From: Parvularculaceae bacterium
GTDB taxonomy: Bacteria > Pseudomonadota > Alphaproteobacteria > Caulobacterales > Parvularculaceae
Reading direction: 5' to 3'
DNA: 45,457 nucleotides
Assembly: GCA_013215175.1 (NCBI GenBank)
Contig: JABSRH010000003.1
Location: forward strand, 1-45,457
The stretch's first letter is position 1. The number at the start of each line of letters is the position of its first letter. The notes below the pieces were generated by a model, which saw nothing but the letters and a program-made list of their open reading frames with translations, was not told the origin of the DNA and ran no database searches. Shown piece after piece: positions 1-45,457 of this stretch. A program made the translations under genes and the position numbers.

Positions 1-613
1 GCCCTGCCAACATCAGCGGCAGCGCACCGGGCAACGGCACGGGGTCGGCTGACACCGGCACAGCGTTCGCGAAGAAGACTACGTCGAACCCATCGTTGAT
101 ACCCGCATAGGTACTGGTGACGCTGGTCACAGCATCATCAAAGACATAGAGCACGAACGAGCCCAAGCGCGAGTTGTCGATGTTGTAGGCCGTGCCCGTC
201 TCCGTCGTATCACCGCCAAAGTCGGCCGCTTTGATACCCAAATCGATACCGGTGACGTTCGCGAAGCTGTCGTTCTGCGCGATGAACAGCAGGCTCGTAA
301 TAGGAGCGTCAAAGTCGATGGTCACGTTGCCGATGTGGAGATGCTGGTAAAATACGGTATCGACCACGCCGCCAACATCGAATCGTCTCGTCGAAAAGAT
401 GTCTGACAACGGACCGAATGCGCTGGTCGACCATCCCACTGTGCCGAACTCTGTGGTGCTGGTGCCGGTATACTTGGCAACTTGGTCCATGTCCTCGTCG
501 GACTCGGTTTGGACATCAAAGCCCAAAGCGACCAAGTTGACGTCGTTGATGGTGGATGCTTGTGCCGAAGCTGCGAAAAAAAGCAGCGGTGCTATCCATT
601 TAGCGTAGTTCAT
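1..613 (-). CDS. Secreted protein with VPLPA-type C-terminal sorting signal, truncated by the window edge (C-terminus missing)
   Basis: Not in the ORF track because it runs off the edge. Reverse-strand translation from ATG at 613: MNYAKWIAPLLFFAASAQASTINDVNLVALGFDVQTESDEDMDQ...VFFANAVPVSADPVPLPGALPLMLAG. Signal peptide at N-term, VPLPGALPLMLAG at the truncated C-term; no stop over about 204 codons. Confidence 0.85.
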   Translation of the reverse strand, partial: MNYAKWIAPLLFFAASAQASTINDVNLVALGFDVQTESDEDMDQVAKYTGTSTTEFGTVGWSTSAFGPLSDIFSTRRFDVGGVVDTVFYQHLHIGNVTIDFDAPITSLLFIAQNDSFANVTGIDLGIKAADFGGDTTETGTAYNIDNSRLGSFVLYVFDDAVTSVTSTYAGINDGFDVVFFANAVPVSADPVPLPGALPLMLAG

Positions 614-739
614 AATCACCCCCTCGTTGGTGCGCGTTAAGGTTAATTCTGACGTAGACCGATGTCAAAATTTGGCGATTTTCCTTCGGTCACCCGAGGC
701 TTCCTTGATGGCGAGCCTTGGCACAGGCAAAGTCCCCGC

Positions 740-2836
740 GTGCGCCCATCGATCCTCAATCCCCTCTTCACTGACCTCACCGACCTGCCAGGCGTCGGGC
801 CGAAGTTTGCTGCGTTGATCCAGAAAGTGTCGGGCCCCCGCCCCGTGGATTTGGTCCTGACCTTGCCCACGGGCGTGATTGACCGCAGCCATCGGCCGAT
901 GATCGACGCTACGCAAGATGGCGAGCATGCGACTCTTACCGTCACCATCGACAAACATGAGGCGCCGCCAGCGAACCGTCGGTCGGCACCTTATCGCGTG
1001 CTGGCCTCGGACGGGACGGGATTCATTCGCTTGGTTTTCTTCCGTGCTCATCGCGATTGGCTGGAGAAGACTTTACCGGAAGGCGCTACACGGATCATTT
1101 CAGGTAAAGTGGAAGCCTACGGGAATCAGCGCCAGATGGTGCACCCTGACGCTATCGTCGATCCGGAAGCTGATGGCGATCTACCGAGTGCCGAACCGAT
1201 TTATCCGCTCACGGCGGGTCTGCAGCAAAAGGTGATGCTGAAAGCATCTCGCGCTGCCCTCAAGCGTGTGCCCGGCTTGCCGGAATGGCAACGGGACGAC
1301 GTGCTGGCCCGGGAGAAGTTTCCGACCTTCGGCGATGCGATTTATGCTGTGCATCAGCCGCAGACACGCCTCGACATGGCGCCGGAGAACCCGGCGCGAC
1401 GGCGGTTGGCCTATGACGAATTCTTAGCCAGCCAGCTGGCGTTGGCGCTAACACGGAAGATCCAACGCTCCGTGGGGGGACGACGATTCGTTGGCGATGG
1501 TCAGCTCGTGGCAGCGGCACGCGGCGCGCTGCCCTTCGCGCTCACCGGCGATCAGGACAAGGTTCTCGGGGAGATCAAGGCTGATCTTGAGGCCAAACAG
1601 AAGATGGTGCGGCTGGTGCAGGGAGATGTGGGGTCCGGGAAGACCGTTGTCGGCCTACTGGCCGGGCTGAGCGTGATCGAAGCTGGCGCGCAAGTGGCGT
1701 TTATGGCGCCCACGGAGATTTTGGCTCGCCAGCACCTCGCGTCGATGGAGCCTCTGTTGGAAGCCGCCGGTGTCTCGGCCCTGCTGCTCACCGGCCGGGA
1801 CAAGGGCCAAGAGCGTGCCGCGAAACTGCGGGCGCTCGAGGAAGGCTATGTGCAGCTGGCTGTGGGCACCCACGCTGTGTTCTCGGAAGACGTGGCATTC
1901 CATGACCTCGGCCTGGCGATCATCGATGAGCAGCACCGTTTTGGCGTACAGCAGCGGCTGAAGCTACAAGAAAAAGGCCGCGGTACGGACGTTCTCGTCA
2001 TGACCGCGACACCCATCCCGCGCACGTTAGCGCTGACCGCCTATGGCGACATGGATGTCAGCCAAATTCGTGAGAAGCCGCCGGGGCGCAAGCCGGTGGA
2101 CACCCGCGCCATCCCCCTCGCTCGCTTGGCAGATGTGGTAGAGGGCGTGGCTCGCGCCATCGATGCGGGTGGCCAGGTCTATTGGGTGTGCCCGCTGGTG
2201 GAGGCCAACGAGCAGCTCTCCGCCACCGCCGCGGAGGAACGCTTCCGAGAGCTGCAAGCGCGCTTCGGCGAGCAGGTGGAACTTGTCCATGGGCGGATGA
2301 AGTCGCCGGAGAAAGACGCTGCTGTCAGGCGCTTCTCCGAGGGCAACGCCAAACTGCTGGTGGCAACAACGGTGATCGAGGTGGGGGTCAATGCGCCAGA
2401 CGCTACGGTCATTGTTATCGAGCATGCGGAGCGCTTTGGCCTGGCGCAGCTGCACCAGCTGCGTGGCCGCGTGGGTCGTGGGGACAAGCCCGGCAGCTGC
2501 ATCCTGCTTTATGGCGGCGCGCCGGGTGAGCTGTCGGAAACCACGAAGGCGCGGCTCAACGTGCTTCGTCAGTCCCAGGATGGATTTGAGATTGCTGAAG
2601 AGGATCTTCGGCTACGCGGGTCTGGCGATGCCTTGGGCACAGCGCAGTCTGGTTTCCCCACGTTCCATCTCGCCAGCGTGGGTGACCATGGCAGCTTGCT
2701 CGAAATGGCAACAAGCGACGCCAATTTGATCGTTGAACAAGACCCCGAGCTGAGCAGCGAGCGCGGCCAAGCGCTGCGTACCCTGCTCTACTTTTTTAGC
2801 CGAGATGATGCGATCCGGCGGCTCAGGTCAGGCTGA
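740..2836 (+). CDS. recG: ATP-dependent DNA helicase RecG
   Basis: Walker A GDVGSGKT, DEQHRFG box, MTATPIPRT, LRGRVGRG; N-terminal LTDLPGVGPK wedge-domain motif. ORF opens at ATG 662, but the GTG at 740 (RPSILNPLFTDL...) is the more likely start. Confidence 0.95.
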   Translation: MRPSILNPLFTDLTDLPGVGPKFAALIQKVSGPRPVDLVLTLPTGVIDRSHRPMIDATQDGEHATLTVTIDKHEAPPANRRSAPYRVLASDGTGFIRLVFFRAHRDWLEKTLPEGATRIISGKVEAYGNQRQMVHPDAIVDPEADGDLPSAEPIYPLTAGLQQKVMLKASRAALKRVPGLPEWQRDDVLAREKFPTFGDAIYAVHQPQTRLDMAPENPARRRLAYDEFLASQLALALTRKIQRSVGGRRFVGDGQLVAAARGALPFALTGDQDKVLGEIKADLEAKQKMVRLVQGDVGSGKTVVGLLAGLSVIEAGAQVAFMAPTEILARQHLASMEPLLEAAGVSALLLTGRDKGQERAAKLRALEEGYVQLAVGTHAVFSEDVAFHDLGLAIIDEQHRFGVQQRLKLQEKGRGTDVLVMTATPIPRTLALTAYGDMDVSQIREKPPGRKPVDTRAIPLARLADVVEGVARAIDAGGQVYWVCPLVEANEQLSATAAEERFRELQARFGEQVELVHGRMKSPEKDAAVRRFSEGNAKLLVATTVIEVGVNAPDATVIVIEHAERFGLAQLHQLRGRVGRGDKPGSCILLYGGAPGELSETTKARLNVLRQSQDGFEIAEEDLRLRGSGDALGTAQSGFPTFHLASVGDHGSLLEMATSDANLIVEQDPELSSERGQALRTLLYFFSRDDAIRRLRSG

Positions 2837-2840
2837 CGGA

Positions 2841-3674
2841 CTACTCCGCCTCGACCTCGCGCTCGTAGGCTTCTTGCAGGGCCTTCTCGTCTGCCGTTTT
2901 GCGACGCTTGAGGAAGCTGAAGGCACCCGACTGGGTGGTCAGGTCCGACGGTTGGCCGTTCTCACTTTGCAGGGAGAATTCAGGCGCCACGAGACCGGCG
3001 GAGAAGATCATCTTCGCACCGTCTTCCACCGACATGGACAAGATCCGCAGTTTGGAACGGGGTACAAAGATCAAAAAGCCGGACGTCGGGTTCGGCGTGG
3101 TCGGCACAAAGACGTTCGTCATGTCACTACCGATGTCGTCGAGCACGTGTTGCGGCTCGCCCTTCGTGCTGGTCACCACGAAGCAGAGGGTCCAGAGGCC
3201 CGGGCGCGGATATTCGATCATCGCCACTTCTTTGAAGGACTGCTCGGACTGTTGCAGCGCCATCTCGAAGACGTTCTTGAAGAAGCCGTAGAGGTTGCGA
3301 ACCAACGGCGTCGAATCGAGCACGCGCTCGCCTAAGCCGATGAACCAACGCCCGATGACGTTCCGCGCGAGCATACCGAGCAGCGTCAGCAGGATCACCG
3401 TCACCAAGATGCCGAAGCCGGGCACGTAAAGGTCCGCCCATTCCGGCGGCAGCCAGCCATCAGGGATGTAGCTCTGCACCGTGCCATCTACCTGAGCGAG
3501 TGGCCCGGTAATCAGCCAGTACATCACGCCAGCGGTGATCAGCAGCGGCGCGGCCAGCACCACGCCCGCGAAAAAGCTGTTCCGCAGCAGGCCCAGCGGC
3601 CCTGTCTTGCCAATTGGTATGGCACCGTCAGCCCCCCGGCGGCGGCTTTTGTGAGGACGGTCGGACTTGGCCAT
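2841..3674 (-). CDS. DUF502 family membrane protein
   Basis: Two TM segments, then PLVRNLYGFFKNVFEMALQQSEQSFKEVAMIEYPRPGLWTLCFVT and FVPTTPNPTSGFLIFVPRS, characteristic of DUF502. Confidence 0.9.
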   Translation of the reverse strand: MAKSDRPHKSRRRGADGAIPIGKTGPLGLLRNSFFAGVVLAAPLLITAGVMYWLITGPLAQVDGTVQSYIPDGWLPPEWADLYVPGFGILVTVILLTLLGMLARNVIGRWFIGLGERVLDSTPLVRNLYGFFKNVFEMALQQSEQSFKEVAMIEYPRPGLWTLCFVVTSTKGEPQHVLDDIGSDMTNVFVPTTPNPTSGFLIFVPRSKLRILSMSVEDGAKMIFSAGLVAPEFSLQSENGQPSDLTTQSGAFSFLKRRKTADEKALQEAYEREVEAE

Positions 3675-3860
3675 GCTAGGCTTCCCTTAAGCGTTACGCT
3701 GTCACGGTGCGGGCAGCTGGCAACAGTCGCCCCGAAATCGACATCGCTTTGTCACGTAGTGGCTTAGCGCATGTGCGAACAGAGGCTAACAGGAGATCTT
3801 TAACATCACGAGCGATCATCCGCTCCATCGAATGAAAAGCGCTTTAGGTGGGAGAGGTTC

Positions 3861-4985
3861 TTGCGCGCTATTGCTTTGATCATGACGGGTACCTTCGCCA
3901 TCTTGGCCGCGCTCGCTTGGGCGTTCCAGGACGACGTTGGTCTATGGCTGATCAATCCTAGTCGCAGCTACGAAGCCTACACCCCGCCGCCTGCGCCCGG
4001 CTACGCCTCGGACGAGTCGTGGCTCGCGCGCGGTGACGGCGACGGGCCTGTCGATATCTTCTTCATCCACAACAATATCTATCGCGGCGATGGCCGATGG
4101 AACGCGCCGCACGATCGCGACGATCAGCTGCCGTTTTTGAGGGATGTCTTGCTGCCCCTCGAAGCGGGACCTTTCCAAGCCTTGGGTCCGTTGTGGGCAC
4201 CGCGCTATCGTCAGCCGACGTTCTATGCGCGGTTCACGCAGAAACAGCCTGGGCGCGCCTCGCGCGATACGGCCTATCGCGATGTCTCCGCTGCCTTCAG
4301 CCTGTTCCTTGCCGAGCGCGCACCGCATCGGCCCTACATCGTGGTCGGCTATGGCGACGGCGCGCTGCTAGCCGCGCGATTGCTGGAGCAGCGGATTGAA
4401 CCGAATGTCGAGCTGAAGCGGCGGATGGCTGCCGCCTACGCCATCGAAATGCCGCTCTCGCTGGGCGCGTTTGGCGATATGGCCTGTAGCCGACCTGGGC
4501 AGCCCCGCTGCCTGGTGGCTTTTGCGCCGGTGGATCGTCGCTTCACACGGTACCAGGAGCGACTGCGCAGTCGGACGCTTACATTGCGTGCAGATGCTGG
4601 CTATGTGTCCACGTCGGATGGGCCGCTGCTCTGTGCACCGCCTTCCATTCCGGCGGAGACTGAAGCCCTCACCGCCTCCTCCGCAGCGCCTATCCGGACG
4701 GAGCTATGGGCGAAGTGCGAGGGCGGCTTGTTGCTGTTTGGCCCGCCGGAGGAAGGCGCCCTGCGTCAGGCGCGGTTCTTTGGTCGTCAGTGGCTACCGG
4801 ATCGGATCAACCACTTCTATGGGGCTCTCAAACTAGACGCGTTTGATCGCTCGGCGGCGGTGCTCGCGCTGCTAAAAGACGAACAGCGTCAGGAAGAAAT
4901 CGATGCTGCGACCCCGCCGCCCTTTGGTCCGGTGGAGGAGATCGAGGTGGCGCCGATCAACACGGTGCCGACGGATAGGCAGTAG
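3861..4985 (+). CDS. DUF3089 domain-containing protein (alpha/beta-hydrolase-like)
   Basis: 374 aa; N-terminal TM, VDIFFIHNNIY..., RPYIVVGYGDGALLAARLL nucleophile-elbow-like region. Start may be the TTG at 3861. Confidence 0.75.
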   Translation: MRAIALIMTGTFAILAALAWAFQDDVGLWLINPSRSYEAYTPPPAPGYASDESWLARGDGDGPVDIFFIHNNIYRGDGRWNAPHDRDDQLPFLRDVLLPLEAGPFQALGPLWAPRYRQPTFYARFTQKQPGRASRDTAYRDVSAAFSLFLAERAPHRPYIVVGYGDGALLAARLLEQRIEPNVELKRRMAAAYAIEMPLSLGAFGDMACSRPGQPRCLVAFAPVDRRFTRYQERLRSRTLTLRADAGYVSTSDGPLLCAPPSIPAETEALTASSAAPIRTELWAKCEGGLLLFGPPEEGALRQARFFGRQWLPDRINHFYGALKLDAFDRSAAVLALLKDEQRQEEIDAATPPPFGPVEEIEVAPINTVPTDRQ

Positions 4986-4992
4986 GCGAACC

Positions 4993-5418
4993 TTAGAAGA
5001 TGCCGAGGAATTTTTTGCGGCGCTTCTTCCAAGCCTCTTGGCGGTCCACAGCGTAGCTCAAATAGTCTGAACCCGAACGCCGCACGCGCGCTTCGGTGAA
5101 CTTGAGATCCGCGAGGAGCGTGTCGTCGAGGGCGCTGGGTGGTGTTTGCGTACCTGCGTCAAAGCTCATGGAGGCCTCGCGGCGGCGCGAGCCTCTCTTG
5201 GCTTTCGCTTGAAGGTCCGTGTGCAACGCCATCATGGCAGCTTGGACAGCGTCGCTAGCGTCAGCGCGGCCTTCGAACAAGGCCTCTTCCGCCAGGCGGC
5301 GTTCGGTTTGCATGGAGCGCGTCGGCGGGCGGGCATGGGCGCTGATATCGGTGGAGGTAAGCCGCGCCCGCGTGGTGCTGGCAAAGCTCTTCCAAATCTG
5401 GTCCAGACGGTCAGCCAT
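4993..5418 (-). CDS. Hypothetical protein, presumed partner of the upstream Ntn-hydrolase-like gene
   Basis: About 141 aa (MADRLDQIWKSF...KKRRKKFLGIF). ATG lies 2 nt after the TGA of the upstream gene; the track start (5424) is a TTG overlapping it. Confidence 0.75.
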   Translation of the reverse strand: MADRLDQIWKSFASTTRARLTSTDISAHARPPTRSMQTERRLAEEALFEGRADASDAVQAAMMALHTDLQAKAKRGSRRREASMSFDAGTQTPPSALDDTLLADLKFTEARVRRSGSDYLSYAVDRQEAWKKRRKKFLGIF

Positions 5419-5420
5419 GA

Positions 5421-6704
5421 TCAAAGCTCCGCTTTCTCTTTGCCCATCACGAGGCCCTCATTGCGGGTGATGGTCGCCAAACTGATCGGCCCACCGACGG
5501 TTTCCACGTCGTGCATGACCTTTTGCTGGAAGCTATTCAACTTGATAAGCGAGGCAGCCGTCTCACCAAGCTCTTTTTTCGGCAGCATGCTGACGGCCCT
5601 CAAGATCGGGGCGGTATGTGTTTGGTACTGGAATTGGTCGATCGAGCCAAAGAACGCCTTCAGCGCCGTGGCGAGTGAGCCTTCGGAATAGTCGGCCATC
5701 AAGCGGCGACGTTGATCATCCGAAAGGCCGGGCGCACGGCTGACCACATCACCCACGAGGTTGTGGCTAAGCTTCAGCGTCTCACCGAACATGAACATCC
5801 GCAGGTGCGCATCCATCCCCGTAAGGAAGGTCCGGATCATGCGATCCTGCGCAAACGGAGCAATCACGGGGCCAGAATTGGCTGTCATGTCCTGGCCCCG
5901 ATCCATTCGATGCTTCAGCTTTCCCAACACCACGCTGGACGCGAGGTAACTGCGCATCGAAGGAAACTTGTCGGTCCGGCCAAAGCCGGCAAATACCACA
6001 CCCGTGAAATGCTCGAAGAACGCGTCTTGCGTCACGGACATCACGGCGACGTCGCGGAGCTTGTCGCGGGTATCAGCACCCACGGAGAGCATCGGGTACT
6101 CGTTCTTCAGCATGCCGATGAGGCCGCCAATCAGCTCGTCTATCTCAGCACCATAACGGCGCAGCAGCTGTTCTTCGGTTCCCTCAGGAAAAACGTCGAG
6201 GCGGGCCCGCGCGGTCCCGTCCATGTTTTTGGTGAGGTCGCCGTAAAGCTCATCCACCACGTAGGCGAGGACGGCGGAGACGTGGTCGCGGGTCTTGCCC
6301 TGCCCGCTCTGTTTCAGCGCGCGGAGGTGATAGTCGAAATCGTCCGCAATGATCGAGAGCACCACGGTGACGTGCTTGAAGAACTCCGTGTCCTGGTGGT
6401 CTTGCGGGAAGAGCTCAGGATTGTCGGAGAGGAAGCGCATGAAGTCCTGCGCATAGGCGGCCAGCGTATCGAGCTGCCGCCCCCTCGCCTGCTCTCGATA
6501 GAGGGAGATGATGGTCTCCCAAGGCGTGCTCATGAGCTCAGCGTTGTTGTAGATCATCACGCCGATGGGCACGCCGTCCACGAGGGGAAAGAGCTTGTCC
6601 ACCGACTGGTAGGTCTTGAGATAGTTTTGACCGGAGATCGTCACGGCGCTGTCGGCGGCCATGGCCACCGCTTGCCGGTTCATGAGTACCACTTCCGAGG
6701 TCAT
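5421..6704 (-). CDS. Predicted proteasome beta/HslV-like Thr-Ntn hydrolase (divergent)
   Basis: From ATG 6704 (preceded by GGGAGAGG): M|TSEVVLMNRQAVAMAADSAVTISGQNYLKTYQSVDKLFPLVDGVPIGVMIYNNAELM. After Met removal Thr is residue 1 and Asp is residue 17; DKLFPL aligns with the Lys33 block (KKLF) of proteasome beta subunits. Track start 6749 is an upstream in-frame extension. Confidence 0.6.
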   Translation of the reverse strand: MTSEVVLMNRQAVAMAADSAVTISGQNYLKTYQSVDKLFPLVDGVPIGVMIYNNAELMSTPWETIISLYREQARGRQLDTLAAYAQDFMRFLSDNPELFPQDHQDTEFFKHVTVVLSIIADDFDYHLRALKQSGQGKTRDHVSAVLAYVVDELYGDLTKNMDGTARARLDVFPEGTEEQLLRRYGAEIDELIGGLIGMLKNEYPMLSVGADTRDKLRDVAVMSVTQDAFFEHFTGVVFAGFGRTDKFPSMRSYLASSVVLGKLKHRMDRGQDMTANSGPVIAPFAQDRMIRTFLTGMDAHLRMFMFGETLKLSHNLVGDVVSRAPGLSDDQRRRLMADYSEGSLATALKAFFGSIDQFQYQTHTAPILRAVSMLPKKELGETAASLIKLNSFQQKVMHDVETVGGPISLATITRNEGLVMGKEKAEL

Positions 6705-6812
6705 GCCCCACACCTCTCCCAAGACCCGTGCGGGCGCGGCCGAAGCCACGCCTCACAACCTGTTAACTTATTCCTAGGCCAAAAACCCGGAACTGACCAG
6801 GGGCCCTGGAAT

Positions 6813-7853
6813 TTAGGCCGCTTTCCGGCGCTTACGCGCCAGCAAAGCGAGGCCTGCGAGCATTAGTGGTGCTGCTGCTGGGACCGGGACGGGTGTCAGG
6901 CCCAGCTGTTCCATGGCTGCTGCGGCGAAAATGCGGTGGACCGCTGCGGTGGGGTGAACGCTGTCGAAGTCGGTATAGCCCAGGCAGTCCATCGCGAGCG
7001 CTTCAGGGCTGAGGATGCACGGCTGGCCGATGAGGCCGGGGTCAAAGCCGAATGCCGCCGGGTCGAAGAGGATGGCGTTGGTCAGGCCATCATTGTCGAA
7101 AAGCATCACGTTGTTGTCTGGGTCGGCCAGGTTCAGCGACTGGATGATGCCATTGAGGCTGTCGTTATAGGCTGAGATAGCACCAAACAGAGCTGCTTGT
7201 TGCTGGGGCGTGTCGGCGCCGAAGGCGATGACCGATGGCACGTTGGCGACGAGGATTTGGTTGGCGCCAGCGTCAACGAGTTGGGTCAGCGCCGTGGTCA
7301 TCGACGCCGCGGCAGCAGCTGCGAGGGCGGCCGGGTCCTGGATGCCCAAGCGGGCTGCGAGGAAGTCGTTGCCGCCGATGTGCACGACGTGCAGGGCGTC
7401 GCCGTCGAGACCCGGAGCGACGGGGATGCCGGAGATCATGCCGCCGTTGACATAGAGGTCCACTTGCTCAGCGAGATCCGGGATTGAGTCTGGAATGCCC
7501 ATGCCCTGATAAGGGTTGAGCGTCGCGCCTGCACCACCGGTGGCATAGTTGGGCTCTGGGTCGAAGGGGCTGGCCGAGGTCAGCAGCGCGTCGGCAGGAT
7601 CGCCGGTGATCTTCAGCGAGAGCAGGTCAGCATAGGTATAGCCGTTGCTGAACCGTCCTTGGAAATAAGGCGGAGACGGCGTGGGGCTCGGCACGCCGGC
7701 CAGAATGGCGCCAGCGTTCGCGTTGCCCGAATCGACGATGGAATCGCCGATCACGACGACGCCGGAGAAAGATGCTGCCTGCGCAGCGGTGCTAAGCGCC
7801 AAAGCGCCAAGGGTTGCCGCGATTGTCCGCGACACCGACCAGTTCCTTACCAT
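6813..7853 (-). CDS. Extracellular GDSL/SGNH-type lipase/esterase with VPxPA C-terminal sorting signal
   Basis: GDSIVDSGN block I, HIGGNDF block, DSVHPT catalytic Asp/His block; C-term VPVPAAAPLMLAGLALLARKRRKAA. Confidence 0.88.
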   Translation of the reverse strand: MVRNWSVSRTIAATLGALALSTAAQAASFSGVVVIGDSIVDSGNANAGAILAGVPSPTPSPPYFQGRFSNGYTYADLLSLKITGDPADALLTSASPFDPEPNYATGGAGATLNPYQGMGIPDSIPDLAEQVDLYVNGGMISGIPVAPGLDGDALHVVHIGGNDFLAARLGIQDPAALAAAAAASMTTALTQLVDAGANQILVANVPSVIAFGADTPQQQAALFGAISAYNDSLNGIIQSLNLADPDNNVMLFDNDGLTNAILFDPAAFGFDPGLIGQPCILSPEALAMDCLGYTDFDSVHPTAAVHRIFAAAAMEQLGLTPVPVPAAAPLMLAGLALLARKRRKAA

Positions 7854-8105
7854 GGGTTTCCCACCTTTATTGGGTTGCTTTTGGAAGGATGGTTAACGCG
7901 CAGCCTCGTCGGGTCAACCGACAACCATTACCGCAGCGCGTCATCGATCCATGGTGATCGGAACCGCCCACTCACCGCAAGGATGACCCGTTTCGCCGCA
8001 GCGGGGGTTGCGAGCTGGGTGTGACCGAGGAACTTTTCGCCGCGTCGAACAATTGATTCCTGACCATCGGCCCGGACCGATGATCGCGTTTTGGGGAGTA
8101 AGATC

Positions 8106-9194
8106 GTGGCCAACATCAGCAAGGCTATGGGCGCTGCATCGATGGTTCTGCTCGCGGTGGGGGCGGCGAGCTGTGGCGGCGGAGGCGGCGGAGCGACCCC
8201 TAGCGCTCCGCCGCCCGTTCAGTCGCCACCGCCTCCTCCCCCGCCGCCCGTGGTGAACCGCCCCGATGTTCCGGACCCCGCTCCTGCTGGGTCCGACTTT
8301 CTTCCCCAGGGCAAAGGCTGGTCACTGGTGTGGTCGGACGAATTTGACGGCGACAGCCTCGATGAGACGAAATGGACCGCTGAGGAAGCCTGCTGGGGCG
8401 GCGGTAACAACGAACGCCAGTGTTACACTCAGCGTGAAGACAATGTTGAGGTGGTGAACGGCCTCTTGCGCCTCGTCGCGCTGGAGGAAGAGTTCACGGG
8501 CAAAAATCTTCCGCTTACCACCAATCCGGGCGACACCGCCCGCGCCACCCAGCCTTATACGAGCGGACAGGTAAGGTCCGTGGGCAAAGCATCGTGGACC
8601 TACGGCCGGATCTCAGCTCGGGCAAAAATGCCCGCGGGACAAGGCACATGGCCTGCCATCTGGATGCTGGCAGACAGCGATACCTACGGCAATCAATGGC
8701 CACTCTATGGTGAGATCGACATCATGGAAGCGGTGAACCTCAAGGCGTCCTGCAACGGATGCAGCGGCACCACGGGCGAGAACCGCACGTCGTCGGCCAT
8801 ACACTTTGGCAGCGAATGGCCTAACAATCAGTTCGTCTCGGAGCGGACGAATTTGCCAGGCGATATCAACCCCGCCGATGGCTACCACGTCTATTCTGTG
8901 GAATGGGCTGAAGGAGTGATGCATTTCTTCTTGGATGACCAGCTCTATTTTACCGTGCGAGATTTTGAATGGTATACGGATCACCCTGCGGGCGACGGCA
9001 ATGACAACGCGCCGTTCGATGCGCCCTTCTACTTGATCATGAACCTCGCGATCGGCGGCAATTGGCCAGAGGGCGAGAATGACCTGGGCGTCGGCGCCAA
9101 TGCAGCACCGAACCAGATGCTGATCGACTGGGTTCGCGTCTACGAGTGCTCGGGGGATACGGCGACGGGGAAAGCCTGCTTGTCCACGCCCTAA
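8106..9194 (+). CDS. Glycoside hydrolase family 16 lipoprotein (laminarinase/licheninase-like)
   Basis: Lipobox GAASC, then Pro-rich linker; GH16 motif GEIDIMEAV; WSDEFDG and WPAIWML. GTG 8106 follows GGGGAG; the track start is TTG 8091. Confidence 0.9.
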   Translation: MANISKAMGAASMVLLAVGAASCGGGGGGATPSAPPPVQSPPPPPPPPVVNRPDVPDPAPAGSDFLPQGKGWSLVWSDEFDGDSLDETKWTAEEACWGGGNNERQCYTQREDNVEVVNGLLRLVALEEEFTGKNLPLTTNPGDTARATQPYTSGQVRSVGKASWTYGRISARAKMPAGQGTWPAIWMLADSDTYGNQWPLYGEIDIMEAVNLKASCNGCSGTTGENRTSSAIHFGSEWPNNQFVSERTNLPGDINPADGYHVYSVEWAEGVMHFFLDDQLYFTVRDFEWYTDHPAGDGNDNAPFDAPFYLIMNLAIGGNWPEGENDLGVGANAAPNQMLIDWVRVYECSGDTATGKACLSTP

Positions 9195-9291
9195 CCCGCA
9201 AGAGGGCCCGCCAAACAAGAAGCAGTGAACGGGTTGTTGCGCGGTGCAGCTTCGTGAAGGCTAGACCCGCGTTTGAGGAGTTGGGTCAACC

Positions 9292-9681
9292 ATGAAGATG
9301 TACATCAAGAGCGTGAGTGTCGATGATCAGACCAAGGCACTGGATTTCTACACGAATAAGCTTGGCTTCACGGTCAAACACGACATCCCCTTGGGCGAAT
9401 TCCGCTGGCTGACGGTGGTGTCGCCGGAGGAGCCTGATGGTGTTGAACTGGGCCTCGAGCCCAACGCGCACCCGGCGACCAAGGCTTATCAAGCGGCGCT
9501 AAAGGCCGATGGCATTCCGTTCACGGCGTTCAGCGTGGACGATATCGAGGCCGAGGTCACCAAGCTCGAAGGCCTCGGCGTGCAGTTCACCGTGCCGCCG
9601 ACGAAAGCCGGCGGCGCCACGTTGGCGATCTTCGATGATACTTGTGGGAACCTCATCCAGCTGCTGCAGCTCGACGGCTAA
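9292..9681 (+). CDS. VOC family (glyoxalase/bleomycin-resistance-like) protein
   Basis: 129 aa; SVDDQTKALDFYTNKLGFTVKHDIPLGEFRWLTVVSPE ... FDDTCGNLIQLLQL. Confidence 0.88.
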   Translation: MKMYIKSVSVDDQTKALDFYTNKLGFTVKHDIPLGEFRWLTVVSPEEPDGVELGLEPNAHPATKAYQAALKADGIPFTAFSVDDIEAEVTKLEGLGVQFTVPPTKAGGATLAIFDDTCGNLIQLLQLDG

Positions 9682-9696
9682 CAGCAGCAGCCCTCC

Positions 9697-11049
9697 TTAA
9701 ACGGCAGGCACAGCTCGCGGCTCAAGCGTCTCGTTGAATTGGACAGGGATGCCGCCGCCACGCTGGGTGATCTCACCGTCGCGCATGACGAACCGTCCAC
9801 GGACAATGGTGGCCAAAGGCCAACCTGTGGCCTCGAACCCATCATAGGGCGTCCAGCCGCATTTCGACTTGGACCACTCCGCCGTGATGGTCTCTTTGCG
9901 CTTGAGGTCCACCACCGTGAAATCAGCGTCGTAACCTTCGGCGATGCGCCCCTTCGTGGCCATGCCGAAGACGCGCTGCGGCCCGGCGCTGGTGAGATCC
10001 ACAAAGCGCTCCAGCGTTAGTCTGCCGTTCGCCACGTGCGTGAGCATGACCGGCACCATGGTCTGCACACCCGGCGTGCCCGAAGGCGATTTGGGATAGG
10101 GTTGGTCCTTTTCCTCCGCGGTGTGAGGCGCATGGTCCGAGGCCAGAACATCAACCAAACCAGCGTTCAGTGCACGCCAGATCCCGTCTTGGTGGCGTTG
10201 CTCGCGGATCGGTGGATTTTGCTGGGCATAGGCGCCGAGCCGATCATAGGCATCATGTGCAGCCAGGGTCAGATGGTTCGGCAGCACCTCAACCGAAGCG
10301 ACATCCTTCGCATGCAGAAGAATATCCATCTCCTCCGCGGTTGAAATGTGAAGGACGTGAATGCGCTTGCCGACCTTGCGAGCGATGTTGATGAGCCGCT
10401 TGGTTGACGAGACGGCGGTCTCCACATCGCGGACGACGGCGTGGGAGTGCCAGTTGCCCTCCTCCGCCAGATGCGCACGCTCCTTCAGACGGAACTCATC
10501 TTCAGAATGGAACGCGGCACGCCGCTTGATGGCGCGCAGAACCGCTTCGACGCCTTCGTCGTCGTGAACCAAGAGCGAGCCGGTTGAGGCGCCCATGAAG
10601 ACCTTGACGCCGCAGCAGCCCGGCATCTGTTCCATCTCCGCCAAGAGCGGGGGGTTCTCGTGGGTGGCTCCAGCAAAGAACGCGTGGTCGACATCCATGC
10701 GGTCCTTAGCCCGCGCGAGCTTATCCAACAGCAAGTCCGGCGTGGTGGTCGATGGCTGTGTGTTCGGCATCTCGAAGACGGTGCACACGCCGCCCATGGC
10801 TGCTGATCGCGCGCCGGTCTCAAGATCCTCTTTGTGCACTGGGCCCGGTTCACGGAAGTGCACCTGGCTATCAATCACGCCAGGCAGCACATGGAGCCCC
10901 GTGGCATCATAAACCTCGCCGGCGTCGGCGGTGGACAGATCGCCAATCACAGCGATTTTGCCGTCCCTGATGCCCACATCGCTGAGCCCCTGTCCACCCG
11001 GGGTCACCAGGGTGCCACCTCGCAAAATGAGATCAAACACAGCTGTCAT
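9697..11049 (-). CDS. pyrC: Dihydroorotase (class I)
   Basis: PGVIDSQVHFREPG, GGVCTVFEMPNTQP, VLASDHAPHT. Confidence 0.88.
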   Translation of the reverse strand: MTAVFDLILRGGTLVTPGGQGLSDVGIRDGKIAVIGDLSTADAGEVYDATGLHVLPGVIDSQVHFREPGPVHKEDLETGARSAAMGGVCTVFEMPNTQPSTTTPDLLLDKLARAKDRMDVDHAFFAGATHENPPLLAEMEQMPGCCGVKVFMGASTGSLLVHDDEGVEAVLRAIKRRAAFHSEDEFRLKERAHLAEEGNWHSHAVVRDVETAVSSTKRLINIARKVGKRIHVLHISTAEEMDILLHAKDVASVEVLPNHLTLAAHDAYDRLGAYAQQNPPIREQRHQDGIWRALNAGLVDVLASDHAPHTAEEKDQPYPKSPSGTPGVQTMVPVMLTHVANGRLTLERFVDLTSAGPQRVFGMATKGRIAEGYDADFTVVDLKRKETITAEWSKSKCGWTPYDGFEATGWPLATIVRGRFVMRDGEITQRGGGIPVQFNETLEPRAVPAV

Positions 11050-11266
11050 CGTACAATCCTCGCCACACCCAAAGGGAACTAGTCGGGACCCTCATCGAAA
11101 CAATCGCGATCGGCTGCAAGGGGTTTTCCCTTCAAGCCGCTTGTCGGCGTACGGTCGCTGCGAAGGTAGAAGCGCGACCACGCCCCTCACCCCGCTAGAG
11201 CTAGCCAGCGCAGTTTGCGGGGCCTATGTGCTGGGCAAATTTGTGCGACTGTTAAAGGACGGCCCC

Positions 11267-11476
11267 ATGCTCACGGCGCTTCAGTACTTCCTCATCCCGA
11301 TCGCTATCCTCGCCACCACGGTATTCTTGGGCCTGGGGATCTACTCCCTCGCGCGAGGTGGTGAGTTCGCAGCGAAAAACTCCAACAAGCTCATGCGGTA
11401 CCGCGTGGCGGCGCAAGCCGTGGCCGTGGCTCTTTTGGTGATCTTCAGCCTTCTGCTGTCGCGCGGCGGAAACTGA
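11267..11476 (+). CDS. HIG1-domain-like twin-transmembrane protein
   Basis: 69 aa MLTALQYFLIPIAILATTVFLGLGIYSLARGGEFAAKNSNKLMRYRVAAQAVAVALLVIFSLLLSRGGN; ATG 11267 preceded by AAAGGACGG. Shorter than the track ORF (10931). Confidence 0.8.
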   Translation: MLTALQYFLIPIAILATTVFLGLGIYSLARGGEFAAKNSNKLMRYRVAAQAVAVALLVIFSLLLSRGGN

Positions 11477-11479
11477 TCC

Positions 11480-12052
11480 ATGGTTGTTCTGAACAAGATC
11501 TACACCCGCACCGGCGATGCGGGCACGACTGGCGTCGTCACCGGTCAACGCTTGGCCAAGACGCATGCTCGGATTGTCGCCATTGGTGACGTGGATGAGC
11601 TGAACGCAGCGATAGGCGTGGCCATGGACCATGGCCTCAGTGACGACCTGCGCGGCATGTTGCTCGCCATCCAGAACGATCTGTTCGATCTTGGTGCTGA
11701 CTTGGCAACGCCGGAGACCCTCAAGGGCGAGCTTCGCTTGGGCGAGAACCGGCCGGGGCGCCTGGAAGAGATGATCGACACGATCAATGAGGCCCTGCCA
11801 CCACTGGAGAGTTTTGTGCTGCCGTCGGGCCCTGGCGGCGCGGGTGCGCTGCATTTGGCTCGCGCGGTGGCTCGGCGGGCTGAGCGTTCGGTCTGGGCCC
11901 TTGCTGAGCTGCCTAAGCCCGAAGGCCGGGTCTCGGCGCCGGTCACGCAGTTCCTGAACCGCCTCTCCGATTTCCTCTTCGTGGCGGCCCGCAAGGCCAG
12001 CCGCGACGGCGGCGGCGAAGTCCTCTGGGTCCCTGGCGGCGCGTCGGAATAA
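11480..12052 (+). CDS. Cob(I)yrinic acid a,c-diamide adenosyltransferase, PduO type
   Basis: KIYTRTGDAGTTG N-term; GPGGAGALHLARAVARRAER; LNRLSDFLFVAAR. Confidence 0.93.
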   Translation: MVVLNKIYTRTGDAGTTGVVTGQRLAKTHARIVAIGDVDELNAAIGVAMDHGLSDDLRGMLLAIQNDLFDLGADLATPETLKGELRLGENRPGRLEEMIDTINEALPPLESFVLPSGPGGAGALHLARAVARRAERSVWALAELPKPEGRVSAPVTQFLNRLSDFLFVAARKASRDGGGEVLWVPGGASE

Positions 12053-12062
12053 ACCCAAACGG

Positions 12063-12084
12063 CCACGGATCGCCTGATCCGTGG
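12063..12084. terminator. Hairpin downstream of cobalamin adenosyltransferase gene
   Basis: CCACGGATC-GCCT-GATCCGTGG, 9-bp perfect stem; no strong T-tract. Confidence 0.4.
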
Positions 12085-12148
12085 TCGTTATAGGAGCGCC
12101 GCCGATCAACGGGTCTGGCAGGCGACGCTTGGGGGAACTGGTGTTTTT

Positions 12149-12805
12149 TTAGGAAGCCATCTTCTTGAAGAACCGGCGCAGCCCGCCGCCTGCGATAGCT
12201 GCGCCGAAGAGGGGCGCTGCTGCGGGTACGGGCACGGGGGACAGGTCTTCATCGACGCTGAACTCGTCGAAGGCGATGCCGAGATTGCCGCGTGAGCGCT
12301 CGCCGCTCATTTCGACTTTCGCGATATCAGCGCCTAGGTCAGAAAAGCCCACGTGAGTGACTTTGCGATTGCCGGTTCCAGGATCACCCGCTTTGATCGT
12401 CTTGTGCGCCAAGAGCTCGCCCATGACGTCGTAGACCGAGACGTCGAAGACCTCGTCGCCATCGATATCCGCCATTTTGAAGCTTAAGCCGCTAACAGGT
12501 GTAGCATAAGTGATGATGAGATCGGTGATACCGTCATCGAATGACGTTCCCATAAAGTAATCACCGAAAGCATCAGCTGGGTCGGGCAAATCGTTGGGCC
12601 AAAAACCAGCAGCGGGTGGACCCACGAGAACAAGTTTCAGCTGATCCGAGGAAGCGAATTGGACGCCATATTCATCGAGAAACTCATCACCTTCGATGAT
12701 CATTTCACCATCAGCAGCACCGGCCTCTTCGAAGTTTAAGACTTTACCTTGCGCAATGCCAAAAAACATCAGACTAGCGGCGGTAGTCAGCAGAACTTTC
12801 TTCAT
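12149..12805 (-). CDS. Secreted protein with VPxPA C-terminal sorting signal
   Basis: Signal peptide MKKVLLTTAASLMFFGIAQG; C-term VPVPAAAPLFGAAIAGGGLRRFFKKMAS. Confidence 0.85.
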   Translation of the reverse strand: MKKVLLTTAASLMFFGIAQGKVLNFEEAGAADGEMIIEGDEFLDEYGVQFASSDQLKLVLVGPPAAGFWPNDLPDPADAFGDYFMGTSFDDGITDLIITYATPVSGLSFKMADIDGDEVFDVSVYDVMGELLAHKTIKAGDPGTGNRKVTHVGFSDLGADIAKVEMSGERSRGNLGIAFDEFSVDEDLSPVPVPAAAPLFGAAIAGGGLRRFFKKMAS

Positions 12806-12988
12806 GATCATTTCCCCGTAATCGTGAGTTGGTCTTCATCCGTTGATGTCACCAACCTACTAGAATGGAGCGGTCCGCCCCATTCTCCGGATGGCTCGCC
12901 AACACTGACCTTTCGGGTAGGTCAGGCCCCGAAACAGTGTTGTCAGTTGGTCAGCGTCCAGTGCGCTACCAACCGAGGGGAATTTTCT

Positions 12989-13615
12989 TTGTTCAAACAT
13001 TTAATTGCGGCTGCAGCCGTTGCTCTACTACCGATCACCGCCTCTGCCGAAACGATTGTCATCGATGGCGGCCAGGGCCAAAGTATCTTTGGTGGCGAGG
13101 GTCGGGGCCGTGGGATCAGCTTTATCGCCAACCAGGATTTCTCAATCGATTCCGCTGGCATCTTCTTCGACCTGCTCAACGAGTCCTTCGATGTCCTCAT
13201 TTATTCGAGCACGAATGGTAGCGATACAGTCGCCCTTCTTGAAAGCGAGAGCGCGGTCGTCGGCGGCAGCGGCTCCGCGTGGTACGATATTTCGGTCGAT
13301 TTTGATTTCCTGGCGGGTAACTACTACTTCGTCGGTTTTCAGCCGTCCGACCTCGGCACCAGCGATTGGTCCGGTGGTAATGGATTTTACGAAAGCGACT
13401 CCGCTGTTCTTCCTCTTGACCTTGGTGTGCTGACAGCCATCGACGGTGCCGAAGGAAATCAGGCCGACGGTTGGGGCTTCGCCAATACGCTTCACCCTGT
13501 CATACGCTTCAACGGCGTCGACAGTGCTGCTGTCCCCTTGCCAGCTGCGCCTCTACTGATGCTCACGGGCCTGGCGGGCCTGGCAGCGGCGCAACGCAAA
13601 AAGAAAGCCGCATAA
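12989..13615 (+). CDS. Secreted protein with VPxPA C-terminal sorting signal
   Basis: Likely TTG start 12989 after GAGGGG; signal peptide LFKHLIAAAAVALLPITASAE; C-term VPLPAAPLLMLTGLAGLAAAQRKKKAA. The N-terminal 80 aa of the track ORF are probably untranslated. Confidence 0.8.
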   Translation: MFKHLIAAAAVALLPITASAETIVIDGGQGQSIFGGEGRGRGISFIANQDFSIDSAGIFFDLLNESFDVLIYSSTNGSDTVALLESESAVVGGSGSAWYDISVDFDFLAGNYYFVGFQPSDLGTSDWSGGNGFYESDSAVLPLDLGVLTAIDGAEGNQADGWGFANTLHPVIRFNGVDSAAVPLPAAPLLMLTGLAGLAAAQRKKKAA

Positions 13616-13639
13616 GCCACAGCTCAACGTCTTTGATGG

Positions 13640-13665
13640 GGTCGCTCTCTGGAGCGGCCTTTTTG
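13640..13665 (+). terminator. Rho-independent terminator after VPxPA gene
   Basis: GGTCGCTC-TCTG-GAGCGGCC stem (one G-U) followed by TTTTT. Confidence 0.75.
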
Positions 13666-13786
13666 TTATGGGAGCCAGGCGCTTCAGCCAGCTGAAATCA
13701 ACTGAAACCAGTCGCCTCGTTGCAATGCCCTCGCAGCGAGGTGTAGGGGCACCTCAAAAGTCATCAACTAGCGTAAGGAGTGACGC

Positions 13787-14536
13787 ATGAAGGTGCTCGT
13801 CCCCGTCAAACGGGTGGTGGACTACAACGTCAAAGTCCGTGTGAAATCAGACAATACCGACGTAGATCTCGCCAACGTCAAAATGTCCATGAACCCCTTC
13901 GACGAAATCGCCGTCGAAGAAGCCGTTCGTATGAAAGAGGCTGGTCTGGCCGAAGAGATCATCGTGGTCTCCATTGGCCCTGAAAAAGCCCAGGACCAAA
14001 TCCGCCAGGCTCTCGCCATGGGCGCAGACCGCGGCCTGCTGCTGACCACCGATGAGGACGTCGAAAGCCTCGCCGTGGCCAAGCTGCTGCAAAAGGTCTG
14101 TGAGGAAGAAAGCCCGCAGATCGTGATCATGGGCAAGCAAGCCATCGACGACGACCGCAACCAGACTGGTCAGATGCTGGGCGCCCTTCTCGGCTGGCCA
14201 CAAGGCACCTTCGCTTCGGAAGTGAAGAAGGAAGGCGACAAGCTGCACGTCACCCGTGAGATCGACGGCGGTCTGCAGACCGTGGCGCTGAACCTGCCAG
14301 CCATCGTCACCACCGACCTGCGCCTGAACGAGCCTCGCTACGCTTCGCTGCCGAACATCATGAAGGCGAAGAAAAAGCCGCTGGAGAAAAAAGCTGCCGC
14401 TGACCTGGGTGTGGACCTGGCGCCGCGCCTAACTAAGCTCAAAGTCACCGAGCCGCCCAAGCGCGAAGCCGGTATCAAGGTCGAGAGCATCGAACAGCTC
14501 GTCGACAAACTGAAAAACGAAGCGGGAGTTCTGTAA
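13787..14536 (+). CDS. etfB: Electron transfer flavoprotein subunit beta
   Basis: [80 protein letters not shown]. Confidence 0.97.
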
Positions 14537-15465
14537 TGGCCGTCCTCGTTATTGCTGATCACAACAATGCTGAACTCAACGACGCCACGCTGAAGGTTGT
14601 TGGCGCAGCCCAGAAAATGGGTGGCGACATCCACGTGCTCGTCGCTGGCGAAGGCGCTGGTGCCGTCGCTGAGGCAGCTTCGAAAATCAACGGCGTGAGC
14701 AAAGTGCTGCACGCTGACGATGTCAACTATGCCAAGCGTCTGGCCGAGCCTATGGCCGAGCTGGTGATCGGCCTGGCTGGCTCCTACGATCACATCGTCG
14801 CTTCGTCGGGTACGGACGGTAAGAACTTCATGCCGCGCGTCGCTGCCATGCTCGACGTGATGCAGATCTCCGTGATCACCGGTGTTGAGAGCGCTGACAC
14901 GTTCGTGCGACCGATCTACGCTGGCAACGCCATGGCAACGGTGCAGTCTTCGGATGCCAAGAAAGTCATCACTGTTCAGCCTACGGCGTTTGACGCTGTG
15001 GCCCTTGACGGCTCCGCCGCTGTGGAAGCCATCGGCAACGGTGCATTCCCGTCGATTTCTGAGTTCGTCGCTGAAGAGCTGACCAAGTCGGACCGTCCTG
15101 AACTGGCCGGTGCGAAGATCGTCATCTCCGGTGGCCGTGCTCTGGGTTCGAACGAAGCGTTCGAGCAGTACATCTATCCGACTGCGGACAAACTGGGTGC
15201 CGCTATCGGCGCCTCGCGTGCTGCGGTGGACGCGGGCTACATGCCGAACGACTACCAAGTCGGCCAAACCGGCAAGGTTGTTGCTCCTGAGCTCTACATC
15301 GCCGTGGGCATCTCGGGCGCCATCCAGCACCTCGCTGGTATGAAGGACTCGAAGATCATCGTGGCCATCAACAAGGACGAAGAAGCCCCGATCTTCTCCG
15401 TTGCCGACTATGGCCTCGTGGGCGACCTCTTCGAGCTGATGCCGAAGCTGGAAGCCGCGCTGTAA
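14536..15465 (+). CDS. etfA: Electron transfer flavoprotein subunit alpha
   Basis: [78 protein letters not shown]. Confidence 0.97.
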
Positions 15466-15492
15466 GCACAGCCGCACAGAACTAAGATCAAA

Positions 15493-15520
15493 GGGCCGAC
15501 CTTCGCGTCGGCCTTTTTTT
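15493..15520 (+). terminator. Rho-independent terminator of etfBA
   Basis: GGGCCGAC-CTTCGC-GTCGGCC then TTTTTTT. Confidence 0.9.
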
Positions 15521-16175
15521 ATTCCGTAGTGGGACGGTCGAGGTCTACCCAGACCTGAACATCGGGTGTGGCCTGGGCGATAAGGTCGAGCTCTTCTCGA
15601 GGCTGTGTCGATACGCTAGGCGCGACGTCAAACAGGCAAGTATCGCTTTGACGGCGGCAAACATTGAACGTGATGTCGAGCATGCCATCGCCGGCATCGC
15701 CCACGAGACCGACGACTTCGTACCGTCCACCCGAACCGTCTTCGAGCGAAAGCTTGGTGGAGGCGCCGGGCTCTGCAAGCAAAAAGAAGTCGCCACTGAT
15801 CCGGGTGCTCTCACGTCTAACTTGCGAGACGTTACGCCCTTCCTCCACTTTGACCGTGGACCGGTCGGTGATCATCACCCGGCCCGACCAGCCCTCCACG
15901 CGGTCGCGACCGAACGGCGCAAAGACCAGCGACAGCACCGCCAGCGTTGCCGTCACCAGGCCTAAGAAGAACCAAGCACCGCGGGACAGCCACGGATTGG
16001 CAGCATGAGTAGTTGCGCCGTCCAATTGCAGGCCATCCCCCGATTGCCCGAGGGTCTTTCGCACCACTTCACTGACAGGTAGGCCTTCAGCTTCCGCCCG
16101 TTTGGCGAGCTGATCTTTCTCCTCAGGCGACAAGCGGCTCTCGATTTTCTCGGACTTTTTCATGCGTGGCCCCAA
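15519..16175 (-). CDS. Hypothetical membrane protein with N-terminal ribbon-helix-helix-like segment
   Basis: MKKSEKIESRLSPEEKDQLAKRAEAEGLPVSEVVRKTLG (RHH-like), one TM (AWFFLGLVTATLAVLSLVFA), extracytoplasmic C-domain. Internal start MKKSEK at 16163 is likely. Confidence 0.7.
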   Translation of the reverse strand: MGPRMKKSEKIESRLSPEEKDQLAKRAEAEGLPVSEVVRKTLGQSGDGLQLDGATTHAANPWLSRGAWFFLGLVTATLAVLSLVFAPFGRDRVEGWSGRVMITDRSTVKVEEGRNVSQVRRESTRISGDFFLLAEPGASTKLSLEDGSGGRYEVVGLVGDAGDGMLDITFNVCRRQSDTCLFDVAPSVSTQPREELDLIAQATPDVQVWVDLDRPTTE

Positions 16176-16294
16176 TCACTGGCTTAGGCTTGATAAAGCA
16201 CCGGAAACCGAGCTGACCACCGGTTTCTTGTCACGTCAGGACAGCGTTCTGGTCATGTCATGACATTGCGCCAGCTCGGGTTGAACTTGGAACG

Positions 16295-16900
16295 ATGTTC
16301 ACCGACTGTCCTACGATGAGCCCAGAGATCATAACCCTCGAGATTGATGCCGAAGACGGCATCCTCGCGCTGTTAGCAACTTCCGCCTACCGATCGTTTG
16401 TCTCGAGCGATTGGACCTATGAGCAGATCTTGAGCCACATCGCTGCCGAGACGGCCGCGCGGAACATTCTCGCCTGGGAATGCGGCGACGGCGGCAATGT
16501 CTACCGCTTGGAAGTGGTTTACGGTACATCGGAGGTTCAGGGCCATCGCACGATTAGCGGCACCATCTTGCCCAGCAGCGGCCAGCTGCACCTTTGTTCG
16601 TATACCGCGCTGACCATGGCGGCACAGTTCGAGGACGAGGTGCTTCCTGCCAAGGATGAGGAGCACTTGGTGATCAACGTGGAAGCCGTGCCCACTCGGG
16701 TGCGCTTGATCCAACTCTATGATCCAGCGTCCGACCTCAGGGCTTTCATCGGTCCACACTTCCGGATCGAGCTGGCTCCAGGCGAAGCCGAAGGCTGGTT
16801 AGGCGTGGCGTGGGAGACGGTCAGCACCTCGGCTAGCACCACGGCCGAAAGGCCAAGAAGTGGCCTGGGCGGGCTGCTGTCGCGGCTGTGGCGCCGTTGA
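16295..16900 (+). CDS. Hypothetical protein
   Basis: 201-aa ORF (or from ATG 16316, MSPEIITLEIDAEDG); codon use consistent with coding; no family recognised. Confidence 0.6.
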   Translation: MFTDCPTMSPEIITLEIDAEDGILALLATSAYRSFVSSDWTYEQILSHIAAETAARNILAWECGDGGNVYRLEVVYGTSEVQGHRTISGTILPSSGQLHLCSYTALTMAAQFEDEVLPAKDEEHLVINVEAVPTRVRLIQLYDPASDLRAFIGPHFRIELAPGEAEGWLGVAWETVSTSASTTAERPRSGLGGLLSRLWRR

Positions 16901-16913
16901 AGGCGCCCTCGCC

Positions 16914-18080
16914 TTAGAGCCCGCGCTGCGTTGTCAGGTAGGTCGCGAAACTGCCGAGCCAGTGGCTTCCGGAATAGTGCTCATCCGACACCGCGGCGAT
17001 GCCCACCTCGCGATGCACATCAGCGGCAGCGAGGAGCGATGCGCGGCGCGCATCATCCGCTGGCAGCGCCCTCGCGATGCCCTCTAGAGCCCAAGCTCGC
17101 GAGAGGTTCACACCATCAAGGTGAACGAGCTTGCCGTCGGCAGCATCTTTCACGATCCCTGGAGCCAACCATTCCGCGCTACCGTCCGTCGGGATCGTTG
17201 GCAGGAAAGTACTCAGCCAGGCCAAGAATTCCGCTTGGTCCATCACCCGGCGCATGAGATCGGCCTCCATTAAGCAGGGCGACAGAAAATCCTCACCGGA
17301 TGGTTCGTACGCCAACGGACAATCCACATCGGCTAGGTGAAACGCCCTGGCCTTCCCGACCAGCAAGCCTTCCAAGTCTTGATCACCCACCTGGCGGGCA
17401 TAGTCGATTATCAGGCCAAAGGCGAAAGCCGTCTGATTGTGCGTACCAAGACGAACGGGATAGACGAGGTTAGGCAGCCAACCCGTGACCTGCTCCACAA
17501 TGGCTTGCTCCAACGGTGCTAGGTTCGACCGCCACGCTTGCAGCACTGGGTCATCGCTCTCGTCGAGCTCCGCCACCAACTGCAAATACCAGGCGATGCC
17601 ATAAGGCCGCTCGAACGAGCCTCGCCCCGGCTGCGTATAATAGTCCAGCTCGGCTTCCATGTTCTCAGGCGTCAGGCTCTTCGCGAGCGCCGCTCGAATG
17701 GCCGACCCCATGGGCGTGCTGGGATCGGTCTTGAGGATCCGGACGAGCAGCCAATGGCCGTGAACGGAGGAATGCCAATCGAAACACCCGTAAAAAGCCG
17801 GCGTCAGCTCACGCGGCGTTTGGGCGTCCTCGTCACTCTGCAGGACGTGCGAGATCTTGTTGGGATATTCCTGGTGGACGCAGGACAGCGCCAGTCGAGC
17901 GAAACGGTCCTCCACCACATCGGCTCGCGGCTCTGGCAAAGGCGCAGCCTCGCTAAACACTTCGTGAGGTGTCGCTGCGGCCGCACTCACCTCCGCCGTT
18001 TGATCACAACCCGCGAGCACGGCCATGAGAGCAGCGCCGCCGCCTAAAACAAGAGATGTTCTCAGCACGATGAGCCCCAC
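16914..18080 (-). CDS. DUF2891 family lipoprotein
   Basis: Lipobox VLAGC; HQEYPNKISHVL...ELTPAFYGCFDWHSSVHGHWLLVRIL typical of DUF2891. Confidence 0.85.
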   Translation of the reverse strand: MGLIVLRTSLVLGGGAALMAVLAGCDQTAEVSAAAATPHEVFSEAAPLPEPRADVVEDRFARLALSCVHQEYPNKISHVLQSDEDAQTPRELTPAFYGCFDWHSSVHGHWLLVRILKTDPSTPMGSAIRAALAKSLTPENMEAELDYYTQPGRGSFERPYGIAWYLQLVAELDESDDPVLQAWRSNLAPLEQAIVEQVTGWLPNLVYPVRLGTHNQTAFAFGLIIDYARQVGDQDLEGLLVGKARAFHLADVDCPLAYEPSGEDFLSPCLMEADLMRRVMDQAEFLAWLSTFLPTIPTDGSAEWLAPGIVKDAADGKLVHLDGVNLSRAWALEGIARALPADDARRASLLAAADVHREVGIAAVSDEHYSGSHWLGSFATYLTTQRGL

Positions 18081-18361
18081 TTTCCGCCTGTCGCTTTATT
18101 GATCGGGGGATCGGTGTAGGGCGGCCCCCGGCTCAGGCCAAGCGCGGTTCGCCATGGCAAGCCGCCTGCGCCAACCGCACGAACCGCGCCATACTGTCCC
18201 GCAGCACTTAACGCCCTTGCCCTGGGGCCGCGGCGAGCGATTTTATGGTCATAAGCTCGACGCGAGCAGGGCCGCGAACTACATCAACCGCATACGCCCG
18301 TGCCAGCGGTCCACCGGGCTTCCGAGGCGCCAATCCGGCGCGCGTAAAAGGATAATGAGGC

Positions 18362-19936
18362 ATGAGCGAAGCCATTCGCGTTGACGATAACCCGACACCC
18401 CTGAAACCCGCCAATGACAGCGCGAAGCCTACCGCGTGCGTGATCGGCGCGGGGTTTGGCGGCCTGGCCCTCGCCTGCCGGCTGCAGTCCATGGGGTTCC
18501 AGACCACGCTGATCGAAGCCCGGGATAAGCTGGGTGGCCGGGCCTATGTCTATGAGAAGGGCGAGTTCTTCTTCGATGGCGGCCCCACCGTGATCACGGA
18601 CCCTTCCTGCCTCGAGGAGCTGTTCGCGCTCTCCGGTCGCAAGATGTCCGACTATGTTGAGCTGTTGCCCGTCGAGCCGATGTATCGACTGGCCTGGGAA
18701 GACGGCAAAATCTTCGACTACTTCCAGGACACGCCCAAGCTCGAAGCGCAGATTGAGAAGTTCAGCCCGTCGGACGTCGCGGGCTATCGCAAGTTTTACC
18801 AATACTCCGAAGCCTTGTTCAAAGAGGGTTACCTGAAGCTAGGCACGGTGCCGTTCCTCGATTTTTGGTCGATGCTCCGCTGCGCACCTCAACTGGCAGG
18901 CCTGCAAGCACAACGCTCGGTGCACGGACGGGTATCCGACTTCATCAAGGACCCGCAGCTTCGCCAGGCCTTTAGCTTCCACACGCTGCTTGTGGGCGGT
19001 GACCCGCATAAAACCAGCGCTGTCTACGCGCTCATCCACGCCTTGGAGCGCAAGTGGGGCGTGTGGTTCCCTCGCGGCGGTACAGGCGCTCTCGTCCGCG
19101 GTATCGGCAAGCTGTTCGAGGACCTTGGCGGTACCACGATTATTGGCGATCCCGTCGAAGAAGTCACCGAGGTGGGCGGCAAGCTCAAAACGGTCCGCAC
19201 CAAGAACGGCTTCACGCAAGACTTTGACGCCATCGCGTCGAATGCTGACATCGTGCACACTTACGAGAAGCTCCTTGGCAAGACGCCGCGGGGTCAGAAG
19301 GTCTCGCAATCGTTGAAGAAAAAGCGTTTCTCCATGTCGCTGTTCGTGGCCTATTTTGCGACGAATAAGAAGTACGAAGACGTTCAGCACCACACGATCT
19401 GCTTTGGTCCTCGGTACAAGGAACTGATTGCTGAGATCTTCTCCGGTCCAGATCTGCCCGACGACTTCTCGCTTTACCTCCACCGCCCCACGGCTACCGA
19501 TCCCGGGATGGCGCCGGAAGGTCACGACAGCTGGTACGTGCTGTCGCCCGTGCCCCATCTGGGCAAGGCAGACATTGACTGGGAAGTGGAAGGTCCAAAG
19601 TACAAAGAGAAGATCTACGCCTACCTCGAGAAGCACTACCTGCCCGGCCTGCGTGAGCACATCGTGGCCGATCACATCATCACGCCACAGAGCTTCAAGG
19701 ACGACCTGGCGGCGCACCATGGTTCAGCGTTCAGCCTCGAGCCCGTGCTGACCCAATCCGCCTTCTTCCGGATGCACAACCGCGACGACGAGATTAGCAA
19801 CCTCTACTTCGCCGGTGCGGGTACGCATCCTGGCGCCGGTATTCCCGGCGTGGTCGGCTCGGCGAAAGCCACCGCTGGCATCATGGCAGAAGACTTTGGC
19901 CTCGCGTCGGCCTATGCTGCGATGGCAGCGGAGTAA
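18362..19936 (+). CDS. crtI: Phytoene desaturase
   Basis: GAGFGGLALACRLQSMGFQTTLIEARDKLGGRAYVYEKGEFFFDGGPTVITDPS; C-term NLYFAGAGTHPGAGIPGVVGSAKATAGIM. Confidence 0.96.
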   Translation: MSEAIRVDDNPTPLKPANDSAKPTACVIGAGFGGLALACRLQSMGFQTTLIEARDKLGGRAYVYEKGEFFFDGGPTVITDPSCLEELFALSGRKMSDYVELLPVEPMYRLAWEDGKIFDYFQDTPKLEAQIEKFSPSDVAGYRKFYQYSEALFKEGYLKLGTVPFLDFWSMLRCAPQLAGLQAQRSVHGRVSDFIKDPQLRQAFSFHTLLVGGDPHKTSAVYALIHALERKWGVWFPRGGTGALVRGIGKLFEDLGGTTIIGDPVEEVTEVGGKLKTVRTKNGFTQDFDAIASNADIVHTYEKLLGKTPRGQKVSQSLKKKRFSMSLFVAYFATNKKYEDVQHHTICFGPRYKELIAEIFSGPDLPDDFSLYLHRPTATDPGMAPEGHDSWYVLSPVPHLGKADIDWEVEGPKYKEKIYAYLEKHYLPGLREHIVADHIITPQSFKDDLAAHHGSAFSLEPVLTQSAFFRMHNRDDEISNLYFAGAGTHPGAGIPGVVGSAKATAGIMAEDFGLASAYAAMAAE

Positions 19937-19943
19937 GGACACC

Positions 19944-20918
19944 GTGGTGGACGGCACCCTCGCGAAGAAATCGTCGGAAGCCATTGCGAAGGGTTCCAAG
20001 AGCTTCGCCCTGTCTTCCCTGCTATTCCGACCGCATATGCGCCGCCACGCGCATATGCTCTATGCTTGGTGCCGTTATTGCGACGATGTGATCGACGGCC
20101 AGAATTTAGGCTTCGGCGAGACCGTGGCCGCCGGCCAGGAGGGCGCGCCCGACGCGTCGGAACTGAAGCGGCTGTGGGCCGAAACCGATGCTGCCTATTC
20201 AGGCGAGACGCCCCAGACTTGGCAATTTGAGGCCCTCCAAGCCGTCGCGATGGAAACGGGCATGCCCATCCATTTCGTTCAGGATTTGCTACGCGGTTTC
20301 GAGATGGACGTGGCTCAGCACAGCTACGACAGCCTCGAAGACACGTTGCGCTACAGCTACCACGTCGCGGGCGTCGTCGGCGTCATGATGGCTATCGTCA
20401 TGGGCGTGTCGCCCGACGATGACGAGACGCTCGACCGCGCGTCCGACCTTGGCATCGCTTTTCAGCTGACCAACATCGCCCGCGATATTATCGACGATGC
20501 CGCTATCGGGCGCGTCTACGTACCGGGAGACTGGCTGCAGGAAGAAGGCGTTCGTCCGCATCCCGACGATGTGGGCGCCGAGGACAATCGCGAGGCGGTA
20601 TGGCGCGTGGCCATGCGGCTGCTTGACGAGGCCGACAAATACTACGCCTCCGCTGGGCCCGGCGTACGCCGTTTGCCGATCCGCGCGGGTTTCGCTGTGG
20701 CGGCTGCCCGCGGCGTCTATCGTGATATCGGCCGGGTTGTCCGCGTGAAGGGGCCACGGGTTTGGGACAAACGCGCACGCACCTCGCGTCGCCGCAAACT
20801 GGCCCTCGCCGGGATTGGCTGCTTACAGGGTGCGAGCTCAAAATCGCTGTCGTTCATGGGCATGCCGCCGCGCGGGAACCTGTGGAAGCGACCTGTTATC
20901 AAGGGCCTGCCGTCGTGA
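19944..20918 (+). CDS. crtB: Phytoene synthase
   Basis: YAWCRYCDDVIDGQ, LGIAFQLTNIARDIIDDAAIGRVYVPGDWLQEEGV. GTG start 19944 (MVDGTLAKKSSEAI). Confidence 0.95.
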   Translation: MVDGTLAKKSSEAIAKGSKSFALSSLLFRPHMRRHAHMLYAWCRYCDDVIDGQNLGFGETVAAGQEGAPDASELKRLWAETDAAYSGETPQTWQFEALQAVAMETGMPIHFVQDLLRGFEMDVAQHSYDSLEDTLRYSYHVAGVVGVMMAIVMGVSPDDDETLDRASDLGIAFQLTNIARDIIDDAAIGRVYVPGDWLQEEGVRPHPDDVGAEDNREAVWRVAMRLLDEADKYYASAGPGVRRLPIRAGFAVAAARGVYRDIGRVVRVKGPRVWDKRARTSRRRKLALAGIGCLQGASSKSLSFMGMPPRGNLWKRPVIKGLPS

Positions 20919-21655
20919 CTCTCGATGAGAAGAATAGGCGCGCCGGCATAGGCCTGCTGCTTGCCTTTCTCGTCGCTGGCAGTTGGGCTGGATTGCACGT
21001 ATACAGTGTTTTTTTCTTTGAGCTAAGCTGGTCAACAGCACCGTTTGCCGTTGCCATGACCATGGCGCTCTGTTGGCTCTCCGTGGGCTTGTTCATCGTC
21101 GCCCACGACGCCATTCATGGCAGTCTCGCTCCTGGACGACCTGGTGTGAACCGCTTGGTCGGTCAGGTCATGACAACGCTCTATGCGGGCTTCAGCTACA
21201 ATCGGTTGGAGACCAACCATCACCGTCATCACGACGAAGCGGGCACCGGCGGAGATCCCGATTTCTCCGTGAACCATCCGACATCGTTCTTCCCTTGGTT
21301 CTACGAGTTTGTTCGTCGACACTTTGGATTGCGGCCGCTTCTATGGGTTCACGCCGTTACAGGAACTTATGTTTTCCTTCTTGGTGCTGATTATAAAAAT
21401 GTTGTTCTGTTCTACGGCATCGGTTCGATGACCAGCGCCCTGCAGCTCTTTTATTTCGGGACCTTCCTACCTCACCGGCACGGCCAGGACGCTTTTTTGG
21501 ATAAGCATCGGACGCGCAGCACGAACTTCGGTTGGCTGGGAAGCTTGCTCAGCTGCTACCACTTTGGATATCACCACGAACACCATCTGTATCCCTATGA
21601 GCCTTGGTGGCGCCTGCCGGCGCGGCGAGGTGAATTGCCTGTTGCGAGCCCATAA
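20915..21655 (+). CDS. crtW: Beta-carotene ketolase, CrtW type
   Basis: Histidine clusters HDAIHG, NHHRHHDEAGTGGDPDF, HHEHHLYPYEPWWRLP; GTG start overlaps the crtB stop (GTGA). Confidence 0.92.
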   Translation: MTLDEKNRRAGIGLLLAFLVAGSWAGLHVYSVFFFELSWSTAPFAVAMTMALCWLSVGLFIVAHDAIHGSLAPGRPGVNRLVGQVMTTLYAGFSYNRLETNHHRHHDEAGTGGDPDFSVNHPTSFFPWFYEFVRRHFGLRPLLWVHAVTGTYVFLLGADYKNVVLFYGIGSMTSALQLFYFGTFLPHRHGQDAFLDKHRTRSTNFGWLGSLLSCYHFGYHHEHHLYPYEPWWRLPARRGELPVASP

Positions 21656-21659
21656 GCCC

Positions 21660-21743
21660 ATGAAGAATCTTTGGATATTCATCGGCCTTTCGCTACTAGC
21701 GATCATCATCGGCGTCCGCGTTTTTATATTGTTTGGACACTGA
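21660..21743 (+). CDS. Candidate 27-aa single-pass transmembrane microprotein
   Basis: ATG 21660 to TGA 21743: MKNLWIFIGLSLLAIIIGVRVFILFGH. 4 nt after the crtW stop, 2 nt before the crtZ ATG. Below the size cutoff of the ORF track. Confidence 0.5.
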   Translation: MKNLWIFIGLSLLAIIIGVRVFILFGH

Positions 21744-21745
21744 AC

Positions 21746-22237
21746 ATGTCTTTGTGGCTGAAGATCTCTCTCATAGTTGGCTCTGCATGCTTTATGGAAG
21801 CGTTTGCTTGGTGGGCACACAAGTACATCATGCATGGCTGGGGTTGGAATTGGCACGCTGACCATCACGAGCCCCACGACAAGACGTTCGAGAAAAATGA
21901 CCTGTTCGTTGTGGTGTTCGGTTCCTTCACCGCAGCGCTGATCATGATCGGCATCGAGTGGTTCGAGCCACTCTATTACGTCGGCCTTGGCATCACCCTA
22001 TACGGCATTATGTATTCATTCGTGCACGATGGATTGGTGCACCAGCGCTATCCGTTCCACTGGTTTCCGAAAAGAGGCTATTGGAAGAGGTTGGTTCAAG
22101 CGCACAAGTTGCACCATGCGACGACGTGTAAGGAAGGTGCGGTGAGCTTCGGCTTTGTCCTCGCGCCCGATCCACAAAAGTTGCGCGTGCGCTTGCGTGA
22201 GCTTAAAGAGCGCCGTCGCGCTGCCGGTAGCCTCTAG
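21746..22237 (+). CDS. crtZ: Beta-carotene hydroxylase, CrtZ type
   Basis: HKYIMHGWGWNWHADHHEPHD, HDGLVHQRYPF, AHKLHHATTCKEGAVSFGF; ATG 21746. Confidence 0.93.
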   Translation: MSLWLKISLIVGSACFMEAFAWWAHKYIMHGWGWNWHADHHEPHDKTFEKNDLFVVVFGSFTAALIMIGIEWFEPLYYVGLGITLYGIMYSFVHDGLVHQRYPFHWFPKRGYWKRLVQAHKLHHATTCKEGAVSFGFVLAPDPQKLRVRLRELKERRRAAGSL

Positions 22238-22243
22238 CGCTGG

Positions 22244-23128
22244 CTAGGCCGCGATGGTCTGAGCAAAATAAGTCCGGATGAACTCGGCCAGCTTCGCCAA
22301 TGGCGAATGCTCACCCGCAGCCGCCACAGCGTTGTCGAGCTGACGATTGGCCAAGGTCTTGGCGGAAGCGAGGCTGGCTGAAGCACTGAGCACAGCTGTG
22401 GCTTTGCCCTCGTCTCGACCCGTGGTTTTGCCTGCCGTTTGCTCACAAGCCACTTGGTCGAGCACATCGTCAAAGGCCTGATACGCAAAGCCCAACGACC
22501 GGCCATAGGCCCGCAAGGACCGGCGCTCTTCATCGGTGCAAGCACCACCGCAAAGGCCGCCACATTCAGCAGCAGCGATGAACAGCGCACCCGTCTTGCC
22601 TTCGTGAATGGCATCGATCGCGTCGTCGTCGTTCGACGAGGCGAGATCCAGCGCTTGACCGTGGACCAGGCCTTGCCACCCCACGGCACGGGTAACGAGT
22701 CGCATGATCTCCATGCGACGCTCGGCGTCCAAAGCCTTGGACTTCGCGATCACCTCATAAGCGCCGTTGATGAGGCCAATCCCCGCCAAAATGGCGATGT
22801 CCTCCCCGAACGCCTTGTGCGTGGTCGGCTCGCCGCGACGCAGATCGGCATCGTCCATGGCCGGGAGATCATCGAAGACAAGGCTGGATGTGTGGATCAT
22901 TTCGATCGCGCAGGCAGTGTCGAGAGCATCCTCAATGCGGCCACCCTGGGCCCGTGCAGCAACCAGTGTAATGACGGCGCGAAGGCGCTTACCGGGAGCT
23001 AGGAGGCTGTGCCGCGCCGCAGCAGCAGGACCGCGGGGGTGCCCCTCAGGCACCAACTGCGCGAGCCGCACATTGATAAGTTCCCGCAGGCTCTCAAGAT
23101 CAACGCTGGTCGACGAGTCGGTTGCCAT
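22244..23128 (-). CDS. crtE: Polyprenyl (geranylgeranyl/farnesyl) diphosphate synthase
   Basis: DDLPAMDDADLRRGEPTTH (first Asp-rich motif), FQAFDDVLD-type second motif (YQAFDDVLDQ). Context favours CrtE over IspA. Confidence 0.8.
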   Translation of the reverse strand: MATDSSTSVDLESLRELINVRLAQLVPEGHPRGPAAAARHSLLAPGKRLRAVITLVAARAQGGRIEDALDTACAIEMIHTSSLVFDDLPAMDDADLRRGEPTTHKAFGEDIAILAGIGLINGAYEVIAKSKALDAERRMEIMRLVTRAVGWQGLVHGQALDLASSNDDDAIDAIHEGKTGALFIAAAECGGLCGGACTDEERRSLRAYGRSLGFAYQAFDDVLDQVACEQTAGKTTGRDEGKATAVLSASASLASAKTLANRQLDNAVAAAGEHSPLAKLAEFIRTYFAQTIAA

Positions 23129-23218
23129 AGATCATCCCTCTGCCAGAGAAACGATATGGCGGTTTTTGTCCCGAAGGAAAGCGATGCGCCGTTAAGCGCG
23201 CGCAATTATCGCGTGGAA

Positions 23219-23566
23219 CTATTCCCCGTCGCGACGGAAGCGGCGGATCGTGTTCATGGCGTCGGTGACAGCACGGTCAATCTCAGCGCGAATTTCGCGG
23301 CGAGCCTCGATCACCTTGTCCGGGGCGCCCAGCATGCGCTCGGCCTCCTCACAAGCCGCGCCGACTTCCCAAGCGCCGATGCCCCGTGAGGCCCCTTTCA
23401 ACGCGTGAGCGATGGAGCGCCACTGTTCATTCGGAGCGGAAGGGTCCAGCATCCTCATGCAGCGGGCAACCTGGCCCTCGAAAATGGTCAGGACTTCGTC
23501 GCGCAGCGCCGAGTCGCCAGCAACGTAGCGGTCAAGATGGTCGAAATCGATGGCCTGGTCAGTCAT
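23219..23566 (-). CDS. Histidine phosphotransfer (Hpt) domain protein
   Basis: 115 aa; RSIAHALKGASRGIGAWEVGAACEEAE contains the HxxKG phosphoacceptor motif. Confidence 0.82.
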   Translation of the reverse strand: MTDQAIDFDHLDRYVAGDSALRDEVLTIFEGQVARCMRMLDPSAPNEQWRSIAHALKGASRGIGAWEVGAACEEAERMLGAPDKVIEARREIRAEIDRAVTDAMNTIRRFRRDGE

Positions 23567-23658
23567 GAGAACTGCATAACAGGCGGGAGTTAATCACCCC
23601 TGTTTGTCGCAGCCCCCCATGGTGTGGAAAACGTGAACGGTACCCGTCGACTTGCGAA

Positions 23659-24303
23659 TTAGTCTTCCGGCTTAATGACTTGATCGACAAACCGGCGGAG
23701 GCCTGTTTGGCGCCGTCGGCGCAAACGCTCGGCCTGAAGGATGGAACGGAGCTGCGTGTCGGCCTTATCGATGTCGTCGTTGACGATGACGTAGCCATAT
23801 TCGGCGTAGTGGCTGATCTCGCCATCGGCCATGTCCATTCGCTTGGCGACCACCTCGTCACTGTCCTGGCCACGGTTGCGCAAGCGGTCTTCGAGTGCCT
23901 TGCGCGAGGGCGGCAGGATGAACACCGACACCACATCGCCGCCGGCGCGCTCGTCGAGCTGCTGCTTACCCTGCCAGTCGATGTCGAAGAGAATGTCCCG
24001 TCCCTCCTCGAGGGTGTTGAAGACCGCTTCTTTCGGCGTGCCGTAGCAATTGCCGAACACCGTGGCGCTCTCGAGGAAGAAGCCTTCCTCTTCTCGGGCG
24101 TGAAAGTCATCGACGGACAGGAAGTGATAGTCCTTGCCGTCGATCTCGCCGGGACGCATGGGACGCGTGGTAGCGGACACCGACAAAGCGATGTCAGGAT
24201 CGCTGCCCAACAGGCGTTTGGAAAGCGTGGTCTTGCCAGCACCGGAGGGGCTCGACACCACGAGCAACAGGCCTCGGCGGTCGATCGTAGAAGCTTGGGT
24301 CAT
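23659..24303 (-). CDS. gmk: Guanylate kinase
   Basis: VVSSPSGAGKTTLSKRLL, SATTRPMRPGEIDGKDYHF. Confidence 0.97.
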   Translation of the reverse strand: MTQASTIDRRGLLLVVSSPSGAGKTTLSKRLLGSDPDIALSVSATTRPMRPGEIDGKDYHFLSVDDFHAREEEGFFLESATVFGNCYGTPKEAVFNTLEEGRDILFDIDWQGKQQLDERAGGDVVSVFILPPSRKALEDRLRNRGQDSDEVVAKRMDMADGEISHYAEYGYVIVNDDIDKADTQLRSILQAERLRRRRQTGLRRFVDQVIKPED

Positions 24304-25193
24304 GCGATGTTGAGCACCTGTTCGCGCAGGCTGTCGACCAGTTCCTTAAGGTCGAGCGCCTGGCTTTTGAGTTCCGCGGTGTGGAGCTTTGCCGTCAGCG
24401 TGCTGGCTTCGCGCATCAGCTCTTGGGTCAGAAACTCAAGACGTCGCCCCGCTGCTCCGTCCGTACCAAGAAGGTCAATGAAGGCTTGAGCATGCACGCC
24501 GAGACGATCCAGTTCTTCGGAAACGTCCGCCTTGATAGCCAGCAAAGCCGCCTCCTGCGCCACGCGCTCTTCGGTGACGTGCTCAGCGAGAAGCTCGGCA
24601 ATTTGAGACCGGATCCGCTCAGCGAGTTGGTCGCGGGCGTCGAGGGTTTGCTCACTGATTGATGTGGTCAGATTCTGCAGCTTGGCGCAGCGCTCCTTCA
24701 GCACCTCGACGATGCGGCCCCCCTCTTGGCGCCGGGCCGCGAGGTGAGCGGCGAGAGCCTGGTCGAAGGTCTCGATCAAACGTTCTTTGTGGTGGTCCGA
24801 CAGTTCGAGATCAGACTGTGGAGCCGACAGAACGCCTCGCATCGCGAGGATGGCGTCAGGCCGCGGCTTGTCACAATCCACATACTGACGAACCTTATTA
24901 AGTGCAGCCGCAACCGCGGCCAACGCATCTTCGTCTACGCGCAGCGGCTCTTCGCTGGTCTCTCGATCCATGCGAAGGTTGATGCTGACGGAGCCGCGAT
25001 GCAGGTCGCGCAGCTTTCGGCGCAAGCCTTGCTCGAGAGCCTCCAAGCCCGTCGGCATACGGAATTTCAGGTCGAGGCCCTTACCGTTGACGCTGCGCAG
25101 TTCCCAGCGCCAGACGAAGGCGCCTGCGTCACCCTCGGCGGCGCCATAGCCCGTCATGGATTGAAGACCCACTGGGGGTGTCGCTTCGGTCAT
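24300..25193 (-). CDS. YicC family protein
   Basis: LQSMTGYGAAEG; RELRSVNGKGLDLKFRMP; C-term RVAQEAALLAIKADVSEELDRLGVHAQAF...LEFLTQELMREASTLTAK. Confidence 0.95.
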   Translation of the reverse strand: MTEATPPVGLQSMTGYGAAEGDAGAFVWRWELRSVNGKGLDLKFRMPTGLEALEQGLRRKLRDLHRGSVSINLRMDRETSEEPLRVDEDALAAVAAALNKVRQYVDCDKPRPDAILAMRGVLSAPQSDLELSDHHKERLIETFDQALAAHLAARRQEGGRIVEVLKERCAKLQNLTTSISEQTLDARDQLAERIRSQIAELLAEHVTEERVAQEAALLAIKADVSEELDRLGVHAQAFIDLLGTDGAAGRRLEFLTQELMREASTLTAKLHTAELKSQALDLKELVDSLREQVLNIA

Positions 25194-26197
25194 TTCTGCT
25201 TCGCTGCACGTTCGATCTTGCGCCAGCGAGCGACGTTGCGATTGTGCTCTTCAAGGCTGCTGGCAAACGCGTGACCGCCGGTACCGTCGGCCACAAAATA
25301 AAGGTCGTCCGTAGGCGCCGGATTTAGCACGGCAGCGATCGACTCGCGGCCCGGATTCGCGATCGCCGTCGGCGGTAGGCCGTTAATCTTATAAGTGTTG
25401 TACGGATTGTCCTGGTTGTCGAGTTCGGACCGGCGAATGCCGCGGCCCAGCGGTTCACCGCCCGTTATGCCGTAGATGATGGTGGGATCGGACTGGAGAC
25501 GCATCCGCTTCTTCAAACGGTTGACGAACACGGCAGCCACACGAGGGCGTTCAGCGGGAACTGCCGTTTCCTTCTCGACGATCGACGCGAGGATGATCGC
25601 TTCTTCCGGCGTATCGAACGGGAGGCCTTCCGCACGCTGAGGCCAAAGCTCGTCCAGGAGAGCAAAGTGCGCGGCCATCATGCGCTCCACCACCGCATCG
25701 CGAGTTTCCCCTCGCTCATAGGCATAGGTCTCCGGCAGCAGGTCGCCCTCACTCGGCGTCACGCTGACATCGCCTAAGAGAAGCGGCGCTTCGCCCACGA
25801 TGGCGAGAGCTTGGGCCACCGTTCGGCCTTCCGGCACGGTGACAAAGCGCAAGAGCGGATCGGCGTCCTTGAGGACTGTAGCCACCTCGCGGATCGATGC
25901 CCCAGCCGGGACCACGAACTCGCCCGCGCGCAGGTCGGCTGCGAGACCTGTGGCGCGTCCATAATAGTAGAAGAGCTTTTCGTTCTTTTCACTGATGATC
26001 CCGCGATCGCTCAGCTTGTTCGCGAGGCGGCCAAGGCTGTCCCCGCGCTGAACCCAAACGATACGTTCATCGCCGTGAAGGCCAGGCGCCGACAAGCGCC
26101 GGTGGCCCTCATAAGCGACGACACCCGCACCGCCAGCGGCCATCAGCACAAGCAGAAGAAGAACGCGGAAGAACCCCTGCTGGCCCCCGCTCCTCAT
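25190..26197 (-). CDS. mltG: Endolytic murein transglycosylase MltG
   Basis: EEAIILASIVEKETAVPAERPRVAAVFVNRLKKRMRLQSDPTIIYG; YNTYKINGLPPTAIANPGRESIAAVLNPA. Confidence 0.96.
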   Translation of the reverse strand: MRSGGQQGFFRVLLLLVLMAAGGAGVVAYEGHRRLSAPGLHGDERIVWVQRGDSLGRLANKLSDRGIISEKNEKLFYYYGRATGLAADLRAGEFVVPAGASIREVATVLKDADPLLRFVTVPEGRTVAQALAIVGEAPLLLGDVSVTPSEGDLLPETYAYERGETRDAVVERMMAAHFALLDELWPQRAEGLPFDTPEEAIILASIVEKETAVPAERPRVAAVFVNRLKKRMRLQSDPTIIYGITGGEPLGRGIRRSELDNQDNPYNTYKINGLPPTAIANPGRESIAAVLNPAPTDDLYFVADGTGGHAFASSLEEHNRNVARWRKIERAAKQK

Positions 26198-27471
26198 CAG
26201 ACTTTCCGCATAATGATGGAAGCGTTGGTGCCGCCAAAGCCGAAGCTGTTCGACAGAACCGTGGTGATCTCTTTCTCCACCGGCGCTTTCGGTGCCAGGT
26301 TGATCGGCGTTTCGACGGACGGATTATCGAGGTTCAAGGTAGCCGGGCATACACCGTCGCGCATGGCGAGAAGGCTATAGACGGCTTCGATCGCGCCAGC
26401 CGCCCCAAGAAGGTGGCCCACGGAGGATTTCGTCGACGACATCACGAGCCCTGACGCGTCATCGCCAAACAGGCGCTCCACGGCGGACAGTTCAGCTTCG
26501 TCGCCCAACGGCGTGGAGGTGCCGTGCGCGTTGACATAGCCAATCTCAGAGGTGCTCACGCCAGCCCTTTTCAAGGCCATCTGCATGGCGCGATAGCCGC
26601 CGTCGCCGTCAGAAGCAGGCGCGGTCACGTGGTGCGCGTCGCCCGAGAGACCGTAGCCGGCGACTTCGCCGTAAATGGTAGCGCCACGCGCTTTGGCCTT
26701 TTCGTATTCTTCGAGGATCACCACGCCAGCGCCCTCGCCCATCAAGAAGCCATCGCGGGCTTCATCGTAGGGACGCGAGGCCGCTTCGGGGCTTTCGTTG
26801 AAGCCGGTGGTGAGCGCCTTACAAGCCAAGAAGCCAGCATAGCCGATGCGGCAGATCGAGGACTCCGTGCCGCCTGCCACCATCGCATCGGCATCGCCAT
26901 AGGCGATCAGCCGAGCAGCATCACCAATGGCGTGAACGCCCGTGGCGCAAGCGGTCACCACAGAATGGTTCGGGCCCTTCAGGCCATGCTTGATTGAGAT
27001 CTGGCCGGAAGCGAGGTTGATCAGGCACGAAGGAATAAAGAACGGCGAGACCTTACGAGGGCCCTTCTCGTTCATCTTCTGCGTGGTTTGCGCAATGCCG
27101 TCGAGGCCACCAATGCCCGAGCCCACAAGCACGCCTGTGCGTTCTTGCTGCTCTTCCGTATCGAGAGGCAGACCCGAATCCGCCAGCGCCATCTCAGCGG
27201 CAGCCAAGCCGAAAATGATGAAGTCTTCGACCCGGCGCTGCTCTTTGGGTGCGAGCCAGTCGTCCGGATTGAAAGCAGCGTCGCCCTCACGCGGGACAGG
27301 CGCGCCAATTTTACAAGCGAGGTCGGAAACGTCGAAACGGTCGTCGATGCGCTTAGCGCCCGAATGGCCTTCGAGCAGGCGCGACCAGGGCTGTTGCCAA
27401 GGCTGGTCTTTGGTGCCGCTTCCGAGGGGGGTGACCAGCCCAAGGCCAGTCACAACAACACGTCGAAGCAT
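26197..27471 (-). CDS. fabF: 3-oxoacyl-ACP synthase II
   Basis: RRVVVTGLGLVTPLG; VVTACATGVHAIGDA; NAHGTSTPLGD; SNSFGFGGTNASI. Confidence 0.96.
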   Translation of the reverse strand: MLRRVVVTGLGLVTPLGSGTKDQPWQQPWSRLLEGHSGAKRIDDRFDVSDLACKIGAPVPREGDAAFNPDDWLAPKEQRRVEDFIIFGLAAAEMALADSGLPLDTEEQQERTGVLVGSGIGGLDGIAQTTQKMNEKGPRKVSPFFIPSCLINLASGQISIKHGLKGPNHSVVTACATGVHAIGDAARLIAYGDADAMVAGGTESSICRIGYAGFLACKALTTGFNESPEAASRPYDEARDGFLMGEGAGVVILEEYEKAKARGATIYGEVAGYGLSGDAHHVTAPASDGDGGYRAMQMALKRAGVSTSEIGYVNAHGTSTPLGDEAELSAVERLFGDDASGLVMSSTKSSVGHLLGAAGAIEAVYSLLAMRDGVCPATLNLDNPSVETPINLAPKAPVEKEITTVLSNSFGFGGTNASIIMRKV

Positions 27472-27567
27472 AGGAGAGCCTCCCTAAAGATCCAGAGGCC
27501 GGCGAAACGGGATCAAGAAAGCGCTCCGAGGCGCGGATGCCGGCCGCAATCCGCGCCGGAAGGCTGG

Positions 27568-27804
27568 TTAGCCTTGATTTTCTTGGATGAACTTGATGGC
27601 GTCGCCGACGGTTTGGATCGTCTCTGCGGCGTCGTCAGGGATCTCAATGTCGAACTCTTCTTCGAACGCCATGACGAGCTCGACGATGTCGAGGCTGTCA
27701 GCACCGAGGTCATCGATGAAGCTGGCCTTTGGCTCAACTTTGGCGGCGTCCACATCGAGATGCTCAACGGTGATTTTCTGAACGCGTTCGGTGATATCCG
27801 ACAT
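27568..27804 (-). CDS. acpP: Acyl carrier protein
   Basis: 78 aa; [27 protein letters not shown] phosphopantetheine motif. Confidence 0.97.
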
Positions 27805-27936
27805 GGGAAACTCCTCTTAAGCCCCGTTGGTTTGGGCAGGGCGACTTAAAATGTCCAGCGCCTGTAAGGGAAGCCGGAGAGCGGCGCAAGCGCATGACGT
27901 GCAGCTTGTGCGACATCCTTCACCTGCACACGAAAC

Positions 27937-27967
27937 AAAAAACGGGGCCCTCATGGGCCCCGTTTTT
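27937..27967. terminator. Bidirectional-type intrinsic terminator between the VPxPA gene and acpP
   Basis: AAAAAACGGGGCCC-TCAT-GGGCCCCGTTTTT, perfect stem with A and T tracts. Confidence 0.92.
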
Positions 27968-27990
27968 GGGATATTGAGCATCTGCTCAGA

Positions 27991-28554
27991 TTACTTAGCC
28001 TGGTGGCGACGGCGGCGCGCGATGAGCGCAAGGCCGGCCAGCATCAGCGGCGCCGCGGCTGGTACTGGGATCGCGCGATCGACGGCCACGTCGAAGTTGA
28101 AGCGGGAATAGCCCACACCGGAAGCCGTAGAATTCTGATCGTCGAACACGATGCGGGTGATGCCGCTCAGGCCCGACACGTCGATAAAGGCATCAACGTT
28201 TGCGAAGAACGTCTGGCCTAGCAGTACGCCGTTGGCGTCGTAGTAAGACACGTCAACCACATCGCCCGTTTGGGCGCCATCGATGTAATAGGTCAGGTTG
28301 CTAATGGCGCTATCGAAGACGATCTCGGTGTCAGCCGCACAACCGCGCCCGAGAGAGCAGAAACCGTTAGCCACGCCAGCAGCGCCTGTGCCGACGATGA
28401 TGTTGCCGCCAGATGTGTTGGTGATGGTGGCACCATCAACCGTGATGCTATTGCCGTAGGTGCCTGAGCCGAAAGCGACAAAGTCGAGCTGAGCAGCCGA
28501 AGCCGTTGCGCCTAAAAAGAGTGCTGCCGCGGAAGCGACGATTTGTTTGAGCAT
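27991..28554 (-). CDS. Secreted protein with VPxPA-type C-terminal sorting signal
   Basis: Signal peptide MLKQIVASAAALFLGATASAAQ (ATG 28554 after GGGGG); C-term IPVPAAAPLMLAGLALIARRRRHQAK. Confidence 0.87.
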   Translation of the reverse strand: MLKQIVASAAALFLGATASAAQLDFVAFGSGTYGNSITVDGATITNTSGGNIIVGTGAAGVANGFCSLGRGCAADTEIVFDSAISNLTYYIDGAQTGDVVDVSYYDANGVLLGQTFFANVDAFIDVSGLSGITRIVFDDQNSTASGVGYSRFNFDVAVDRAIPVPAAAPLMLAGLALIARRRRHQAK

Positions 28555-28624
28555 GTTACCCCCTGAGGTTTGGTCCCCGCGCGCTAGCAGTTCATTAACC
28601 AAACCTCAAGCGGAATAAGTGTTT

Positions 28625-29362
28625 TTAAATCATAGCCACGCCGCCATTCACGTGGAGCGTTTGTCCAGTGACGTAGGCGGCTTCGTCGGAAGCCAGGTAG
28701 GCTGCCGCGCCTGCGATCTCTGCGGGCGTCCCCATCCGTGCGGCTGGAATGGCCTCGTTGATCTTGCCCTTCTGATCGTCGGTGAGCGCTTCGGTCATGG
28801 CCGTGGCAATGAAGCCCGGCGCGATGCAGTTGGCGGTGATACCGCGGCTGGCCACTTCGGCTGCAAGCGATTTCATCATGCCAATCATGCCAGCTTTTGA
28901 CGCTGCGTAGTTTGTCTGGCCAGGGTTGCCGGTCACGCCCACGACCGAGGTGATGCCGATGATCCGGCCGGTGCGCGCCTTCATCATGCCGCGCAGGCAG
29001 GCTTTCGAGAGGTGCCATGTCGCGGACAGGTTTACACGAAGCACCTCTTCGAGATCCTCCGGCTTCATCCGCATCATGAGGTTGTCACGGGTGATCCCGG
29101 CATTGGCGATGAGGATGTTCAGGCCACCCATCGCTTCGACGGCACGACCCGGCAATGCATCACACGCCTCAAGATCGGAAAGGTCAGCGGGCAAGATGTG
29201 GGCCCGTTCACCCAGGTCCGAAGCGAGCGCTTCGAGCTTGGCCTCGTTGCGGCCGGAAAGCGCGACGGTGGCGCCTTGAGCGTGTAGCGTGCGAGCGATG
29301 GCGTCACCGATGCCACCAGTGGCACCGGTGATGAGAGCGGTTTTGTTGGTCAAATCGAACAT
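28625..29362 (-). CDS. fabG: 3-oxoacyl-ACP reductase
   Basis: TGATGGIGDAIARTLHAQGA; NAGITRDNLMMRMK; YAASKAGMIGMMKSLA; PGFIATAMTEAL. Confidence 0.96.
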   Translation of the reverse strand: MFDLTNKTALITGATGGIGDAIARTLHAQGATVALSGRNEAKLEALASDLGERAHILPADLSDLEACDALPGRAVEAMGGLNILIANAGITRDNLMMRMKPEDLEEVLRVNLSATWHLSKACLRGMMKARTGRIIGITSVVGVTGNPGQTNYAASKAGMIGMMKSLAAEVASRGITANCIAPGFIATAMTEALTDDQKGKINEAIPAARMGTPAEIAGAAAYLASDEAAYVTGQTLHVNGGVAMI

Positions 29363-29393
29363 GTGCGCTGGTTAGGCGCGTCGGCGTGACGTG

Positions 29394-31160
29394 TCACCCC
29401 GCCGACTGCGCACCAGTAGTCGAAGCACTTGCTGCAGCCAGGACACGATCAATTTCACGCCGCAGGACGCTGGGCCGAAGTGGCTTGGTGACGTAGCCAT
29501 CGACGCCCGTCGCCAGCATATCCGCTCGGTCACTGTCTAACGCATCAGCTGTCACGGCAATGATCGGCGTCTGCGCACGCCCATCCGTCCGCCCACGAAT
29601 GGCTCTAACGACGCCCTCGCCGTCCAAGCGCGGCATGCGGCGGTCTACCAGCAAAAGGTCGAATTCACGGGTTTCGAAAAGCTCGAGAGCGATCTGCCCA
29701 TCGTCAGCGAACACCACGTTCGCCCCCCATGCGCTTAGGAACTCTGTCAACACCAATCGATTGACGACATTGTCTTCCGCGACGAGAATACACATCCCAT
29801 CAAGGTCTTTATCCGTAGACAGAGTGGCTGGCTTATGCGTGGTGGCAGAGGCGAATTCGGGCAACTCTAGCATAACCTCAAAGACTGTGCGGCCGTTGCC
29901 AGATTCAATCAGTTCAATGGTGCCGCCCATCAATTCCGTCAGTTGTCGGCAGATACTAAGGCCAAGGCCGGTACCGCCAAAGCGGCGCTGAGTGCCCCGC
30001 TCGCCCTGCTCGAAGGCCTCGAAGATATTCTCCTGCAAATGCTCGGGCACACCTTTGCCTGTATCAATCACTTGGAAACTGACCGACCTCGCCCCCACCA
30101 GCGAAGCACACAGCTCAACGCGCCCTTGATAGGTGAATTTAATCGCGTTCGAAACCAGGTTGTTGAGGATCTGGCGAAGACGCTGATCATCGCCGAAGAC
30201 TTGTTCTGGCAGATCATCAGCAATCTGAACCTGAAACTCCAAACCCTTGGCGATTGCGCTCTCTGAGTAGGTCCCGGCGACGGTTTGCAAGAGCGGTCGG
30301 ATCGCGAAGGGACGTCGCTCGATGGACAGCTTTCCAACCTCCATCTTTGACAAATCGAGAATGTCGTTGAGCAACGCTAACAGATGCTCACCGGAGCCCT
30401 GGATATTGTCCAGCAGCAACGCCTGTCTGTCCGACAGGGGACCCGGCGTGCGGGACAAGAGAGCTTCGGCCAGACCCAGCACGCCGTTCATAGGTGTACG
30501 GAGTTCGTGGCTCATGACCGCCAAAAATTCGCCCTTGGCCTGCGCGGCTTTTTCAGCGCGCCGCCAGGCTCGACCATAGCTCTCGAGCGCTCGCTGACCG
30601 CCATAGGACAGCGTAGCGCTCATGATGGTCGCAAGGATGAGAGCAAAGGTGGCCTGGAAGAAGCGCTGCTCAGCGCGGTCAGCGCTCCATTCGGGCCACA
30701 TCGGCGGAGACGCCATCGTAACGAGGAACTGCAACCAGAGCACCGCAGCAGCACAGAGGCCGATCACGAGGCCCGATCGCCACCCGCCGATGTATCCGGC
30801 CATCATCGGCGCCACGACAATGAAGGGCAGAAGGGCACTGTGAATGCCAACCTCGGTGCTAGCGATGCCAACACCGATAACCGAAACACCGCCGAATAGG
30901 ACGACGTAAAGGGGTGGAAACTTGATCCAACGTAGCAGGCAAGGAATGGTCAGGAAGAATACGACGAGGCCCGCTGATGTGTTGTGGTCTGCTGTCCACT
31001 CGCCGAACGTGTAGGTCATCCCCGCAAGGTTCAGCAGTTGAACCGCAGCAAAGACCCATCCGACGAAATAGGTCGCGCGCGCGCGTATGGCATCCCACGG
31101 CTCGAGATGTCGGCCGATGCGAAGGAACTGCTCATAGCGCTTTATAATCGCAACGAACAT
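29394..31160 (-). CDS. Hybrid sensor histidine kinase (multi-TM sensor, HisKA, HATPase_c, receiver)
   Basis: MSHELRTPMNGVLGLAE, NAIKFTYQGRVEL, GTGLGLSICRQLTELMGG; receiver DLLLVDRRMPRLDGEGVVRAIR; N-terminal about six TM helices. Confidence 0.93.
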   Translation of the reverse strand: MFVAIIKRYEQFLRIGRHLEPWDAIRARATYFVGWVFAAVQLLNLAGMTYTFGEWTADHNTSAGLVVFFLTIPCLLRWIKFPPLYVVLFGGVSVIGVGIASTEVGIHSALLPFIVVAPMMAGYIGGWRSGLVIGLCAAAVLWLQFLVTMASPPMWPEWSADRAEQRFFQATFALILATIMSATLSYGGQRALESYGRAWRRAEKAAQAKGEFLAVMSHELRTPMNGVLGLAEALLSRTPGPLSDRQALLLDNIQGSGEHLLALLNDILDLSKMEVGKLSIERRPFAIRPLLQTVAGTYSESAIAKGLEFQVQIADDLPEQVFGDDQRLRQILNNLVSNAIKFTYQGRVELCASLVGARSVSFQVIDTGKGVPEHLQENIFEAFEQGERGTQRRFGGTGLGLSICRQLTELMGGTIELIESGNGRTVFEVMLELPEFASATTHKPATLSTDKDLDGMCILVAEDNVVNRLVLTEFLSAWGANVVFADDGQIALELFETREFDLLLVDRRMPRLDGEGVVRAIRGRTDGRAQTPIIAVTADALDSDRADMLATGVDGYVTKPLRPSVLRREIDRVLAAASASTTGAQSAG

Positions 31161-31210
31161 GGAAACCCGCCTGGTTCGATCTAACGATCCTATCAGGGGC
31201 GGGTTTCCAT
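31159..31210 (-). promoter_or_regulatory. Inverted repeat covering the histidine-kinase start codon
   Basis: Minus strand ATGGAAACCCGCC-(26 nt)-GGCGGGTTTCCAT; perfect 13-bp arms (31198-31210 and 31159-31171); last two bases are AT of the kinase ATG. Confidence 0.6.
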
Positions 31211-31214
31211 CAGA

Positions 31215-32156
31215 TCAACTCGTCGTGAGCAGAGCCTGCGCGGCTTCGAGTTCTTTGGTCTCGCCGAAATTGCCTGCGCGCTTGTCACTGTCGATCTTTT
31301 TCATGAGGCCGGTGAGCACCTTCCCCGCGCCCAGCTCCACGAAGGTTTCGGCGCCCTGCTGTTTCAACGTCGCGATGCAGTCTTGCCAGCGCACACGGCC
31401 CGTGACCTGCTCGGTCAGCGTGCGGCGAATGTCGTCGGGCGAGCTGACGAGGGTCTGATCGATGTTGGCAATGATAGGCTTTGCGGGAGCCACGACGGCG
31501 GCTTCGGCCAGCGCAGCTGCCATTTTCTCTTGGGCGGGCATCATGGATTGGCTGTGGAACGCAGCCGATACGGGCAGCAGCATGGCCCGCTTGGCGCCCT
31601 TCTCCTTGGCCAGCACGCACGCTGCTTCCATCGCCGCTGTGGGGCCGGATAGGACCACCTGGCCCGGGCAATTGTCGTTGGCAATTTCGACGCCGGTTTC
31701 CTGAGCGACCGCTTCCACATCGTCGAGCGACAGGCCCAGCACTGCCGCCATGGCGCCCTCGCCCACTGGCATGGCGGACTGCATCGCCTCGCCGCGCAGG
31801 CGGAGCAGCTTCGCTGTGGTGGTCAGGTCAAAGCTACCGCCGCAGGCGTGAGCGGAATACTCGCCGAGACTATGGCCAGCGAGGCCTGCGACGTGATCTA
31901 GGGACAGCCCCGCCTCTGCTTGCAGAACGCGGAACGCAGCAACCGAGGCCGCCATGAGGGCTGGCTGCGCATTGGTGGTGAGCGTCAGGTCCTCTTGGCT
32001 CCCTTCGAACATCATGGCCGAGAGCTTCTGAGAGAGGGCCTCATCGACCTCGTCGAAAACGGCACGGGCGATAGCGAAGTTCTCCGCCAAGTCCTTGCCC
32101 ATCCCCACCTTCTGACTGCCTTGTCCGGGAAAAATCAGCGCAAGATGAGTGGTCAT
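31215..32156 (-). CDS. fabD: Malonyl CoA-ACP transacylase
   Basis: ALIFPGQGSQKVGMGKDLA; VAGLAGHSLGEYSAHACGGSF; PVSAAFHSQSM. Confidence 0.95.
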   Translation of the reverse strand: MTTHLALIFPGQGSQKVGMGKDLAENFAIARAVFDEVDEALSQKLSAMMFEGSQEDLTLTTNAQPALMAASVAAFRVLQAEAGLSLDHVAGLAGHSLGEYSAHACGGSFDLTTTAKLLRLRGEAMQSAMPVGEGAMAAVLGLSLDDVEAVAQETGVEIANDNCPGQVVLSGPTAAMEAACVLAKEKGAKRAMLLPVSAAFHSQSMMPAQEKMAAALAEAAVVAPAKPIIANIDQTLVSSPDDIRRTLTEQVTGRVRWQDCIATLKQQGAETFVELGAGKVLTGLMKKIDSDKRAGNFGETKELEAAQALLTTS

Positions 32157-32241
32157 GGGGCAGCTCCGTTGTTAACCAATCCCGGTCGAGTGAGGCGCGC
32201 CTATCGCAGACTGGCGCGCGAGGACAAGTCAGGGGTGGGGT

Positions 32242-33690
32242 ATGAGCCAAACAAAACCAGTCGCTAAGCGAGCCGCAAAGCCGGCCAATCCGCCGGAGAA
32301 GAGCATCACTTTGGGCGGTAAGCTGGTGCGTGTGATCATCGTGGCGGCACTTAGCTTCGTCCCGCTGATGATCGTTGGCACGGTGCTAGGCCTTCGAGCC
32401 GACTACGCACAGAACACTGTCTTCCAGCTGGAACAGAGCGTTGGCGGACGCCAAGCCGTGTTCGGCCCGATCATCATCGTCCCTACCAGTTGGGCGGAAG
32501 GCGCAGACCAGATCGAGGTTGTCGAGAACGGCCGGCGCGTTCTGCGGGTGCGGCAAAAGCCAGAAGCGATGATCTTCGTCCCCGAGACTGCCAAGGTTGG
32601 AGTGGGTCTCGAAACCACCTTGGCAGAAGCGTCGGTCTATTCAGCCATCGCCTATGAGGCAGGACTGTCATTCGACGCCACGTTCGACTTCACCAACCAT
32701 CCCCCGCTGGCCAAGGATCAAGTCTTCGAGTGGGATGCGGCCACGCTGATCGTCTATTTGGGCAACACCCGTTCCGTCCGGGTGCGCCCCGAACTGATGA
32801 TCGGTGAGGAGCGCTTGCCGCTCTACGCCTCGCTGGGCCTGGGTACGATCCTGACGCCCAATATGGGGAGCGCGCGGTCGAACTTCCCCATCGCGACGGC
32901 CGAAGGTCGCAACGGCTTTTCCGCGCAAATCGGTGAACTGATCGATCCGAACCAGCCCCTCAGCGTGTCCTCTGAGCTCCAGTTCGGCGGTGCTACCAAG
33001 TTGCGTGTGGCGCCGATCGGGCGAGATACCCAGCTCAGCCTGATCGCTGACGGGGTGCCAACGGCGTTGAACGACTTCCGTGCGGGCAGCATCGAGAACT
33101 TCCAAGCTGATGAAGAGGTCACAACCGGCTCTGTCGGACCTTACAGCACACTGCCGCAGAGCCTTTTCCAGCGTGATCTCTCCGACCGGTTGCTTGCGCA
33201 GCAACAATGGGAGATCACCTACGACAGTGAAGACGCTCGGCCTTATGAGGATCTATTCCGTGCGCTGCGCTATGGCTTCTTCCTGCTCGGCTTCTCGTTC
33301 CTGACACTGTTTATCTTTGATGCCTCCAGCAGCCGAGCCCTGCATCCTGGGCAATACTTCTTGCTCGGCCTTATTCAGTCCGTGTTCTATGCATTCTTGC
33401 TAGCGGTGGCTGAGTTCACCGGGTTCGGGCTTGGCTTTATCATCGCCGCAGTACCCACAGTGTTGATCACCGGCTACACCATTGCACAGGTCTTCCGGTC
33501 CTTCATCCGCGGTGTCGTCGGTGTGGTCGTCTTCGGTGCTTTCTATGCGGTGCAGTACTTCTTGATGGACAAGGCGGAGTACTCTCTGCTCGTGGCCACC
33601 GCCGCTGCGTTCGGCGCCATCGGGGTTTCGCTGTTGGTTACAGCCCGTCTGGATTGGGACAAGTTCGAGGGCACATCCAACGCTGACTAA
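32242..33690 (+). CDS. creD: CreD family inner membrane protein
   Basis: C-terminal multi-TM block LRYGFFLLGFSFLTLFIFDASSSRALHPGQYFLLGLIQSVFYAFLLAVAEFTGFGLGFIIAA. Confidence 0.82.
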   Translation: MSQTKPVAKRAAKPANPPEKSITLGGKLVRVIIVAALSFVPLMIVGTVLGLRADYAQNTVFQLEQSVGGRQAVFGPIIIVPTSWAEGADQIEVVENGRRVLRVRQKPEAMIFVPETAKVGVGLETTLAEASVYSAIAYEAGLSFDATFDFTNHPPLAKDQVFEWDAATLIVYLGNTRSVRVRPELMIGEERLPLYASLGLGTILTPNMGSARSNFPIATAEGRNGFSAQIGELIDPNQPLSVSSELQFGGATKLRVAPIGRDTQLSLIADGVPTALNDFRAGSIENFQADEEVTTGSVGPYSTLPQSLFQRDLSDRLLAQQQWEITYDSEDARPYEDLFRALRYGFFLLGFSFLTLFIFDASSSRALHPGQYFLLGLIQSVFYAFLLAVAEFTGFGLGFIIAAVPTVLITGYTIAQVFRSFIRGVVGVVVFGAFYAVQYFLMDKAEYSLLVATAAAFGAIGVSLLVTARLDWDKFEGTSNAD

Positions 33691-33696
33691 AGAAAA

Positions 33697-33720
33697 GCCC
33701 GATGGCCGGGGCCATCGGGC
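33697..33720. terminator. Bidirectional terminator between creD and the chemoreceptor gene (convergent)
   Basis: GCCCGATGGC-CGGG-GCCATCGGGC; AAAA on the left flank gives TTTT on the minus strand. Confidence 0.8.
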
Positions 33721-33748
33721 TTCGTCTCCCTAGACTGACGGTTTGCCC

Positions 33749-36607
33749 TTAGGCTGCGTCATCCACCGTATAGACACGATCGGTGCTCGAGCTGCCTTCC
33801 AGCTTGAAGGCTGCAACGAGGCGATCGAGGTTATCAAATTCCGTCTTTGCTCCGGAGATAGCGTGGCTGTTACGGTCCACGAGACCGTTGTTGCCTTGCG
33901 TTAGGCGGTCGAGATCGGACATCGCTGCGTTGATCTCGCGCAGGGTCAGGTTTTGGCTGTCCGTGGCTTGCGAGATCTCGTCGATGATGAGGACGTTCTG
34001 TTTCACCTCGTCGACGATGGCTTGCAGGTCTTCAGCAGCGCGGCCCACCAGCGTCACGCCGGACTTGATCTCTTCGTTGCTCTGGCCGATCAGCGTACCG
34101 ATCTCTTTCGAAGCGTTCGCCGTCGACTGAGCCAGGTTTCTCACTTCAGCAGCCACCACCGCAAAGCCTTTGCCTGCCTCACCGGCACGCGCGGCTTCCA
34201 CGGAGGCGTTCAGTGCCAGGAGGTTCGTTTGGAAGGCAATCGATTCAATCACCGATGTGATCTCGGTCACTTTCTTCGATGATTTCGCCACGCGATCCAT
34301 GGCCTCGTTGGCTTCAGACATCACCTGGCCACCCTCTTCGGCACGCTCTTGCGTCGCGCGAGCGCCGGAGCGCATGTCAGAGGTCCGTTTAGCGGTTTGC
34401 TCAACGGTCGTTGTAAAGCTCTGGAGGCTGGCCGACGTTTCTTCGAGCGTCGCGGCCTGGGTCGAGGTTTGTGACGACAGCTGATCAACGCCTTCCATAA
34501 GATCACCGAGCGATACGCCGACGCGACCGGATGTCTTGCGAAGATTCATCAGAACGTTCTTCAGACCATCCGCCGAGAAGTTAACACCGTCGCGCAAAGC
34601 AGCGAACGAACCTTCGAAATCACCTTCAACCCGCTTGGTCAGGTCACTATCCTGCAGGGCACGGAGGACCGTGATTGTCTCCTCCAGGTTGCCTTTGACC
34701 GTATCCACAAGGTTGTTGAGGTTACGTGCGAGCTCGTTGAGCTCCTCGTCGTCGAAGTTGGCTTCCACGGTCTTGCTGAAGTCGCCCTCTTGGGCCGCGC
34801 GGACCACGTCACCGATCGAGCTACCCAGTTGCTGGATCATCGCACGGCGAGCTTCTTCCATTTTGCGTTGCGCTTCAGTTTCACGCTGACGTTCACGCTC
34901 AGCGGCTTCCTCGCGTTCCTTCATGGCGCGCGCTTCAGCTTCAGCGCGTTCCTCGAGACGACGCTGCTCTTCTTCAGCCTTCTGACGAAGGGCAGCAGCT
35001 TCAGCTTCGCGCTGCTTCTCTTTCGCAATGCGTTCGCGCTCAGCAGCTTCGGCTTGGATCTGGCGCTCACGCTCTTCAGCGGCGAGCTGTTCCTCGCGGC
35101 GGCGCTCTTCTTCCTGACGCTGACGTTCAGCAGCGGCTTCACGTTCGAGGCGAGCCTGTTCTTCGGCTTCCGCTTTCTCACGCATCAAGCGCGCTTCTTC
35201 TTCAGCACGCTCACGGAGGGCTTCAGCCTCAGCTTCACGTTGACGCTCACGCGCTTCGAGCTCTTTGCGGGCAGCCTCTTCCTTGAGCTGACGCTCGCGT
35301 TCGGCAGCAGCTTCACGCTCTTGACGGGCCAATTCTTCAGCTTCGCGGCGCTCTTCCTCGGCTTTTGCTTCGGCTACGCGGCGTTGCTCGGCGGCTTCGC
35401 GCTCACGGCGCTCAGCTTCGATCTTCTCTTCCTGTGCAGCCAGCATGTCGTTGTGGACGATCTCGGCTTCGATGGCGTTCTTACGGAAGACTTCGAGAGC
35501 ACGAGACATGGTCCCGATCTCATCGTTGATTTTTAGACCCGCCACATCGACCGTCAACTGACCGTCGGCAACACCTTCCATCTCTCCAGCGAGCAAATCC
35601 ATCCGGCGAAGGATGCCACGATGGACATAGAAATAACCGAGGGCCACAGCCATCCCGACACTGATGATAGCGATGATCGATAGAATGATCATGTTCGCTT
35701 CCACCTTGGACAACGTCTCTTGGGAAGCTTGTTCAGCGGCCTCGCCGATTTCGGCCACCAACTCAGTGATGGCTTCGTTTTGGCGTGTCACCGCTGACGT
35801 CGCGGCGGAGCGCGCGACGGAAGCATTGCTGATGGCGGTCAGAGCTTGCTCACGCATGGCGAACAGGCCCGTTTCAGGCGCGCCAACCTCCAGGAATTGC
35901 TCGCTTAGCTCACGGACAGCTGGCGTTGCGGCATCCTGCAAAATCGCCAAGTTGATCTGTAGATCATCAGCGTAGACCGTGAACTCGTCATTGAGTGACC
36001 GGAGGGTCTCGAGATTTTCTAAGCCCACAGCATCGGCATATTGCGTCGCGATGACGTTGGCGGACAGGCCTAGGCGCAGCAGCGTCTCGATGTCGGCGGC
36101 GTCTGCCACGTCGACCGCATCTTCGACAGCGACCCGCAGATCGGCGAGAAGCGTGGCGGCGGTGGCGCGGTATTCGTTCTGTTCAGCAACGAAGCTGAGG
36201 TAATTCTGTTGGGCGGTATTCACCGAACGCGCAGCGTTCAGCAAGGCCACGCTGGCCTCTTCGAGGGCGATCAAATGGCCCTCACTGCTGGTCCCCTCAT
36301 CGAGTTGGCCGAGCAAGCGAGATGCGCCTTCGTAGCGCATCTCGAATTCTTTAAAGCTCTCCGCACGGACATCGTCACTGGTTGAACCAATGAGATCCGC
36401 GATATTGTCGCCCATGCGCTCAGACGCATAGGCGAGTCGGTTCGCGAGAGCCGCTTGGGGCAGTTTTGAAGAGCTGACCTGGCGAACGGCATCGGATGTG
36501 GCGTACAGAGCCACAACCGCCACCGCCAGGGCCACAATCTGTAACAACGCTGATACGGTTAAACCACTCAACAAACGTGTACGGATTGTCGTAAGTCTAC
36601 TCAACAT
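33749..36607 (-). CDS. Methyl-accepting chemotaxis protein with long charged helical insert
   Basis: N-terminal TM, HAMP-like region, about 200-aa E/R/K/A/Q helix, second HAMP-like region, signalling hairpin [40 protein letters not shown]. Confidence 0.93.
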
Positions 36608-36646
36608 GTTCTGCCCCGTTGTTGGCGTGACCCGGAAGGGTTGCCG

Positions 36647-37000
36647 TTAGCCTTGAACCTTGAAGCGGATCGTCTTCAGGACGCCTTGCGCCGGCATGTC
36701 CTTTTCGAACTTCCAACGCTGCACAGCTTTGATGGCTGCCGTGTCGAAAATGCCAGCAGGATCCGCCGATACGACATTGACCGCAGCCACCGATCCGTCG
36801 GCGTTGACGTCGATGCTGACCGTCACAGACCCTTCGATGCTGCGACGCTCCGCCGCTCGTGGATAAGACGGCGGAACAGCTTTGACGACCGCTGGCTCCG
36901 CTTGAACCACTGCTGCTGCATGCGCCGTGGACAGTTGGAAACATCCCAGGGCGATGGCGCCCACCATCATCGAGCACGCGGTTTCTTTTGCGCTTTTCAT
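36647..37000 (-). CDS. Small TonB C-terminal-domain protein
   Basis: 117 aa; signal peptide ending AHAAA; PPSYPRAAERRSIEGSVTVSIDVNADGSVAAVNVVSADPAGIFDTAAIKAVQRWKFEK. Confidence 0.85.
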   Translation of the reverse strand: MKSAKETACSMMVGAIALGCFQLSTAHAAAVVQAEPAVVKAVPPSYPRAAERRSIEGSVTVSIDVNADGSVAAVNVVSADPAGIFDTAAIKAVQRWKFEKDMPAQGVLKTIRFKVQG

Positions 37001-37259
37001 ACTCTCTCTCCAAACGCAGCCGGACCCCCGCCGACCGTTTGAGGAGTGATAGGCAATTTTCCTTAAGGCAAGGTCATCTGATTTCGGAAAAAAGCATCGA
37101 TTATAATTGATATATTGGTAGTTATGGTAAAATTTCTATTGAATTTACTATTTGATTACCAAGAAAATGCCTGTAAATATTGGCCCTTCGGATTTACAGT
37201 TAAGCTAGTCTTACAACAATAGATTTCCATCATCATGAAAATTGATTTGGCTGTTTCGT

Positions 37260-37287
37260 TCTGGCCTTGGATATATCCAAGGCCAGA
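37260..37287. repeat. 28-bp perfect palindrome downstream of clpB
   Basis: TCTGGCCTTGGATATATCCAAGGCCAGA equals its own reverse complement; 10 bp from the clpB stop. Confidence 0.9.
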
Positions 37288-37297
37288 GAGAGATTGA

Positions 37298-39943
37298 TCA
37301 GTTGATCATACGACTTTCAGGCGTAGCGATCGGGTTCGCTCCCCTGCCTAACGTGAAAGCCTCGCGCGATTTGAGCGGCTCGCCGTTCAACGTCAGAACG
37401 CCGTCTGTGGTGGAAAGAGCGAGGGCATCGCCATCCTTCACATCGCCGCCGAGGATCAGCTCCGCCAGCGGGTCTTGCAGTGCCTTTTGGACCACCCGCT
37501 TGAGTGGCCGGGCACCGAAAGCCGGATCGTAGCCAGCCTCCGCTAACCAGTCGCGAGCAGGATCATCGAGCGTGATAGTGATCTTGCGATCCGCCAGCAG
37601 CTTCTCCAGGCGCTCCATCTGGATATCGACGATGGCGCCCATGTGGGCCCGCTTCAGGCGTGAGAACAGAATGATCTCATCCAACCGGTTAAGGAATTCA
37701 GGCCGGAAGGCTGCTCGCACACTGTCCATCACCTGCGGACGCACGGCATCGACATCCATGTTGTCGGCGAGCCCTGTCATGAATTCCGCCCCCAGGTTCG
37801 ACGTGAGGATGATCAGTGTGTTGCGGAAATCCACCGTGCGGCCCTGACTGTCGGTCAGGCGACCTTCGTCAAGGACCTGCAAAAGTACATTGAAAACATC
37901 CGGATGGGCCTTTTCGACCTCATCGAACAGGATTACCTGATAGGGTCGACGCCGGACGGCTTCAGTCAGCACACCGCCTTCCTCATAACCGACATAGCCG
38001 GGCGGCGCACCGATCAGACGACTGACGGCATGCTTCTCCATGAACTCGGACATGTCGATCCGCTGGATGGCTTGGTCGTCGTCGAAGAGGAAGCCTGCGA
38101 GCGCCTTGGTCAGCTCCGTCTTGCCCACGCCTGTTGGGCCAAGGAACAAGAAGCTGCCCAGCGGCCGGTTAGGGTCTTGCAGGCCCGCCCGGGCGCGGCG
38201 GACGGCGGCCGATACGGCGGTGACTGCCTCGTCTTGGCCAACCACGCGCTTGTGCAGCATCTCTTCCATGGCGAGCAGCTTTTCACGCTCGCCTTCGAGC
38301 ATTTTGTCCACGGGAATGCCGGTCCACTTGGACACCACGTGGGCCACAGCCTCAGGATCGACGACCTCTTGGACGAGGTCGCCAGGATCGTTCGCCTGCG
38401 CATCATCGAGCTGCTGTTCGACCTGCGGAATGCGGCCGTATTTGAGCTCTGACGCGCGCGCGAGATCGCCCGTGCGCTCAGCATCCGCGAGTTCAGCCCG
38501 CATGCGATCAAGCTGCTCTTTCAGCTCCGTGGACGAAGCAAGAGCGGCGCGCTCGGCTTCCCAGCGCGACGTCAGACCGGCCGATTGCTCCTCCAAATCG
38601 GCGAGCTCAGCCTCAAGAGTGGCCAACCGGTCGCGCGATGCATCATCGTCTTCCTTAACGAGAGCCTCGCGTTCGATCTTCATCTGGATGATCTGACGGT
38701 CGAGGGCGTCGAGCTCCTCAGGCTTCGAATCCACCGCCATGCGCAGCCTTGACGCAGCCTCATCGACAAGGTCGATGGCTTTGTCAGGCAAAAACCTATC
38801 GGTGATGTAGCGATTGGAGAGAGTTGCCGCGGCCACAATGGCGCCGTCGGAGATTCTGACCCCGTGGTGCAGCTCATACTTCTCTTTCAGGCCGCGGAGG
38901 ATCGAGACCGAGTCCTCCACTGTCGGCTCACTGACGAACACAGCCTGGAACCGGCGCGCTAACGCTGCGTCCTTCTCGACGTGCTTGCGGTATTCATCGA
39001 GGGTCGTCGCGCCAACGCAATGCAGCTCGCCCCGCGCCAAGGCTGGTTTCAGCAGGTTCGAGGCATCCATGGCGCCGTCGCTTTTACCAGCACCGACGAG
39101 GGTGTGCATCTCATCGATGAAGAGGATGATGTTGCCGTCAGCGGCCTCTACTTCGGACAACACGGCTTTCAGGCGCTCCTCAAACTCCCCGCGGAACTTG
39201 GCGCCCGCGATGAGTGAGCCCATGTCGAGGGACAGGAGCTGCTTGTCGCGCAGGCTCTCAGGCACGTCGCCATCAACAATGCGCAGCGCGAGACCTTCTG
39301 CGATCGCGGTCTTACCCACGCCAGGCTCACCGATGAGGACGGGATTGTTCTTCGTCCGCCGGCTGAGGATCTGCATCGCACGACGGATCTCTTCATCGCG
39401 CCCGATAATCGGGTCGAGCTTGCCTTCTTTCGCACGCGCGGTGAGGTCGAGGGCATAACGCTTCAGGGCGTCGTAGCCCTGCTCAGCACTCGCCGTGTCC
39501 GCCGTCCGGCCCTTGCGCACATCGTTGATGGCCGCGTTTAGGGTCTGCGGGCTGACCTTGGCTTTCGACAGCGCATCTTTGGCTGAGCCCTCCATGGCTA
39601 GCGCCACGAGCAGCCGCTCAGCCGTGACAAAACTATCGCCCGCCTTCTTGGCGATGTCCTCCGCCCGGGTGAGGACCTTGGCGGTGTCCTGGGCGACATA
39701 GACTTGGGCGCCCTGCCCCTCGACTTGCGGCAGTTTCGCGATCGCCTGATCGGATGCCTGCAGCGCGACGGCGGGATCACCGCCAGCCTTGCGGATCAGA
39801 TTGGAGGCCAGGCCTTCGCTGTCGTCCAGCAGCGCCTTCAGGAGGTGATGAGGGGTGATCTGTTGGTGGCTTTCCCGAACGGCAATCGTTTGGGCAGCCT
39901 GGATGAGACCGCGAGCGCGGTCCGTGAAGATTTCAAATTGCAT
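37298..39943 (-). CDS. clpB: ATP-dependent chaperone ClpB
   Basis: [27 protein letters not shown], long coiled M domain, [31 protein letters not shown]. Confidence 0.97.
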
Positions 39944-40125
39944 ACGACCTCGTCTTGAGCATCGGTGAGTTCAGCGTCCCGAACGGCAACGCCAGGATAG
40001 AAGTGGTGTCAGAAGGCCACGTAAACAAGGCCTTCCGCTGAACAGAGCACGAACATACACGCCGTTGGGTTGCCGAAACGTCACGATTCACCAAACTGGT
40101 GTGCAGCGAGGCGGAGGACAGCGCG

Positions 40126-42042
40126 ATGCGAAAACAACAGCGAAACGCTTGGTTGATGGGCGTGGCCGCGACAATAGCCTTGGCCGCTTGCGGTGACGGC
40201 GCTCCTTCCGCGGGCCGTCAGCCAAACGCGGAGCCACCGGTCGCTCAACCCATCGATACGCGAAGCGAGGCCGACCGGCGGTTCGACGACACGCTGGCCG
40301 AGATCACCCTCGAATTGTTCCAGACGCAGCCCATTTTGGCGTCGCAACTCAATCTCTCCGAAAAAGCCGCAGGCGGACGGTACAAGGACCGTTTTCCTGT
40401 GCCAGGAATCGAGGGTTACCGTCAGCAGCAGGCTTTTCGAGAACGTCAGCGAATGAGCCTGAGCAGTTTCTCCACGGAAGGGTTGTCCGCGGACCGTCAG
40501 GAATACCTGGCTATTCTTCTCTCGAGCGCTGCAGCCGAGGATGCTATGTACGAAGCTGCGGACGGGATGGGTTATGCCCTCGCAGGCAGCTACAGCAGCC
40601 CTTACGTGATCAACCAGATCAGCGGCCTGCACGTTGACCTGCCGCAGACCATGACTCAAATTCACGCACTGAACACGGTGGATGATGCGGAAGCCTATAT
40701 CGCGCGCCTGGACCAGTTCTATGAGCAATTCGCAGGCGCCATCGAGATCATCGATCTGAACGCCGATGCGGGCGCTCTTCCGCCTGCCTTCGCTGTGCAG
40801 GGCGCTATCGACAACGCTGTTCTCTTCATCGCGATGCCGGCTGCACAAAACCCTCTCTACACGCACTTTGAAGCAGCCCTCGACACAATCGATGGTGCCG
40901 ATCGCGCAGAGCTGCTCGAAAGAGCCATGTCGGCGATGGAGGGTTCCGTTTATCCTGGCTACGAGGCTTTGATCAGTACCCTGCAGGCTTACTTGCCCGA
41001 TGCGACCGCTGACGCTGGGATTTGGGACATTCCTAACGGCCCAGCACTCTATCGCGCCATGGTGCAAGTGAACGGGGAGAGCGCGCTATCCCCCGGCCAA
41101 GTGCATGAGCTGGGGCTCGCCGAGGTAGCGCGCATTCAGGCGGAAATGGAAAGCCTCTTCAGTCAGGTTGGCATGACCGAGGGCACAGCTGGCGAACGTT
41201 TGGCCGCGTTGACGGCGAGCGAGGACCAAGTCTTCCCCAACACGCCAGAGGGCAAGGAAGAGCTCTTGGCCTATGTTCGCTCTCTGTCGACCGAAGCCGA
41301 AGCGGCGATGGCGGACTATTTCCTACAGACGCCGACGATTGGCTTTGAGGTGCGACCAGTTCCCGAATACGCGCAAGATGGTGCGCCAGGTGGTTACTAC
41401 AATCCTCCGGCGGAAGACGGATCGCGGCCCGGGCTCTACTTCATCAACTTACGTGACACGGCAGCTCAGCCGAAGTTTTCGCTCCCTACACTGAGCTACC
41501 ATGAAGCGATCCCGGGGCATCACTTTCAGCTGGCGCTGACAACAGAGGCCAAAGATACCCCACTATTGGTACGCCAAGCAGCTTCAACCGGCGGCTGGGT
41601 GGAAGGCTGGGCTCTCTATTCGGAGAAATTCGCCGAGGAAATCGGTCTCTATGATGATGACCCTTACGGGGACCTGGGGCGCTTGCGAGACGAGCTATTC
41701 CGCGCCGTGCGGTTGGTGGTGGATTCGGGCATGCACGCGAAGAAATGGACGCGCGAAGAAGCCATCGACTACATGGTGGCGAACGCCGGCATGAACCCCG
41801 GCGGCGTGACCAGCGAGATTGAGCGCTACGCCGTTTGGCCTGGCCAAGCACTATCGTACAAGACAGGCATGTTGAAGATCCAAGACCTACGAGCCAAGGC
41901 GGAAGATCAGCTTGGTGAGGACTTCGACCTACCCTCGTTCCACTACCATGTTCTGCGCGGCGGTGGCGCGCCGCTGACCGTACTGGAACAACGGATCGAC
42001 ACCTGGCTTGCAGCAGGCGGCCCGGCACCCAAGCTGAATTAG
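40126..42042 (+). CDS. DUF885 family lipoprotein (putative metallopeptidase)
   Basis: Lipobox ALAACG from ATG 40126 (GGCGGAGG upstream); PTLSYHEAIPGHHFQLAL (HExxxGHH), GWVEGWALYSEKFAEEIGLY, PGQALSYKTGMLKI. Confidence 0.88.
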   Translation: MRKQQRNAWLMGVAATIALAACGDGAPSAGRQPNAEPPVAQPIDTRSEADRRFDDTLAEITLELFQTQPILASQLNLSEKAAGGRYKDRFPVPGIEGYRQQQAFRERQRMSLSSFSTEGLSADRQEYLAILLSSAAAEDAMYEAADGMGYALAGSYSSPYVINQISGLHVDLPQTMTQIHALNTVDDAEAYIARLDQFYEQFAGAIEIIDLNADAGALPPAFAVQGAIDNAVLFIAMPAAQNPLYTHFEAALDTIDGADRAELLERAMSAMEGSVYPGYEALISTLQAYLPDATADAGIWDIPNGPALYRAMVQVNGESALSPGQVHELGLAEVARIQAEMESLFSQVGMTEGTAGERLAALTASEDQVFPNTPEGKEELLAYVRSLSTEAEAAMADYFLQTPTIGFEVRPVPEYAQDGAPGGYYNPPAEDGSRPGLYFINLRDTAAQPKFSLPTLSYHEAIPGHHFQLALTTEAKDTPLLVRQAASTGGWVEGWALYSEKFAEEIGLYDDDPYGDLGRLRDELFRAVRLVVDSGMHAKKWTREEAIDYMVANAGMNPGGVTSEIERYAVWPGQALSYKTGMLKIQDLRAKAEDQLGEDFDLPSFHYHVLRGGGAPLTVLEQRIDTWLAAGGPAPKLN

Positions 42043-42074
42043 CAGTGGCAAAAAATCAGCCTAGGAATTATTCT

Positions 42075-42716
42075 ATGAAACTCTACAGCTATTGGCGGTC
42101 GGGCACGTCCTACCGCGTCCGCCTGGCACTCGCGTTGAAGGGCGCTGAGGTCGACATTGTGCCCGTGAACTTAGCTGCGGGCGAACACCGCGAGGATGCC
42201 TTCCGATCCATCAACCCGCAGGGGCTCGTCCCGACGCTGGAGTTAGACGACGGCACGCGTCTTTCGCAAAGTCCTGCCATCATCGAATACCTGGATGAGA
42301 CGTTGCCAGGACCAAAGCTACTCCCGAGCAATCCGCTCGAGCGGGCACGGGCACGGCATCTCGCTGCCTTGATCGGCTGCGATGTCCACCCCCTGCAAAA
42401 CCTCCGTGTTCAGCGCTATTTGAAAGATCCGCTGGGCCACGACCAAGACACGGCTCATCAATGGTCCGCGCACTGGATTGAGGCGGGTTTCGAAGCTCTC
42501 GAGGCGGAGCTCAACGCATCCAACCATGCGGGTCCATTCGCCATGGGCGAGGCGCCCGGTGTCGTTGAATGCTATGTGCTGCCGCAGCTTTTCGGTGGTC
42601 GGCGCTTCGGTGCCGAGGTCGAACGGTTCCCTCGTCTTCTTGAGCTCGAAGCAGCGACGCTCGCCGTCCCTGGCGTGCAAGCGGCGACGCCGAATGCGCA
42701 ACCCGAAGCCGGTTAG
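42075..42716 (+). CDS. maiA: Maleylacetoacetate isomerase (zeta-class GST)
   Basis: MKLYSYWRSGTSYRVRLALALKG; NPQGLVPTLELDDGTRLSQSPAIIEYLDE. Confidence 0.92.
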   Translation: MKLYSYWRSGTSYRVRLALALKGAEVDIVPVNLAAGEHREDAFRSINPQGLVPTLELDDGTRLSQSPAIIEYLDETLPGPKLLPSNPLERARARHLAALIGCDVHPLQNLRVQRYLKDPLGHDQDTAHQWSAHWIEAGFEALEAELNASNHAGPFAMGEAPGVVECYVLPQLFGGRRFGAEVERFPRLLELEAATLAVPGVQAATPNAQPEAG

Positions 42717-42741
42717 CCCTTTCGGATTTTACTGTTGATAC

Positions 42742-42773
42742 AAAAAAAGCGGCGCTGTTGGCGCCGCTTTTTT
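42742..42773. terminator. Bidirectional terminator between maiA and the TPR gene
   Basis: AAAAAAAGCGGCGC-TGTTG-GCGCCGCTTTTTT. Confidence 0.93.
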
Positions 42774-42798
42774 ATTCAGTCAGTACAGAGAACGACCC

Positions 42799-44340
42799 TT
42801 AGCCGTTACCCTCTTCACCTTCAGCCGCGATAGCCTCGTCCACCATTTGCTCAGCCGTCACGCCGCTTTCAACGCGTTCGACGAGATCTCGGCAGGCTTG
42901 AACGTCATCCTCGGGAACGTCAGTCAGACCACCCAGCTCGATTACGTCAAGCAGTGACTGGCAACGCTCGATGAGACGCTCCTGGCGCTCAATGGCTTGG
43001 CTGCGCTCTACAACACGTTGAGCTTCAAGCGTCCGCTCAATGGTGTCGATATACTCCACCCAGCTGTCCGCCGTGCGTCGAGCAGAGCGATAACGTTGTG
43101 CACGGACGAACTCGCGGCGAGAAGCTTGGCGGGCTTCCTTGCTGTCGCTGTCCTGCTGGAACAGAGCGGTACCGATCAAGACGTAAGCATTGCCCACTTC
43201 ACGATCGTCTAGACCGCCTCGGCTTAGCGCGGAACGAAGGTTCTGCACAGCTAAACGCCAGTTCTCGTCGGCCAGGTAGCTTTGCCCAAGCTGGTAGTAG
43301 AGACGACCGTCGCTACGCTTCGGTGCCGCTTCTGTAAGGATCGCAATCGCTTGATCTTGTTCACGTGCCGCTGCCCAAAGCTGGGCGAGAAGCTCAAGGT
43401 TCTCAAGATCACGCTTGACGTTCCCAGCATCCATCTCTGCGGCGAGCAATTTCGCGCCACGGAACGGATTGTTCTGGTCATAGTAGAACTGCGCCAGGGT
43501 AATGATCTTGTCTTCGCCCTCGATGAGACCCGCTTTGTAGGCGACCTCAAGCGCGGCTAGAGCGTCAGCACGACGATCGGCGGTGGAGTAAGCACCAGCC
43601 AGCTGAACCCAATAGCTCTCTTCGCTGGGGAAGTACTCCACCATCGTTTCGAGCAAACGACCTCGTTCGGCCTCAAGACCCAACTCGTTGTAGATGAGGT
43701 TCATCAGGTCGTAGAACTGCTTGTTCCGACCATTAGCCGCTTGGTCGAGCTGGATAGCACGCTCGGCAGGGCGACGGGCGCCGCGGTAGTCTTCCTTCTG
43801 GACGTACGAAGCCGACAGAATGAAGTAGTCGTTGCCCTCTGCAGCTGCGCCAGCATCACGGATGTAGCTCTGCATGAAGCGGATCGCATCGTCGTAACGC
43901 TCTTGCGTGTAGTAGAGCTGAGCCACGTTGCGGGTGATTTGCCGTTGACGATCCGAAGGCAGAGCATCGATGCGGAGCACCTCCACAAAGTCGCGAAGAG
44001 CACCGTTCAAGTCATCGAGCTGGAACTTGAGCTGACCGCGAACCTCGAGAGCTGTAGCCCGGTCAAACGGCGGGAGGTCACGTTCGAGGAGCTTGTCTAC
44101 CACCGCTACAGCTTGAGCCGTCTGAGGTGGCTCCTCGTTGGCGAAGTTCAGCGCTTCGTTCAGGGCCGTTCCGGCACGGGACGAAAGGGTCTGGCGAGAC
44201 CGGCGACGGTCCTCGTCGGACTGCTCACTATTGTCCTGAGCCAGGGCGGCTGACGCAGGCAGCATAGTAGCTGACATAGCTACGCTGAGTGCTGCTGCGG
44301 ACACGAGCCGGCTGAGAGTGTTGATTTTCAAAATAGCCAT
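42799..44340 (-). CDS. Tetratricopeptide-repeat periplasmic protein of a TonB operon
   Basis: Signal peptide (MAILKINTLSRLVSAAALSVAMSATMLPASAALA); repeated helical TPR-like units through the body. Track start 44349 is a non-ATG extension. Confidence 0.75.
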   Translation of the reverse strand: MAILKINTLSRLVSAAALSVAMSATMLPASAALAQDNSEQSDEDRRRSRQTLSSRAGTALNEALNFANEEPPQTAQAVAVVDKLLERDLPPFDRATALEVRGQLKFQLDDLNGALRDFVEVLRIDALPSDRQRQITRNVAQLYYTQERYDDAIRFMQSYIRDAGAAAEGNDYFILSASYVQKEDYRGARRPAERAIQLDQAANGRNKQFYDLMNLIYNELGLEAERGRLLETMVEYFPSEESYWVQLAGAYSTADRRADALAALEVAYKAGLIEGEDKIITLAQFYYDQNNPFRGAKLLAAEMDAGNVKRDLENLELLAQLWAAAREQDQAIAILTEAAPKRSDGRLYYQLGQSYLADENWRLAVQNLRSALSRGGLDDREVGNAYVLIGTALFQQDSDSKEARQASRREFVRAQRYRSARRTADSWVEYIDTIERTLEAQRVVERSQAIERQERLIERCQSLLDVIELGGLTDVPEDDVQACRDLVERVESGVTAEQMVDEAIAAEGEEGNG

Positions 44341-44345
44341 GGGGA

Positions 44346-44948
44346 TCAACCCGCTCCAATCGAGAAGACGATCGTGGTTTGCACGCCCCGGCGAGGCACA
44401 GCTTCACCCTTCACGATCTTCGGTTGATACTTCCAACGCTCAGCGGCGCGGACGGCGTAACGGTTATAGCAACGGTCGGTGGAGCTCAGCACTTCAACGT
44501 TCACGACGTTACCGGCGGGGTCCACGTCGAACTCCAAGCGCACGCGCTCTTCGCCCTCGTCCCGATCGATACACCGCTCAAAACCTGATGGATTGACCCG
44601 AACAAGTGGCTGAGCGTCACGGTCAGGGTTGAAGCCTGATCCAATATCGACGTCCGTGCCGAAATCGGGGGCTGCTGCGCGAACGCCGTCCACCTGCGGC
44701 TCGAAGTTTTGACGTTCAATCGCCGGTGGTGGTGGTGGCGGTGCATCCAGCTTGGGACGCTCAAAGCGACGCTCGTTCCGCACCGCCGAGTCTTCGATCT
44801 GGCGCGTGATGTTGATTTGCACCGGATCAACCTCGTTCACCTCGACGATTTCGTCAGGCTTCACTTGCGCCCACATTACTAGGAACAGGCCCACGACGAC
44901 CAAGCCAGCCAAAGGAAGGCCTAATATCGCACGAACAATGGCACCCAT
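44346..44948 (-). CDS. tonB: TonB family energy transducer
   Basis: N-terminal TM anchor, Pro-rich PPPPPPAIERQNF, C-term NVEVLSSTDRCYNRYAVRAAERWKYQPKIVKGEAVPRRGVQTTIVF. Confidence 0.9.
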   Translation of the reverse strand: MGAIVRAILGLPLAGLVVVGLFLVMWAQVKPDEIVEVNEVDPVQINITRQIEDSAVRNERRFERPKLDAPPPPPPAIERQNFEPQVDGVRAAAPDFGTDVDIGSGFNPDRDAQPLVRVNPSGFERCIDRDEGEERVRLEFDVDPAGNVVNVEVLSSTDRCYNRYAVRAAERWKYQPKIVKGEAVPRRGVQTTIVFSIGAG

Positions 44949-44998
44949 GTTCTTTCCTCCTCAAGACCCAAGGCCCCCGGCCCGGGTCGGAAACTCAA

Positions 44999-45406
44999 TT
45001 AGCCTTCAACCGTCGAGATGACGACGTCCGAAACACCCGCGTCTTTGATTTGTTGGAGCACATCCAACGTCATCTCAGACCGCGCCTCGGCGTCCGCCTG
45101 CAGCACAGCGCTGCCTTTTGGCGTTTCCCGGCGGAGCTCTTCCACTTTGTATCGGACCTCAGAAAGCTCGACCTTTTCTTTGTCGATCCAGATCTCGTTC
45201 GTATCGCTAATAGCGACCAACACTGCGATCTGCTTCTGGCCTTCTTGCGTCTCCGCCTCAGGGCGAGACGGATCGATGCCCGGCTCTTTAATGAAGGTCG
45301 ACGTCACGATGAAAAAGATCAGCATGATGAAGACAATGTCGAGAAGTGGCGTGACGTTGACGTCATCCCCTTCTTCAGTCACCGCCTGCATAGAGCGACG
45401 CGCCAT
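44999..45406 (-). CDS. exbD: ExbD/TolR family biopolymer transport protein
   Basis: DVNVTPLLDIVFIMLIFFIVTSTFIKEPGIDPSRPEAE. Confidence 0.95.
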   Translation of the reverse strand: MARRSMQAVTEEGDDVNVTPLLDIVFIMLIFFIVTSTFIKEPGIDPSRPEAETQEGQKQIAVLVAISDTNEIWIDKEKVELSEVRYKVEELRRETPKGSAVLQADAEARSEMTLDVLQQIKDAGVSDVVISTVEG

Positions 45407-45411
45407 GTTGC

Positions 45412-45457
45412 CTATCCTCTCGATGCGCCGAAGCGCGAAAAATGATTGCCTGTGCTG
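45412..45457 (-). CDS. C-terminal fragment of the preceding gene in the ExbD operon, possibly a second ExbD (truncated by edge)
   Basis: Open frame STGNHFSRFGASRG ending TAG 45412-45414, 5 nt before the exbD ATG; exbB-exbD-exbD-tonB order is common in alphaproteobacteria. Too short for firm assignment. Confidence 0.35.
   Translation of the reverse strand, partial: STGNHFSRFGASRG

Follow-up and report, generated by a model that had tools for sequence, protein, structure and literature searches.

A PMI-4-like proteasome-fold hydrolase gene and its small partner in Parvularculaceae and on mobile elements

What might a large proteasome-like threonine hydrolase do in a bacterium when neither hslU nor any other ATPase gene lies next to it? 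The question is raised by a gene in a 45,457-nucleotide stretch of DNA from a Parvularculaceae bacterium, the whole of which is referred to here as the window (Table 1). A sequence-only reading of the window had proposed an undescribed peptidase of this fold in a two-gene unit, and had rightly noted the lack of an adjacent unfoldase. Functional clues are few for the 22 proteasome-like families catalogued in 2021, and their gene context has been of no help. The small partner gene next to the hydrolase gene, together with transposons that carry the pair, provides a first functional handle on one of these families, PMI-4, in the form of a candidate binding partner, a minimal two-gene system and a likely role class.

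Table 1. Coordinates of features in the window and in other loci (L numbers)
Feature	Location	Strand	Details or basis
PMI-4-like proteasome-fold Thr hydrolase gene	5421..6704	-	427 aa, ATG at 6704, stop included
Shine-Dalgarno-like GGGAGAGG of peptidase gene	6713..6720	-	read from sequence
Predicted catalytic Thr codon (Thr1 after Met removal; Thr2 with Met)	6699..6701	-	178/178 informative homologues
Asp17 codon (Asp18 counting Met)	6651..6653	-	homologue alignment
Lys36 codon (Lys37 counting Met), equivalent to proteasome Lys33	6594..6596	-	homologue alignment
Helical insertion 1 (residues 101-225), after H1/H2	6030..6404	-	AlphaFold model
Helical insertion 2 (residues 329-372), between H3 and H4	5589..5720	-	AlphaFold model
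Core strands S10-S11 (residues 407-422), C-terminus	5439..5486	-	AlphaFold model
Small partner gene, 141 aa	4993..5418	-	ATG 2 nt past peptidase stop, GGAG at 5430-5427
Basic-hydrophobic C-terminal tail of the partner (KKFLGIF)	4996..5016	-	conserved in Parvularculaceae
IS1-like transposon with pair	L034 3580-6330		perfect 8-bp target duplication; genome of the window's own genus
IS1-like transposon with pair	L163 5700-8398		perfect 8-bp target duplication
IS1-like transposon with pair	L333 771-4251		perfect 8-bp target duplication
IS1-like transposon with pair	L132 4279-7049		matching repeats, no duplication
KGG-type basic gene	L034 6020-6325; L163 5700-6010; L333 776-1087; several other TIR loci		
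Other proteasome-like Thr proteins as cargo (predicted)	L274 2633-3943; L280 4455-5489; L285 4780-5622; L308 4070-4984	-	

Active site, fold and family of the hydrolase

The open reading frame is real: it and its start are kept in nearly all sampled Parvularculaceae, far beyond chance. The start is the ATG that had been proposed, and a GTG start at 6749 is ruled out because Met-Thr is constant in the relatives, whilst the residues 5' of it are unrelated between homologues or are interrupted by stops, with an in-frame stop 2-6 codons upstream in several relatives. In 44 relatives the aligned start is always Met (ATG, GTG or TTG) followed by Thr, and in distant relatives one of these three codons stands exactly at the position of the window ATG. 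Judged from sequence and model, the peptidase is made without a propeptide. Methionine aminopeptidase would remove the initiator Met and, in keeping with established Ntn chemistry, expose Thr1 as the N-terminal nucleophile. Across the 183 loci examined, Thr1 is found in every informative homologue (178/178), Asp17 in 177 and Lys36 in 177 of 181 homologues; in a 105-row homologue alignment all three are invariant, which bears out their proposed place in the active site. The tentative equivalent of the oxyanion Gly47 is Gly in 83 of the 105 homologues and Asn in the window protein.

Database searches gave few leads. There was no match to peptidase or partner in Pfam, NCBIfam or PADLOC, none to the window proteins in a sequence-only PDB search and none in BFVD at E <= 0.001. 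The window protein has no match at the PF00227 cut-off, and only 4 of the 105 homologues touch this family, weakly (E up to 0.1, best 0.002). In a profile search of the PDB, Thermoplasma 20S beta came up at E 0.005, with an alignment over the segment from Thr1 to Lys33 and over the GGxIDVAVI strand, and with chance coiled-coil matches beside it. The AlphaFold2 model, built on the 105 alignment rows, has a pLDDT of 94.2 and a pTM of 0.90, and runs from S1-S4 with H1-H2 (helices 62-72 and 81-94) through the first insertion, strands 234-285, H3, the second insertion and H4 to S10-S11. In a Foldseek comparison with the PDB, 20S subunits were the top matches (E from 8.7e-5, probability 1.00) and Anbu ranked below them; the TM-scores, about 0.5 by target length and 0.3 by query, are low, presumably because the insertions dominate the chain. 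The triad and the model together uphold the assignment to the proteasome-fold Thr-Ntn hydrolases, and the window protein is predicted to be an active hydrolase. The long helical C-terminal extension that had been described is absent: S10 (407-413) and S11 (417-422), a segment that also aligns with Thermoplasma 20S beta and Anbu, form the very C-terminus of the model, and the extra helices are the two internal insertions.

Where these insertions lie bears on how the enzyme might work. It had been suggested that the protein is a self-compartmentalising ring peptidase that, like BPH, degrades proteins without a dedicated ATPase, and the fold, the active site and the absence of an adjacent ATPase gene would suit such a peptidase. 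However, the insertions are large and fall at the pore-loop site and between H3 and H4, the helices of inter-ring contact. Ring assembly is not the default expectation, because insertions at such sites could block the formation of rings or double rings (PMC8665760). The universal small partner also suggests a different mode of control, and a ring peptidase is considered decidedly unlikely.

The protein belongs to a widespread group. About 450 genome matches to the peptidase were found, in many phyla and including archaea and phages. Amongst the 149 relatives searched, 70 have a match, and in the Parvularculaceae 59 of 62 genomes have a match at about 60% identity or more and at least 99% query coverage; in a phylum-wide sample the count is 8 of 299 genomes. 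Fuchs, Alva and Lupas, who catalogued the 22 new families in 2021, described two, PMI-3 and PMI-4, whose only insertions are those after H1/H2 and between H3/H4, the latter name standing for proteasome homolog with multiple insertions 4 (PMC8665760). PMI-4 resembles the window family in its catalytic Thr, Asp and Lys, its lack of a propeptide, its two insertion sites and its occurrence in Proteobacteria, Firmicutes, Actinobacteria, Bacteroidetes, PVC, Cyanobacteria, other bacteria, Euryarchaeota and phages. It is preferred to PMI-3 because it alone spans the phyla and phages found here. The window protein is thus probably a PMI-4, as judged by the published architecture and distribution of the family, whose reference sequence is HDY66466.1, and the same match means that the peptidase is probably not undescribed. 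It would add a member to a family that has been catalogued but hardly looked into; a search of the accessible literature for follow-up work on PMI-4 found none.

The small partner gene

The partner gene, for which the sequence-only reading offered no interpretation, is the most informative part of the locus. That reading's two-gene unit holds well, since the partner is conserved with the peptidase in 18 of 18 Parvularculaceae loci. Partner homologues lie directly 3' of the peptidase throughout this family, and within 8 kb flanks no other gene is common to all 18 loci, the next best neighbour being present in nine. In the Parvularculaceae the partner gene is truly coding, as its substitutions fall mostly at third codon positions (3209, against 1487 and 1204 at the others).

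A short open reading frame with an ATG and a Shine-Dalgarno sequence, typically of 50-75 aa, also follows almost every peptidase in the 183 loci, and its start often overlaps the peptidase stop. In bacteria, archaea and phages alike, the two genes are usually spaced in a way that suits translational coupling. Downstream starts were scored directly because all-against-all clustering of neighbours gave mainly antisense peptidase open reading frames. Under a strict rule (ATG plus Shine-Dalgarno, 45-85 aa) a partner was present in 52 of 80 homologue groups, compared with 32 of 832 (3.8%) other genes in the same loci and 1.8% at random positions. A looser rule found a candidate in 82 of 86 groups, and most of these candidates start between -35 and +30 nt of the peptidase stop. 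A recognisable partner was not found at L117, L120, L161, L178 and L179. In phages and on a plasmid, independent annotations also show a coding sequence of 41-58 aa immediately 3' of the peptidase gene.

The partner proteins are small, charged, partly disordered and fast-evolving. About 37 partners, whose hosts include archaea, Nitrospirae, Planctomycetes and Firmicutes, are brought together by one profile, of the YFP type (consensus YxSxxEFxKxYFPK...DPxxLGxxLAxESLxKI), and partner families are homologous across distant hosts. A Firmicutes set has an FFNLP motif, and the Parvularculaceae partners end in KKFLG(I/L)F, a tail that is all they share with three Maricaulaceae-type partners. By sequence comparison, the partners are too divergent to be shown as one family. 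Partner and peptidase distances are correlated, with a Mantel r of 0.87 in Parvularculaceae and of 0.64 in the YFP-type set, which falls to 0.26 at one member per group. For a partner of the YFP type, AlphaFold predicted helices but no compact fold, and the low pTM of 0.39 means that neither fold nor interface is established by the model. Natural fusions of hydrolase and partner were looked for among the homologues and none was found; a longer Mesorhizobium homologue has a basic tail and was not counted as one.

These properties suggest that the partner is not an independent enzyme but a binding subunit, for the most part helical or disordered, by which the hydrolase would be inhibited, activated or targeted. 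In the Parvularculaceae the partner appears to have gained its basic-hydrophobic tail, which could tether the complex to the membrane or dock on the hydrolase. A docking role of KKFLGIF like that of HbYX or HslU motifs was considered and is weakened by L028, where the motif is internal (GIFGKLFGSKK); by its sequence, the L028 segment is closer in character to a membrane-targeting helix.

The gene for Pup, too, lies next to proteasome genes. A small, charged, partly disordered and rapidly evolving protein that is always co-encoded with the hydrolase could also be a dedicated substrate of that enzyme, a tag or a peptide precursor, to be cleaved or attached by it, as with Pup or a processed signal peptide, and the conserved C-terminus in Parvularculaceae could be the recognition site. 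However, the conserved features vary by lineage, being an internal YFP, an FFNLP or a C-terminal FLGIF, which leaves the partners with no cleavage or attachment site in common, and no ligase gene is adjacent. A substrate or tag is therefore a rather unlikely role for the partner.

Mobile and resident pairs

The hydrolase and its partner are found together in Streptococcus satellite phages, at a prophage end, in other phages and on an Enterococcus plasmid, and peptidase homologues are also borne by plasmids, those of Rhizobium among them. An IS1-like transposase gene (PF03400) lies 3' of the partner in five loci of alphaproteobacterial or viral origin. The elements in L034, L163 and L333 are complete: each measures about 2.7-3.5 kb, is bounded by inverted repeats of 19-22 bp and carries a KGG-type basic small gene, the peptidase-partner pair and a PF03400-type transposase. 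The element in L132 also carries the pair and such a transposase, and its repeats, as in the other three, are like GGTAGTGGGTCAGTTTGAA. The small basic gene (GRxGGLKGGKARA...RRxEIAxxAAxxRW) has no Pfam match, and stands at one end of many IS1-like elements whatever their cargo.

The sample of elements is small, with about 12 distinct ones collected by TIR alone and four with the pair. Amongst the former, L271, L285, L300, L316 and L329 carry XRE-IrrE, SocA/Panacea or PemK genes, the XRE-IrrE matches in L300 and L316 being weak. Proteins with an N-terminal MT or VT and an Asp17-type pattern, lying outside the PMI-4 profile, are encoded in L274, L280/L284, L285 and L308; only that of L280 touches PF00227 (E 1.8e-4), and the others are taken to be proteasome-like on our reading of the sequences. 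The link to toxin-antitoxin systems that the XRE-IrrE, SocA/Panacea and PemK cargo suggests is an indirect one, by association.

Other neighbours are mixed. The window peptidase lies amongst DUF3089, DUF502 and GDSL lipase genes, and the lipase (window 6813-7853, minus strand) ends in a sorting-like tail (VPAAAPLMLAGLALLARKRRKAA) of the kind known from PEP-CTERM-type proteins. A YbjQ gene (PF01906) follows the partner in 6 of the 18 Parvularculaceae loci (e.g. L229 9672-10046), and an SPFH/stomatin-like gene lies further out in eight. L034, L035/L114 and L036, also from Parvularculaceae, have a distantly related peptidase copy, paired with a short partner of its own, which in these genomes either supplements the core copy or takes its place. 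On the Mesorhizobium plasmid MesoLj131c2 (L193 2733-7437) a peptidase homologue with a basic C-terminal tail is encoded beside ThiF-family E1 and multiubiquitin genes. Several neighbours of homologues are defence genes (MmeI-type IIG, Hma, SoFic and Septu/Gabija-like ATPases), which, coming from a scan without a control, are only suggestive.

The reading preferred here, for and against which the case seems evenly balanced, is that a PMI-4-type hydrolase and its partner form a self-contained peptidase-regulator module, toxin-antitoxin-like when mobile and resident in the Parvularculaceae. The context of the mobile pair would fit a toxin-antitoxin or host-parasite conflict module in which the peptidase is the effector and the partner the regulator. 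In the Parvularculaceae, because the pair is near-universal there, it is likely to be a resident gene pair with a cellular role. It is suggested more tentatively, at somewhat less than an even chance, that PMI-4 is the effector half of a widespread toxin-antitoxin-like or anti-phage system, with the tiny partner as its regulator, that is mobilised by IS1-like elements, which would move several further proteasome-like families as well, and has been domesticated in the Parvularculaceae. If so, mobile conflict modules would gain a new enzyme fold, and proteasome evolution would have a new setting. Both the near-universal partner and the toxin-antitoxin-like mobile context appear to be unreported.

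Relation to known proteasome-like proteins and toxin-antitoxin modules

Three proteasome-like proteins are encoded in the window genome: HslV (C275:3028-3546), an Anbu-like protein (C157:6411-6980) and the PMI-4-like protein. HslV and 20S beta share with the window protein the core fold and a Thr1/Asp17/Lys33-type active site, but the adjacent hslU gene that would mark an HslV is lacking at the window peptidase, and a profile comparison with HslV was below significance. Anbu likewise starts with Met-Thr without a propeptide, and its VGxPxD/L strand aligns at S10-S11. However, Anbu is about 250 aa, has no large insertions and has a C-terminal H5 helix after S11, whilst the model of the window protein ends right after S11; the profile comparison was weak (25.9% probability).

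In connectase a proteasome-like Thr enzyme carries out ligation instead of degradation (PMC8665760), and this precedent raises the possibility that the window protein is a sequence-specific protein ligase or transpeptidase acting on its partner or on a host protein. The hallmarks of connectase are a two-helix insertion between S3 and S4 and the loss of H1 and H2. In contrast, the window model has H1 and H2 and no S3/S4 helices, and no recognition motif was found, which makes a connectase-like activity highly improbable. PMI-4 itself was published with no genomic context hinting at function (PMC8665760), whereas here a small partner gene lies 3' of nearly all members.

Type II toxin-antitoxin modules resemble the pair in consisting of two adjacent, often overlapping genes and in being mobile, and the pair occupies the cargo region where related IS1-like elements carry XRE-IrrE, PemK or SocA/Panacea genes. 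The pair differs from them in its candidate effector, a proteasome-like hydrolase, and in its partner, in which no DNA-binding domain can be recognised. Its near-universal vertical conservation in the Parvularculaceae is also unlike that of an addiction module.
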